This document shows, in pieces, positions 1 to 50,339 of a DNA stretch of 50,339 nucleotides (its first letter is position 1; each line of letters opens with the position of its first letter). This DNA is from Gammaproteobacteria bacterium (GTDB lineage: Bacteria > Pseudomonadota > Gammaproteobacteria > DRLM01). The position numbers and the translations under genes were made by a program. The stretch is taken from positions 1 to 50,339 of the forward strand of contig DRLM01000015.1 of the NCBI GenBank assembly GCA_011375345.1, written 5' to 3'. The notes below the pieces were generated by a model that saw only the letters and a program-made list of their open reading frames with translations, was not told the origin of the DNA and made no database searches.

Positions 1-364
1 GGGGGCAGGATGCACTACCCCTTCAAAACCTCAAAAACTATCCTCGTCGCTACAGATTTGCCAGGTTTTTACCCACAAATTTTCCTGAAGAGCCTATAAT
101 CTTTCATCCCATAAGGATATCATCCATCGCCTAAAGGCGAGGGGTTTACGGATCCCCTATCGGGGACTCTAAAAATTGTTTCAAAGCGTATCATGTCTCG
201 GCGCCTTAATATATGAGAGGAAATCACCAGCAGTACCTAAAGCAGACAACCAGTAATGTAACACCCGGGCGTGGTCTTCGTTTCTGGCATACCAGTGACC
301 CGGCTGGTGGGATTGCGCGCCTGACCCCGGCCCTGCCCCGGACAGACATCGTGGGTAACCGGTA
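1..364. other. Non-coding stretch left of metH
   Basis: No open reading frame with a credible ribosome site or recognisable protein was found in these 364 bases. The segment is more AT-rich than the genes to its right up to about position 210. It holds the stacked hairpins described separately at 112-182. The last 150 bases lie just downstream of the metH stop codon; no clear stem followed by a T-run was seen there, so the metH terminator is not identified. Confidence 0.6.
112..182 (+). repeat. Stacked hairpins, possible IS200/IS605-like (TnpB) element end
   Basis: Short hairpins follow one another closely: TCGCC-TAAA-GGCGA, then GGGG...CCCC, then CCCC-TATC-GGGG. A compact hairpin with a TAAA loop followed by a G-rich tail is typical of right ends of IS200/IS605 and TnpB-only elements, where the 3' end of the guide RNA also lies. 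No transposase or tnpB gene is visible; if real, it would lie to the left, outside the window, on the plus strand. The assignment rests on shape alone, and a plain terminator for an off-window gene is the main alternative. Confidence 0.25.
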
Positions 365-4042
<3,678 letters not shown>

Positions 4043-4209
4043 GCGGCGTTCCTGTGGGCAGGCGGTGAATGTAAGTGTTGGCGCAAAACCGGGTAACAAG
4101 CCAGGCGCAGTGACGGCCGGTGTTCTTCACAAGGCCCGGCATTTTAACACCGCCCGTGGCCTCGCACACCGGCGGCGGCGTATACTGCGGTTTTCCCCGA
4201 ACAAGTGTC

Positions 4210-4440
4210 ATGAAGCCCGTCACCATTGCCACCTTCGACAACATGCCCGCCGCCCACATTGCCCTGGGCCGCCTGCAGGCGGAGGGCGTGGACGCCTGGC
4301 TGGCCGATGAAAACCTGGTGCAGACCGACTGGCTGTACGACATCGCCGTAGGGGGCATCAAGCTGCAGGTGGAGGCGCCCTTCGAGGCGCGGGCGCGGCG
4401 GGTGCTGGCCACCGACTATTCCAGTCAACTGGACAACTGA
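4210..4440 (+). CDS. DUF2007-family small protein
   Basis: A 76-residue cytoplasmic protein of the DUF2007 type (putative signal-transducing protein). It has the expected layout of a short ferredoxin-like fold: an N-terminal strand (VTIATFDN), a helix that scans the residues before VDAWLADEN, and a terminal segment GGIKLQVEAPFEARARRVL. The family's function is unknown; members are thought to bind small ligands or partner proteins. The stop codon overlaps the start of the acyltransferase gene by one base (TGATG), so the two are probably translated together. A TATACT hexamer lies about 27 bases upstream, but no convincing -35 box accompanies it. Confidence 0.8.
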   Translation: MKPVTIATFDNMPAAHIALGRLQAEGVDAWLADENLVQTDWLYDIAVGGIKLQVEAPFEARARRVLATDYSSQLDN

Positions 4441-5309
4441 TGTCTTCCAGGGCGCGGGCCATAGCGTTGCTGCTGCGGGTGTTCGCCTTGTTGCCCTACC
4501 CTGCCACCCAGGCGCTGGGCTGGGCAGTGGGCCACCTGCTTGCCATGGTGCCCAACACGCTGCGGGACACCAGCCGCACCAACATTGCCCGCTGTCTGCC
4601 TGAACTCGGCGCGACGGCGCAGGCCCGGCTGTTGCGGCGCAGCCTGGTGGAAACCGGCAAAACCATGTTAGAAGCGGGTGCGGTGTGGCATTGGGAGGGC
4701 GGGCGCGCGCTGGCACTGGTGCGCAAGGTGTACGGCGAGCAGCACGTGCGTGATGCCCTGGCAGCCGGCCGCGGTGTGATTCTGGCCACGCCCCACCTCG
4801 GGCAGTGGGAACTGATGGGCCTTTACTGCTCGGCCCACTACCCCATCACCACACTCTACCGCCCCCCGCGACAGACGGAACTGGACGGTGTGATCCGGCG
4901 GGCCCGGGAGCGGCTGGGGGCGCATCTGGTGCCTGCCGGCACGGCGGGGGTGCGGGCGCTGTACCGCGCCATTGGGCGGGGCGAGGCGGTGGGGCTGTTG
5001 CCCGATCAAATGCCCAAGGGTGGGGAAGGCCGGCTGGCGCCTTTTTTTGCTCAGCCGGCCCATACCATGGTGCTGTTGTCGCGTCTGGCCATGAAAACCC
5101 GGGCGCCGGTGGTGTTCTGTTATGCCCGGCGCCTCACCGGAGGGCGTGGTTTCCAGGTGCATTTTCTGCCGGCACCGGCGGTGCTCAATGAAGGCACCCT
5201 GGCCGCATCGCTGGCGGGCGTGAATGAGATGGTCGAACGCTGCGTGCGCACATGTCCAGAGCAGTATCAATGGGGCTACAAGCGCTTTGGCTCAGCACCC
5301 GCGCCCTGA
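4440..5309 (+). CDS. LpxL/HtrB-family lipid A acyltransferase
   Basis: Inner-membrane enzyme of the lysophospholipid acyltransferase superfamily that adds a secondary acyl chain to Kdo2-lipid A or a related substrate, using acyl-ACP. The 289 residues match the family length. Visible signatures are an N-terminal hydrophobic anchor (about residues 8-38), the catalytic HX4E motif in TPHLGQWE (about residue 118) and the downstream GLLPDQMPKGGEG block, where acceptor-binding residues usually lie. The gene overlaps the DUF2007 stop by one base. It is convergent with the ion channel gene only 8 bases away, with no space for a separate terminator. Whether it is the first (LpxL) or second (LpxM) late acyltransferase cannot be decided here. 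Confidence 0.85.
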   Translation: MSSRARAIALLLRVFALLPYPATQALGWAVGHLLAMVPNTLRDTSRTNIARCLPELGATAQARLLRRSLVETGKTMLEAGAVWHWEGGRALALVRKVYGEQHVRDALAAGRGVILATPHLGQWELMGLYCSAHYPITTLYRPPRQTELDGVIRRARERLGAHLVPAGTAGVRALYRAIGRGEAVGLLPDQMPKGGEGRLAPFFAQPAHTMVLLSRLAMKTRAPVVFCYARRLTGGRGFQVHFLPAPAVLNEGTLAASLAGVNEMVERCVRTCPEQYQWGYKRFGSAPAP

Positions 5310-5317
5310 CGCCCGCC

Positions 5318-5737
5318 TCATCCCCGGTTCCAGTGGCGCTGCATTTCGTAGTACAAAAATGACGCGGTCCAGGTGATCAACAGCAGGCCGGTCAGCGACT
5401 CCAGTCCCGCCAGATGTCTGAGATGGCCGTAAGGGGCGATGTCGCCTACGCCCAGGGTGGTGAACGTGGTGTAGGAGAAGTAAATGCAGTCGGTGAATGA
5501 ACCGTCGAAGTTGCCGCTGAACCGGCCCCATTGCGCATTTTGTGACAGAAAATAATAGGCGGCGGCAAACAGAACAATTTCAATGCTATGGGCAACCAGG
5601 GCGCCGAACACGCCAATGACGATCCGCAAGCGGTGCTTTATTCTCATCTGCGGGATGGCAGCCGAGGTGCGGTACAAAAATTCATAATGTATGAGCACTG
5701 CCAGGGCGATGACGGAACCGATGACGATGATGACCAT
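5318..5737 (-). CDS. Two-TM pore-loop ion channel, K+ channel superfamily
   Basis: A 139-residue membrane protein with an N-terminal hydrophobic helix (MVIIVIGSVIALAVLI), a second near GALVAHSIEIVLFAAAYYFL, a re-entrant pore loop (SYTTFTTLGVGDIAPYG) and a last helix (LTGLLLITWTASFLYY). This is the Ion_trans_2 arrangement. The selectivity filter reads TLGVGD rather than the potassium consensus TVGYGD, so ion preference is uncertain. The start at MVIIV is preferred: a longer frame to 5827 would run through the end of the upstream ParA gene and add about 30 residues of non-membrane sequence. It lies 41 bases after the ParA stop and is likely cotranscribed with it. No RCK or CNBD regulatory domain is attached. 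Confidence 0.75.
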   Translation of the reverse strand: MVIIVIGSVIALAVLIHYEFLYRTSAAIPQMRIKHRLRIVIGVFGALVAHSIEIVLFAAAYYFLSQNAQWGRFSGNFDGSFTDCIYFSYTTFTTLGVGDIAPYGHLRHLAGLESLTGLLLITWTASFLYYEMQRHWNRG

Positions 5738-5778
5738 ATGGTTTGCGGGAACGCGGGGACCGAGCGGGCCGCAGGCTC

Positions 5779-6414
5779 CTAAGGCCGGCTCCGCCGGCTG
5801 GCCAGCCACTTTAACAATGGCGTCCATTGTTCCAGATCCTGCGCCACGGACGACGGAGGCAGCTCGAAAATGCCCAGGCCGCGTTCGGCGGCACGGATAT
5901 AGTTTTGGGTGTCACGCAAGGTGGCCACGAGGGGGATTTTCAGCCCTGCCAAAAAAGACGCCAGTTCGTTAAAAATCAGGGTGTTCTCCCGTACACGGTT
6001 GGCCACCAGGGCGAGTTTGACCTCCCTGCGTTCCACTTTGCCGACCCGCAGCAGCTCCTCCACAAAGTGGGCGGCGGCGCGCATGTCTATGGGGGAGGGA
6101 AGAACCGGCAGCACCAGCGTTTCAACCTTGCGCACGATATGGGTGAGGTCTCTGCCGTGCACCCGGGCGGGCGCGTCCATGATGACGTAATCGGTGTTCT
6201 TGCCAAGGCGCAGGGGGTTTTTCCACGCGGCGATGCCTTTGATGTAGGAACAATCAGCCGGGCGGGCCGCCAGCCAGTCCATGCTGCTGCCCTGGGGATC
6301 AAAGTCGGCCAGGGTGACTTGCTTGCCCGCGCCGGCGAAATAGGCGGCAAGATTGGTGGCCAGTGTCGTTTTGCCGCATCCTCCCTTGGCGTTGAGCAGC
6401 ATGATGGGCCGCAT
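5779..6414 (-). CDS. Orphan ParA/MinD-type ATPase
   Basis: A 211-residue deviant-Walker ATPase of the ParA family. The signature lysine motif is KGGCGKTT at residues 10-17. Switch I is DFDPQGSS and the Walker B-like segment is YVIMDAPARV. Such proteins dimerise with ATP and position plasmids, chromosomes or protein complexes. No parB or other partner gene follows; the next gene down is an ion channel, so this is not the chromosomal parAB pair, which in related bacteria lies beyond rnpA-yidC. A strong ribosome site (AAGGAGGAAAGAC) fixes the start. It resembles the small ParA-like proteins sometimes called partition protein A or VirC1-like; the cargo is unknown. Confidence 0.85.
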   Translation of the reverse strand: MRPIMLLNAKGGCGKTTLATNLAAYFAGAGKQVTLADFDPQGSSMDWLAARPADCSYIKGIAAWKNPLRLGKNTDYVIMDAPARVHGRDLTHIVRKVETLVLPVLPSPIDMRAAAHFVEELLRVGKVERREVKLALVANRVRENTLIFNELASFLAGLKIPLVATLRDTQNYIRAAERGLGIFELPPSSVAQDLEQWTPLLKWLASRRSRP

Positions 6415-6503
6415 GTCTTTCCTCCTTGGCGTGCGCGTGGCGGGTTAGGGACGTCGCCAAATTATAGCGGGCCGGCGGCGAAAGCTTCGCTCAGAAATGC
6501 CCG

Positions 6504-7970
6504 TCAATCCAGACCCAGGTGAATCCACAGCTCGTCAATGCGCCGTTTCACCGCCGCGTCCATGGTGATGGGCCGGCCCCATTCGCGCTGGGTCTCACCG
6601 GGCCATTTGCTGGTGGCGTCCAGGCCCATTTTTGATCCGAGTCCGGACACCGGCGAGGCGAAGTCCAGATAATCGATGGGCGTGTTGTGAATCATGACCG
6701 TGTCGCGGGCCGGGTCCATGCGGGTGGTCATGGCCCAGATCACGTCTTTCCAGTCACGCACGTTGATGTCATCGTCGGTGACGATGACAAACTTGGTGTA
6801 CATGAACTGGCGCAGAAAAGACCATACCCCCAGCATGACCCGCTTGGCGTGGCCGGGGTATTGCTTTTTGATGCTGACACAGGCCAGGCGGTAAGAACAG
6901 CCTTCCGGCGGCAGGTAAAAGTCCACGATCTCCGGAAATTGTTTTTGTAAGAGGGGCACGAACACTTCGTTGAGGGCCACCCCCAATACGGCCGGCTCAT
7001 CCGGCGGCCGGCCGGTGTAGGTGCTGTGATAGAGGGGCTGATCGCGGTGAGTGATGCGCTCCACCGTGAACACGGGAAAGCGGTCCACCTCGTTATAGTA
7101 GCCGGTGTGGTCACCGAAGGGGCCCTCGTCCGCCATCTCGCCGGGGTGGATCACCCCTTCCAGCACGATTTCGGCAGAGGCGGGAACATGCAGATCATTG
7201 CTGGTGGCTTGCACCAGTTCGGTCTTGCTGCCCCGCAGCAGGCCGGCGAAGGCGTATTCCGACAGGCTGTCGGGCACAGGCGTCACCGCGCCCAAGATGG
7301 TGGCGGGATCGGCGCCCAGGGCCACGGCCACCGGAAAGGGCTGGTCCGGGTGGGCGGCCTGCCAGTCGCGAAAATCCAGCGCCCCGCCGCGGTGGGCCAG
7401 CCAGCGCATGATGAGCTTGTTGCGGCCGATCACCTGCTGGCGGTAGATGCCCAAGTTCTGCCGTTCTTTGTGGGGGCCTTTGGTGATCACCAGGGCCCAG
7501 GTGATCAGCGGTCCGGCATCCCCCGGCCAGCAGGTTTGAATGGGCAGAGTGCTCAAATCCACCTCATTGCCTTCGATGAGATGCTCCTGGCAGGGGGCTT
7601 TTTTCACCACTTTGGGTGCCATGTTCAGCACCTGCCTGAACACGGGCAGTTTGTCGAAGGCATCGCGCATACCCTTGGGCGGTTCCGGTTCCTTCAGACA
7701 GGCCAGCAGTTTGCCCACCTCCCGCAGGGCATCCACCGAGGCCGCCCCCATGCCCAGGGCCACCCGCTTGGGCGTGCCGAACAGATTGCCCAGCACGGGG
7801 ATGGCATAACCGCTGGGGCGTTCAAACAACAGGGCCGGTCCACCCCGGCGCAGCACCCGGTCGCAGATTTCGGTCATTTCCAGACGGGGATCCACTGGCG
7901 CGGTGATCCGTTTGAGTTCACCGGCCCGTTCCAGTTGGGTGAGAAAATCACGCAGGTCGCGGTATTTCAC
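6504..7970 (-). CDS. ubiD: UbiD, 3-polyprenyl-4-hydroxybenzoate decarboxylase
   Basis: Decarboxylates 3-polyprenyl-4-hydroxybenzoate in ubiquinone synthesis, using prenylated FMN made by UbiX. At 488 residues it matches the family, with the N-terminal [10 protein letters not shown] helix, the middle flavin- and metal-binding region, and the conserved [12 protein letters not shown] segment that contributes an acidic catalytic residue. The start codon is GTG. The C-terminal [13 protein letters not shown] stretch is typical of UbiD proper rather than other members of this decarboxylase superfamily. No ubiX or other ubi gene is nearby; exonuclease III lies 31 bases upstream on the same strand. 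Confidence 0.95.
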
Positions 7971-8001
7971 GGCGGACTCACCCGAAGGCGGGACGGGGCC
8001 A

Positions 8002-8769
8002 TCACCGCCCGAACTCCGCGATCACCGGCGCATGATCCGAGGGCCGCTCCCAGCCGCGGGGCGTTTTGTCGATGCGGGCGCCGGTGCACGCGGCGGCCAG
8101 GGCGGGGCTGGCCAGAATGTGATCGATGCGCAAGCCGAGGTTGCGGCGGAAGGCGGCCATGCGGTAATCCCACCAGGAGAACTCGTTTTCCGCTTGCCTG
8201 AACAGCCGGTAGGTGTCCGCCAAGCCCGCTTTTATCAGGGCCTGAAAGGCGGTCCGCTCTTTGGCGCTGCAAAGCACACGGCCTTCCCAGAGCTGGGGGT
8301 CGTGCACATCGCGGGCCTCGGGTGCAATGTTGAAATCGCCGATTACCACCAGCTTGGGATACTGGCGCAGTTGGTTTTCGACGTAAGCCCGCAACGCGTC
8401 CAGCCAGTTGAGCTTGTAGCGGTATTTGGGCGAGTCCACATGCTCGCCGTTGGGCACGTATAAATTGAGCAGGCGGACATCGCCGTAGGTGGCACCCAGC
8501 ACCCGCCGCTGGGGATCATCCAGACCCGGCAGACCGGTGACCACGTCAGCGGCGTCCACTTTGCTCAATATGGCCACGCCGTTGTAGGTCTTCTGACCGG
8601 CATACACCACGCGATAACCGGCCCCGCCAATGGCGTCCACGGGGAATTTGTCGTCAGTGAGCTTGGTTTCCTGCAAGCCAAGGAGATCGGGTTGTGCGGT
8701 CCCTATCCATTCCAACACATGGGGCAGGCGGACTTTTAGGGAGTTGACATTCCAGCTCGCCACTTTCAT
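8002..8769 (-). CDS. xthA: Exodeoxyribonuclease III
   Basis: AP endonuclease and 3'-5' exonuclease of base-excision repair, of the Mg-dependent exonuclease/endonuclease/phosphatase fold. Motifs in order are [13 protein letters not shown] at the N-terminus, the metal-binding [24 protein letters not shown] in the middle, RIDHILAS, and the terminal SDHAPV catalytic aspartate-histidine pair. The 255 residues match the family. The start at MKVASWN is chosen because exonuclease III proteins begin there; the upstream methionine at 8811 would add 14 unrelated residues. It lies between ubiD and a methyltransferase on the same strand. Confidence 0.95.
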
Positions 8770-8838
8770 CGTGGCGCGGCCCGGCGGGAGGCTTGGCGGC
8801 AGCAGCGGCAAACGGTCATTGCAGGCACCTGGCGGCTT

Positions 8839-9459
8839 TCAGTCCGTCCTGTCCTTCACACAACCCATGGCCCGCGGCCCGGGGTCTTTGATGGCCACCA
8901 GTTGCGCCTTGTCGCGAAAGCCCCGGCGGGTGTCGCCCAGCAGACCTTCCTCCCGGTAGACCACCGGCCTGAGCGGCTGAAACAGGTACCACAATTCCCC
9001 GTCCGCCAGGCGCCACTCGGGGATTTTCGGTCCGGCGTCGGACAAGGCGGTGCGGGTGAAGGTCTGGAAAAACAGCAGCCCGCCCACGGTGAGGGCGTCG
9101 ATGATGGCGGGAATCAGAGGGCGTTCCAGGTAGTGGGCGACCACGATCACGTCAAACCGGGCCGGTGGCAGTATGCAGGTGCTGAGATCCTTGCTCTCAG
9201 CCCTCAGCGGCAGGCCGCGCCGGTGGGCGATGGCGCCCAGTTTCTCCACCGCCACGGGGGAGATGTCCCAGGCCAGGGTGTCCAGTCCGTGCTCCGCCAG
9301 CAACAAGGCATTGGCCCCCAGGCCACAGGCCAGATCCAAGGCGGTGCCCCCGACGGGCAGCAGATGTTGATTCTCGCTTAAAACTTCCGCTGGATCACCC
9401 GGTAAATCAGCGTCCAGATAGCGTTGGTCCCACTTTTCGCGGGTGGAAGTGTTGCTCAT
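8839..9459 (-). CDS. Class I SAM-dependent methyltransferase
   Basis: A 206-residue Rossmann-fold methyltransferase resembling the TehB/tellurite-resistance group. Motif I is ALDLACGLGANALLLAEHG (about residues 40-58), followed by the acidic AWDISPVAVE and by FDVIVVAHYLERP, the post-motif strand. Family members methylate small molecules such as tellurite, thiols or metabolites; the substrate cannot be read from the sequence. A good ribosome site (AAGGAG, spacing 5) precedes the start. The C-terminus (KDPGPRAMGCVKDRTD) is short and unremarkable. The small membrane protein gene ends 18 bases upstream, so the two may be cotranscribed. Confidence 0.85.
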   Translation of the reverse strand: MSNTSTREKWDQRYLDADLPGDPAEVLSENQHLLPVGGTALDLACGLGANALLLAEHGLDTLAWDISPVAVEKLGAIAHRRGLPLRAESKDLSTCILPPARFDVIVVAHYLERPLIPAIIDALTVGGLLFFQTFTRTALSDAGPKIPEWRLADGELWYLFQPLRPVVYREEGLLGDTRRGFRDKAQLVAIKDPGPRAMGCVKDRTD

Positions 9460-9477
9460 GGTGCTCCTTGGTTGTCG

Positions 9478-9681
9478 TTACTGCGGGCCCGTTTCAGATT
9501 TGCTCCGTTCGCGTTTGCCCATCCACACGCCAATCAACACCGGGCCGACAATGACCGTGATGACGGCCAGGATGACCAGAAAATCGCCCCGCAGGGATTC
9601 AAACTGGGAAACGATGGACAGCACGGCCACCACGGCGGCGGTGCAGGCCGCGTAAGTCAGAAAACGCACGAGATCTTTCAT
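9478..9681 (-). CDS. Small two-helix membrane protein, unknown function
   Basis: Sixty-seven residues with two predicted membrane helices, near YAACTAAVVAVLSIV and FLVILAVITVIVGPVLIGVW, and a short basic and polar tail (MGKRERSKSETGPQ). The start MKDLVRF is preferred over an upstream methionine at 9741 because GGCGAGGAG sits at a good distance before it. I do not recognise a family. It lies between trkH and the methyltransferase on the same strand; a link to potassium uptake is possible but unproven. Confidence 0.55.
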   Translation of the reverse strand: MKDLVRFLTYAACTAAVVAVLSIVSQFESLRGDFLVILAVITVIVGPVLIGVWMGKRERSKSETGPQ

Positions 9682-9757
9682 GGACTTCTCCTCGCCCCGG
9701 CTGCGGGCGTTGAAATGGAAGCGATGGGACAGAAAAGACATTTTACATGGTTTTTCT

Positions 9758-11209
9758 TCAACGGCGCCAAAAGGCGGGCGTGAACAGCACCAACAGGGTG
9801 AAGATCTCCAGCCGCCCCATCACCATGGCCAGGCACAGCACCCATTTGGCGGAATCGTTGATGCTGGCGTAGTTGGTGCCCACCTCACCCAGACCCGGAC
9901 CCAGGTTGTTGAGGCAGGCGGCCACGGCGGAAAAGGCCGTGATTTGATCCAGGCCGGTGAACATCAGCAACAGCATCATGCCCACGAACACCGCCACATA
10001 GGCCGAGAAGAAACCCCACACCGAGTCGATGATATTGTCCGGCAGGGGTTTGTCCCCGATCTTGATGACAAACTGGGCGTTGGGGTGGATCAGGCGTTTG
10101 ACTTCGCGGGTGCCTTGTTTCAACAACAATAGAAAGCGGATGACTTTCATGCCGCCGCCGGTGGAGCCGGCGCAGGCACCGATGAAACTGGTGAACAACA
10201 ACAGCACGGGTAAAAAACCGGGCCAATGGTGGTATTGCGCGGTGGTGAAACCGGTGGTGGTGCCAATGGACACGGCTTGAAAGATGCCGTGGTGCAAGGC
10301 GCTTTCCGGCCGGGTGAAGGTGCCGGTGCCATACAGATAGCCGGTGGCCACCAGGGCCACGATGGCCAGAATGGAAAGATAAGTGCGCACTTCCGCGTCC
10401 AGCAGATAGGGTTTGAGGCTGAGGGCGCGCCAGGCCATGAAATGCAGGGCAAAATTGACCCCCGCCAGCAGCATGAACACCACGGCCACCACCTCGATCA
10501 GCGCGCTTTCGAAATAGCCGATGCTGGCATCGTGGGTGGAAAAGCCACCGATGGCCACGGTGGAAAACGCGTGGGTGACGGCGTCAAACCCCCCCATGCC
10601 CGCTGCCCAGTAGGCCAGAGCGCAGGCCACGGTAAGGCCCAGATAGATGTACCACAGGGCTTTGGCCGACTCGGCCAGGCGGGGCGCGATTTTGGTGTCC
10701 TTGATGGGACCCGGCGTTTCCGCCCGATAGAGCTGCATGCCGCCCACCCCCAGCATGGGCAGAATGGCCACCGCCAGCACGATGATGCCCATGCCGCCCA
10801 GCCATTGCAGCTGCTGGCGGTAGAACAAAATTGAGTGCGGCAGCTCGTCGATGCCCACCAGCACCGTCGCCCCGGTGGTGGTCAGTCCCGACAGGGACTC
10901 GAACACCGCATCGGCGAAGAGCATGTGGGGCCGCTCCGACAACATCAGGGGGATAGCACCCGACAGGCCCAGCACGGTCCAGAACATCAGCACCACCATA
11001 AAGCCGTCCCGCACCCGCAGTTCGCGGCGATAGTGCCGTACCGGCGCCCAGAACAGAAAGCCGGCGCACAGCAGAATCACAAAACCGAGCAGGAAAGGCA
11101 TGATGGCGCCGTCGCCGAAATACAGCCCCACCAGCACCGGCGGCAACATGGTGACGCTGAACACCATCAGGAGGATGCCGACGATGCGTTGGATGACGCG
11201 TAGCTGCAA
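9758..11209 (-). CDS. trkH: Trk potassium uptake protein TrkH
   Basis: Membrane subunit of the Trk potassium uptake system; it conducts potassium across the inner membrane with TrkA as cytoplasmic regulator. At 483 residues it is the normal length. It shows the repeated helix-pore-helix units of the Trk/Ktr/HKT family, for example SGLTTTGATVL for the first pore region and STGGGMKVIRFLLLLKQ after a later one. The start codon is TTG; the residues MQLRVIQRIVG align with the usual TrkH N-terminus and GGAG lies upstream. The gene follows trkA by 23 bases and ends the long fmt-to-trkH run. Confidence 0.95.
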   Translation of the reverse strand: MQLRVIQRIVGILLMVFSVTMLPPVLVGLYFGDGAIMPFLLGFVILLCAGFLFWAPVRHYRRELRVRDGFMVVLMFWTVLGLSGAIPLMLSERPHMLFADAVFESLSGLTTTGATVLVGIDELPHSILFYRQQLQWLGGMGIIVLAVAILPMLGVGGMQLYRAETPGPIKDTKIAPRLAESAKALWYIYLGLTVACALAYWAAGMGGFDAVTHAFSTVAIGGFSTHDASIGYFESALIEVVAVVFMLLAGVNFALHFMAWRALSLKPYLLDAEVRTYLSILAIVALVATGYLYGTGTFTRPESALHHGIFQAVSIGTTTGFTTAQYHHWPGFLPVLLLFTSFIGACAGSTGGGMKVIRFLLLLKQGTREVKRLIHPNAQFVIKIGDKPLPDNIIDSVWGFFSAYVAVFVGMMLLLMFTGLDQITAFSAVAACLNNLGPGLGEVGTNYASINDSAKWVLCLAMVMGRLEIFTLLVLFTPAFWRR

Positions 11210-11232
11210 AATCCCGCTCCCGCTCCGGGTGT

Positions 11233-12606
11233 TCAGATAAACGTAATGCCCACCTGGAACAAGCGCTCCACGTCGGCGACCCGGCGCTTGTCCACCAGGA
11301 ACAAGATTACGTGGTCTTCCGCTTCAATCACCGTATCGCCATGGGCGATCAGGACCTCGTCGCCCCGCACCACAGCGCCTATGGTAGTGCCGGGGGGGAG
11401 TTTGATGTCGTTGACGGCACGCCCCACCACCTTCGAGGTGTGGCGGTCGCCGTGGGCCACCGCCTCAATGGCTTCCGCCGCGCCACGCCTGAGGCTGTGC
11501 ACCACCACCACATCACCGCGCCGCACGTGGGCCAGCAGGCTGCCGATGGTGGCCTGCTGGGGCGAAATGGCGATGTCGATATCACCGCTTTCCACCAGAT
11601 CCACATAGGCGGCGCGGTTGATCAGGGCCATGACTTTGCGCGCTCCCAGGCGCTTGGCCAGCATGGCAGAGAGAATGTTGGCTTCGTCGTCATTGGTGAC
11701 GGCGCAAAAAACATCGGTGTTTTCGATGTTTTCTTCCAGCAGCAGCTCGCCGTCGGCGGCGTCCCCCAGCAGCACGATGGTCTTGGTCAGTTCCTCGGCT
11801 ATGTCCCGGCTGCGGGAGCGATTGCGGTCGATGAGCTTGACCTGGTGCTGGGTTTCCAGGGCACGGGCCAGACCGCGGCCGATGTTGCCGCCCCCGGCGA
11901 TGATGATGCGTTTGACCGGCTTGTCCAGTTTGCGCAGCTCGCTCATGACGGCGCGGATATCTTTGCGGGCGGCGATGAAGAACACCTCATCGTCCACCTC
12001 AATCAGCGTATCGCCCTCGGGCAGGATGGGGCGGCCGCGCCGGAAGATGGCCGCCACCCGGGTATCCACCCCGGGCATGTGCTCGCGCAGAGTGCGCAGT
12101 GCCTGACCCACCAGCGGCCCGCCGTAATAGGCCCGCACCGCCACCAGCTGCACCCTGCCGCCGGCGAAGTCCAGAACCTGCAAAGCGCCGGGGTATTCAA
12201 TCAGGCGCTGCACGTAATCGATGACCACCTGCTCAGGACTGATGAGCACATCCACCGGCAGGGCTTCCTGGGCGAAGATCTCGGGATAAGCCAGGTATTC
12301 CCGTGCCCGCACCCGCGCCACCTTGGTGGGGGTGTGGAACAGGGTATAGGCCACCTGACAGGCGATCATGTTGGTTTCGTCGCTGTTGGTGACCGCCAGG
12401 ATCATGTCCGCATCTTCCGCGCCGGCGCGACGCAAGACATCGGGGTGGGAGGCGTTGCCCACGATGGTGTGCAGATCAAGACGGTCCTGCAGTTCACGCA
12501 GACGGGGGGCGTCGGCATCGACAACGGTGATGTCATTGGCTTCGGTGACCAGGGTGGCCGCCACCGAAGCCCCCACCTGACCCGCGCCCAGAATGATGAT
12601 TTTCAT
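11233..12606 (-). CDS. trkA: Trk system regulator TrkA
   Basis: Cytoplasmic NAD(H)-binding ring subunit that gates TrkH. The 457 residues contain two RCK units: an N-terminal Rossmann domain starting [13 protein letters not shown], its TrkA-C domain, a second Rossmann domain around [14 protein letters not shown] (about residue 238) and a second TrkA-C domain ending at the C-terminus. The acidic residue after each beta-2 strand (VVDADAP, LIDRNRS) fits dinucleotide binding. It sits between ntrX and trkH, the order known in several gammaproteobacteria. Confidence 0.96.
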
Positions 12607-12654
12607 TGTCTGTAGTGTATACCCTGAAGCGGGAGGCTTGTCATCTCCACCGCT

Positions 12655-14052
12655 TCAGTCTTCCTCGGGGAGCGCGCCCTCGTCGCTGCTTTTCCTCACC
12701 GCCTTGGTGTTGATGCCAAGGGCGCGCAGCTTGCGGTACAAATGGGTGCGTTCCAGTCCCACCTGCTTGGCCACCCTGCCCACGCTGCCGCCGGCCAGTT
12801 TCAATTGATATTCCAGGTAGGCCTTCTCGAAGCGTTCCCGCGCTTCCCGCAGGGGGAGGTCGAAGCCACCGACCGTCTCCGGCGCACCGTTTTGTGTGGT
12901 GCCACTGAGGGCCTTGTCCAGTTCGTCGGCATCAATGTCGTGATCGCCCCCCAGGATCAACAGGCGCTGCACCAGATTTTTCAGTTCGCGCACATTGCCC
13001 GGCCAGGGGTAGTGGCGCAGGCGGTTTTGGGCCGCCACGGTGAAGGGGCGGTAGGGCAGGCCTTCCTGGACAACGAAGAAGTCCAGATAGTATTCCAACA
13101 GCTCGGGAACGTCCTCGCTGTGCTCGCGCAGGGCGGGCACCCGCAGGGGAACAATGCTGAGCAGGTAATACAAATCTTCGCGAAAGCGGCGGGCCTGCAC
13201 CTCCCGGGCCAGATCGCGGCGGGTGGCGGCGATGATGCGCACGTCCAGCGCCACCGGCTCCACGCCGCCCACGCGCAGACAGGCGCCGCTTTCCAGGGCG
13301 CCGAACAAGCGCGCCTGCAGGGTCAAATCCATGTCCCCCACTTCGTCGAAGAACACCGTGCCACCGGCCGCCTGCTCCAGCAGGCCGTAGCGGATGCGGC
13401 CGTCTTGCTCGGCGCCGAACAGCTCCGCGGCGGGGTTTTCCCGCATCAGCACCGCCGCGCCCACTTCGACAAAGGGCCCCTGGGCACGGGGGCTCAAGGC
13501 ATGGAGATAGCGGGCGCACAGCTCCTTGCCACTGCCCGGCTCGCCCTGGATCAGCACCCGCGCTTCGTGCTGCGCCACCCGGCGGATCTGGTCGCGCAAA
13601 GTCTCCATGGCGGCGCTGCGGCCCAGGGGCTCGGTGAGGGGGCGGGCATGACGCCGCAGGCCCTGGTTTTCCGAGGCCAGCCGGGCAGCTTCCAGGGCGC
13701 GGCTGACGCTGAGCAGCAGCTTGGCCATGGACAGGGGTTTTTCAATGAAATCGTAGGCGCCCAGGCGGGTGGCCTCCACGGCCGTTTCCACAGTGCCGTG
13801 GCCGGACATCATGATCACCGGCTGGACGTGGTCCTTGTCCGCGTTCCATTCCTTGAGCAGGCTGATGCCGTCCACGTCGGGCATCCAGATGTCCAGCAGG
13901 ACCAGATCGGGCCGGCGGCTGCGGCGCGCCGCCCGGGCCTGGGCGCCGTTTTCCGCCACGGCCACGGAATAGCCCTCGTCTTCGAGGATGTCCTTCACCA
14001 GGATGCGGATATCCTCTTCGTCATCCACCACCAGAATATGGGCTGCGCTCAT
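12655..14052 (-). CDS. ntrX: NtrX-like response regulator, AAA+ without GAFTGA
   Basis: Response regulator partner of NtrY, 465 residues. The receiver domain (residues 1-120) has the acidic pair in VVDDEED and the phospho-acceptor Asp in LVLLDIWMPD. The AAA+ domain has Walker A GEPGSGKE and Walker B GGTVFFDEVGDM. A Fis-type helix-turn-helix ends the protein (GRVAKQVGLERTHLYRKL). The GAFTGA loop that touches sigma-54 is absent: the stretch ELFGAEQDGRIRYG occupies its place. The protein is therefore likely a DNA-binding regulator that does not activate sigma-54 promoters directly. Its ATG overlaps the ntrY stop by four bases, and trkA follows within 50 bases. Confidence 0.9.
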   Translation of the reverse strand: MSAAHILVVDDEEDIRILVKDILEDEGYSVAVAENGAQARAARRSRRPDLVLLDIWMPDVDGISLLKEWNADKDHVQPVIMMSGHGTVETAVEATRLGAYDFIEKPLSMAKLLLSVSRALEAARLASENQGLRRHARPLTEPLGRSAAMETLRDQIRRVAQHEARVLIQGEPGSGKELCARYLHALSPRAQGPFVEVGAAVLMRENPAAELFGAEQDGRIRYGLLEQAAGGTVFFDEVGDMDLTLQARLFGALESGACLRVGGVEPVALDVRIIAATRRDLAREVQARRFREDLYYLLSIVPLRVPALREHSEDVPELLEYYLDFFVVQEGLPYRPFTVAAQNRLRHYPWPGNVRELKNLVQRLLILGGDHDIDADELDKALSGTTQNGAPETVGGFDLPLREARERFEKAYLEYQLKLAGGSVGRVAKQVGLERTHLYRKLRALGINTKAVRKSSDEGALPEED

Positions 14053-16232
14053 GAGGCCTCCAAATTCACGGCTTTGCGGGGACCTGCGTCGTCTTCCACC
14101 GCCACCGGCAGGCGGATGGTGACGCAGGCGCCGGGGCCGGCGTTTTCTGCGGTAATCATTCCGCCGTGTTCCTCCACAATTTTTTTGACAATGGCCAGAC
14201 CCAGACCGCTGCCCTTGGGTTTGGTGGTGACGTAAGGGTCGAACACCCGCCCCAGCAGCCCGGGGGGGAAACCGGGCCCGTTGTCCATCACCTGCACGGT
14301 CACCATGGGGTCTTGGACATCGCGCTCGGTCCGGGTGATGAGCCGGACGCGGGGTGCTTTCTGCTCGCGCACGGCCTCCAGGGCGTTCTTGATCAGGTTG
14401 TGCAGGAGCTGGCGGAAGCGGCCCGCATCCCCCTCGATGTCCGGCAGCGCCGGGGCCAGATCCACCTGGATGTCGGCGCGGTGGGCACGATAGAGTTCCA
14501 CCACCTCGGTGATCACTTCGTTCAGATTCAGGCTGACCCGTTCCAGCTTGGGAGTGTAAGCATAGTCGGAAAAGGCTTTCACCATACCCTGCATGGCCAC
14601 CACCTGTTGCACGATGGTGTGGGTGGCGCGGTCCAGCACATCCGCCTCCCGCGGTGCCAGGTGCGGCAGGCATTTGTGGCGCAAACGCTCCGCCGACAAG
14701 CGGATGGGGGTGAGGGGGTTTTTGATTTCGTGGGCCAGGCGCCGGGCCACTTCCCCCCAGGCGGCGTCCCGCTGGGCCTGCACCTGGGCGGTGATGTCCT
14801 CGATCAGGATCACATAACCGCCCTTGCCCGCCACCCCGGGCAGCGCCGCCCCGCCGCAGCTCAGCACCTGCCGCCCCGCGGCGCTGAACACGGTAATCTC
14901 GCCGCGCCACTCGCCGGCGCTGGCGCACATATGGTCGGCAATGGTATCGAGGAAATGGTGCAGCTGGGGGCGGCCCCGGGCCAGATCCGGCAGCTTGTGC
15001 CCCAACATCTCCACCAGGGGAATGCCCAGGATCTGGCTGGCCGCCTGGTTGACAATGCGCAGCACCTGGTCTTCGTCCACAGTCAGCACGCCGGAGGACA
15101 GACGCGCCAGCACCGCTTCCAGATAGGCCCGCTGGCTTTCGATCTCGCGCTGGCTGTGGCGGGCCTCGTCACGGGCCTGGGCCAGTTTGGCGGTCATGTC
15201 GTTGAAGGATTCCACCAGCACCCCGAACTCGTCGTGACTGGGCAGGGGCAGGCGCCGGTCGTAGTCGCCGGCGGCTACTGCGCGAGTGCCGATGGCCAGG
15301 GTGCGGATGGGCGAGACCAAACGCCGCGCCGCGTAAAAGGCCACCCACACCGCCGTGAGCAGACTCAGCAGCAACACCAGAGACAGCGTCAGCATAAAGC
15401 TGAATTTCAAAGGATCGCGCAAAAAGGCCAGCTGCTTGTAGCGGGCATAACTGCTTTGCACCGCTTTGGCCAGTGCCGCCACCTGATCGGGCACCGGGTA
15501 GAGCGCCTGCAGAATGCGGCCACCGGGGCCGCTGAGGGGGGCCACCACGCGGATGTTGAGGCCGGCGCCGCGGATCTCGTCCAGCCCCACGTAAGTGATG
15601 CCCTGGCGCAGTTGCAGCAAAATGCCGTCGTCGGGCACCACGGGAAAAATCGTGTCGATGCCGCTGGTGGACAACACCTGGCCGCTGCCGGTGAGCAGGG
15701 TCAGCTCCCCCATGCCCGGCTGGGTGAGCAGGCGCAAGGTGTCGCCCGCTTCCTCCGGTGCCACCCGGCTCAAGCGGTCCGCCAGGCTTTCCGTCTGCCG
15801 CAAGAGATCCCGCATGCGCCCTTCCAGCACTGTGCGGCTTAAGGTCATGGAGTTTTCCATGGCCTGATCCATACGCACATCGAACCAGCTGTCGATGCCG
15901 CGGCGCAGAAAATCCAGGGAAAAGTAATACACCAGAGACACCGGCACCACCGCCAGCAGCACAAACACCACCACCAGGCGCACCGTCAGACGCGAGCCGG
16001 TGGCCCCAGCGCGGTACTGGCGGTAGAGGCGCAGCATGTTGATGCTGATCAGGTACAACAGCAGCACCAGCTCCAGCACATTGACCACCAGCAACACCGA
16101 GTACAAACCCTCGAACTCTTCCGAATGCTGGGTGGCGCGCCCCATGAGATAGAGGGAGGCCAGCAACAGGCAGAACAAGGCCAGAATGGGGGCGATGCCC
16201 GTGCCGAGGCGGCGGATCAGCGCAAGGTCCAT
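14049..16232 (-). CDS. ntrY: NtrY-like sensor histidine kinase
   Basis: Membrane sensor kinase of 727 residues. The order of parts is an N-terminal membrane region (helices near LALFCLLLASLYL and LELVLLLYLISI), further helices around residues 85-110, a large periplasmic sensor segment, a membrane helix near FMLTLSLVLLLSLL, a HAMP domain, a PAS domain (about residues 370-470), the dimerisation domain with phospho-acceptor HEIKNPLTPIRLS, and an ATPase domain with NLIKNALEAV, DNGPGF and GSGLGLAIVKK. It probably senses redox or nitrogen state, as in other NtrY proteins. It overlaps the DUF4390 gene by 16 bases and ntrX by 4, so expression is coupled. Confidence 0.94.
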   Translation of the reverse strand: MDLALIRRLGTGIAPILALFCLLLASLYLMGRATQHSEEFEGLYSVLLVVNVLELVLLLYLISINMLRLYRQYRAGATGSRLTVRLVVVFVLLAVVPVSLVYYFSLDFLRRGIDSWFDVRMDQAMENSMTLSRTVLEGRMRDLLRQTESLADRLSRVAPEEAGDTLRLLTQPGMGELTLLTGSGQVLSTSGIDTIFPVVPDDGILLQLRQGITYVGLDEIRGAGLNIRVVAPLSGPGGRILQALYPVPDQVAALAKAVQSSYARYKQLAFLRDPLKFSFMLTLSLVLLLSLLTAVWVAFYAARRLVSPIRTLAIGTRAVAAGDYDRRLPLPSHDEFGVLVESFNDMTAKLAQARDEARHSQREIESQRAYLEAVLARLSSGVLTVDEDQVLRIVNQAASQILGIPLVEMLGHKLPDLARGRPQLHHFLDTIADHMCASAGEWRGEITVFSAAGRQVLSCGGAALPGVAGKGGYVILIEDITAQVQAQRDAAWGEVARRLAHEIKNPLTPIRLSAERLRHKCLPHLAPREADVLDRATHTIVQQVVAMQGMVKAFSDYAYTPKLERVSLNLNEVITEVVELYRAHRADIQVDLAPALPDIEGDAGRFRQLLHNLIKNALEAVREQKAPRVRLITRTERDVQDPMVTVQVMDNGPGFPPGLLGRVFDPYVTTKPKGSGLGLAIVKKIVEEHGGMITAENAGPGACVTIRLPVAVEDDAGPRKAVNLEAS

Positions 16233-16813
16233 GAGAACGGTTCACTCACCATGCGCCAGGATGAGGAAAAATAAGCCAGCACCCGCAGGGGCACGGGCAG
16301 GGACTCGATATCCAGCACCGCCCGCAAATTGACGTGATAGGTCTCACCGTCTTCCAGCAGACCGGCATCCAGAAAGGGCAGGTCGACGATACGCCCCAGG
16401 GCCGCCAGCGCCATATCCAGATCAGGGTAGTAGCTTTGCACGCCGGTGTTCACATTGGTGATGGTGTAACGCCGGGTCAGGGCCTCGTAGTTGATGCGGT
16501 AGCGCTGGCGCAAAGCGGTGACGGTGTCGTCCCACAGGTAATCCCGCTGGCGGGTGATGTCAATCTGCAGCTCGATCACCAGGGGCAGCCCCTTGTCCAG
16601 GGCTTCCAGGGCATTGGGGCTGAAGCGGTAGTCCACCACGGCATGGAGGCGGTAGACCCCGTCCCGCAACACGCTGCCGGCATCCCGGATGGTGATGCCG
16701 GGTGCCGCCGCCTGGGCGCCGACGCTGAGCCAGCACAGGCACAGACCCAACAGCCGGGACAGACCGCCCCGGCCGTTTTTCAGCCAGTATTCAATGCTTG
16801 CGCAAGCAGGCAT
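16217..16813 (-). CDS. DUF4390 secreted protein
   Basis: A 198-residue DUF4390 protein. It has a signal peptide (hydrophobic LLGLCLCWLSVGAQA, probable cleavage after AQA) and a mostly beta periplasmic domain. Recognisable stretches are VDYRFSPNALEAL, a DYLWDD motif and YHVNLRAVLDIESLPVPLRV near the C-terminus. The function is unknown. The gene is commonly found between rsmB and ntrY, as here, and its 3' end overlaps ntrY, which suggests a role in signal sensing or envelope state. The start near MPACASIEYW overlaps the rsmB 3' end by 23 bases; the next upstream methionine lies further inside rsmB. Confidence 0.85.
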   Translation of the reverse strand: MPACASIEYWLKNGRGGLSRLLGLCLCWLSVGAQAAAPGITIRDAGSVLRDGVYRLHAVVDYRFSPNALEALDKGLPLVIELQIDITRQRDYLWDDTVTALRQRYRINYEALTRRYTITNVNTGVQSYYPDLDMALAALGRIVDLPFLDAGLLEDGETYHVNLRAVLDIESLPVPLRVLAYFSSSWRMVSEPFSWTLR

Positions 16814-18086
16814 AGTAAAAACCGTCCATACCACCACATCCCGGCGGCAGCAGGCAGCCGGGAGAGACCGCCAGGCCGGCGGGCAGGTTCACAGGGAGGG
16901 CGTGGGCATCCCCGTGGCGGGCAAGAAAATCGCGTATCTGTCCTTCGTTTTCTTCGGGCAGAACAGAGCAGGTCACATAAACAAGCATACCGCCCGGTGC
17001 CAGCAGCGGCCACAGGGCCTGAAGCAGCCGTCCCTGCCCTGCCACCAGGGCGGCGATGTCTTGGGGGCGGCGCAGGTATTTGATGTCAGGGTGACGGCGT
17101 ATCACGCCGCTGCCGGAGCAGGGCGCATCCAGCAGGATACGGTCAAACGTTCGACCGTCCCACCAGCTCGCCGGTTCGGTGGCATCCCCGGCCATGACGG
17201 TGGCCTGCAGACCTGAGCGGTGGAGGTTGTCGCGCAAGCGCTCAAGCCGCTCGCCGGGCAGATCCACGGCCACCACTGCCGCCAGATCCGGTTCCGATTC
17301 CAGGGCGTGACAGGTTTTGCCCCCCGGCGCGGCGCAGGCATCCAGCAGGCGCATCCCCGGCGCCAGCTGCAACAAGGAGGCGCTGAGCTGGGCGGCGGCA
17401 TCCTGCACCGACACCCAGCCGTCAGCGAAACCCGGCAGCCGGGCCACGTCCACGGGGCGGGCCAGGGTGAGGGCCGCCGGGACGTGGGGCACGGCTTGCG
17501 CAGCAAGGCCCTGCTCTTGCAACAGGGACAGGTATTCATCCCGGCTGAGCCGCGCAAGGTTGACCCGCAGCGTCATGGGCGGGCGCTGATTGCCCGCGGT
17601 CAGAATGGTTTGCCAGTGGCCAGGCCGGCCCGTCCGCAGGACGTCTATCCACCACTGCGGATGCATCCAGCGGGCCGTCTCGTCGTCAGCGGTCTCCCGC
17701 TCCAGCTCGGTGATCCGGCGTTGAAAGCCGCGCAACACGCCATTGACCAGGCCCGTGGCCCAGCTTTTGTCCAGGACCCGCGCCGCACCCACCGTATCCG
17801 AGACCGCGGCGTGCGCCGGAATGCGCAGGGCGGTGAGTTGATACAAACCGGTCATCAGCAGGCAATAGAGGTCGCGATCCTTGTGTTTCAGGGGCTTTTT
17901 CAGCAAGCGCGCCAAATACGCCTCCAAACGGGGGCCGCTGCGCAAAGTGCCGTAGACCAGTTCCTGCGCCAGGGCCCGCTGGGAAGAGGCCAGCGACGCC
18001 AGTGGAGGGGGCAGGGCCTGGGACAAGGACCGGCCTTGTTCCATCACGGCCCAGACAATACGCGCCGCCGTGGCGCGGGCGTTCAT
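16791..18086 (-). CDS. rsmB: 16S rRNA m5C967 methyltransferase RsmB
   Basis: Methylates C967 of 16S rRNA (formerly Fmu/Sun). The 431 residues comprise an N-terminal NusB-like RNA-binding domain (residues 1-140, with ALAQELVYGTLR) and a Rossmann methyltransferase domain. Motif I is DACAAPGGKTCH, motif IV carries the cysteine of APCSGSGVIRRHPD, and motif VI carries the catalytic cysteine in VTCSVLPEENEGQ. It follows fmt by only 3 bases, a standard arrangement, and overlaps the DUF4390 gene. Confidence 0.96.
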   Translation of the reverse strand: MNARATAARIVWAVMEQGRSLSQALPPPLASLASSQRALAQELVYGTLRSGPRLEAYLARLLKKPLKHKDRDLYCLLMTGLYQLTALRIPAHAAVSDTVGAARVLDKSWATGLVNGVLRGFQRRITELERETADDETARWMHPQWWIDVLRTGRPGHWQTILTAGNQRPPMTLRVNLARLSRDEYLSLLQEQGLAAQAVPHVPAALTLARPVDVARLPGFADGWVSVQDAAAQLSASLLQLAPGMRLLDACAAPGGKTCHALESEPDLAAVVAVDLPGERLERLRDNLHRSGLQATVMAGDATEPASWWDGRTFDRILLDAPCSGSGVIRRHPDIKYLRRPQDIAALVAGQGRLLQALWPLLAPGGMLVYVTCSVLPEENEGQIRDFLARHGDAHALPVNLPAGLAVSPGCLLPPGCGGMDGFYYACLRKH

Positions 18087-18089
18087 GTT

Positions 18090-19037
18090 TTAATTCTCGC
18101 CAAAGCGTTCGCCCGGCGCCAGGTTCTGGGCGTTGAGAAAATCCGCCACGGCCATGCGGCGCCTGCCCGGTGCCTGCACCTCCAACAGGCGCAGCACGCC
18201 GGCGCCCGTGGCCACGTCTATCCCCTGGCGCGTGACGGCGAGCACCGTGCCCGGCGGCGTATCGCGGCCGCCTTCCAGGCAACTTGCCGACCACAGCCGC
18301 AGGGTCTGGCCCCGCCAGGTGGTCCGGGCCACCGGCCAGGGGTTGAAGGCCCGCACCTGGCGTTCGATCCGGGCCGCGGGCTGGCGCCAGTCCACCACCG
18401 CTTCGGCCTTGTCCAGTTTTCTGGCATAGCAGGACAGGGCATTGTCCTGGGGCTGGGGAACGAGGGCGTTGTCAGCCATCTGATCCAGCGCCCGCACAAT
18501 GGCGGTGGCGCCCAGGGCGGCCAGTTTGTCGTGCAAGGTGGCGGCGGTGTCGGCCGGGTCGATGGGACAGCGCAACCGGAGCAGCACATCACCGGTGTCC
18601 AGCCCCTCGTCCATCTGCATGATGGTGATGCCGGTTTCCCTGTCTCCAGCCAGCAACGCCCGTTGAATAGGGGCCGCGCCGCGCCAGCGGGGCAGGAGAG
18701 AGGCGTGAATGTTGAGGCAGCCGCGGGGAAAGGCTTCCAGCACCGCGCGCGGCAAAATCAAACCATAGGCGGCGACCACCATCACCTCGGGGCGATGGCC
18801 GCGCAGGCTGTCCAGTGCTGCGGCGGATTTCAAGCCAGCGGGCTGATACACGGGCAGGCCGTGTGCCAGGGCCCGTTGCTTCACCGGACTGGGCGTGAGC
18901 TTGCGGCCCCGTCCGGCGGGCCGGTCGGGCTGGGTGTAGACCGCCACCACTTCGTGCCCACATGCGATGAGGGCCTCCAGGGCCGGGGCGGCGAAGTCGG
19001 GGGTGCCGGCGTAGACGATGCGCATCGACGTGGTCAT
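18090..19037 (-). CDS. fmt: Methionyl-tRNA formyltransferase
   Basis: Formylates initiator methionyl-tRNA with 10-formyl-tetrahydrofolate. The 315 residues equal the E. coli protein. The formyl-transfer core is plain: [18 protein letters not shown] at the start, the catalytic [19 protein letters not shown], and [17 protein letters not shown]. The start MTTSMRIV is chosen because AAAGGA lies at good spacing before it; a start at MRIV (19025) is possible. The usual upstream partner def (peptide deformylase) is missing, and a SPOR protein gene lies upstream instead. Confidence 0.95.
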
Positions 19038-19151
19038 GGGTCCTTTGTGGGTCTGTGGTGCGGTCAGGCCTGCTGCGGGAAGGGTGCCCCCATTGCTGGC
19101 GATTTCGCTTCGTTTCACTCGTCCCGCGCCACTGTCGCCGGAGCGGGCCGC

Positions 19152-19679
19152 TTACTCCTTATTCTTTTGCAGCAGGGCCTCATAGTCGTTATTGAGCAGT
19201 CGCGTGCGAATCTTGTTCAAAGCACGCAGATCCTGGGAAGGCCCCACCCGCACCCGGTACCAGCTCACGCCGCTGTCTTTGAAGACGGGCTCGATGTGGG
19301 CCTCCACGCCCAGCAGGGCCAGTTCGGCCTTGAGCCGGTCGGCATCGCTGAAGGCGCGAAATGAACCCACCTGCAAAAAATAAGTGCCGGGTTTGCGCAG
19401 GCTTTCCGGTTTTGCCGATTCGGGCACCGGCACTTCCATTTCCGGGAGCAGTTCGTAGAAGTCGAAATCCAGGGTGTTGGAGGGCGCGCCTGGTGCGGCG
19501 GCCGGAGCGTTCGCCACAGGCCCGGCCTTGGTTTTCGTCCGCGCCGGGCCTTGTTGCAGGTAAGCCGCCAGCCCGATGGCCAATCCGATGGCCAGCCCGG
19601 TCACGCCCCAGACCCAGCCGGGCGCGCCGTGGCCGGTACTGCCGGGTTTTGGTTTCTTTTTAGGGGTCGCTTGCGCCAT
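19152..19679 (-). CDS. SPOR-domain membrane protein, FtsN-like
   Basis: A 175-residue bitopic inner-membrane protein. A basic cytoplasmic N-terminus (KKKPKPG) is followed by a helix at WVWGVTGLAIGLAIGLAAYL, a proline- and alanine-rich periplasmic linker, and a C-terminal SPOR domain (GTYFLQVGSFRAFSDADRLK to the end). SPOR domains bind denuded septal peptidoglycan, so a role at the division site is likely. The gene follows argS by one base, the same order as argS-ftsN in several gammaproteobacteria, although the hslVU genes that often follow are absent here. Whether it is the essential FtsN or another SPOR protein is undecided. Confidence 0.8.
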   Translation of the reverse strand: MAQATPKKKPKPGSTGHGAPGWVWGVTGLAIGLAIGLAAYLQQGPARTKTKAGPVANAPAAAPGAPSNTLDFDFYELLPEMEVPVPESAKPESLRKPGTYFLQVGSFRAFSDADRLKAELALLGVEAHIEPVFKDSGVSWYRVRVGPSQDLRALNKIRTRLLNNDYEALLQKNKE

Positions 19680-19680
19680 G

Positions 19681-21444
19681 TTACATGGCTTCCGGCGCGG
19701 ACACGCCCAGCATGTCCAGCCCGTTGGCGATCACCTGGCGTACGGCACTGATGAGATTCAAGCGGGCGTCGCGCAGGGCGTCGTCGTCCACCAAAAACTG
19801 GTGGGCGTTGTAATAGGTGTGCAGTTCGTTGGCCAACTCGCGCAGGTAGTGGGCCAGCAGGTGGGGCTCGTGACCCAGCGCGGCGGCTTCTACAATCTCA
19901 GGGTAGTGCGACAAGCGGTAGAGCAGTGCTCGTTCGTGCTCTTCGTGCAGCAGGTGCAAATTGCGCCCGCCCCGCGCCTCATCCCGCACCAGTCCTTTTT
20001 CCTTGAGCTGTTTCAGCACGCTGCACACGCGCGCATGGGCGTATTGCACGTAGTACACAGGGTTGTCCGAGGATTGGGACTTGGCCAGGTCCAGATCAAA
20101 ATCCAAATGTTGCTCGGCCCGGCGCATGACGTAAAAGAAACGGGCGGCATCGCAGCCCACTTCCCCGCGCAGTTCGCGCAAAGTGACAAACTCGCCGGAG
20201 CGGGTGGACATGGACAGCTTCTCGCCGCCCCGGTAGAGAATGGCGAATTGCACCAGCAGCACGTCCAGCCGCGCGGGGTCTTCGCCCATGGCCTGCAGGG
20301 CGGCTTTGACGCGCGGCACATAGCCGTGATGATCGGCGCCCCACACATCCACCACTTTGTGAAAGCCGCGCTGGAACTTGTCCAGGTGATAGGCGATGTC
20401 GGAGGCAAAATACGTCGTCTGGCCATTGTCGCGCACGAGAACGCGGTCTTTTTCATCACCGTAGTCGGTAGAGCGGAACCACAGCGCGCCGTCTTTTTCA
20501 TAACAGTGGCCCGATTGTTTCAAGCGCTCAATGGTCTGCCGCACTGCACCGCTGGCGGTGAGGGAGCGCTCCGAATACCAGTCGTCGTAGGTCACACCGA
20601 ACTCGGCCAGATCTGCGCGAATGTCCGCCAGCACTGTGTTCAGCGCCACATCGAATACTGCGCGGTAATCGTCCCTGCCCAACAGCGTTTTGCAGCGCTC
20701 GATGAGAGCGTCGATGTGTTCTTCCTTGTCGCCTTCCGGCGCATCGGCGGGCAGATCCGCCATCACCAGCGAAGCGCTGCGGCGCAGACGTTCGCCGTGA
20801 ATGCGGCGCAGGTCCGCCGCCATTTCCCGCACGTACCCACCCTGGTAGCCGTTGCTGGGAAAACGGAGGGTCTCACCCGCCAGCTCCAGATAACGCAGCC
20901 ACAGGCTGGCGGCGAGAATGTCCATCTGCCGTCCGGCGTCGTTGACGTAGTACTCCCGGTGCACCCGGAAGCCGGCCGCGTCCAGCAGGTTCGCCACCGC
21001 CGCGCCGTAGGCCGCGCCCCGCCCGTGACCCACGTGCAACGGGCCGGTGGGGTTGGCGGAGACGAATTCAACCTGCACCGGCTTGTCGTTCCCCACCGTA
21101 CTGCGTCCGAAAGCCGGACCGGCACGTAAAATGTCGCTCACCACCGCCTGCCACGCCGCCGGGCTCATGAAAAAATTGATGAAACCGGGTCCGGCGACAG
21201 CCACCTTCGCCACCGTATCCGAGCCGGGCAGTCGCGCCACCAGCGCCTCCGCCAACTGCCGCGGCGCCTGGCGGGCCGGCCCGGCCAGGGCCAGGGCCAG
21301 ATTGCTGGCGAAATCACCATGCCGGCGGTCGCGGGCGCGCTCCACTTTGACGGGAATGGCCGCCACCGCCTCCGCCGGTGCGAGACCGTCGGTCACCAGG
21401 CTGTTCAAGGCCGCTTGGAGCAGGGATTCGAGATGGTGTTTCAT
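19681..21444 (-). CDS. argS: Arginyl-tRNA synthetase
   Basis: Class I aminoacyl-tRNA synthetase of 587 residues that charges tRNA-Arg. The N-terminal additional domain is followed by the Rossmann core with the HIGH-like sequence [11 protein letters not shown] (about residue 130), the KMSKS-like [10 protein letters not shown], and the C-terminal anticodon-binding domain ending in the [18 protein letters not shown] helix. The C-terminal methionine is the usual end for the family. A sigma-70 promoter is visible just upstream (21475-21502). The SPOR gene follows after one base. Confidence 0.96.
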
Positions 21445-21474
21445 GGCGAGGGGGCGGAAAAAGTAAAGCAGCGT

Positions 21475-21502
21475 ATTATCCGGGTTGCCACTGCGCTTTC
21501 AA
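21475..21502 (-). promoter_or_regulatory. Sigma-70 promoter for argS
   Basis: On the minus strand TTGAAA and GATAAT are separated by 16 bases, close to the consensus. The expected start of transcription lies near 21468, about 24 bases before the argS start codon. Confidence 0.5.
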
Positions 21503-21602
21503 GTGGGCGCCAGGGCAGGCGCTTCAACGCGTGTCGAACGAATTAGAGTTTAGGAGGGGCAGATTCGAATCAGGTTCTCAACCAGGCAGTTGAGATTGTG
21601 GG

Positions 21603-22700
21603 CTAATCGCCGTAGATGTACGAGACGATGGTGTGCCCCAGGTTGCTGATGATTTCCTTCTGCAGCTTTTGCACCGCCTTGGTCTCGGCCTCGGCGAAGT
21701 TCAGATGCCCTTCGCGGCCGTGCCTGGAAATGGCGCCGAAGATTTTGCCGGTGTGGCCGTTGATCAAATCCAGGTTTACCGCCCAATGCACGAACTTCCA
21801 GCGGGGGAGGTCGGCGTTTTTGAACTCCACCTTGCCCCTCAGCAGCACGTCTTTGTCCGCCATGCGGCCACCGGCACTCACGGCGAACCCGGCCTGGGTC
21901 AGTGCTTCGCGCAAGGCAGCGCGGATTTCCCTGCCGTGAGGGCCCTTGATTTCGACACCGAAGCGCATGTCTTTACGCAGCAGCCGCTCAATATCGTTGC
22001 TGATCTGCGTCACGCTCACGCTTGGTGAGACTCCCTGTCCGGTGCCGTTCACGGTGCCGAGATCGGTATTGTAAATCTCCCGCTCCAAGGCCAGCCGTTG
22101 AACACGACGATAGTTGCGCACCGCCTCGATTTTGTCTGCGGAAGCGGACACCTGCTGCAGCAGGGCGTCAATGTCGCCGTCGATGGCGGTGATTTTATTT
22201 CGCAATGCCGCCGCTGCCTGGGCCCGGTCCAGCACGGCCAGAGCGTAAGTCACCCGGTGGCGCCGGTCCACCCATACTTCAGCGATGTGGACGTTGCTGA
22301 GGGTTTTGTTGGTCACCACCGTGGTCGAACGGTCGATTTCCGTATCGGTGCTGAGGCGCACTTTGCCGCCCTGCTCGGTTTTGCGGGCCCGCTCTCGCAC
22401 GTCGATGGCGGCATCCACCTGGGCTTGAAATATCCTGGCGATGGCGGAATAGGCGGCATCTTCCGCTTCTTCCCGGGTGCCGCCGCTGCCCACGGCGCTC
22501 AGGTAGCGCTCATGGGGATATGCAAAACTCTCCTCACTGACCCAGTCGGGCTCAGGAGCGGAAATATCTTCCAGCGCAAGGGGGGCGGGCGGCGGCGGAG
22601 GCGCTTTGCCGGGCTGGCCGGCACAGGCAGTCAGGCCGGCGGCGGCCACCACTGAGGCGAGATGCAAGGCCCTTGACCTGAATGGCCGGCTCGTTTTCAT
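21603..22700 (-). CDS. LPP20-type outer-membrane lipoprotein
   Basis: A 365-residue lipoprotein precursor. The signal peptide ends in the lipobox LTAC, so the cysteine near residue 26 should be lipidated; the next residues (AGQ) favour outer-membrane sorting. After a proline-rich linker comes an LPP20/FlgP-like domain (YLSAVGSGGTREEAEDAAY, about residues 65-170). Then comes a helical stretch with DGDIDALLQQVSASADKIEAVRN, and a C-terminal domain that may resemble LPP20 or CsgG partner folds (DVLLRGKVEFKNADLPRW). The gene follows the CsgG/FlgT-like gene by 33 bases and shares its promoter. The precise role is unknown; flagellar or envelope scaffolding is inferred from the domain family. Confidence 0.7.
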   Translation of the reverse strand: MKTSRPFRSRALHLASVVAAAGLTACAGQPGKAPPPPPAPLALEDISAPEPDWVSEESFAYPHERYLSAVGSGGTREEAEDAAYSAIARIFQAQVDAAIDVRERARKTEQGGKVRLSTDTEIDRSTTVVTNKTLSNVHIAEVWVDRRHRVTYALAVLDRAQAAAALRNKITAIDGDIDALLQQVSASADKIEAVRNYRRVQRLALEREIYNTDLGTVNGTGQGVSPSVSVTQISNDIERLLRKDMRFGVEIKGPHGREIRAALREALTQAGFAVSAGGRMADKDVLLRGKVEFKNADLPRWKFVHWAVNLDLINGHTGKIFGAISRHGREGHLNFAEAETKAVQKLQKEIISNLGHTIVSYIYGD

Positions 22701-22733
22701 CGTTGATGTTCTCTTCCGCGCCCCGCCCGCCCG

Positions 22734-23951
22734 TTACCGCCTGAGGCGGGCGAGGGCCTTGGCGGAATGCTTTTTGAGCTTGCGCACCCGGGTGTTCCGC
22801 TGCACTTCTTCCAGTGTGCCGATGTAGCGGCGGTCGCCCGAGGCCCCCAGCACCCGGCACAGCCAGGCCATGGCGTCCATGTGATGACCATCGCCCGTGC
22901 GTTGCTGGTAACCCCTGAGCAGTTCGTCTTCCACCACTGCCAGCAGACCCGGCTCATACAGGGAGCGCCTGATGATGGTCTTGGCCGCCACTTTGACATC
23001 CCTGGCGCGCCGGGAACGCAGCATCCGCACATAACGCTCATGGCCCGGCCGGACCTGTTGCACCGCGGGGGGCGGCGCTGCGGGCACGCTTTGTTCGCGC
23101 TGCACCTCGGCGCGCATGGGGGCGGCGCTCACCGGGGCCGGGGCGCTGCGGGAGCCGCCGATGAGCACGATATCGTCCACCCGCACCGCGCTGTTTTCTT
23201 CAATGATGCTGGTGGCAGACAGGGAGTCGCCAATCGTCCGCTCCACCCGCAGCGTGGCCACATTGACCCGGTCGCGCCCGAGCACCCGGCCCGACGCGGG
23301 ATCCCGGTAGATCTCGCCCATGCGCTCGATCCTGAGCACCGAATCCGGCCGCACGCCGTCCTGCCTGCCCAGGCTGACGATGATTTCCTTGCCCTTGATC
23401 TTGACCACCTTGCCCCGCAGCGGCACGTTGGCGGCGATTTTGTCCACCAACAGCTTGATTGCCGATTGAATGCCTTCCTCGCCGTTGGCATTCACCGTTT
23501 CCGCCGCCTTGACCCGTGCTTCTTCCACGTCCACCAGTCGCACGTTCATGACGAGGGTGTTGCCCAGCTTGTTAATGCTCCCCATGGCCATCCACTCCAC
23601 CGCCAACAGCTTGCCCACGGCGATGACATCGTCATCGGTGGCACCACTGAGCTGGAAGGTCTGCTCCGCCAGGATTTTGTTCATCTGGTTGCGTTCGGTC
23701 ACATGGAAAAAGCCGGTTTTGAACAGCTCCGTACGCAGCAGATCGGAGGCGCTCAGGGCCAGTGACTCGGACACGCCAAAGGCATCCAGGTCGTTCACGG
23801 CGATTTTGACTTTTTCCGCCGCCAGAGCGACCCGGACGCAGACCGCCAGGCCCAGAAAAAGTGCGACGGTGAGGATAATGCGAATGAAGGGGAGCGGGTG
23901 CGGACGGGCGCGCGGACCCGGACAAGGAGCAAGCGTGTAGCCGTCAGACAT
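22734..23951 (-). CDS. CsgG/FlgT-like envelope protein with helical C-terminal repeats
   Basis: A 405-residue exported protein. A membrane or signal segment lies at IRIILTVALFLGLAVCVRVALAA without a clear lipobox. A CsgG/LpoB/FlgT-middle-like domain follows (KVKIAVNDLDAFG to about residue 175, with TGFFHVTERNQMNKILAEQ). Next is a small beta domain of FlgT-C type (GKEIIVSLGRQDGVRPDSVLR ... VRVDDIVLIGG). A proline/alanine linker leads to a basic, helical C-terminal region of about 100 residues that looks like HEAT-type repeats. GGAG at good spacing supports the MSDGYTL start. It is the first gene of a two-gene unit with the LPP20 lipoprotein; no flagellar or curli genes are nearby. Confidence 0.7.
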   Translation of the reverse strand: MSDGYTLAPCPGPRARPHPLPFIRIILTVALFLGLAVCVRVALAAEKVKIAVNDLDAFGVSESLALSASDLLRTELFKTGFFHVTERNQMNKILAEQTFQLSGATDDDVIAVGKLLAVEWMAMGSINKLGNTLVMNVRLVDVEEARVKAAETVNANGEEGIQSAIKLLVDKIAANVPLRGKVVKIKGKEIIVSLGRQDGVRPDSVLRIERMGEIYRDPASGRVLGRDRVNVATLRVERTIGDSLSATSIIEENSAVRVDDIVLIGGSRSAPAPVSAAPMRAEVQREQSVPAAPPPAVQQVRPGHERYVRMLRSRRARDVKVAAKTIIRRSLYEPGLLAVVEDELLRGYQQRTGDGHHMDAMAWLCRVLGASGDRRYIGTLEEVQRNTRVRKLKKHSAKALARLRR

Positions 23952-24044
23952 TGTTTTTTCTCCAGAGGGTGAGCCCAAGGGCTGACATCCTCCCGGACAT
24001 CACGCGGACCCATGCTCGCGCCAGGGGGCGCGACGGTTTGCGTC

Positions 24045-24072
24045 ACTATAGCGCGTATGGTCGCCCCGTCAA
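24045..24072 (-). promoter_or_regulatory. Sigma-70 promoter for the CsgG-like/LPP20 pair
   Basis: Minus-strand TTGACG and TATAGT, 16 bases apart, form a near-consensus promoter. Transcription would start near 24038, giving a leader of about 87 bases that includes a short AGCCC/GGGCT stem before the ribosome site. Confidence 0.55.
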
Positions 24073-24330
24073 CACCGTCGCCCGTCCCTGGCGCAGCTCA
24101 CGCCCCGCCTGCACTTGTTCTTTGAATCCCGGAGGAATTTTCTGCAATCGGAAATACAACGCGTATTCCGTTGTGTCAGAAAATCCCCTGTGAATCATAC
24201 GTTCCACGCGGTCATCCCCCCGCTGGTGGGCGATGCAGTCTGGGAGCCGGTCGGATTCAGGGGGATAGCGCGAAAACGTGGGAAAGCGAGGGCAGAGTGC
24301 CGCAATGTTGGGGCGCATAGGGGACGCCAC

Positions 24331-24366
24331 GCCACGAAAAGCCGTGGCAACAGGGAGCGCTCTCCC
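24331..24366 (-). terminator. Paired hairpins downstream of urtE
   Basis: Two adjacent stems, GCCACG/CGTGGC with a 6-base loop (24331-24348) and GGGAG/CTCCC with a 4-base loop (24353-24366), lie 38 bases past the urtE stop. Neither is followed by a T-run on the minus strand, so intrinsic termination is doubtful; a 3'-end stabiliser is another reading. Confidence 0.25.
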
Positions 24367-24403
24367 GGTTTGGCAGCCGATTCATCTTAAACCCGACCGG
24401 CCC

Positions 24404-25096
24404 CTAGACTGCCAGATGGCGGTGAATCAAAGCCTCGCTCAGCGCCCCCATGAGGTCCGCTGCCACCACCCGGCCTTTTTCCAGTAAACAAAAGCGGTCA
24501 CCGACACGGCGGGCGAAGGGGAGTTTTTGTTCCACCAGCAGGACAGTAAGGCCTTCTTCCCGGTTCAGACACTGGATCACCTCGCCGATGAGCTGCACGA
24601 TGTTGGGTTGTATGCCTTCACAGGGCTCATCGAGGATGAGCAGTTCGGGTTCCACCATCAGGGCCCGGCCGATGGCGAGCTGTTGTTGCTGGCCGCCGGA
24701 GAGATCACCGCCGCGGCGGCGGCGCATGTCGTGGAGCACAGGGAACAGGTCGAAGATACGCTGGGGAATGCCCTTTTTGCGGCGCCCGGCGGCCAGGGCG
24801 GTGAGCAGGTTTTCTTCCACGGTAAGCTGGCTGAAGATGCCGCGGCCCTGGGGCACGTAACCGATACCCAAACGGGGACGGAGTTCCACCGTGCGGCCCA
24901 ACAATGATTGACCGTTGAAGCTGACCTCGCCGGAGGCCGCCGGCACCAAGCCCATCACCACGTTCAGCAAGGTGGTCTTGCCCATGCCGTTGCGACCCAT
25001 GAGCACGGTGCACTGACCCTGGGGCACGTCCATGTCCACGTCCCACAGGGTGTGGGACTGGCCATAGTATTGATTGAGTCCTGTGATACGGAGCAT
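24404..25096 (-). CDS. urtE: Urea ABC transporter ATPase UrtE
   Basis: Second ATPase of the urea importer, 230 residues, of the LivF-like class. The Walker A GRNGMGKT, the ABC signature LSGGQQQQLAIGRALM and the Walker B LLILDEPCEGIQPNIV are intact. The phrase GIQPNIV after Walker B is characteristic of UrtE. It begins one base after urtD ends and is the last gene of the porin-urtABCDE unit. Confidence 0.95.
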   Translation of the reverse strand: MLRITGLNQYYGQSHTLWDVDMDVPQGQCTVLMGRNGMGKTTLLNVVMGLVPAASGEVSFNGQSLLGRTVELRPRLGIGYVPQGRGIFSQLTVEENLLTALAAGRRKKGIPQRIFDLFPVLHDMRRRRGGDLSGGQQQQLAIGRALMVEPELLILDEPCEGIQPNIVQLIGEVIQCLNREEGLTVLLVEQKLPFARRVGDRFCLLEKGRVVAADLMGALSEALIHRHLAV

Positions 25097-25097
25097 G

Positions 25098-25940
25098 TCA
25101 GGCGCCCAAATAGACTTCGATCACCTTGGGATCGCTTTGCACCTGCTCCATGGACCCTTCCGCCAAAACCCGGCCCTGGTGCAATACGGTGACAGTGCGG
25201 GCTATGGTGCGTACAAATTCCATGTCGTGCTCCACCACAATGAGGGAATGCCGACCCGCCAGTTGGGCAAACAACTCGGCGGTGCGCTCTGTTTCCTGAA
25301 AGGTCATCCCGGCCACCGGCTCGTCCAATAACAGCAATTTGGGATCCTGCGCCAGCAGCATGCCGATCTCCAGCCATTGTTTCTGGCCATGGGACAGACG
25401 GCCGGCAGGGCGGTCGCGCTCGGTGCTGAGGGCGATGGTCTCCAGCAGTTCGTCGATGCGTTCCCGTTGCGACGGCGCGAGACGGGCACGCAGGGTGGCC
25501 CAGACGCTTTTGTCCGCCGCCAGCGCCAGCTCCAGATTTTCAAACACTGTGTGTTCGGGAAACACGGTGGGCTTTTGGAATTTGCGGCCGATGCCGGCAG
25601 CGGCGATTTCGTATTCGCTCATCCCGGTCAGGTTCAGGCTCTGGCCGAAGTACGCCTGACCGGAGTTCGGGCGCAGTTTGCCGGTGATCACATCCATCAT
25701 GGTGGTTTTGCCGGCGCCGTTGGGGCCGATGATGCAACGCAGTTCACCCTCGTCGATATAAAGATTCAAACCGTCCAGGGCCTTGAAGCCGTCGAAGCTG
25801 ACGGTCACGCCCTCCACATACAAGATGGTGCCGTGGGACAGATCCAACTGGCCGCGCCGCACCCCGTGGCCGCGCCCCGCCACCCAGCCGAAGACGCGGT
25901 CGCGGCGCCAAGTGTCGCGCAGGCGGTCCAGCTGCTTCAC
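25098..25940 (-). CDS. urtD: Urea ABC transporter ATPase UrtD
   Basis: First ATPase of the urea importer, 280 residues, LivG-like. The Walker A is GPNGAGKTTMMDVITGK, the signature region reads LSHGQKQWLEIGMLL (the LSHGQ variant common in UrtD), and the Walker B is LLLLDEPVAGMT. The start is placed at a GTG that overlaps the urtC stop by four bases (GTGA); this adds about 35 residues before SHGTILYVEGV, an N-terminal extension seen in many UrtD proteins. Frames further upstream run inside urtC and are not used. Confidence 0.93.
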   Translation of the reverse strand: MKQLDRLRDTWRRDRVFGWVAGRGHGVRRGQLDLSHGTILYVEGVTVSFDGFKALDGLNLYIDEGELRCIIGPNGAGKTTMMDVITGKLRPNSGQAYFGQSLNLTGMSEYEIAAAGIGRKFQKPTVFPEHTVFENLELALAADKSVWATLRARLAPSQRERIDELLETIALSTERDRPAGRLSHGQKQWLEIGMLLAQDPKLLLLDEPVAGMTFQETERTAELFAQLAGRHSLIVVEHDMEFVRTIARTVTVLHQGRVLAEGSMEQVQSDPKVIEVYLGA

Positions 25941-27052
25941 GGCGCCGCCTCCCTGGTCTTGTGCTTGCGGCGCCAGCGCAACAGACCCACCACCCCGCGG
26001 GGCAGGAACAATGTGACCACCACGAACAAAGCGCCCAGGGCAAACAACCAGACCTCGGGCAGCGCCGCGGTGAAATAGGTTTTGGCAAAATTCACGAGCA
26101 AGGCGCCGGCCACCGCCCCGTACAAGGTGCCGCGCCCGCCCACGGCCACCCACACGGCCAGTTCGATGGAGTTGAGTGGCGAGAATTCCCCCGGATTGAT
26201 AATGCCCACCTGGGGCACGTACAGTGCCCCGGCGATCCCCGCCAGTACCGCGGAGAACACGAACACCCACAGCTTGAAGTGCTCCACCCGGTAACCCAAA
26301 AAGCGCGTGCGGTCTTCGCCGTCGCGGATGGCCGTCACCACCCGGCCCAGCTTGGAGCGCACGATGGCGCGGGCGGCCAGATAGCCCCCCGCCAATGCGA
26401 TGGCCGTGGCCAGAAACAAGGCGATGCGCGTGCCGTCCGCCTGCAGATTAAAGCCCAAAATGTCTTTGAAATCGGTAAGACCGTTGTTGCCGCCGAAACC
26501 CATTTCGTTGCGGAAAAAAGCCAGCATCAAGGCGTAAGTCAGCGCCTGAGTCATGATGGACAGATAAACGCCGGTGACCCGCGAGCGGAAGGCCAGCCAG
26601 CCGAACACAAAGGCCAGCAGGCCCGGCACCAGCATTACCATGATCAGGGCGAACCAGAACATGTCGAAGCCGTGCCAGTACCAGGGCAGCTCTTTCCAGT
26701 TCAAAAACACCATGAAATCGGGCAGCAGCGGGTCGCCGTAGACGCCACGCCCGCCGATCTGGCGCATGAGGTACATGCCCATGGCATAACCGCCGAGGGC
26801 GAAGAAGGCGCCGTGACCCAGGCTCAAAATACCGCAGTAGCCCCAAACCAGATCCAAAGCGATGGCGAGCAAGGCGTAGCTCAGGTATTTGCCCAGCAGG
26901 GTGACGGTATAGGTGGAGACGTGCCAGGGGGAGTTTTCCGGCGCCACCAAGTTGAACAGTGGCACGGTCACCGCCACCACTAACAACAGCCCCAAAAAGA
27001 CCTGGCCGCCGCGGTCCCCGGCCAGCAGGGAGAGTATCGGGCCCGGTTTCAT
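25937..27052 (-). CDS. urtC: Urea ABC transporter permease UrtC
   Basis: LivM-like inner-membrane permease of 371 residues with about ten hydrophobic helices. It carries the EAA-like loop around ETEFSP-type permease sequence NPGEFSPLNSIELAVWVAVG and the segment GGRGTLYGAVAGALLVN, both typical of UrtC. It starts one base after the urtB stop and overlaps urtD by four bases, so production of the two permeases and the ATPases is coupled. Confidence 0.95.
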   Translation of the reverse strand: MKPGPILSLLAGDRGGQVFLGLLLVVAVTVPLFNLVAPENSPWHVSTYTVTLLGKYLSYALLAIALDLVWGYCGILSLGHGAFFALGGYAMGMYLMRQIGGRGVYGDPLLPDFMVFLNWKELPWYWHGFDMFWFALIMVMLVPGLLAFVFGWLAFRSRVTGVYLSIMTQALTYALMLAFFRNEMGFGGNNGLTDFKDILGFNLQADGTRIALFLATAIALAGGYLAARAIVRSKLGRVVTAIRDGEDRTRFLGYRVEHFKLWVFVFSAVLAGIAGALYVPQVGIINPGEFSPLNSIELAVWVAVGGRGTLYGAVAGALLVNFAKTYFTAALPEVWLFALGALFVVVTLFLPRGVVGLLRWRRKHKTREAAP

Positions 27053-27053
27053 C

Positions 27054-28712
27054 TCAGCTCTCCACCGCCCGCCCTTGTTGCGGGAACAAGCCCCGCGGCC
27101 GTTTCTGGATAAACAGGATGATGAGCACCAGGATCAGTATCTTGGCCAATACCGCGCCGGCCCAGGGCTCCAGGAATTTGTTGGCCACCCCCAAAGACAT
27201 GGCCCCCACCAGCGTGCCCCACAGATTGCCCACACCGCCGAACACCACCACCATGAAGGAGTCGATGATGTAGGCCTGGCCCAGGTTGGGACCGACGTTG
27301 GTCAGTTGCGACAAGGCCACCCCGGCCACCCCGGCGATGCCCGAACCCAGGCCAAAGGTGAGCGCGTCCACCCACTCCGAACGTACCCCCACGGCTTTGG
27401 CCATGGCGCGGTTTTGGGACACGGCCCGCACATACAGGCCCAGGCGGGTGCGCTTTAAAATGAGAAACAGCAGCGCGAACACCAGCAGGGCGAAGATGAT
27501 GATGTAGAGCCGGTTGTAAGTGAGCGACAGGGCGCTGTTGATTGCCCAGGAACCGCTCAGCCATTCGGGGGTGGCCACGGAACGGTTGAGGGGCGAGAAA
27601 ATGGTGCGCACCAGTTGCTGCAGGATCAGGCTGATGCCGAAGGTGGCGAGCAGGGTCTCCAGCGGCCGGCCGTAGAGAAAACGGATCACCCCCCGCTCGA
27701 TGAGCACGCCCACCAGGCCCGCCACGAGAAAGGCGGCGGGAATGGCCACCCACAAGGAATACTCGATGTGATCAGGCATCATGAGCTGCACCACGTAAGT
27801 GGTGTAAGCGCCCAGCATGATGAGTTCACCGTGGGCCATGTTGATGACGCCCATGACGCCGAAAGTGATGGCCAGGCCGATGGCGGCCAGCAGCAACACC
27901 GATCCCAGGCTCAGGCCGAAAAACACCGTCTCCAGAAATTCATAAAATTCCAATCGTTCCTGGATGCGGGACAGGGCCCTGGCGGCTGCCTTGCGCACCC
28001 GGGCATCGGGCTCGGCAAACGCACCGTCCGGCGCGGGTTGCAGCAACGCTTGCAGGCGGTTGCGCGCCGCCGGCTCCAGGCTCTCGCCCAACACGGCGAT
28101 GGCACCCAGGCGCGTGGCGGCGTCCGGGCTGTGGCTGTCCACCAGGGCCAGGCCCAGCTTCAGCATCCCGGCGATGGCCCCGTCGCCTTCCCGGGCCAGG
28201 GCATCCCGCAGCAAGGGGGCGGAGGCGGCATCCACAGAACCCAGCATTTCCCGCGCCGCCGCCAGGCGGCGGGCGGGGTCAGGGTGGGTCAGGCTGAGGC
28301 GGGCGATGGCCCCGCGCAGCACCCCGCGCAGTTTGTTGTTGATTCCGATTTTTTTGGCGGCGCGACGTTTGACCACCCCCAGGTCCTCGTTGCTGAGAAC
28401 GCCGGTGAGGTGATAGCCCTTGTCCGTCTTCTCGCGATAGACCACCTGCCGGTCTGATTTGCGGTAGTAAAGATCACCGGCCAGCAGCGCCTTCAATACC
28501 GCCAGGCTGCGCTCATCCCCCGAGGCCTCAATGGCCGAAACCGCCCGTTCCTTGTCTTTGAATTTACCCTTGACCAGGCTGTTTACGGCATCTGCAAAAG
28601 CCGTTGCATCGCCATGGGCGGCAGGCAAGGGGAACACGGCGAACATCACCAGCAGTGTGGCCAGCCAAAGAACGCGGTGGAGGCGGGAAGTCGCAGACAG
28701 GAGAGGATACAT
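27054..28712 (-). CDS. urtB: Urea ABC transporter permease UrtB
   Basis: LivH-like permease of 552 residues. It has a signal peptide (WLATLLVMFAVFPLPAAHG), a periplasmic helical domain of about 230 residues that is usual in UrtB (LKALLAGDLYYRKSDRQ, and repeats such as ATRLGAIAVLGESL), and a C-terminal permease of eight or so helices from about residue 265 (FGLSLGSVLLLAAIGLAITFG). The start at MYPLLS is preferred over a TTG at 28748, which adds 12 residues. No strong ribosome site is visible before either. UrtA ends 135 bases upstream; UrtC follows after one base. Confidence 0.93.
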   Translation of the reverse strand: MYPLLSATSRLHRVLWLATLLVMFAVFPLPAAHGDATAFADAVNSLVKGKFKDKERAVSAIEASGDERSLAVLKALLAGDLYYRKSDRQVVYREKTDKGYHLTGVLSNEDLGVVKRRAAKKIGINNKLRGVLRGAIARLSLTHPDPARRLAAAREMLGSVDAASAPLLRDALAREGDGAIAGMLKLGLALVDSHSPDAATRLGAIAVLGESLEPAARNRLQALLQPAPDGAFAEPDARVRKAAARALSRIQERLEFYEFLETVFFGLSLGSVLLLAAIGLAITFGVMGVINMAHGELIMLGAYTTYVVQLMMPDHIEYSLWVAIPAAFLVAGLVGVLIERGVIRFLYGRPLETLLATFGISLILQQLVRTIFSPLNRSVATPEWLSGSWAINSALSLTYNRLYIIIFALLVFALLFLILKRTRLGLYVRAVSQNRAMAKAVGVRSEWVDALTFGLGSGIAGVAGVALSQLTNVGPNLGQAYIIDSFMVVVFGGVGNLWGTLVGAMSLGVANKFLEPWAGAVLAKILILVLIILFIQKRPRGLFPQQGRAVES

Positions 28713-28847
28713 GGCTTTTATTGTGTCGAGAGTTACTGCACCAGGCAAGGCTGTTCAGTCCTGATCGGCTGTCGCAGGGCTTTGGGGAACAATACCGGAG
28801 ACGAAGGGGGTGTGGGCCGGAGCCCACACCCTGAGATTAGGCTTGGG

Positions 28848-30182
28848 TCAGAAGTTCTGCCCCGAGCATTTCTTGGTTTTGGTGTTGTAATTGCCGCAGC
28901 TGATGGGGGGGCGCCAGTCGGCAATGATGTCTTTGCTGCCGGGCAGATAGTCGGACCAGGCGTCACCGGGCACCAGATCCGGCGTCTCCCACACCACTTC
29001 AAACTGGCCGTCATCCTGAATCTCGCCGATCAGCACCGGCTTGGTGATGTGATGATTGGGCAACATTTCTGCCACGCCGCCGGTGAGGTTGGGCGTTTTG
29101 ACCCCGATCATGGCGTCGATCACCGCATCGGGGTCGGTGGTGCCTGCTTTTTCCACCGCTTTCACCCACATATTGAAGCCGATGTAATGGGCTTCCATGG
29201 GATCGTTGGTGACGCGGTCTTCGTTTTTGATGAACTTGTGCCAAGTGTCGATGAAGGATTCATTGGCCTCGGAATCCACGCTCATGAAGTAGTTCCACGC
29301 CGCCAGGTGCCCCACCAACGGACCGGTATCCAGACCGGAGAGTTCTTCCTCACCGACGGAGAACGCGACCACGGGGATATCCTCGGCGGAGATGCCCTGG
29401 TTGCCCAGTTCCTTGTAGAAGGGCACGTTGGCATCACCGTTGATGGTGGATACCACGGCGGTCTTCTTGCCGGCCGAGCCGAACTTCTTGATGTCGGCCA
29501 CGATGCTCTGCCAGTCGGAATGACCGAAGGGGGTGTAGTTGATCATGATGTCTTCATCTTTCACTCCCTTGGCCTTGAGATAGGCTTCGAGGATCTTGTT
29601 GGTGGTGCGGGGGTAGACATAGTCAGTGCCCGCCAGCACCCAGCGTTTCACGCCGATGTCGTTCATCAGGTAGTCCACCGCCGGAATGGCCTGCTGATTG
29701 GGCGCCGCACCGGTGTAGAACACATTGCGGGACGACTCCTCCCCTTCGTATTGCACCGGGTAAAACAAGATGCCGTTCAGCTCCTCAAACACCGGCAGCA
29801 CCGATTTGCGGGACACCGAGGTCCAGCAGCCGAACACCGCTGCCACCTTGTCCTTGGCCAACAGCTCGCGGGCTTTTTCCGCGAACAAGGGCCAGTTGGA
29901 GGCCGGGTCCACCACCACCGGCTCCAGCTTCTTGCCCAGCAGACCGCCTTTTTTGTTCTGCTCGTCGATGAGCATCAACATGGTGTCCTTCAGAGTGGTT
30001 TCGCTGATGGCCATGGTGCCGGACAAGGAATGCAACACGCCCACCTTGATGGTATCCGCCGCCTTGGCGATCTCCGTCGCCACCATGGACAAGGCCACCA
30101 CCAGCCCCAGGGCGCCGAGACGCAAGCGGGCCAAGGGTTGCTGAGTGTGTCTGGGTAAGGTCATTTTCTGCATGGTTCTCAT
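28848..30182 (-). CDS. urtA: Periplasmic urea-binding protein UrtA
   Basis: Substrate-binding protein of 444 residues (Leu/Ile/Val-binding type) that captures urea for UrtBCDE. After a signal peptide ending near VATEIAKA it reads DTIKVGVLHSLSGTMAISE, the typical UrtA start, and later GYNTPFGHSDW-like GHSDWQSIVADIKKFG and FYPVQYEGEESS. The start MRTMQKM is chosen because GAGAGGGTGA lies upstream; a start at MQKM is also possible. A farther methionine would run into the porin gene. It is separated from the porin stop by 19 bases. Confidence 0.95.
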   Translation of the reverse strand: MRTMQKMTLPRHTQQPLARLRLGALGLVVALSMVATEIAKAADTIKVGVLHSLSGTMAISETTLKDTMLMLIDEQNKKGGLLGKKLEPVVVDPASNWPLFAEKARELLAKDKVAAVFGCWTSVSRKSVLPVFEELNGILFYPVQYEGEESSRNVFYTGAAPNQQAIPAVDYLMNDIGVKRWVLAGTDYVYPRTTNKILEAYLKAKGVKDEDIMINYTPFGHSDWQSIVADIKKFGSAGKKTAVVSTINGDANVPFYKELGNQGISAEDIPVVAFSVGEEELSGLDTGPLVGHLAAWNYFMSVDSEANESFIDTWHKFIKNEDRVTNDPMEAHYIGFNMWVKAVEKAGTTDPDAVIDAMIGVKTPNLTGGVAEMLPNHHITKPVLIGEIQDDGQFEVVWETPDLVPGDAWSDYLPGSKDIIADWRPPISCGNYNTKTKKCSGQNF

Positions 30183-30201
30183 TGCTCGTTCACCCTCTCG
30201 T

Positions 30202-31332
30202 TCAGATTTGCAACTGCACGCCGATTTTGAAGCTGTTGACATCGCTCGCTCCCGGTCCCGGATCGGTATTGGAATAGACGATGCTGACCCGGGCGTTGTG
30301 GCCGTCGATGATGTAGTTCAGCCCCACATCAGTGGTGGTCGCCTCGCCGGTCTTGCCGGCGGCGTTGGTGCTGTCGCGGTCGAAGTTTTGATAGCGCAGC
30401 AGGGGCTGCAACTGGCCGATGCCGGTTTTCACGGGCAGCAAATAGCTGGCGAGTATCAGATAACTGCTGCCCTGGGTGAGGCTGGCATCGGCCACGTCAC
30501 CCAGGTCATAGTCGTAGTAGGCCGCCTCAAACGTGCCGGTGCCGGCGCTGCCGAATTTCTTCTCAAAGAGGAAATCAATGTTCCAGCCGGTAAAGTCACC
30601 CTTGGCAGTCGGTGTGCCGGCGCCGTCGGCCTGGTTCATGTAGGTCAGCCCCACGGCCAGGATGTCCTTGCTGCCGTAGTAGGTGCTGCTGTTGTAGTAG
30701 CCGGGTTCAGGATCCCAAAAATTCAATACCACCCGGCCGGCGAACAACAAGTTGTCTTCGTCGTTGGACGTGCCGGCGCCGTCCCGGCCTTCAAAAAAAC
30801 CGGCCTGATACTTGAACATGCCACCACCCACCTGGCCCCACACCGCAGCGCCGTCATCCCGGCCGGCAAAGATGGCCGGATAGGCCTGCACCATGGGGAA
30901 ATCCCAGGCGTTCAGGTAGTAGGGACCATCGAGATTGGACCGGTCGCTGGGCGGCAGGAAACGGCCCAGCCAGACATTGAAGGCGTCGGTGAAATTGAAC
31001 TGGACGATGGCGTCCAGCACCCGCACGGCACTGTCGTTGCCGCTGTCGATTTCCGTGTTGAAGGTCAATGAAATGTTTTCGTGCACCCGGCCGCCAGTGT
31101 AGAGCCGCATATTGCCGGCGGCAAAGTCTTTGGACGGATCGGAGCCGCTGGGAGCGGCGTCATCTTCTGCGGTGAAACTGGCGCGTATGCCGGCGCCGAC
31201 GCTGAACGATTTTACATCGTCGATTTTGAGGGTGGCGCCGGCCGTGGCGACTTGCGGTGCCAGGCCCCATGCCCCCAGGCTGAGGCAGGTGAACAGCGCG
31301 GGAAGCGATCGCTTGCGATAAGAATTGCCCAT
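30202..31332 (-). CDS. Outer-membrane porin, probable urea/short-amide porin
   Basis: A 376-residue beta-barrel protein with a signal peptide (cleavage near QVATA) and alternating strands such as MRLYTGGRVHENISLTFNTEI and NVWLGRFLPPSDRSNLDGP. It resembles the FmdC-like porins for short-chain amides and urea. It is first in the porin-urtABCDE unit and so probably lets urea through the outer membrane. The C-terminal residue is isoleucine rather than the usual phenylalanine. GGGAGA sits 8 bases before the start; a CTTAAC/GTTAAG stem (31345-31368) begins at the edge of this ribosome site and might tune translation. Its leader carries the sigma-54 promoter described separately. Confidence 0.8.
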   Translation of the reverse strand: MGNSYRKRSLPALFTCLSLGAWGLAPQVATAGATLKIDDVKSFSVGAGIRASFTAEDDAAPSGSDPSKDFAAGNMRLYTGGRVHENISLTFNTEIDSGNDSAVRVLDAIVQFNFTDAFNVWLGRFLPPSDRSNLDGPYYLNAWDFPMVQAYPAIFAGRDDGAAVWGQVGGGMFKYQAGFFEGRDGAGTSNDEDNLLFAGRVVLNFWDPEPGYYNSSTYYGSKDILAVGLTYMNQADGAGTPTAKGDFTGWNIDFLFEKKFGSAGTGTFEAAYYDYDLGDVADASLTQGSSYLILASYLLPVKTGIGQLQPLLRYQNFDRDSTNAAGKTGEATTTDVGLNYIIDGHNARVSIVYSNTDPGPGASDVNSFKIGVQLQI

Positions 31333-31449
31333 TTTAAGTTCTCCCTTAACTTATTGTTGGCCGTTAAGACCGGGTCAGTTGCCGACGAACCTTTTCTGGC
31401 GAAAGGGCGGCAGGGCGTTGAAATGCCCTTGGTGAGACACGGGAGGCAA

Positions 31450-31465
31450 AGCAAGGGCGATGCCA
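31450..31465 (-). promoter_or_regulatory. Sigma-54 promoter of the porin-urt operon
   Basis: On the minus strand the sequence TGGCATCGCCCTTGCT fits the sigma-54 consensus TGGCAC-N5-TTGCW, with the invariant GG and GC dinucleotides exactly ten bases apart. Transcription should begin near 31439, giving a leader of about 107 bases to the porin start. Confidence 0.72.
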
Positions 31466-31540
31466 GAAACTGAAAGGAATAGCTTTACAATCGTTTACGT
31501 TTCAGAACTCATGTGCGCTCTGACACGGGAGAGGGCGGGG

Positions 31541-31557
31541 CTCACTGTTTTGGTGCA
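31541..31557 (-). promoter_or_regulatory. NtrC-like enhancer site, proximal
   Basis: CTCACTGTTTTGGTGCA resembles the NtrC consensus TGCACCAAAATGGTGCA: the GGTGCA half is perfect and the other half is partial. Its centre lies about 110 bases upstream of the predicted sigma-54 start. Confidence 0.5.
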
Positions 31558-31571
31558 AATCGAAGACAGGT

Positions 31572-31588
31572 CAGCCCAAACTGGTGCA
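31572..31588 (-). promoter_or_regulatory. NtrC-like enhancer site, distal
   Basis: CAGCCCAAACTGGTGCA matches 12 of 17 positions of the NtrC consensus, again with a perfect GGTGCA half. It is centred 31 bases (three helical turns) from the proximal site, about 141 bases upstream of the predicted start. Confidence 0.5.
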
Positions 31589-31789
31589 CAGCTCTTGACC
31601 TCGGCATGGTTTCTTTGGGAGATCTTGCAGGCGGGGACTTGCCTGGGCTCAAGCCTATCGCACTGACATGTTGATGCTAACCACCACCGCTCAATTCGGG
31701 CGCAGCCGGGCCTGAATGAAACGGCGATACGTCAAGGATTGCACCGGTTTCGACAGCCTGTCCGTGGCCCACCTGATCGAATCGCACCA

Positions 31790-32428
31790 CTACCGTGCAG
31801 ATAATGGGGCGTCGGCGCCGAGCATGCCCTGATGCTCGATAAACCCCGCGACCTTTGCCACGCCCTCACCGGCTTTGAGGTTAGTAAACAAAAAAGGCTT
31901 ATCGCCACGCATTGCACGGGCGTCGTCCGCCATGACGCGCAGTGATGCGCCCACGTGGGGCGCCAGATCGGTTTTGTTGATCACCAGCAGATCGGATTTG
32001 GTGATGCCCGGCCCCCCCTTGCGGGGGATCTTGTCACCGGCGGCCACATCAATCACATAAACCGTCAAATCGGACAACTCCGGACTGAAAGTGGCGCTCA
32101 GATTGTCGCCGCCGCTTTCCACCAACACGAGATCCAGCTCGGGGAAGCGGCGGTTGAGTTCGTCCACCGCCGCCAGATTCATGGAGGCGTCTTCGCGGAT
32201 GGCCGTGTGCGGACAGCCCCCCGTTTCCACCCCCATGATGCGCTCCGGCGCCAGCGCCCCGGCGCGGGTCAGAAACTCGGCGTCTTCCCGGGTGTAAATG
32301 TCGTTGGTCACCACCGCGATCTGGTAGCGCTCGCGCAGAGCTTTGCACAAGGCCTCCACCAGGGCGGTCTTGCCTGAACCCACGGGGCCACCGACGCCCA
32401 CCCGCAATACCGGTTTGTTCTGTGACAC
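31790..32428 (-). CDS. ureG: Urease accessory GTPase UreG
   Basis: GTPase that delivers nickel to urease with UreE, UreF and UreD. The 212 residues contain the P-loop [11 protein letters not shown], the metal-binding CPH motif in [11 protein letters not shown], the [15 protein letters not shown] switch and the guanine-specificity NKTD. The start codon is GTG with GAGAGGA upstream. It is the last urease gene, 12 bases after ureF; the porin promoter region follows. Confidence 0.97.
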
Positions 32429-32440
32429 GATGTTGTCCTC

Positions 32441-33124
32441 TCACGACCTGAACAAGCGCGAATACTGGCTCTCGTGCAGGGTGGCGGCAAGCCCCAGGCC
32501 GGGCAGGGCCGTGCCCACGTCTTCGTCCGTCAACGCCAGGCCCTGCTCCACGGCGGCCACACTGTTGCGTATCAATGCGCTCAATATCCGCTGCCCCGCG
32601 GTCTGACCCAGGGGCACCAGCCTGACCGCCGCCGCCACCTGGTTTTCCAGCCAGGACCATACATAGCCGGTGGCGGCTTGGGACAACGGGATGCGCCATT
32701 GCACCGCCGCCAAGGCGAACAGTGCCACAAGCGAAGCATCCCGCTCGTAACGCCACGGCCCGGCCTGGACCAGCCCCAGGTCGTCCAGCAAGCGGGCCAG
32801 CGCCTGACCCAGATGACGGTCTTCCGCCTGCAACTCCGCCGCCTCCCGCGCCGCCAGGGCATGGCGGCTCCAGCGCAAGGCGGCCGCGCCGTCGTCCGCC
32901 TCCCAGCTCCGGTATAAACGGGCCAGCAGGGGCACGTCCAGCCGCGCCAGACCCTGTGCCAGGATGCCGCCCAGCCAGCCGCTCACCGCGTCTTCATGAC
33001 GCAGCCAGCCGGCGTGAACGGCATACTCCAGGCCCTGGGAATAGGCATAGGCGCCGGTGGGCAGCGCCGGGCTGGTGAGTTGCAACAGGCGCAGCAGGGC
33101 GGGCGAGGCCTGCTCAATGCTCAT
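32441..33124 (-). CDS. ureF: Urease accessory protein UreF
   Basis: All-helical urease maturation factor of 227 residues that bridges UreD and UreG and gates nickel insertion. The typical start LLQLTSPALPTGAYAYSQGLE is present (phrased PTGAYAYSQG), with LEQAVH-like YAVHAGWL after it and a basic C-terminus (LHESQYSRLFRS). The start at MSIEQA overlaps the ureE 3' end by 11 bases. The longer frame upstream is out-of-frame reading of ureE and is discarded. Confidence 0.93.
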   Translation of the reverse strand: MSIEQASPALLRLLQLTSPALPTGAYAYSQGLEYAVHAGWLRHEDAVSGWLGGILAQGLARLDVPLLARLYRSWEADDGAAALRWSRHALAAREAAELQAEDRHLGQALARLLDDLGLVQAGPWRYERDASLVALFALAAVQWRIPLSQAATGYVWSWLENQVAAAVRLVPLGQTAGQRILSALIRNSVAAVEQGLALTDEDVGTALPGLGLAATLHESQYSRLFRS

Positions 33125-33542
33125 GGCGGTACGCCCCGCTTTCCGGCTCGAAGGGCGCCTGTTCCCGTCCCACCTGCAAACCCATCTCCCGCAGCATCCG
33201 GTCCAGCACGTGGTCGCCAAGATATCGCACAAAGCCTTCCCCCAGTTGCACGGGCACGTGGCGGTTGCCCAGATGATAGGCGGCGCGCAGCAAAAGGCGG
33301 TGGGAACCGGCCCGCGCGGTGGACACCTCTTCGGCCGCCGCCTGCACCAACACCACCTCGCCGTTGCTCGCGCGCAAACAATCGTCGCTGCGCAACACCG
33401 TGCCACGCGGTAATAACAGGCCCACCTCCCGGCCGTCGTCCAAACGGCATCTCAGGCGGCTTTTTTGACGCAATTCAAAAGGCAAGGTCAGGGTGGCCCG
33501 GGCGGGTTGCGGTTCAGCGAGACGTTCGGTGATGTCCAGCAT
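33114..33542 (-). CDS. ureE: Urease nickel metallochaperone UreE
   Basis: Nickel-binding urease chaperone of 142 residues: an N-terminal peptide-binding domain with LTLPFELRQKSRLRCRLDDG and a C-terminal ferredoxin-like domain with the nickel-site sequence AYHLGNRHVPVQL. The histidine-rich tail found in some homologues is short here (YRHEH). The start at MLDITER is preferred to a methionine 11 residues earlier. It overlaps ureF by 11 bases and lies 63 bases after ureC. Confidence 0.93.
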   Translation of the reverse strand: MLDITERLAEPQPARATLTLPFELRQKSRLRCRLDDGREVGLLLPRGTVLRSDDCLRASNGEVVLVQAAAEEVSTARAGSHRLLLRAAYHLGNRHVPVQLGEGFVRYLGDHVLDRMLREMGLQVGREQAPFEPESGAYRHEH

Positions 33543-33605
33543 GGGTGGTTCTGATCCCCCCAGCCCCCTTTTCAAAGGGGGGACGTGGCAGTTGGATGGC
33601 CAAGG

Positions 33606-35309
33606 CTAAAACAAGAAATAACGTTGCGCCAGGGGCAGTTCCGCCAGCGGCTCGCATACCAGCAATTCCCCGTCGGCCCGCACCTGATAGGTCTGCGAAT
33701 CCACTTCCATCCTGGGCTGACAGCAGTTATGAATGAGATCCTGCTTGCGCACGCTGCGCGTGTCTTTGACCGCCAACACGTTTTTGCCCAGGCCATAACG
33801 CGTTTTCACATCCGCCGCCAGGGCCGCTTGTGAGACAAAGCTCACGCTGGTCTGGGCCACGGCCCGCCCCAGGGCACCGAACATGTGGCGGTAGTGCACG
33901 GGCTGGGGCGTGGGAATCGATGCGTTGGGATCGCCCATGGGCACGGCGGCAATCATGCCCCCTTTGATGATCATCGCCGGTTTGGCGCCGAAGAAGGCAG
34001 GCTTCCACAATACGATATCCGCCAGCTTGCCCGCCTCGATGGAGCCCACCTCGTGGGCAATGCCGTGGGTGATGGCAGGGTTGATGGTGTACTTGGCCAC
34101 GTAACGCCTGGCGCGGAAGTTGTCGTGCTCGGCCGTGTCTTCCGCCAGGCTGCCGCGCTGCACCTTCATTTTGTGTGCCGTCTGCCAGGTGCGGCAAATG
34201 ACTTCCCCCACCCGGCCCATGGCCTGGGAGTCGGAGGCGATCATGCTGAAGGCGCCCAGGTCGTGCAGGATATCTTCGGCGGCGATGGTCTCACGCCGGA
34301 TGCGGCTTTCGGCAAAGGCCACGTCTTCGGGGATGCCCGGATCCAGATGATGGCATACCATGAGCATGTCCAAATGCTCGTCCACCGTGTTCACCGTGTA
34401 GGGCCGGGTAGGGTTGGTGCTGGAGGGCAGTACATTGGCCTCGCCACAGGCTTTGATGATGTCCGGCGCATGACCGCCCCCGGCGCCTTCGGTGTGATAG
34501 GTGTGGATGGCGCGGCCTTTGAAGGCGGCCAGGGTGTTTTCCACGAAACCGGATTCGTTCAGGGTGTCAGTGTGAATGGCCACTTGCACGTCCATCCTGT
34601 CCGCCACGCTCAGGCAGTTGTCGATGGCGGCGGGGGTGGTGCCCCAGTCTTCGTGCAGTTTCAGCCCCATGGCGCCGGCGGCAATTTGTTCTTCCAAGGC
34701 CCCGGGCAGGCTGGCGTTGCCCTTGCCGAGAAAACCGAAGTTCATGGGCAAATCATCCACCGCCTGGTACATTTTCTGGATATACCAGGGACCGGGAGTG
34801 CAGGTGGTGGCGTTGGTGCCCGCCGCCGGGCCGGTGCCGCCGCCAATCATGGTGGTGATGCCGGACATCAGCGCCTCTTCCACCTGCTGAGGGCAGATGA
34901 AGTGAATATGGGCGTCGATGGCCCCGGCGGTGGCGATCAGTCCCTCGCCGGCGATGGCTTCTGTGCCAGGACCGATAACCATGTCCACCCCCGGCTGCAC
35001 ATCGGGATTGCCCGCCTTGCCGATGGCGGCAATGCGGCCGTCTTTCAACCCGATGTCCGCTTTGACCACGCCCCAGTGATCGAGTATCAAGGCGTTGGTA
35101 ATGACCGTGTCCACCACCTCAGCGGCACTGCGCTGGCTCTGGCCCATGCCGTCGCGGATGACCTTGCCGCCACCGAACTTCACTTCTTCGCCATAAACGG
35201 TGCGGTCCTCCTCCACTTGCAACCACAGCGCGGTATCACCCAGGCGCACCCGGTCGCCCACCGTGGGGCCATACATCTCGGCATACGCCTCGCGGCTGAT
35301 GCGGCTCAT
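33606..35309 (-). CDS. ureC: Urease alpha subunit UreC
   Basis: Catalytic subunit of nickel urease (urea plus water to ammonia and carbamate), 567 residues, the normal length. Active-site signatures are all present: nickel histidines in [11 protein letters not shown], the carbamylated lysine in GLKLHEDWG, histidines in [10 protein letters not shown] and [15 protein letters not shown], the flap cysteine in MVCHHLDP, and the nickel aspartate in [12 protein letters not shown]. It overlaps ureB by four bases (ATGA). Confidence 0.98.
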
Positions 35310-35623
35310 TTTTTATCCCCCAAGTTTCCCATGACCCGGCCCTGAAAGCCGTACACCCGCCGCTCGCCGGCGTAACCCACCAGTTCCACCTCGCGGCGCT
35401 GGCCGGGCTCGAAGCGCACGGCAGTGCCGGCGGGAATGTTCAAGCGTTTCCCCCACGATGCCTCCCGATCAAAATCCAGTGCTTCGTTGGTTTCAAAGAA
35501 GTGATAATGGGAACCCACTTGCACCGGCCTGTCGCCGGTGTTGGTGACTGTCAGACGTAGCGTATCGCGGCCTGCGTTTAACTTGATTTCGCCGCTGCGT
35601 GTCACAATTTGTCCGGGAATCAT
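35306..35623 (-). CDS. ureB: Urease beta subunit UreB
   Basis: Beta subunit of urease, 105 residues, with the usual [19 protein letters not shown] start, [11 protein letters not shown] and the terminal [11 protein letters not shown]. An excellent ribosome site (AAGGAGG) precedes the start. Unlike many urease operons, 215 bases separate it from ureA. Confidence 0.96.
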
Positions 35624-35838
35624 GACGCCTCCTTGTAGTTGGTGTTCGCACTGACGGTGCCGGCGCGGTGATGTGCCTCCCGCACCTTTTGTTGGTGCCT
35701 CTTGTGCAGCAGCCCAAGCACACGGCACCGAAACGCGCCGGCGCCGCATTGAATGCTCTCAAAGCCTGCACAGGGGAGAAGCAAAAAAAACACACTACGA
35801 AATGTGGCTTCTCAGATTCAGAGATACTTGTTTTCGTG
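35624..35838 (-). other. Structured spacer between ureA and ureB
   Basis: No gene is seen here. A long imperfect inverted repeat (arms 35656-35667 and 35734-35745, 11 of 12 bases complementary, the odd one a G-T pair) encloses a smaller perfect stem GCACC/GGTGC (35682-35698). The end nearest ureA is AT-rich and contains AAAAAAAA and a 14-base sequence repeated inside ureA. The transcript from ureA to ureB must cross this, so an RNA structure or partial terminator is possible. Confidence 0.4.
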
Positions 35839-36141
35839 TTATTGAATGGGGTGATGAATAGTGACCAGCTTGGTCCCGTCGGGAAATGTGGCTTCTACCT
35901 GCACTTCGGGCACCATTTCCGCAACGCCCTCCATCACGTCGTCGCGTGAGAGCAAGCCTGCGCCCTCGCTCATGAGTTCGGCCACGGTTTTGCCGTCCCG
36001 CGCGCCTTCCATCACGGCGGCGGAAATCAAGGCAACGGCTTCCGGATAATTCAACTTCAGGCCGCGGGCCTTGCGGCGCTCCGCCAGCAAGGCCGCGGTG
36101 AAGACCAGCAACTTATCTTTTTCTTTAGGCGAAAGCTCCAT
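35839..36141 (-). CDS. ureA: Urease gamma subunit UreA
   Basis: Gamma subunit of urease, 100 residues: [44 protein letters not shown]-type sequence (phrased [20 protein letters not shown]) and [20 protein letters not shown] at the end. GGGAGGAGGA lies before the start. It follows ureD by 12 bases. Confidence 0.97.
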
Positions 36142-36153
36142 TCCTCCTCCCTT

Positions 36154-36999
36154 TCAAGTTGCCCAAATCCGCGGCCGGCACGCCGCTTTCCCCAACACGG
36201 CCGGCCGCAAAATCTCCCAGGCGGTGGCGAACCGCGCCATGGCCTCCGCCGCATGGGGACCGAGATAGCGACAAAGTAACACTTCATCCAACTGGCTCAC
36301 AACAAAGCGCCCGCCGTTGCCGGAACACGGTAGGGCATCGCGCAGGGCGGAAATCAAAGCCGGATCCTTGTGTACCGCCACCAGCGTGCCGAACACCGGC
36401 TGCGCTTGCAAGCCCCAGGGGGCGGACAGCGAAGCGCCGCCGCCGGGGTATTCCCCCCGCTCCCACCACAGCACCCGCCCCGCCCGCCGGATGTCCCAGC
36501 GCTGGGTGTAGCACCCGCGGTCGAAACGCTCCCCGGCGCCGGGCCGGCCCAGGCAGGTAACGTCCCAGCCTATGAAGCGGGCGCCCGTGCCCAGGTCCAC
36601 ACGGGTTTGTGCACGGACTGCGGCACCGGAGAAGACGATGGTCTCCTGGGGCAGCCACTCCAGCGCGGCGCCGCCACCCACGGTCAGATGCTGGGCCTGC
36701 TCCGCCAACACGCCCTCGCTGCGGTAGAACTTATTGGCCGCCGGCGTGGTCAGCACGGCGCTGCCACTTGCCATACTCACATGCACGTCCAGGCGGTCCC
36801 CGCCCACCACCCCGCCCGGAGGATGCAGCAGGTACATGTGGCAGCTGCCGTCGGATTCGGGATAGAACGGACGCTGGACCCGCAGGGGACCCTGATGGCT
36901 GCGGCGAACGGGAAGGGTTTTTCCCCGCCGCTCGGCGAAACCCAAAACCAGATGGGCACGCCAACCAGGCATGCGGGTTGTTTCCAATGCTTTGCTCAT
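36154..36999 (-). CDS. ureD: Urease accessory protein UreD
   Basis: Urease maturation scaffold of 281 residues that binds apo-urease and, with UreF and UreG, guides nickel and carbon dioxide to the active site. Visible family segments are RSHQGPLRVQRPFYPE, the glycine-rich LHPPGGVVGGDRLD, TTPAANKFYRS, EWLPQETIVFSGA and the C-terminal region with LLCRYLG. The ATG at 36999 is favoured over a TTG nine bases earlier. It opens the ureDABCEFG unit; a promoter lies near 37192-37219. Confidence 0.94.
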   Translation of the reverse strand: MSKALETTRMPGWRAHLVLGFAERRGKTLPVRRSHQGPLRVQRPFYPESDGSCHMYLLHPPGGVVGGDRLDVHVSMASGSAVLTTPAANKFYRSEGVLAEQAQHLTVGGGAALEWLPQETIVFSGAAVRAQTRVDLGTGARFIGWDVTCLGRPGAGERFDRGCYTQRWDIRRAGRVLWWERGEYPGGGASLSAPWGLQAQPVFGTLVAVHKDPALISALRDALPCSGNGGRFVVSQLDEVLLCRYLGPHAAEAMARFATAWEILRPAVLGKAACRPRIWAT

Positions 37000-37050
37000 C
37001 GTTCCCAACAGATCGGAAGGCTAGTGGCAGCTACTCAGGCGCCTTCCCCT

Positions 37051-37084
37051 CTGCCCCCCAGAGACCAGGTCGGGATGGGGGCAG
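37051..37084 (-). repeat. GC hairpin in the ureD leader
   Basis: CTGCCCCC and GGGGGCAG form a perfect 8-base stem with an 18-base loop. It lies 52 bases before the ureD start and inside the predicted leader; no T-run follows, so it is not a typical terminator. Confidence 0.35.
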
Positions 37085-37191
37085 ACGCTCGAACCTTGTG
37101 CTGAAACCAAAGTTCTACCCTCCCCCCCCTGACAGAGGGAAATATCAGAGCCACGGCCGGTGTTGTTGTCTGCGAACGGACATGCCGCCGC

Positions 37192-37219
37192 ATTATGATG
37201 AGCACTCAATATGAGTGAA
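37192..37219 (-). promoter_or_regulatory. Possible sigma-70 promoter for ureD with overlapping palindrome
   Basis: On the minus strand TTCACT and CATAAT stand 16 bases apart. The palindrome CACTC-AATAT-GAGTG (37203-37217) overlaps the -35 box and could be an operator. The start would be near 37185, leaving a leader of about 186 bases before ureD. No sigma-54 site was found here. Confidence 0.35.
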
Positions 37220-37669
37220 TCCGGAATGTAATTCAATGCAAGCCCTCAGATGGGTGCGCAACAATGAAAAACCATCCGCATCGCCCGCGGTCAGGCCCAG
37301 GCCCGTTTCCGGGGGAAGCTCAAAACCCGCGGCTGCTGTCGCCACTCAAGGCCGCGGCGGTCCCGCTGAGCTGGGGCCAGGCAAAACCGGCGATGCGGCC
37401 ATCGGGATCACTGCCGCCTACCAGCGCTTCACAAGCGGGCGGCTATGCAGTTGCCGGCCAGGGACGGCCTGCTGGGGTCCTCTGTTCCTGCTCCTACCCT
37501 TTGCGGGCCGAGCGGCTGGCGGCAACGGTGGTGAAAACCAGCCCTCATCCGGACCCTCGCCTGCACATCCTGGAACAGGGCCACCCTGCGCACCCGGCCA
37601 TTTCTGAAACTGTTTGTTTGAAAGCTTTTTTCTGCCGCGTGCGGCCGACTTGAGGGTATACTTGCAGCC
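37220..37669. other. Unexplained GC-rich gap before lgt
   Basis: These 450 bases carry no recognisable gene. Two overlapping plus-strand frames of about 130 codons are proline-, glycine- and alanine-rich, have no ribosome site and show no family motif. A TATACT hexamer (37657-37662) lies directly before the lgt start. The rest holds no clear repeat or RNA that I can identify. Confidence 0.45.
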
Positions 37670-38482
37670 ATGCTGACGTACCCCGATATCGACCCGGTGG
37701 CCATCCATCTGGGCCCTGTAAAAGTCCATTGGTACGGTTTGATGTACCTCGCCGGTTTCGCGGCGGCGTGGTGGCTGGGCCGGCGCCGGGCTGCGCGGCC
37801 GGGCTCCGGCTGGAACGACCAGCAGGTCGGCGATCTCATTTTCTACGGCGCGCTGGGGGCGGTACTGGGGGGACGGGTCGGATACATTCTTTTTTACGAT
37901 TTCGACAGCTATCTGGAAAACCCCCTGCGCATGTTAAAGGTGTGGGAAGGGGGCATGTCTTTCCACGGCGGTCTGCTCGGCGTCATTGTGGCCATGTGGC
38001 TGTTCGGCCGCAAGCAGGGCAAGCCCTTCCTGGGGGTGACCGACTTCATGGCGCCACTGGCCCCCATCGGCCTGGGCTGCGGACGCATCGGCAATTTCAT
38101 CAACGGCGAGCTGTGGGGCAAGGTCTCGGATGCGCCCTGGGCCATGGTGTTTCCCACCGGCGGCCCGCTGCCCCGGCACCCGTCCATGTTGTACGAAGCG
38201 TTTCTCGAAGGGGCGGTATTGTTTGCGCTGCTGTGGTGGTATTCGAGCAAACCCAGACCGGCGGGGGCGGTATCCGGCTTGTTTTTGCTGGGCTACGGCG
38301 TCTTTCGTTTCGCGGTGGAATTCGTGCGCGTACCCGACGCCCAGCTGGGCTATCTTGCTTTCGGCTGGCTCACCATGGGACAGGTCTTGTCCACGCCGTT
38401 GATTGTGGCCGGGGCGGCGTTGTTGGGCCGGGCTTGCCGCGCCGGGGCAAGGTCGGCGCCCGTTTCCGGACCACGTTCATAA
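37670..38482 (+). CDS. lgt: Prolipoprotein diacylglyceryl transferase Lgt
   Basis: Inner-membrane enzyme that attaches diacylglycerol to the lipobox cysteine of prolipoproteins, the first step of lipoprotein maturation. The 270 residues show about seven helices. The Lgt signature [17 protein letters not shown] (about residues 138-154) is intact, as is [12 protein letters not shown], carrying a conserved histidine. It is followed 14 bases later by thyA, the same order as in E. coli. There is no evident ribosome site; TATACT ends seven bases before the ATG. Confidence 0.96.
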
Positions 38483-38496
38483 ATTCACTCAGTCCC

Positions 38497-39291
38497 ATGC
38501 GGCAATACCTGAATCTGATGCGCCACGTGCTGGACCACGGTGTGGAAAAACACGACCGTACCGGCACCGGTACCCGCAGCGTGTTTGGTTATCAAATGCG
38601 CTTTGATCTTGGCGCAGGCTTTCCGTTGCTGACCACCAAAAAGCTGCATGTGCGTTCCATCATTCACGAGCTGCTGTGGTTTTTGCGCGGCGACACCAAC
38701 GTCAAATATCTGCACGATAACGGGGTTACAATCTGGGATGAGTGGGCCGACGAAAACGGGGAGCTGGGCCCGGTGTACGGCCATCAGTGGCGCTCCTGGC
38801 CGCGGCCGGACGGCGGCCACATCGACCAGATCGCCCAGGTGGAGCAGGCCATCAAAACCGAACCGGACTCCCGCCGGCTGCTAGTCAGCGCCTGGAATGT
38901 GGCCGAAGTGGAGCGCATGGCGCTGCCCCCCTGTCATACACTGTTTCAGTTTTACGTCGCTGCGGGCCGCCTGTCCTGCCAGCTCTACCAGCGCAGTGCG
39001 GATATCTTCCTGGGCGTGCCCTTCAATATCGCGTCTTATGCCCTGCTGACGCAAATGATGGCCCAGGTCACCGGGCTTAAACCCGGCGAGTTCGTTCATA
39101 CCCTGGGAGATGCCCATCTGTACAGCAATCACCTGGAGCAGGCCCGGCAGCAATTGAAGCGACAGCCGCGCCCACTGCCCACCATGAGGTTGAACCCCGC
39201 AGTCACGTCTATTTTTGAGTTTCGCTACGACGACTTCACCCTTGAGGACTACCGGGCGCATCCCGCCATCAAGGCGCCGGTGGCGGTATGA
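38497..39291 (+). CDS. thyA: Thymidylate synthase
   Basis: Converts dUMP to dTMP with methylenetetrahydrofolate, giving dihydrofolate. The 264 residues equal the E. coli enzyme. The catalytic cysteine lies in [12 protein letters not shown]. Folate- and dUMP-binding segments read [32 protein letters not shown] and [13 protein letters not shown]. The start at MRQYLNLM is fixed by homology; the longer upstream frame is lgt read out of frame. It overlaps folA by four bases, coupling dihydrofolate production with its reduction. Confidence 0.97.
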
Positions 39292-39779
39292 GCCACATCG
39301 CCTTGATCGCGGCCATGGGGGAAAACCGTGTAATCGGCCTGGAGAACCGGCTGCCCTGGCATTTGCCCGCGGACATGGCGTGGTTTCGCCGGCACACCCT
39401 TGGCAAGCCGGTACTGATGGGACGCAAGACCTTTGAGTCTATCGGCAGACCGCTGCCCGGGCGGTGCAATATTGTGGTCTCCCGTGACCCGGCGTTTCAC
39501 CCCGAGGGGGTGCTTGTCGCGCCCGACATCGAGAAGGCACTCGGTGCCGCTGGCAGCAGCGGGGAGGTCATGGTGATCGGCGGCGCCTCCTTCTACCGGC
39601 AGCTGTTGCCGCGGGCACAGCGCCTCTACCTGACCTTGGTACATGGCCGTTTCGATGGCGATGCCTTTTTTCCCGAGTACCGCGCGCAAGACTGGCGGGA
39701 AATTTTCCACGCCGATCACGAGGCGGACGACGACAATCCCTGGAGCTACAGTTTTCTCATCCTCACCCGAGTCCGCTGA
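39288..39779 (+). CDS. folA: Dihydrofolate reductase
   Basis: Reduces dihydrofolate with NADPH, recycling the product of ThyA. At 163 residues it matches chromosomal DHFR. Visible features are [14 protein letters not shown] at the N-terminus, [12 protein letters not shown] with the catalytic aspartate, [15 protein letters not shown] for NADPH binding and [13 protein letters not shown]. It overlaps the thyA stop (ATGA). The lgt-thyA-folA unit ends here. Confidence 0.96.
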
Positions 39780-39895
39780 GCAGGGCGGCTTTTCCGCAAC
39801 CGGGGCGGTTCGGGGTCAAGTGAGTCAGCCCGCTTACCGACAACCCCATAGGCAGCGCAGCGCTCGCCCACGGCACCCGCCCCAGGACCTAGGGA

Positions 39896-41485
39896 ATGCA
39901 GGAAACGGCTGAAAAATCAACGGAAAAGAACACGCCTCCGGGCCCCACACACGAGGCGACCATGGCGCAGTTGCGCGCGGCCATGGAGCGTCTGGGGGAT
40001 TTGCCTATCTTCAGCACCACCATGAACCGGGTGCGAAAGGTGAGCGGGGACCCGGCCAGCAATGCCATGGAAGTGGCCCAGGCGGTGATGAACGACGCGC
40101 ATATGAGCACCAAGTTGCTGCGCCTGGCCAACTCTGCCTACTACAACCGTGGTGCAGGCAGCGTCACCGCCATCTCCCGCGCCGTGGTATTGCTGGGTTT
40201 CGAGACGGTCAACACCCTCACCCTGACCCTAAAGCTCATCGAGACATTTCAGAATCAACATCCCGCCATCGACATGAACCGGCTTCTGGTGCGGGCCTTC
40301 ATTGCCGCCAATTTCGTCCGCCAGGTGGGTTTCAAAGCCGGTGTCAGGGATGTGGAGCAAGCTTATGTGTGCGCCTTGCTGTATAACCTGGGGGAGGCGG
40401 CGGTGGCGTATTGCCTGCCGGAGGCTTACCTGAGCATCCAGGCACTGCAAACCAGGGACGGTCTTTCGCCGTGCCAGGCGGCCAAACAGGTGCTGGGCAC
40501 CGGTTTTGATGCCATCTCCCAGGACATTGCCGCCGGGTGGGAGTTTCCCGCCACTGTGGTCGACAGCATGGGAGGGGTGCCTCCGAAGGTCAAAGGGGTC
40601 CTGCGGTCCGCGGCGGGGTTACAACACGCTCTGGCGTGTTGTGCCAATCAGGCGGTGAGCGGTTTGTACGCCGCAACCGGCAGCAGTGACAACGGGAGCA
40701 GTATCCAAGAACTGCTGGAGACCATGGCCACCGCGACCGGGCTGACGAGAGACACCATTGCCACCGCCTTGGAGGATTCTTTCGAAATGGCCTGCAATCT
40801 TTCCGGCGAATACGGCCTGAACCCCCGCTCGCTCACACCGGCGCTGCACGACGGCCAGGATCCTGCGGTGGCGCGCTGGGCGCGGCGCCTGGCTTTTTTC
40901 GTCCACGCCAGGGCACCAGCAGCGGCGCCATCCACCCCGAGCTTCCAGGATACGGCCACCCCGGCCGGGCCTGGCGGTGACGCTTCACTGCAACTACGCT
41001 ACATGCAGGACATCACGCGCCTGATCACCAGTGAGGCGCGTCTCAATGCCGTTTTTGTAAAGGTGATGGAGGCCATGCGCGACGGAGCGGGCTGTGACCG
41101 CGTTGTGCTTTGCCTGGTGAGCCCCGACCGCAGCCGTTACGCGGCGAGGCTCGCCGTGGGGGAAGGGACGGAGCCCTTGAAAGCGGCCTTGAGCCGCCCC
41201 ATTAACGGCCACAGTGACCTGTTTTCCCAGGTGCTCATCAAAGGCGGGGAGTATTTGTTTGACCCGCAGCGCGACGGAGGCTGGCGCCAGCTGCTGCCGC
41301 CGGAGTTCGCCACGCTCGCACCGGGGCAGGGTTTTGTTCTGGCGGCGTTGCACTTCGACAAGAAACCCGTAGGATTCTTCTATGCGGACTGCGACGACAG
41401 GGCCCGCGCTGTTTCACCGGAGATTTACGCCGCCGCGCTGCAATTTGTTGAACAAGCCCGCCTGGCGTTGCGGGTTTGCCACTGA
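39896..41485 (+). CDS. HDOD and GAF domain signalling protein
   Basis: A cytoplasmic protein of 529 residues. An HDOD domain occupies about residues 25-240 (DLPIFSTTMNRVRKVS, MSTKLLRLANSAYY, the FETVNTL segment and ALLYNLGEAAVAYCLPE). An intermediate helical part and a proline/alanine linker follow, then a GAF-like domain from about residue 370 (MQDITRLITSEARLNAVFVKVMEAMRDGAGCDRVVLCLV to FYADCDDRA). Such proteins act in signalling and stress control; the partner and ligand are unknown. AGGA lies eight bases before the start. It follows folA by 116 bases and precedes pgl by 30. Confidence 0.85.
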   Translation: MQETAEKSTEKNTPPGPTHEATMAQLRAAMERLGDLPIFSTTMNRVRKVSGDPASNAMEVAQAVMNDAHMSTKLLRLANSAYYNRGAGSVTAISRAVVLLGFETVNTLTLTLKLIETFQNQHPAIDMNRLLVRAFIAANFVRQVGFKAGVRDVEQAYVCALLYNLGEAAVAYCLPEAYLSIQALQTRDGLSPCQAAKQVLGTGFDAISQDIAAGWEFPATVVDSMGGVPPKVKGVLRSAAGLQHALACCANQAVSGLYAATGSSDNGSSIQELLETMATATGLTRDTIATALEDSFEMACNLSGEYGLNPRSLTPALHDGQDPAVARWARRLAFFVHARAPAAAPSTPSFQDTATPAGPGGDASLQLRYMQDITRLITSEARLNAVFVKVMEAMRDGAGCDRVVLCLVSPDRSRYAARLAVGEGTEPLKAALSRPINGHSDLFSQVLIKGGEYLFDPQRDGGWRQLLPPEFATLAPGQGFVLAALHFDKKPVGFFYADCDDRARAVSPEIYAAALQFVEQARLALRVCH

Positions 41486-41515
41486 GTTTCCCCGAAACAT
41501 TCCCGGAGTACAGCG

Positions 41516-42268
41516 ATGATGGTAGGACAGCTGCATGTGAACCCGGATTTGGACGCCCTCGCCCAGGCCGTGGCGGCGCGTTGGGTGGAGCTGGCGCGCG
41601 AGGCAGTCGCGGCCCGGAATGGCTTTTTCGTTGCGCTCTCGGGCGGTTCCACGCCGCGGGCTCTGTATTCGGCACTGCGGGAGGCGCGTTACGCCCGCGA
41701 GGTGGATTGGAACAAAGTGTGGTTCTATTTCGGTGATGAGCGCAACGTTCCGCCGGATCACCCCGACAGTAATTACCGCATGGCGCGCGAAACGCTGTTT
41801 GACCATATTCCTGTTCCATCCTCCAATATCTTCCGCATGGAAGGAGAGGCGGCGGACCCCAATGAGGCCGCGACCCGCTATGCGACGGCACTGACAGCCA
41901 AACTACCCCTTTCGGCCAGGGGCATTGTGCAGTTCGACCTCGTCCTGCTGGGCCTGGGCAACGACGGGCACGTGGCCTCCCTGTTCCCCGGCACACCAGT
42001 GCTGCACGAGCGGGCCCGTCTGGTGGAGGCCGTCTGGGTGGAGCAGCTTAAAACCTGGCGCATCACGCTGACCCTGCCAGTGATCGAAGAAGCGCGGCAC
42101 GTGCTCCTGATGGTGAGTGGGAGAGGCAAGGCAGATATTCTGCGGGATGTGTTTACCGCGGTCGCCACCCCGCCTTATCCTGTTCAGCTCATTAACCCCC
42201 GGGGCGAATTTGAGTGGTACGTTGACGCGGAGGCGGCGGCGCTGTTGCCCAAAGAACTGATCTCGTGA
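41516..42268 (+). CDS. pgl: 6-phosphogluconolactonase
   Basis: Hydrolyses 6-phosphogluconolactone in the pentose phosphate and Entner-Doudoroff pathways. The 250 residues have the family motifs ALSGGSTPRALYSAL, YFGDERNVPPDHPDSN and LLGLGNDGHVASLFPG. The start could also be one codon later (two consecutive ATGs); GGAG lies 11 bases before. It overlaps the glucokinase gene by four bases, giving a pgl-glk pair. No zwf gene is in the window. Confidence 0.95.
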   Translation: MMVGQLHVNPDLDALAQAVAARWVELAREAVAARNGFFVALSGGSTPRALYSALREARYAREVDWNKVWFYFGDERNVPPDHPDSNYRMARETLFDHIPVPSSNIFRMEGEAADPNEAATRYATALTAKLPLSARGIVQFDLVLLGLGNDGHVASLFPGTPVLHERARLVEAVWVEQLKTWRITLTLPVIEEARHVLLMVSGRGKADILRDVFTAVATPPYPVQLINPRGEFEWYVDAEAAALLPKELIS

Positions 42269-43260
42269 AGGTTCTGGCCGGCGACATCGGCGGTACCAAA
42301 ACGCTGCTTCAAGTGGTGGAGTACCGCGCCGGCGTGCCCGTCTTCGGCGAGGTGGTGCGTTTTTCCAGTAGGGATTTTGACCGCTTTGAGGCGCTGCTGG
42401 ACAGCTTTTTGGCACGGCAGCCAAAGCATGTCCTCCAAGGAATTGACGCCGCCTGTTTCGCCGTGGCCGGTCCCGTTGACAGTCAAAACCAGACAGCGCG
42501 GGTGACGAATCTGCCCTGGACGCTGGAGTCACAGTCGCTGGCCCGGCAGCTGGGTGACACCGTGGCGGTGCGGCTGGTCAATGACTTTTATGCGGTGGGT
42601 TTGGGTGTCAGCGCGCTGAATCCCACGGATTTGGTGTCCTTGCAATCCGGCGTCCGGCGGCCCGATGCACCCGCTTTGGTGGTGGGGGCGGGCACGGGGC
42701 TGGGAGTTGCACAAGTGCTCCGCCTGGACAGCGGCCTCGAAGTACTGCCGTCCGAGGGGGGGCATCTGGCGTTTTCGCCGCGCAGCGAGGAGGAAACTGC
42801 GCTGCAGGCTCAGCTGCGTGATCGTTTCGGCAGGGTGTCGTGGGAGCGCCTGGTATCGGGCACCGGGCTGGTCAACATTTATCGCTACTTCTGGCAGCGC
42901 AACACCCCTGGTAATCCGGATTGTCCGCCACTGCTCAGCGGGGCGGAAGATCCGGGCGCCGCTATTGCGGCAGCGGCCCGTGCCGGCCGCGACCCCAACG
43001 CATCGCAGGCGGTGGCTCTGTTTGTACGCTTGTACGGCACAGTCGCGGGGGAGCTGGCGCTGGTGACGTTGCCCTTCGGCGGTGTCTACCTTGCCGGGGG
43101 CATTGCGCCCAAATTGGTGGATGAATTGCGGCAGGGGCCGTTTTTGGCGGCTTTTCACGACAAAGGACGCATGCAGCCACTCACAGCAGCCATGCCCGTG
43201 GATATCGTTATGGACACGGAAGTGGGCTTGAAAGGCGCCGCATTGGCCGCCCTGCGCTGA
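42265..43260 (+). CDS. glk: Glucokinase
   Basis: ATP-dependent glucose phosphorylation to glucose 6-phosphate, of the E. coli Glk type. The 331 residues include the phosphate loop AGDIGGTKTLLQVV, CFAVAGPVD, LVNDFYAVGLGV with the catalytic aspartate, GAGTGLGVAQV and the zinc-free LPSEGGHLAFSP segment. The start is GTG and overlaps the pgl stop. It is convergent with gyrB 28 bases away. Confidence 0.95.
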   Translation: MKVLAGDIGGTKTLLQVVEYRAGVPVFGEVVRFSSRDFDRFEALLDSFLARQPKHVLQGIDAACFAVAGPVDSQNQTARVTNLPWTLESQSLARQLGDTVAVRLVNDFYAVGLGVSALNPTDLVSLQSGVRRPDAPALVVGAGTGLGVAQVLRLDSGLEVLPSEGGHLAFSPRSEEETALQAQLRDRFGRVSWERLVSGTGLVNIYRYFWQRNTPGNPDCPPLLSGAEDPGAAIAAAARAGRDPNASQAVALFVRLYGTVAGELALVTLPFGGVYLAGGIAPKLVDELRQGPFLAAFHDKGRMQPLTAAMPVDIVMDTEVGLKGAALAALR

Positions 43261-43263
43261 GTT

Positions 43264-43282
43264 CCACCGGAACCGGAGGTGG
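43264..43282. terminator. Weak stem between convergent glk and gyrB
   Basis: CCACC and GGTGG form a 5-base stem around a CCGG-rich loop in the 28-base gap. No T-run follows on either strand, so termination here is only suggested by position. Confidence 0.25.
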
Positions 43283-43288
43283 GGCGTC

Positions 43289-45754
<2,466 letters not shown>

Positions 45755-45766
45755 TTACAAATTGAC

Positions 45767-46867
45767 TCAATCTGTTACAGGAAGTTTGTCGTGGCACTGG
45801 TGGTGAGTGATCTTCCCTTGTTTCACGTGAAACAGCGCTCCGGCCCGGCCACGCGGCCCACACCACGAATCCCGGTCTGTATCCGTAAAAAAACACTGCG
45901 CATCTTCAGCTATGATCAGCTCCAGCACCCGGCCAAACTGCTCCCTATCCAGTTCCGAGCGCAGATCATCCACGAGCAACACTGGATCAACGCCACGGTG
46001 CGCCGCTTGCAACCGGGCGCGTGCCAGCCACAAAGCGATATTCACGTTTTTCCGCTGACCGCGCGACAGCATAGCGGCCGCCGGCCGGCCATCCGCAAGA
46101 ATAATCAAGTCACAAACATGAACTCCGGCCCGGGTAAAACCTGCCCTGAGGTCCCGTCCCACTGAGTTGCTTAACAGTTGCTCCAGTCCCTCGTCCCCCC
46201 TCCACCCTGGAAAGTAATCCATCGTCACACTGTGAGGAATTCCCAACACTTCGAGGAATGCCGTCACATGGGGTATCAGCTCGCCCACATACCGACGTTG
46301 CCACAGTTCAATTCGCCTGCCAAACTCCGCCAGGGCGCTGTTCCACACATCATAGTCCGCAGTGCTGGAAACGTTGTTCCGCAATAAGGCATTTCTTTGC
46401 TGCAACGCCTTACGATACTGTTGCCACACACTGGCGTAATCCTGTTCCACGTGAAACAGGCCCCAATCAAGAAAGCGACGGCGTACCCCCGGCCCGTCGT
46501 CCACGTAGTCACATGCGTCAGGACCAAAATAAAAAACCGGCAAGGCGGACGCCAGCATCGAACGCTTTTCCACCGGATTACCGTTGACACGCGCCAACCG
46601 TTTTCCGGCTCCAAAACCCACCCCAACGGACCTGGGTTCATCCAGTTTCCCAAAAACACTGAAGGACGGCGACCCGTGCGCAACCAACGGGCCCGGTCGA
46701 TGGCACCGAAACGAGTCCCCGCGGGAAAGAAAATAAAGCGCCTCCAGGACGTTAGTCTTACCCGCGCCATTGGGCCCGATCAGTACATTGACATGAGGAT
46801 GAGGAAAAAACTCGGCTTCAGAAATGTTTCTGAAACCCAACAGACGCACATACTTGAAACGCGCCAC
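45767..46867 (-). CDS. recF: DNA repair protein RecF
   Basis: SMC-like ATPase that loads RecA at gaps with RecO and RecR. The 366 residues have Walker A LIGPNGAGKTN, the signature LSRGQRKNVNIAL and Walker B PVLLVDDLRSELD. The start is GTG with only a weak ribosome site. Two parS sites lie inside the reading frame, at LFHVEQ (about residue 137) and LFHVKQ (about residue 345). It sits between dnaN and gyrB, the classical order. Confidence 0.96.
   Translation of the reverse strand: MARFKYVRLLGFRNISEAEFFPHPHVNVLIGPNGAGKTNVLEALYFLSRGDSFRCHRPGPLVAHGSPSFSVFGKLDEPRSVGVGFGAGKRLARVNGNPVEKRSMLASALPVFYFGPDACDYVDDGPGVRRRFLDWGLFHVEQDYASVWQQYRKALQQRNALLRNNVSSTADYDVWNSALAEFGRRIELWQRRYVGELIPHVTAFLEVLGIPHSVTMDYFPGWRGDEGLEQLLSNSVGRDLRAGFTRAGVHVCDLIILADGRPAAAMLSRGQRKNVNIALWLARARLQAAHRGVDPVLLVDDLRSELDREQFGRVLELIIAEDAQCFFTDTDRDSWCGPRGRAGALFHVKQGKITHHQCHDKLPVTD
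45819..45834. promoter_or_regulatory. parS centromere site 1
   Basis: TGTTTCACGTGAAACA is a perfect match to the bacterial parS palindrome bound by ParB, the chromosomal partition protein. It lies near the 3' end of recF, about 3.8 kb from the dnaA start. Confidence 0.85.
46443..46458. promoter_or_regulatory. parS centromere site 2
   Basis: TGTTCCACGTGAAACA differs from the perfect parS palindrome at one position and fits the degenerate consensus TGTTYCACGTGAAACA. It lies in the middle of recF, 624 bases from site 1. Confidence 0.75.
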
Positions 46868-46894
46868 GGACGCTGTCAGATTATCATCATCACT

Positions 46895-48001
46895 CTACAA
46901 TCGCATCGGCATGATCACGTACTGACACGTATCATCACCTTCGCCGGCAATCAAGCAACAACTACTGGGATCAGACAGGCGAATCTCGACATTGTCCGTC
47001 TTCACCGTCGACAACACGTCCAACAGGTAACTGACATTAAAACCAATTTCCACAGCTTCGCTGTCATAACTGGCGGGTACATCCTCCACCGCCTCTTCCT
47101 GCTCCGGATTGTTGGCCTGGATTCTCATCACGCCCCGCTCTGCCACAATCCGGACGCTTTTGTATTTCTCATTGGTCAATATTGACACGCGCACCAGTGC
47201 CTGCCGCAGTGCCTCTCTGTCTATCAAGACCAATTTATCCGCTCCTTCCGGTATCACCCGCTGATATTCGGGAAACCGGCCATCAACAAGTTTGGTGGTA
47301 AATACCCAATCGCTGGTCTGGAGCCTCAGATGCTTGTCCGACCGGTACACCGCGACTTTTGAATTTTCCCTCACCAGCAAACGCGTCAACTCCATCACCG
47401 CCTTGCGTGGAACTATAAACTGTTGATTATCCGGTATTTCAACCTGAAGCTCCCGTTTGGCCACCGCCAATCGGTGGCCATCTGTTGCAACTGCCCGCAC
47501 TTCCCCGGGATACAAATCCAACAACATCCCATTGAGGTAGTACCTCACGTCCTGCTGCGCCATGGCGAACTGTGTTGCACTGAACAGCGATGCCAACGCC
47601 GTCTCTTCAGCAGAAAAAAGCAAACTTCCCTCAACCGCACCGACGTTGGGAAATTCATCAGCCGGAAGCGTCGCCAGCTTAAAGCGACTCCGGCCCGCTT
47701 TGATCACACACTTCTCGCCTTCAACATTCATATCAAGCACTACCTCGTCCCCGAGTGCCCGACATATGTCCACGAACTTCCTCGCCGGCAGGGTACAGCG
47801 GCCTTCCTCCCCATCACCATCACTGACGCCCACCGTTACAGCCATTTCCACCTCAAGGTCTGTCGCGGTCACTATTGCTTGCGATTTTTCTAATTTAATT
47901 AATACGTTAGACAAAATCGGCAAAGTCTGGCGTCGTTCCACCACCCCAATCAACATCTGCAACGGTGGCAAAATGACATTTCGGTTGACGGTTATCTTCA
48001 T
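46895..48001 (-). CDS. dnaN: DNA polymerase III beta sliding clamp
   Basis: Ring-forming processivity clamp of 368 residues with three repeated clamp domains. The N-terminus MKITVNRNVILPPLQML, the middle TDGHRLAVAKREL and the C-terminal CQYVIMPMRL, which helps form the binding cleft for clamp partners, are all typical. It follows dnaA through the AT-rich 205-base spacer and precedes recF by 27 bases. Confidence 0.97.
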   Translation of the reverse strand: MKITVNRNVILPPLQMLIGVVERRQTLPILSNVLIKLEKSQAIVTATDLEVEMAVTVGVSDGDGEEGRCTLPARKFVDICRALGDEVVLDMNVEGEKCVIKAGRSRFKLATLPADEFPNVGAVEGSLLFSAEETALASLFSATQFAMAQQDVRYYLNGMLLDLYPGEVRAVATDGHRLAVAKRELQVEIPDNQQFIVPRKAVMELTRLLVRENSKVAVYRSDKHLRLQTSDWVFTTKLVDGRFPEYQRVIPEGADKLVLIDREALRQALVRVSILTNEKYKSVRIVAERGVMRIQANNPEQEEAVEDVPASYDSEAVEIGFNVSYLLDVLSTVKTDNVEIRLSDPSSCCLIAGEGDDTCQYVIMPMRL

Positions 48002-48206
48002 TACTTTGTACCTAAAAACAATATTTATTACTGTTAGCCCGTCTGTTAAGGGTGAATAACTCTGTATTTGATATTAAAATCAATCTATTACTACACACAG
48101 TATCCTGTTATTACCGGCCCCGGCAAACCGTGTGGAGCCCGTGGACAGATTGTGAATATCTGCGCTGTCCACCGTGGCCCCTGACTTTGTCCACAGCTTG
48201 GGCACA
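48002..48206. other. oriC: Candidate oriC in the dnaA-dnaN spacer
   Basis: This is the most AT-rich stretch in the window (48003-48110 especially), which suits a DNA unwinding element. It holds near-consensus DnaA boxes: TTGTCCACA at 48187-48195, TTATTCACC (minus, 48051-48059) and ATATTCACA (minus, near 48151). None matches TTATCCACA exactly. The rpmH-dnaA spacer, which has one perfect box, may share the origin function. Confidence 0.45.
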
Positions 48207-49553
48207 CTATGCAGACAGGATTCTCAACAGGTTGGTGAAATCATCCCTGAACCGGTGGTCTTCGTCTTTCAGCTCAGCGACTTTCCGGCAGGCGTGCAGT
48301 ACGGTGGTATGGTCCCGCCCCCCAAAGGCATCACCGATTTCCGGCAGGCTGTGATTGGTGAGTTCTTTCGCCAGGGCCATGGCCATTTGTCTCGGCCTGG
48401 CAACGGAGCGCGTGCGGCGCTTTGACAGGAGGTCCGCGAGGCGTATTTTGTAATACTCGGCCACGGTCTTTTGAATATTCTCTATGGTGACCAGCTTCTC
48501 CTGCAACGCCAATAAATCCTTGAGCGCTTCCTTGGCAAAATCCAGGGTAATTGCCCGACCGGTGAAGCGGGCGTTGGCGACCACCCGACGCAATGCCCCT
48601 TCCAGTTCCCGGATATTGGACCGAATGCGCTTGGCGACAAAAAATGCGACCTCAGGTGTCAAGTCGGTATTCATCTGCGCCGCCTTGCTCATGAGAATGG
48701 CCACCCGGGTCTCCAATTCCGCCGGTTCGATAGCCACGGTCAGGCCCCAACCGAAACGTGATTTCAAGCGCTCCTCCAGCCCATCCACTTCCTTTGGGTA
48801 GCGGTCACAGGTCAGGATGATCTGCTGCTGACCCTCCAGCAAGGCATTGAACGTATGGAAGAATTCTTCCTGAGATCGCTCTTTGCCGGAAAAAAACTGA
48901 ATGTCGTCAATGAGCAGCGCATCCACAGAGCGATACAGACGCTTGAAATCGTCAATTTTATTGTGCTGCAGCGCCTTGACCATATCCGCCACGAAGCGTT
49001 CCGAGTGGAGATACAATACCTGGGCATCGGGGTTGTTCTTGACCATCAGGTTGCCGACCGCATGCATCAGATGGGTCTTGCCCAGCCCGACGCCCCCGTA
49101 GATAAACAAGGGGTTGTAGGCCAGGCCCGGATTCTCGCCCACCTGTATCGAGGCTGCGCGAGCCAGCTGGTTGGACTTGCCTTCCACAAAACTTTCAAAA
49201 GTAAAGTCCGGCTTGAGATTCGAGACCACGCCGGAGCGCCTGTCATCAGTCCGGCGCCGAAAACCCGGCACATTGTTCTCCCGCTTTTTGGGTCTGGCAG
49301 TGGTTTTATCCTGGCTGCCTATCTCCAGACAAACCGTTTCCACCTGATCACTCCCGTGGCGCTTGGCCAGGGTGGAAATCTGCTCAAAAAAGCGCTCATT
49401 CACCCAATCCAGCACAAACCGGTTGGGCGCCAGCAGCCGCAAACGTCTGCCTTCCTCAACCGCATGGAGGGGCCGTATCCAGGTATTGAACTGTTGCGGA
49501 GACAACTCGGCCTCCAGACAGGCCATGCACTTCTGCCACACAGAAGATTCCAA
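48207..49553 (-). CDS. dnaA: Chromosomal replication initiator DnaA
   Basis: Replication initiator: domain I ([19 protein letters not shown] and NTWIRPL), a basic linker, the AAA+ domain III with Walker [17 protein letters not shown] and Walker [13 protein letters not shown], and domain IV with [15 protein letters not shown] for DnaA-box binding. I prefer a TTG start at 49553, giving 448 residues, because it aligns with the family N-terminus and GAAAGGGG precedes it at good spacing. A GTG at 49580, adding nine residues, has no visible ribosome site. Confidence 0.96.
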
Positions 49554-49656
49554 GCGGGTGCCCCTTTCACGGTTTGCCACGTTACAAATACTGTCACAGA
49601 ATGCGGCCCAGGAGCGGACCTGGCGAGCGCAGTGAGTCTATACCCCTTCATTCAAC

Positions 49657-49665
49657 TTATCCACA
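49657..49665 (+). promoter_or_regulatory. Perfect DnaA box
   Basis: TTATCCACA is an exact DnaA box on the plus strand, about 100 bases upstream of dnaA. Confidence 0.75.
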
Positions 49666-49694
49666 CTGCCGACCGTCCGGCCACGGACTTTCTA

Positions 49695-49724
49695 TTGACA
49701 GCAGCAGACCGAACTGGCTAACCT
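49695..49724 (+). promoter_or_regulatory. Possible promoter for rpmH-rnpA
   Basis: A perfect -35 hexamer TTGACA is followed after 17-18 bases by the poor -10 candidates CTAACC or TAACCT. The leader to rpmH would be about 70 bases. Confidence 0.35.
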
Positions 49725-49799
49725 ACGCCGCTCGCCGAAGAGCCAACTCCGGTAACGGTTGGGTCGTCGCTATTCCCTGTAAAGTTTACGGAAAATGTC

Positions 49800-49934
49800 A
49801 TGAAAAGAACGTTTCAGCCCAGCGTGATACGTCGCAAGCGGACCCACGGCTTTCGCGCCCGCATGAGCACAGCAAAGGGTCGGATGATTATCAAAAACAG
49901 GCGCGCCAAGGGCCGCGTCCGGCTCAGCGCCTGA
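49800..49934 (+). CDS. rpmH: 50S ribosomal protein L34
   Basis: The 44 residues begin [20 protein letters not shown] and end [12 protein letters not shown], the usual bacterial L34 pattern and length. The basic peptide sits at the exit region of the large ribosomal subunit. It is followed by rnpA after six bases, the standard order beside dnaA. The sequence before the ATG has only a weak ribosome site. Confidence 0.96.
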
Positions 49935-49940
49935 GCCAGC

Positions 49941-50303
49941 TTGGTCACCGGCGAGCGCTGGCGTTTTCCCAAAAGCCATCGATTACTCAAGCGACAGGAC
50001 TACCAGCGTGTTTTCAACCACGGGAAACGCCACAGCCACGGGGGATTTACCGTTCTTGCCCTCCGCAACCAACTCCCCCATCCGCGCCTTGGCTTGGTTG
50101 TATCGAAGCGCTGTGGCAGACGATCGGTCGACCGGCAGCGGCTAAAGCGGCTGGTTCGTGAGAGCTTCCGTCTTCAGCAAGATACCTTGGGTGGGTTAGA
50201 CATCGTGGTAATAGGCCGATCCGACGCCCTGCACCGCAGCAATGAGGAGCTCTTTGCGTCCCTCAGCCGGCATTGGCGAAAGCTCAGCTCATGCGTATGC
50301 TGA
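49941..50303 (+). CDS. rnpA: Ribonuclease P protein component
   Basis: Protein subunit of RNase P, which matures tRNA 5' ends with the RNA subunit. The 120 residues contain the family motif RQRLKRLVRESFRLQQ (about residues 66-81) and PRLGLVVSKRCGRRSV. The start is a TTG directly after rpmH; no better start is seen, since the conserved LLKRQDYQRVF segment follows closely. Its 3' end overlaps the next gene by 13 bases. Confidence 0.93.
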   Translation: MVTGERWRFPKSHRLLKRQDYQRVFNHGKRHSHGGFTVLALRNQLPHPRLGLVVSKRCGRRSVDRQRLKRLVRESFRLQQDTLGGLDIVVIGRSDALHRSNEELFASLSRHWRKLSSCVC

Positions 50304-50339
50304 TCCTGTATCTGATCCGCGCCTACCGCTACGCCCTGA
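50291..50339 (+). CDS. yidD: Membrane insertion factor YidD, 5' end
   Basis: Only the first 16 codons are present (MRMLILYLIRAYRYAL). Position after rnpA and the hydrophobic then aromatic start match YidD, which aids YidC in membrane protein insertion. It overlaps rnpA by 13 bases, as in many bacteria. Confidence 0.75.
   Translation, partial: MRMLILYLIRAYRYAL

Follow-up and report, generated by a model that had tools for sequence, protein, structure and literature searches.

P0001 and P0002, two adjacent genes in a 50,339-nucleotide stretch of a gammaproteobacterial contig (hereafter the window), most likely encode an unusual form of an envelope system that has received little study; a new ring machine is less likely. 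Our preferred reading, which we hold tentatively, takes the pair as a two-gene form, specific to its lineage, of the HP1454/Lpp20-LpoB-TPR envelope lipoprotein module. We favor a variant of this envelope lipoprotein system because the close relatives of P0002 sit in cell-wall lipoprotein gene clusters; the initial annotation of this DNA, which had suggested a free-standing envelope ring or scaffold, did not name the LpoB/LPP20/TPR-like lipoprotein operon that is the nearest system by gene context.

Both open reading frames were confirmed on the minus strand, with 33 bases between them (Table 1). P0001 begins with ATG, and a GGAG-type ribosome site is visible by eye upstream. The near-consensus promoter proposed earlier for the pair survives as a candidate, with TTGACG-16-TATAGT at 24072–24045 matching 10 of 12 consensus positions, but it is only suggestive because a 3.2-kb stretch contains 2 sites of this grade where 0.6 (sd 0.7) would be expected. 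A simple gene caller gave 39 other genes in the window, all of which were scanned against Pfam; 36 received names and three (4210, 9478, and 30202) received none, and no flagellar, curli, or penicillin-binding protein gene is among those named. The claim that the pair lacks such neighbors therefore holds within the window, but it is local only: the organism is flagellated, and the same genome carries FlgI (by Pfam) and a flgD-flgL-like run (by eye) on contig C125. Urease and ABC-transporter genes (Pfam) adjoin the pair, whose site is where three of five same-family genomes carry priA upstream of argS. The GC content of P0001 and P0002 is 0.64 and 0.62, respectively, compared with 0.62 for the window, and base composition gives no sign of a recent foreign origin.

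Table 1. Positions in the window of the two genes, their assigned parts, and the promoter candidate
Feature	Position	Strand	Basis
Sigma-70-like promoter candidate, 94 bases upstream of P0001 start	24045..24072	-	consensus match only
P0001, 405-aa exported protein: CsgG/TolB_N domain, FlgT_C-like barrel, HEAT-like helices	22734..23951	-	ORF, Pfam, model, structure matches
P0001 Sec-type signal region, residues 1–44, no Cys lipobox at end	23820..23951	-	translation, by eye
P0001 CsgG/TolB_N-like domain, residues 46–175, without two CsgG membrane-hairpin segments	23427..23816	-	Pfam, alignment, model
P0001 FlgT_C-like beta barrel, residues 176–266	23154..23426	-	model, fold matches, profile, alignment
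P0001 HEAT-like helical domain, residues 303–405, six helices	22737..23045	-	relatedness, model
P0002, 365-aa LPP20/HP1454-type lipoprotein	21603..22700	-	ORF, Pfam, model, structure and profile matches
P0002 lipoprotein signal, lipobox LTAC, Cys26	22623..22700	-	by eye; Cys26 in at least 90% of 27 aligned sequences
P0002 LPP20/SHS2 domain, about residues 49–158	22227..22556	-	Pfam LPP20; Lpp20 5ok8 match
P0002 two-helix hairpin, residues 159–218	22047..22226	-	model
P0002 second CsgG/TolB_N/PelC-like alpha-beta domain, about residues 230–363	21612..22013	-	model, structure matches

The domain reading of both proteins proved stronger than the initial annotation had claimed. In P0001, the proposed CsgG/FlgT-middle-like domain is found both by Pfam CsgG (9e-13, 48.4 bits, cut-off 20.8) and by Foldseek, whose top match, FlgT 3w1e (9e-13), pairs residues 46–267 with FlgT 97–355; the structural alignment (Z 14.3, rmsd 7.7, 202 aligned) recovers the middle and C folds. 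The FlgT-C-like domain is backed by this fold and by profile, with P0001 and 16 relatives together matching TsaP at 7e-14 and FlgT at 2e-5, but not by Pfam, which called no FlgT_C on P0001 and gave no FlgT_N or LysM match either. The P0001 model also matches LpoB (4q6l, 6e-6, in the Foldseek list), and an N-terminal P0001 profile reaches the LpoB proteins encoded in the operons of P0002 relatives; the Pfam LpoB score of P0001 itself is 14.1 bits, under the cut-off of 22.3. The helical C-terminal repeats appear in the model as six HEAT-like helices at residues 305–404, related to exported HEAT-like proteins, with a HEAT_2 match on the paralogue that lies under the Pfam cut-off. Because the alignment behind the model (A3) holds N-terminal rows only, this region (block pLDDT 65–88) was folded without aligned relatives. 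Sequence searches of the PDB with P0001 or P0002 singly gave nothing convincing.

The earlier assignment of P0002 as an LPP20 lipoprotein is borne out by Pfam LPP20 (3e-9, 37.7 bits, cut-off 25.9) and by the lipobox seen by eye, and the LPP20 domain aligns with Lpp20 (5ok8) at Z 10.4 and rmsd 3.6 over 101 residues. The top solved match of P0002 is Helicobacter pylori HP1454 (4kzs; Foldseek 2.4e-7, profile 5e-5), which aligns with residues 63–365 (238 aligned, Z 10.3, rmsd 5.7) in the same order of SHS2 and TolB_N-like domains. FlgT heads a second-look structure list (residues 65–365, Z 11.8, rmsd 12.6), level with PelC, CsgG, and others; P0001 corresponds to FlgT middle and C and P0002 aligns to FlgT and HP1454 alike. 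Identity of P0002 to its 26 aligned relatives is 19–27%, and it forms the longest branch of its tree, where it is unplaced (bootstrap not settled, long-branch warning). A recent origin of P0002 as a copy of the genome's C62 gene was considered and rejected, as the C62 gene groups with same-family sequences (support 85/42) and P0002 stands on its long unplaced branch.

LpoB and COG3014-like genes lie beside the P0002 relative at 18 of 24 widely opened loci outside the window. These loci comprise 20 from mostly closer P0002 relatives, 18 of which have the set, and four from weaker relatives (L102, L115, L120, and L121), none of which does; of the two exceptions among the 20, L056 is without COG3014 and L064 has neither LpoB nor COG3014. 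One such operon is in the source genome itself (contig C62, locus L050; LpoB Pfam 134 bits), and the 3.6 kb scanned upstream of it contained no remnant of a small LPP20 gene. The CsgG-FlgT_C relatives at L110, L102, and L163 pass the LpoB cut-off themselves, and CsgG-FlgT_C proteins are encoded inside LpoB operons in G201 (L110) and G054 (L163) and inside LPP20 clusters in G158 (L102) and G597 (L159), while at L162 in G008 an LPP20-like gene follows that of a CsgG protein whose helical, TPR-like repeats stay below Pfam cut-offs. These joint occurrences indicate that LPP20 is repeatedly associated with a CsgG-type domain and a helical repeat, whether split or fused, among wider CsgG-type loci that were opened partly because of their LPP20/LpoB link. 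Among loci not picked for that link (with overlaps L131/L152 and L003/L004), an LPP20 or COG3014-like gene lies within flanks of about 1.5 kb at 2 of 48 CsgG-type loci and 0 of 14 HEAT-only loci, making the LPP20 link a minority pattern among P0001 relatives.

The complete pair was found in the source genome alone, which leaves its own weight modest. Searches with P0001, counting its own genome, gave matches in 14 of 95 genomes of relatives, 40 of 369 of the class, and 26 of 398 of the phylum, the last two samples being draws from larger groups, and in all three every match listed outside the source genome is partial, none spanning all of P0001. One weak phylum match (G653; residues 181–372, 24% identity, two in-frame stops) extends into the HEAT region. 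Exact-peptide scans of genome contigs, which detect close relatives only and may leave out near records, found no relative of P0001 or of P0002. Confinement of the pair to one strain, which the initial annotation had named as a result that would count against it, is thus close to what we see. Its view that such genes are not tied to flagella is supported among the relatives: FlgI is absent from 10 of 32 tested P0002-family genomes and 5 of 20 tested P0001-match genomes (counts that leave out G008 and G054), and four FlgI-less genomes at least 92% complete (G001, G128, G185, and G349) have the whole LpoB/COG3014-like/LPP20 operon.

On the reading that the pair is a variant of this lipoprotein module, P0002 would be lipid-anchored, presumably at Cys26 and probably in the outer membrane, with its SHS2 and TolB_N-like domains facing the periplasm. 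P0001 would be its soluble partner, comprising a CsgG/LpoB-type domain, a FlgT_C-like barrel of the TsaP kind, and a HEAT-like scaffold that may take the place of the TPR-like protein encoded separately in the usual operon. Contacts of the CsgG/SHS2 kind could let P0002 bring P0001 to the outer membrane. The HEAT arm could dock a client in the periplasm, which may be a peptidoglycan synthase or hydrolase, and the module might in this way link the outer membrane to wall synthesis or to envelope spacing. The operon context of the P0002 family, the HP1454 match, the LpoB profile and fold links, the recurring association of CsgG-type domain, helical repeat, and LPP20, and the FlgI-less genomes support this reading. 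It is weakened by the four weaker P0002 relatives and the two exceptions among the 20 that do not have the LpoB and COG3014-like set, by the rarity of the link among CsgG-type loci, by P0001 scoring under the LpoB cut-off and having no lipobox, and by the window, where P0001's own domain is the only LpoB- or COG3014-like element found. The literature bears on it in both directions. In its favor, HP1454 shares one operon with Lpp20/HP1456 (PMC11756786) and HP1457 is an LpoB homologue (PMC11394524). Against it, the available part of PMC11756786, which calls HP1456 a lipoprotein of unknown function, reports unchanged bacitracin resistance on hp1456 deletion, a peptidoglycan role for HP0018/HP1457 is only suggested in the available part of PMC11394524, and the same parts of the two papers give no wall phenotype for HP1454 or Lpp20. 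A search of the available literature returned nothing on COG3014, on FlgT, FlgP, and CsgG jointly, or on two of CsgG-like, FlgT, and TsaP.

It is rather unlikely that the pair is instead a split FlgT/FlgP-like motor accessory, with P0002 as FlgT N and middle and P0001 as middle and C in an H-ring-like collar. FlgT tops lists for both proteins, the source genome has the FlgI gene and the flgD-flgL-like run, and searches with LPP20 and FlgT_C detected no separate canonical FlgP or FlgT in it, the sole other LPP20 match being the C62 LpoB operon and the sole FlgT_C match C59 (23.2 bits against a Pfam cut-off of 27). Two-hybrid and co-IP tests reported in the available part of PMC11756786 also pair HP1454 and HP1456 with FlgP; in the same part, however, deletion of H. 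pylori hp1456 left motility and the motor image unchanged. The named genes of the window include no flagellar one, related proteins exist in genomes without FlgI, and the FlgT match of P0002 ties with those to PelC, CsgG, and others. Moreover, the five same-family genomes (two of them 75–83% complete) have no P0001, save weak FlgT_C-only matches in G003, and four of the five have FlgI.

We also consider it unlikely that the pair is lineage-specific with some other job (for example, one tied to the urease or urea transporter nearby) or an orphan with little function. Its occurrence in one genome, its position at the priA-argS place beside urease and ABC-transporter genes, and the long branch of P0002 would all fit, but neither frame is broken, both proteins have signal motifs and predicted folds, and the base composition of the two genes resembles that of their neighbors.

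A ring or scaffold that stands on its own in the outer membrane, with no relation to flagella or wall synthesis, seems quite unlikely. The matched folds include the ring-formers FlgT, PelC, CsgG, and TraT, but TolB, LptE, LpoB, and GNA1162, which are not known to form rings, appear in the same lists. At the two sites that we take to be the membrane hairpins of CsgG, P0001 has 3 and 9 residues; its aligned relatives have at least 20 at the first site in 14 of 16 and at least 15 at the second in 16 of 16, and the CsgG residues there align to these longer insertions. In P0002, the place of the beta-hairpin insert between the SHS2 helix and second strand, which the available part of PMC12222027 ties to FlgP/FlgT ring formation, is modeled as a helix (residues 116–136) in a low-confidence stretch (block pLDDT 47–83). 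What remains of the envelope-ring proposal is fold likeness. Improbable, too, is the idea that P0001 and P0002 are halves of a FlgT-like protein evolved outside the flagellum, P0002 contributing N and middle and P0001 middle and C, their paired CsgG-type domains forming an outer-membrane collar from which HEAT arms reach the wall. A curli-type secretion channel has next to no likelihood, since P0001 passes the Pfam CsgG cut-off but has no lipobox and neither hairpin segment, arguing against a curli-type pore, and none of the named window genes is a curli gene.

These observations link three sets usually handled apart: FlgT-type ring proteins, LpoB-type wall-synthase activators, and HP1454/Lpp20 lipoproteins. 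The recurring trio of CsgG-type domain, helical repeat, and LPP20 offers testable ideas on the function of the HP1454/Lpp20 operon and on where flagellar H-ring proteins may stem from. If the idea of FlgT-like halves outside the flagellum is true, then, together with the CsgG-FlgT_C proteins in LpoB operons, it would point to an origin of the Vibrio H ring in a general system of envelope lipoproteins linked to the wall.

Compared with known systems, P0001 resembles the CsgG/GNA1162 family in exceeding the CsgG Pfam cut-off and differs in having neither membrane-hairpin segments nor a lipobox. TsaP, a LysM protein of type IV pilus secretins (6ve2, 3jc8), resembles P0001 in the FlgT_C-like domain by profile, whereas P0001 has CsgG and HEAT-like domains and no LysM match. 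The N domain of P0001 shares its fold (4q6l) and a profile link with LpoB, an activator of PBP1b whose genes occur in the operons of P0002 relatives, although P0001 has two extra domains, no lipobox, and a score under the LpoB cut-off. FlgT, the H-ring protein of sodium-driven polar flagella (3w1e; LPHT ring 8z5n), has its middle and C domains in the same order as P0001, and its N and middle domains resemble the SHS2 and TolB_N-like domains of P0002; the pair differs in being two chains rather than one, in the lipobox of P0002, in the added HEAT-like helices and missing N domain of the P0001 model, in not reaching Pfam FlgT_C, and in having no flagellar linkage. Finally, P0002 adjoins P0001 rather than LpoB and COG3014-like genes and stands on a long branch, yet with HP1454 (4kzs) and the large LPP20 proteins of proteobacterial LpoB operons it shares domain order, a profile match, and the lipobox Cys.

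The pair is two minus-strand genes (see table) separated by 33 bases, with a promoter-like site 94 bases upstream of P0001 (2 such sites found versus 0.6 expected in 3.2 kb), and it is flanked by a branched-chain-type ABC transporter gene and argS. P0001 begins with a Sec-type signal that by eye ends near residue 44 and has no lipobox, and its Pfam match is CsgG (48.4 bits, above the cut-off). P0002 fits the LPP20-type lipoprotein proposed in the initial annotation, with a Pfam LPP20 match (37.7 bits, above the cut-off) and a lipoprotein signal with LTAC-Cys26, read by eye. Using a simple in-house script, we called 41 genes in the window including these two; 36 of the other 39 received Pfam names (Trk, Ntr, rsmB, fmt, SPOR, argS, ABC transporter, urease, dnaA, dnaN, recF-like, gyrB and others) and 3 did not. 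No flagellar, curli or penicillin-binding protein name occurs among the 36, bearing out the claimed absence of such genes near the pair. The SPOR-domain gene lies 1 base downstream of argS, with the pair directly upstream on the same strand, and the argS-SPOR arrangement recurs in G001, G002 and G004 of the same family. Separately, the gene between an ABC-cluster periplasmic binding protein gene and a ureG-like gene encodes 376 aa and had no Pfam match at 1e-8.

In the P0002 model (mean pLDDT 85, 27 aligned sequences), a predicted SHS2/LPP20 domain is followed by a two-helix hairpin and then by another alpha-beta domain. The first-ranked Foldseek match of this model is Helicobacter pylori HP1454 (4kzs, 2.4e-7), found again by a profile search with the P0002 alignment (5e-5). 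In a second structural comparison, residues 63-365 aligned to 4kzs (238 aligned, Z 10.3, rmsd 5.7), residues 65-365 to FlgT (180, Z 11.8, rmsd 12.6) and residues 49-170 to Lpp20 (101, Z 10.4, rmsd 3.6), alongside many tied TolB/PelC/CsgG/LptE-type rows for about residues 240-365. For P0001 (mean pLDDT 77, 17 sequences), the model predicts a CsgG/TolB_N domain ahead of a barrel and, at the C-terminus, six helices, with FlgT (3w1e, 9e-13) and the LPHT ring (8z5n, 6e-12) as top Foldseek matches and LpoB (4q6l, 6e-6) also in the list. P0001 aligned to FlgT 97-355 (Z 14.3, 202 aligned, rmsd 7.7), its first domain aligned to TolB (Z 15.4), and a profile of A3, our alignment of P0001 with 16 relatives, matched CsgG (6e-14), TsaP (7e-14) and FlgT (2e-5). 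The model and its FlgT match agree with the CsgG/FlgT-middle-like, FlgT-C-like and helical parts ascribed to P0001 earlier; given the model and profile matches, all three FlgT domains have counterparts in P0001 and P0002 combined.

P0002 matches occurred in 35 of 369 genomes in a class search, at 43 places including the window's own, and 24 of the other 42 were widely opened. LpoB, COG3014-like and large LPP20 genes, recognized by context profiles built from these same loci, stand together in 18 of the first 20 opened (one weaker place and, the window aside, 19 of the 20 best), 13 of the 18 also having a small LPP20 gene; the exceptions lack COG3014 (L056) or both LpoB and COG3014 (L064), and none of four weaker places (L102, L115, L120, L121) has the full set. 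COG3014 is the label we presume for the TPR-like gene of this operon: of three such proteins searched against Pfam, the G201 copy matched TPR above the cut-off, the copy on C62, a contig of the window's genome, matched below it, and the G054 copy had no match. C62 carries one of the 18 sets (LpoB Pfam 134 bits). P0002 is a diverged paralogue: no other branch among the 27 in the tree is as long as its own (3.1), and the C62 copy clusters with same-family sequences with weak support. The small LPP20 gene present in the same-family relatives G001, G002 and G004 is missing from the C62 operon, which instead has an ISL3 transposase and, by eye, a HAD-like gene on its upstream side.

Among the matches listed, none outside the window's genome spans the CsgG, FlgT_C and HEAT regions of P0001; within it, separate relatives lie on contigs C59 (CsgG-FlgT_C) and C126 (two HEAT-like units). 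LPP20 or COG3014-like genes were found in the flanks (up to about 1.5 kb) of 2 of 48 CsgG-type loci (L019, L089) and of 0 of 14 HEAT-only loci. Wider loci, opened partly on hints of LPP20/COG3014-like neighbours, indicate that a CsgG-type domain, a helical repeat and LPP20 recur jointly in some genomes (see table); the window has the first two fused, plus LPP20. The CsgG-FlgT_C proteins of L110 (35.1 bits), L102 (26.4) and L163 (30.6) exceed the LpoB cut-off of 22.3 bits. Three loci (L103, L104, L157) encode large proteins that look exported and combine AhpC/TSA and TPR parts with a CsgG-FlgT_C-like end, adjoining kinase-like genes and a second, stand-alone CsgG-type protein (AhpC/TSA, TPR and kinase by Pfam on L103 only), possibly an envelope signalling module. 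Five others encode proteins, also exported by appearance, that comprise one or two HEAT-like units and are related to the P0001 C-terminus; they adjoin ketosynthase-type genes (Pfam-checked in L107 and L113) that resemble aryl-polyene clusters.

Coordinates and gene orders of the pair and related loci
Feature	Location	Strand	Length or content
P0001	22734-23951	minus	405 aa
P0002	21603-22700	minus	365 aa
ABC transporter gene	24404-25096		
argS	19681-21444		
argS + SPOR-domain gene	19152-21444		
Unnamed gene	30202-31332		
C62 LpoB operon	L050:8930-11168		
C59 paralogue	L070:5430-6350		
AhpC/TSA-TPR proteins	L103:6586-8493; L104:5725-7614; L157:1220-3073		
HEAT-like proteins	L071:6878-7651; L107:5959-6729; L112:5378-6106; L113:5653-6417; L116:6388-6951		
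G201	L110		LpoB, DUF1425, TPR, CsgG-FlgT_C
G054	L163		LpoB (142 bits), DUF6844 protein, CsgG-FlgT_C (FlgT_C solely by our profile), COG3014-like
G158	L102		FecR, LPP20, GNA1162-like, CsgG-FlgT_C
G597	L159		CsgG-FlgT_C, FlgT_N-like (23.8 bits, below cut-off), LPP20 (55 bits), FecR
G008	L162		CsgG protein with TPR-like repeats (below cut-off), LPP20-like gene (our profile, not Pfam)
G200	L121		LPP20 gene, CsgG-type gene (by profile)

A flagellar accessory role for the pair seems unlikely to us. The window's genome does have FlgI by Pfam and a flgD-flgL-like run by eye, and 37 of the 52 genomes that we tested have FlgI; it is absent from 10 of 32 tested P0002-match genomes (of 35), 7 of the 10 at least 90% complete, and from 5 of 20 tested (of about 49 listed) with an N-terminal or FlgT_C match to P0001 (G016, G059, G121, G362, G371). 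Same-family G001-G005 gave no P0001 match save weak FlgT_C-only matches in G003, and four of the five have FlgI (completeness 83% in G003, 75% in G005). The module type is independent of flagella, and the flagellum of this family does not have the pair among its core components. Two-hybrid and co-IP tests described in PMC11756786, which detected HP1454 and HP1456 with FlgP, speak against this reading; the same paper reports motility and motor unaltered by hp1456 deletion.

Of the five same-family genomes, G002, G004 and G005 have priA upstream of argS, where the window has the pair, the ABC transporter and urease genes, and the base composition of the pair is native; from these two observations, the arrangement is probably specific to this lineage and fairly old, and no recent foreign piece. 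Some different local job for the pair is about as improbable as the flagellar role, and a free-standing ring, as first proposed, is similarly unlikely. We rejected P0001 as a pore, as its insertions at the two CsgG sites in A3 are only 3 and 9 residues long (3-41 and 15-39 in the other 16 rows), the short first site being common to P0001, L103 and L104; the first insertion aligns with CsgG residues that bear the first membrane hairpin of CsgG. The C59 paralogue retains both insertions (20 and 30; CsgG match 121 bits) and could be a pore-forming CsgG-type protein of this genome.

We tentatively favor the pair as a membrane-anchored, two-protein variant of an HP1454/Lpp20-LpoB-TPR module with FlgT-like domain make-up, in which a lipidated P0002 would hold P0001 at the membrane and the client may be wall synthesis. 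HP1454 and the Lpp20 protein HP1456 share one operon in H. pylori (PMC11756786), the LpoB homologue HP1457 has relatives adjoining HP0018 in several Helicobacter species (PMC11394524), Campylobacter has the operon Cj0089 (TPR-like)-Cj0090-Cj0091, with Cj0091 like HP1457 (PMC3100323), and LpoB activates PBP1b in E. coli (PMC13423804).
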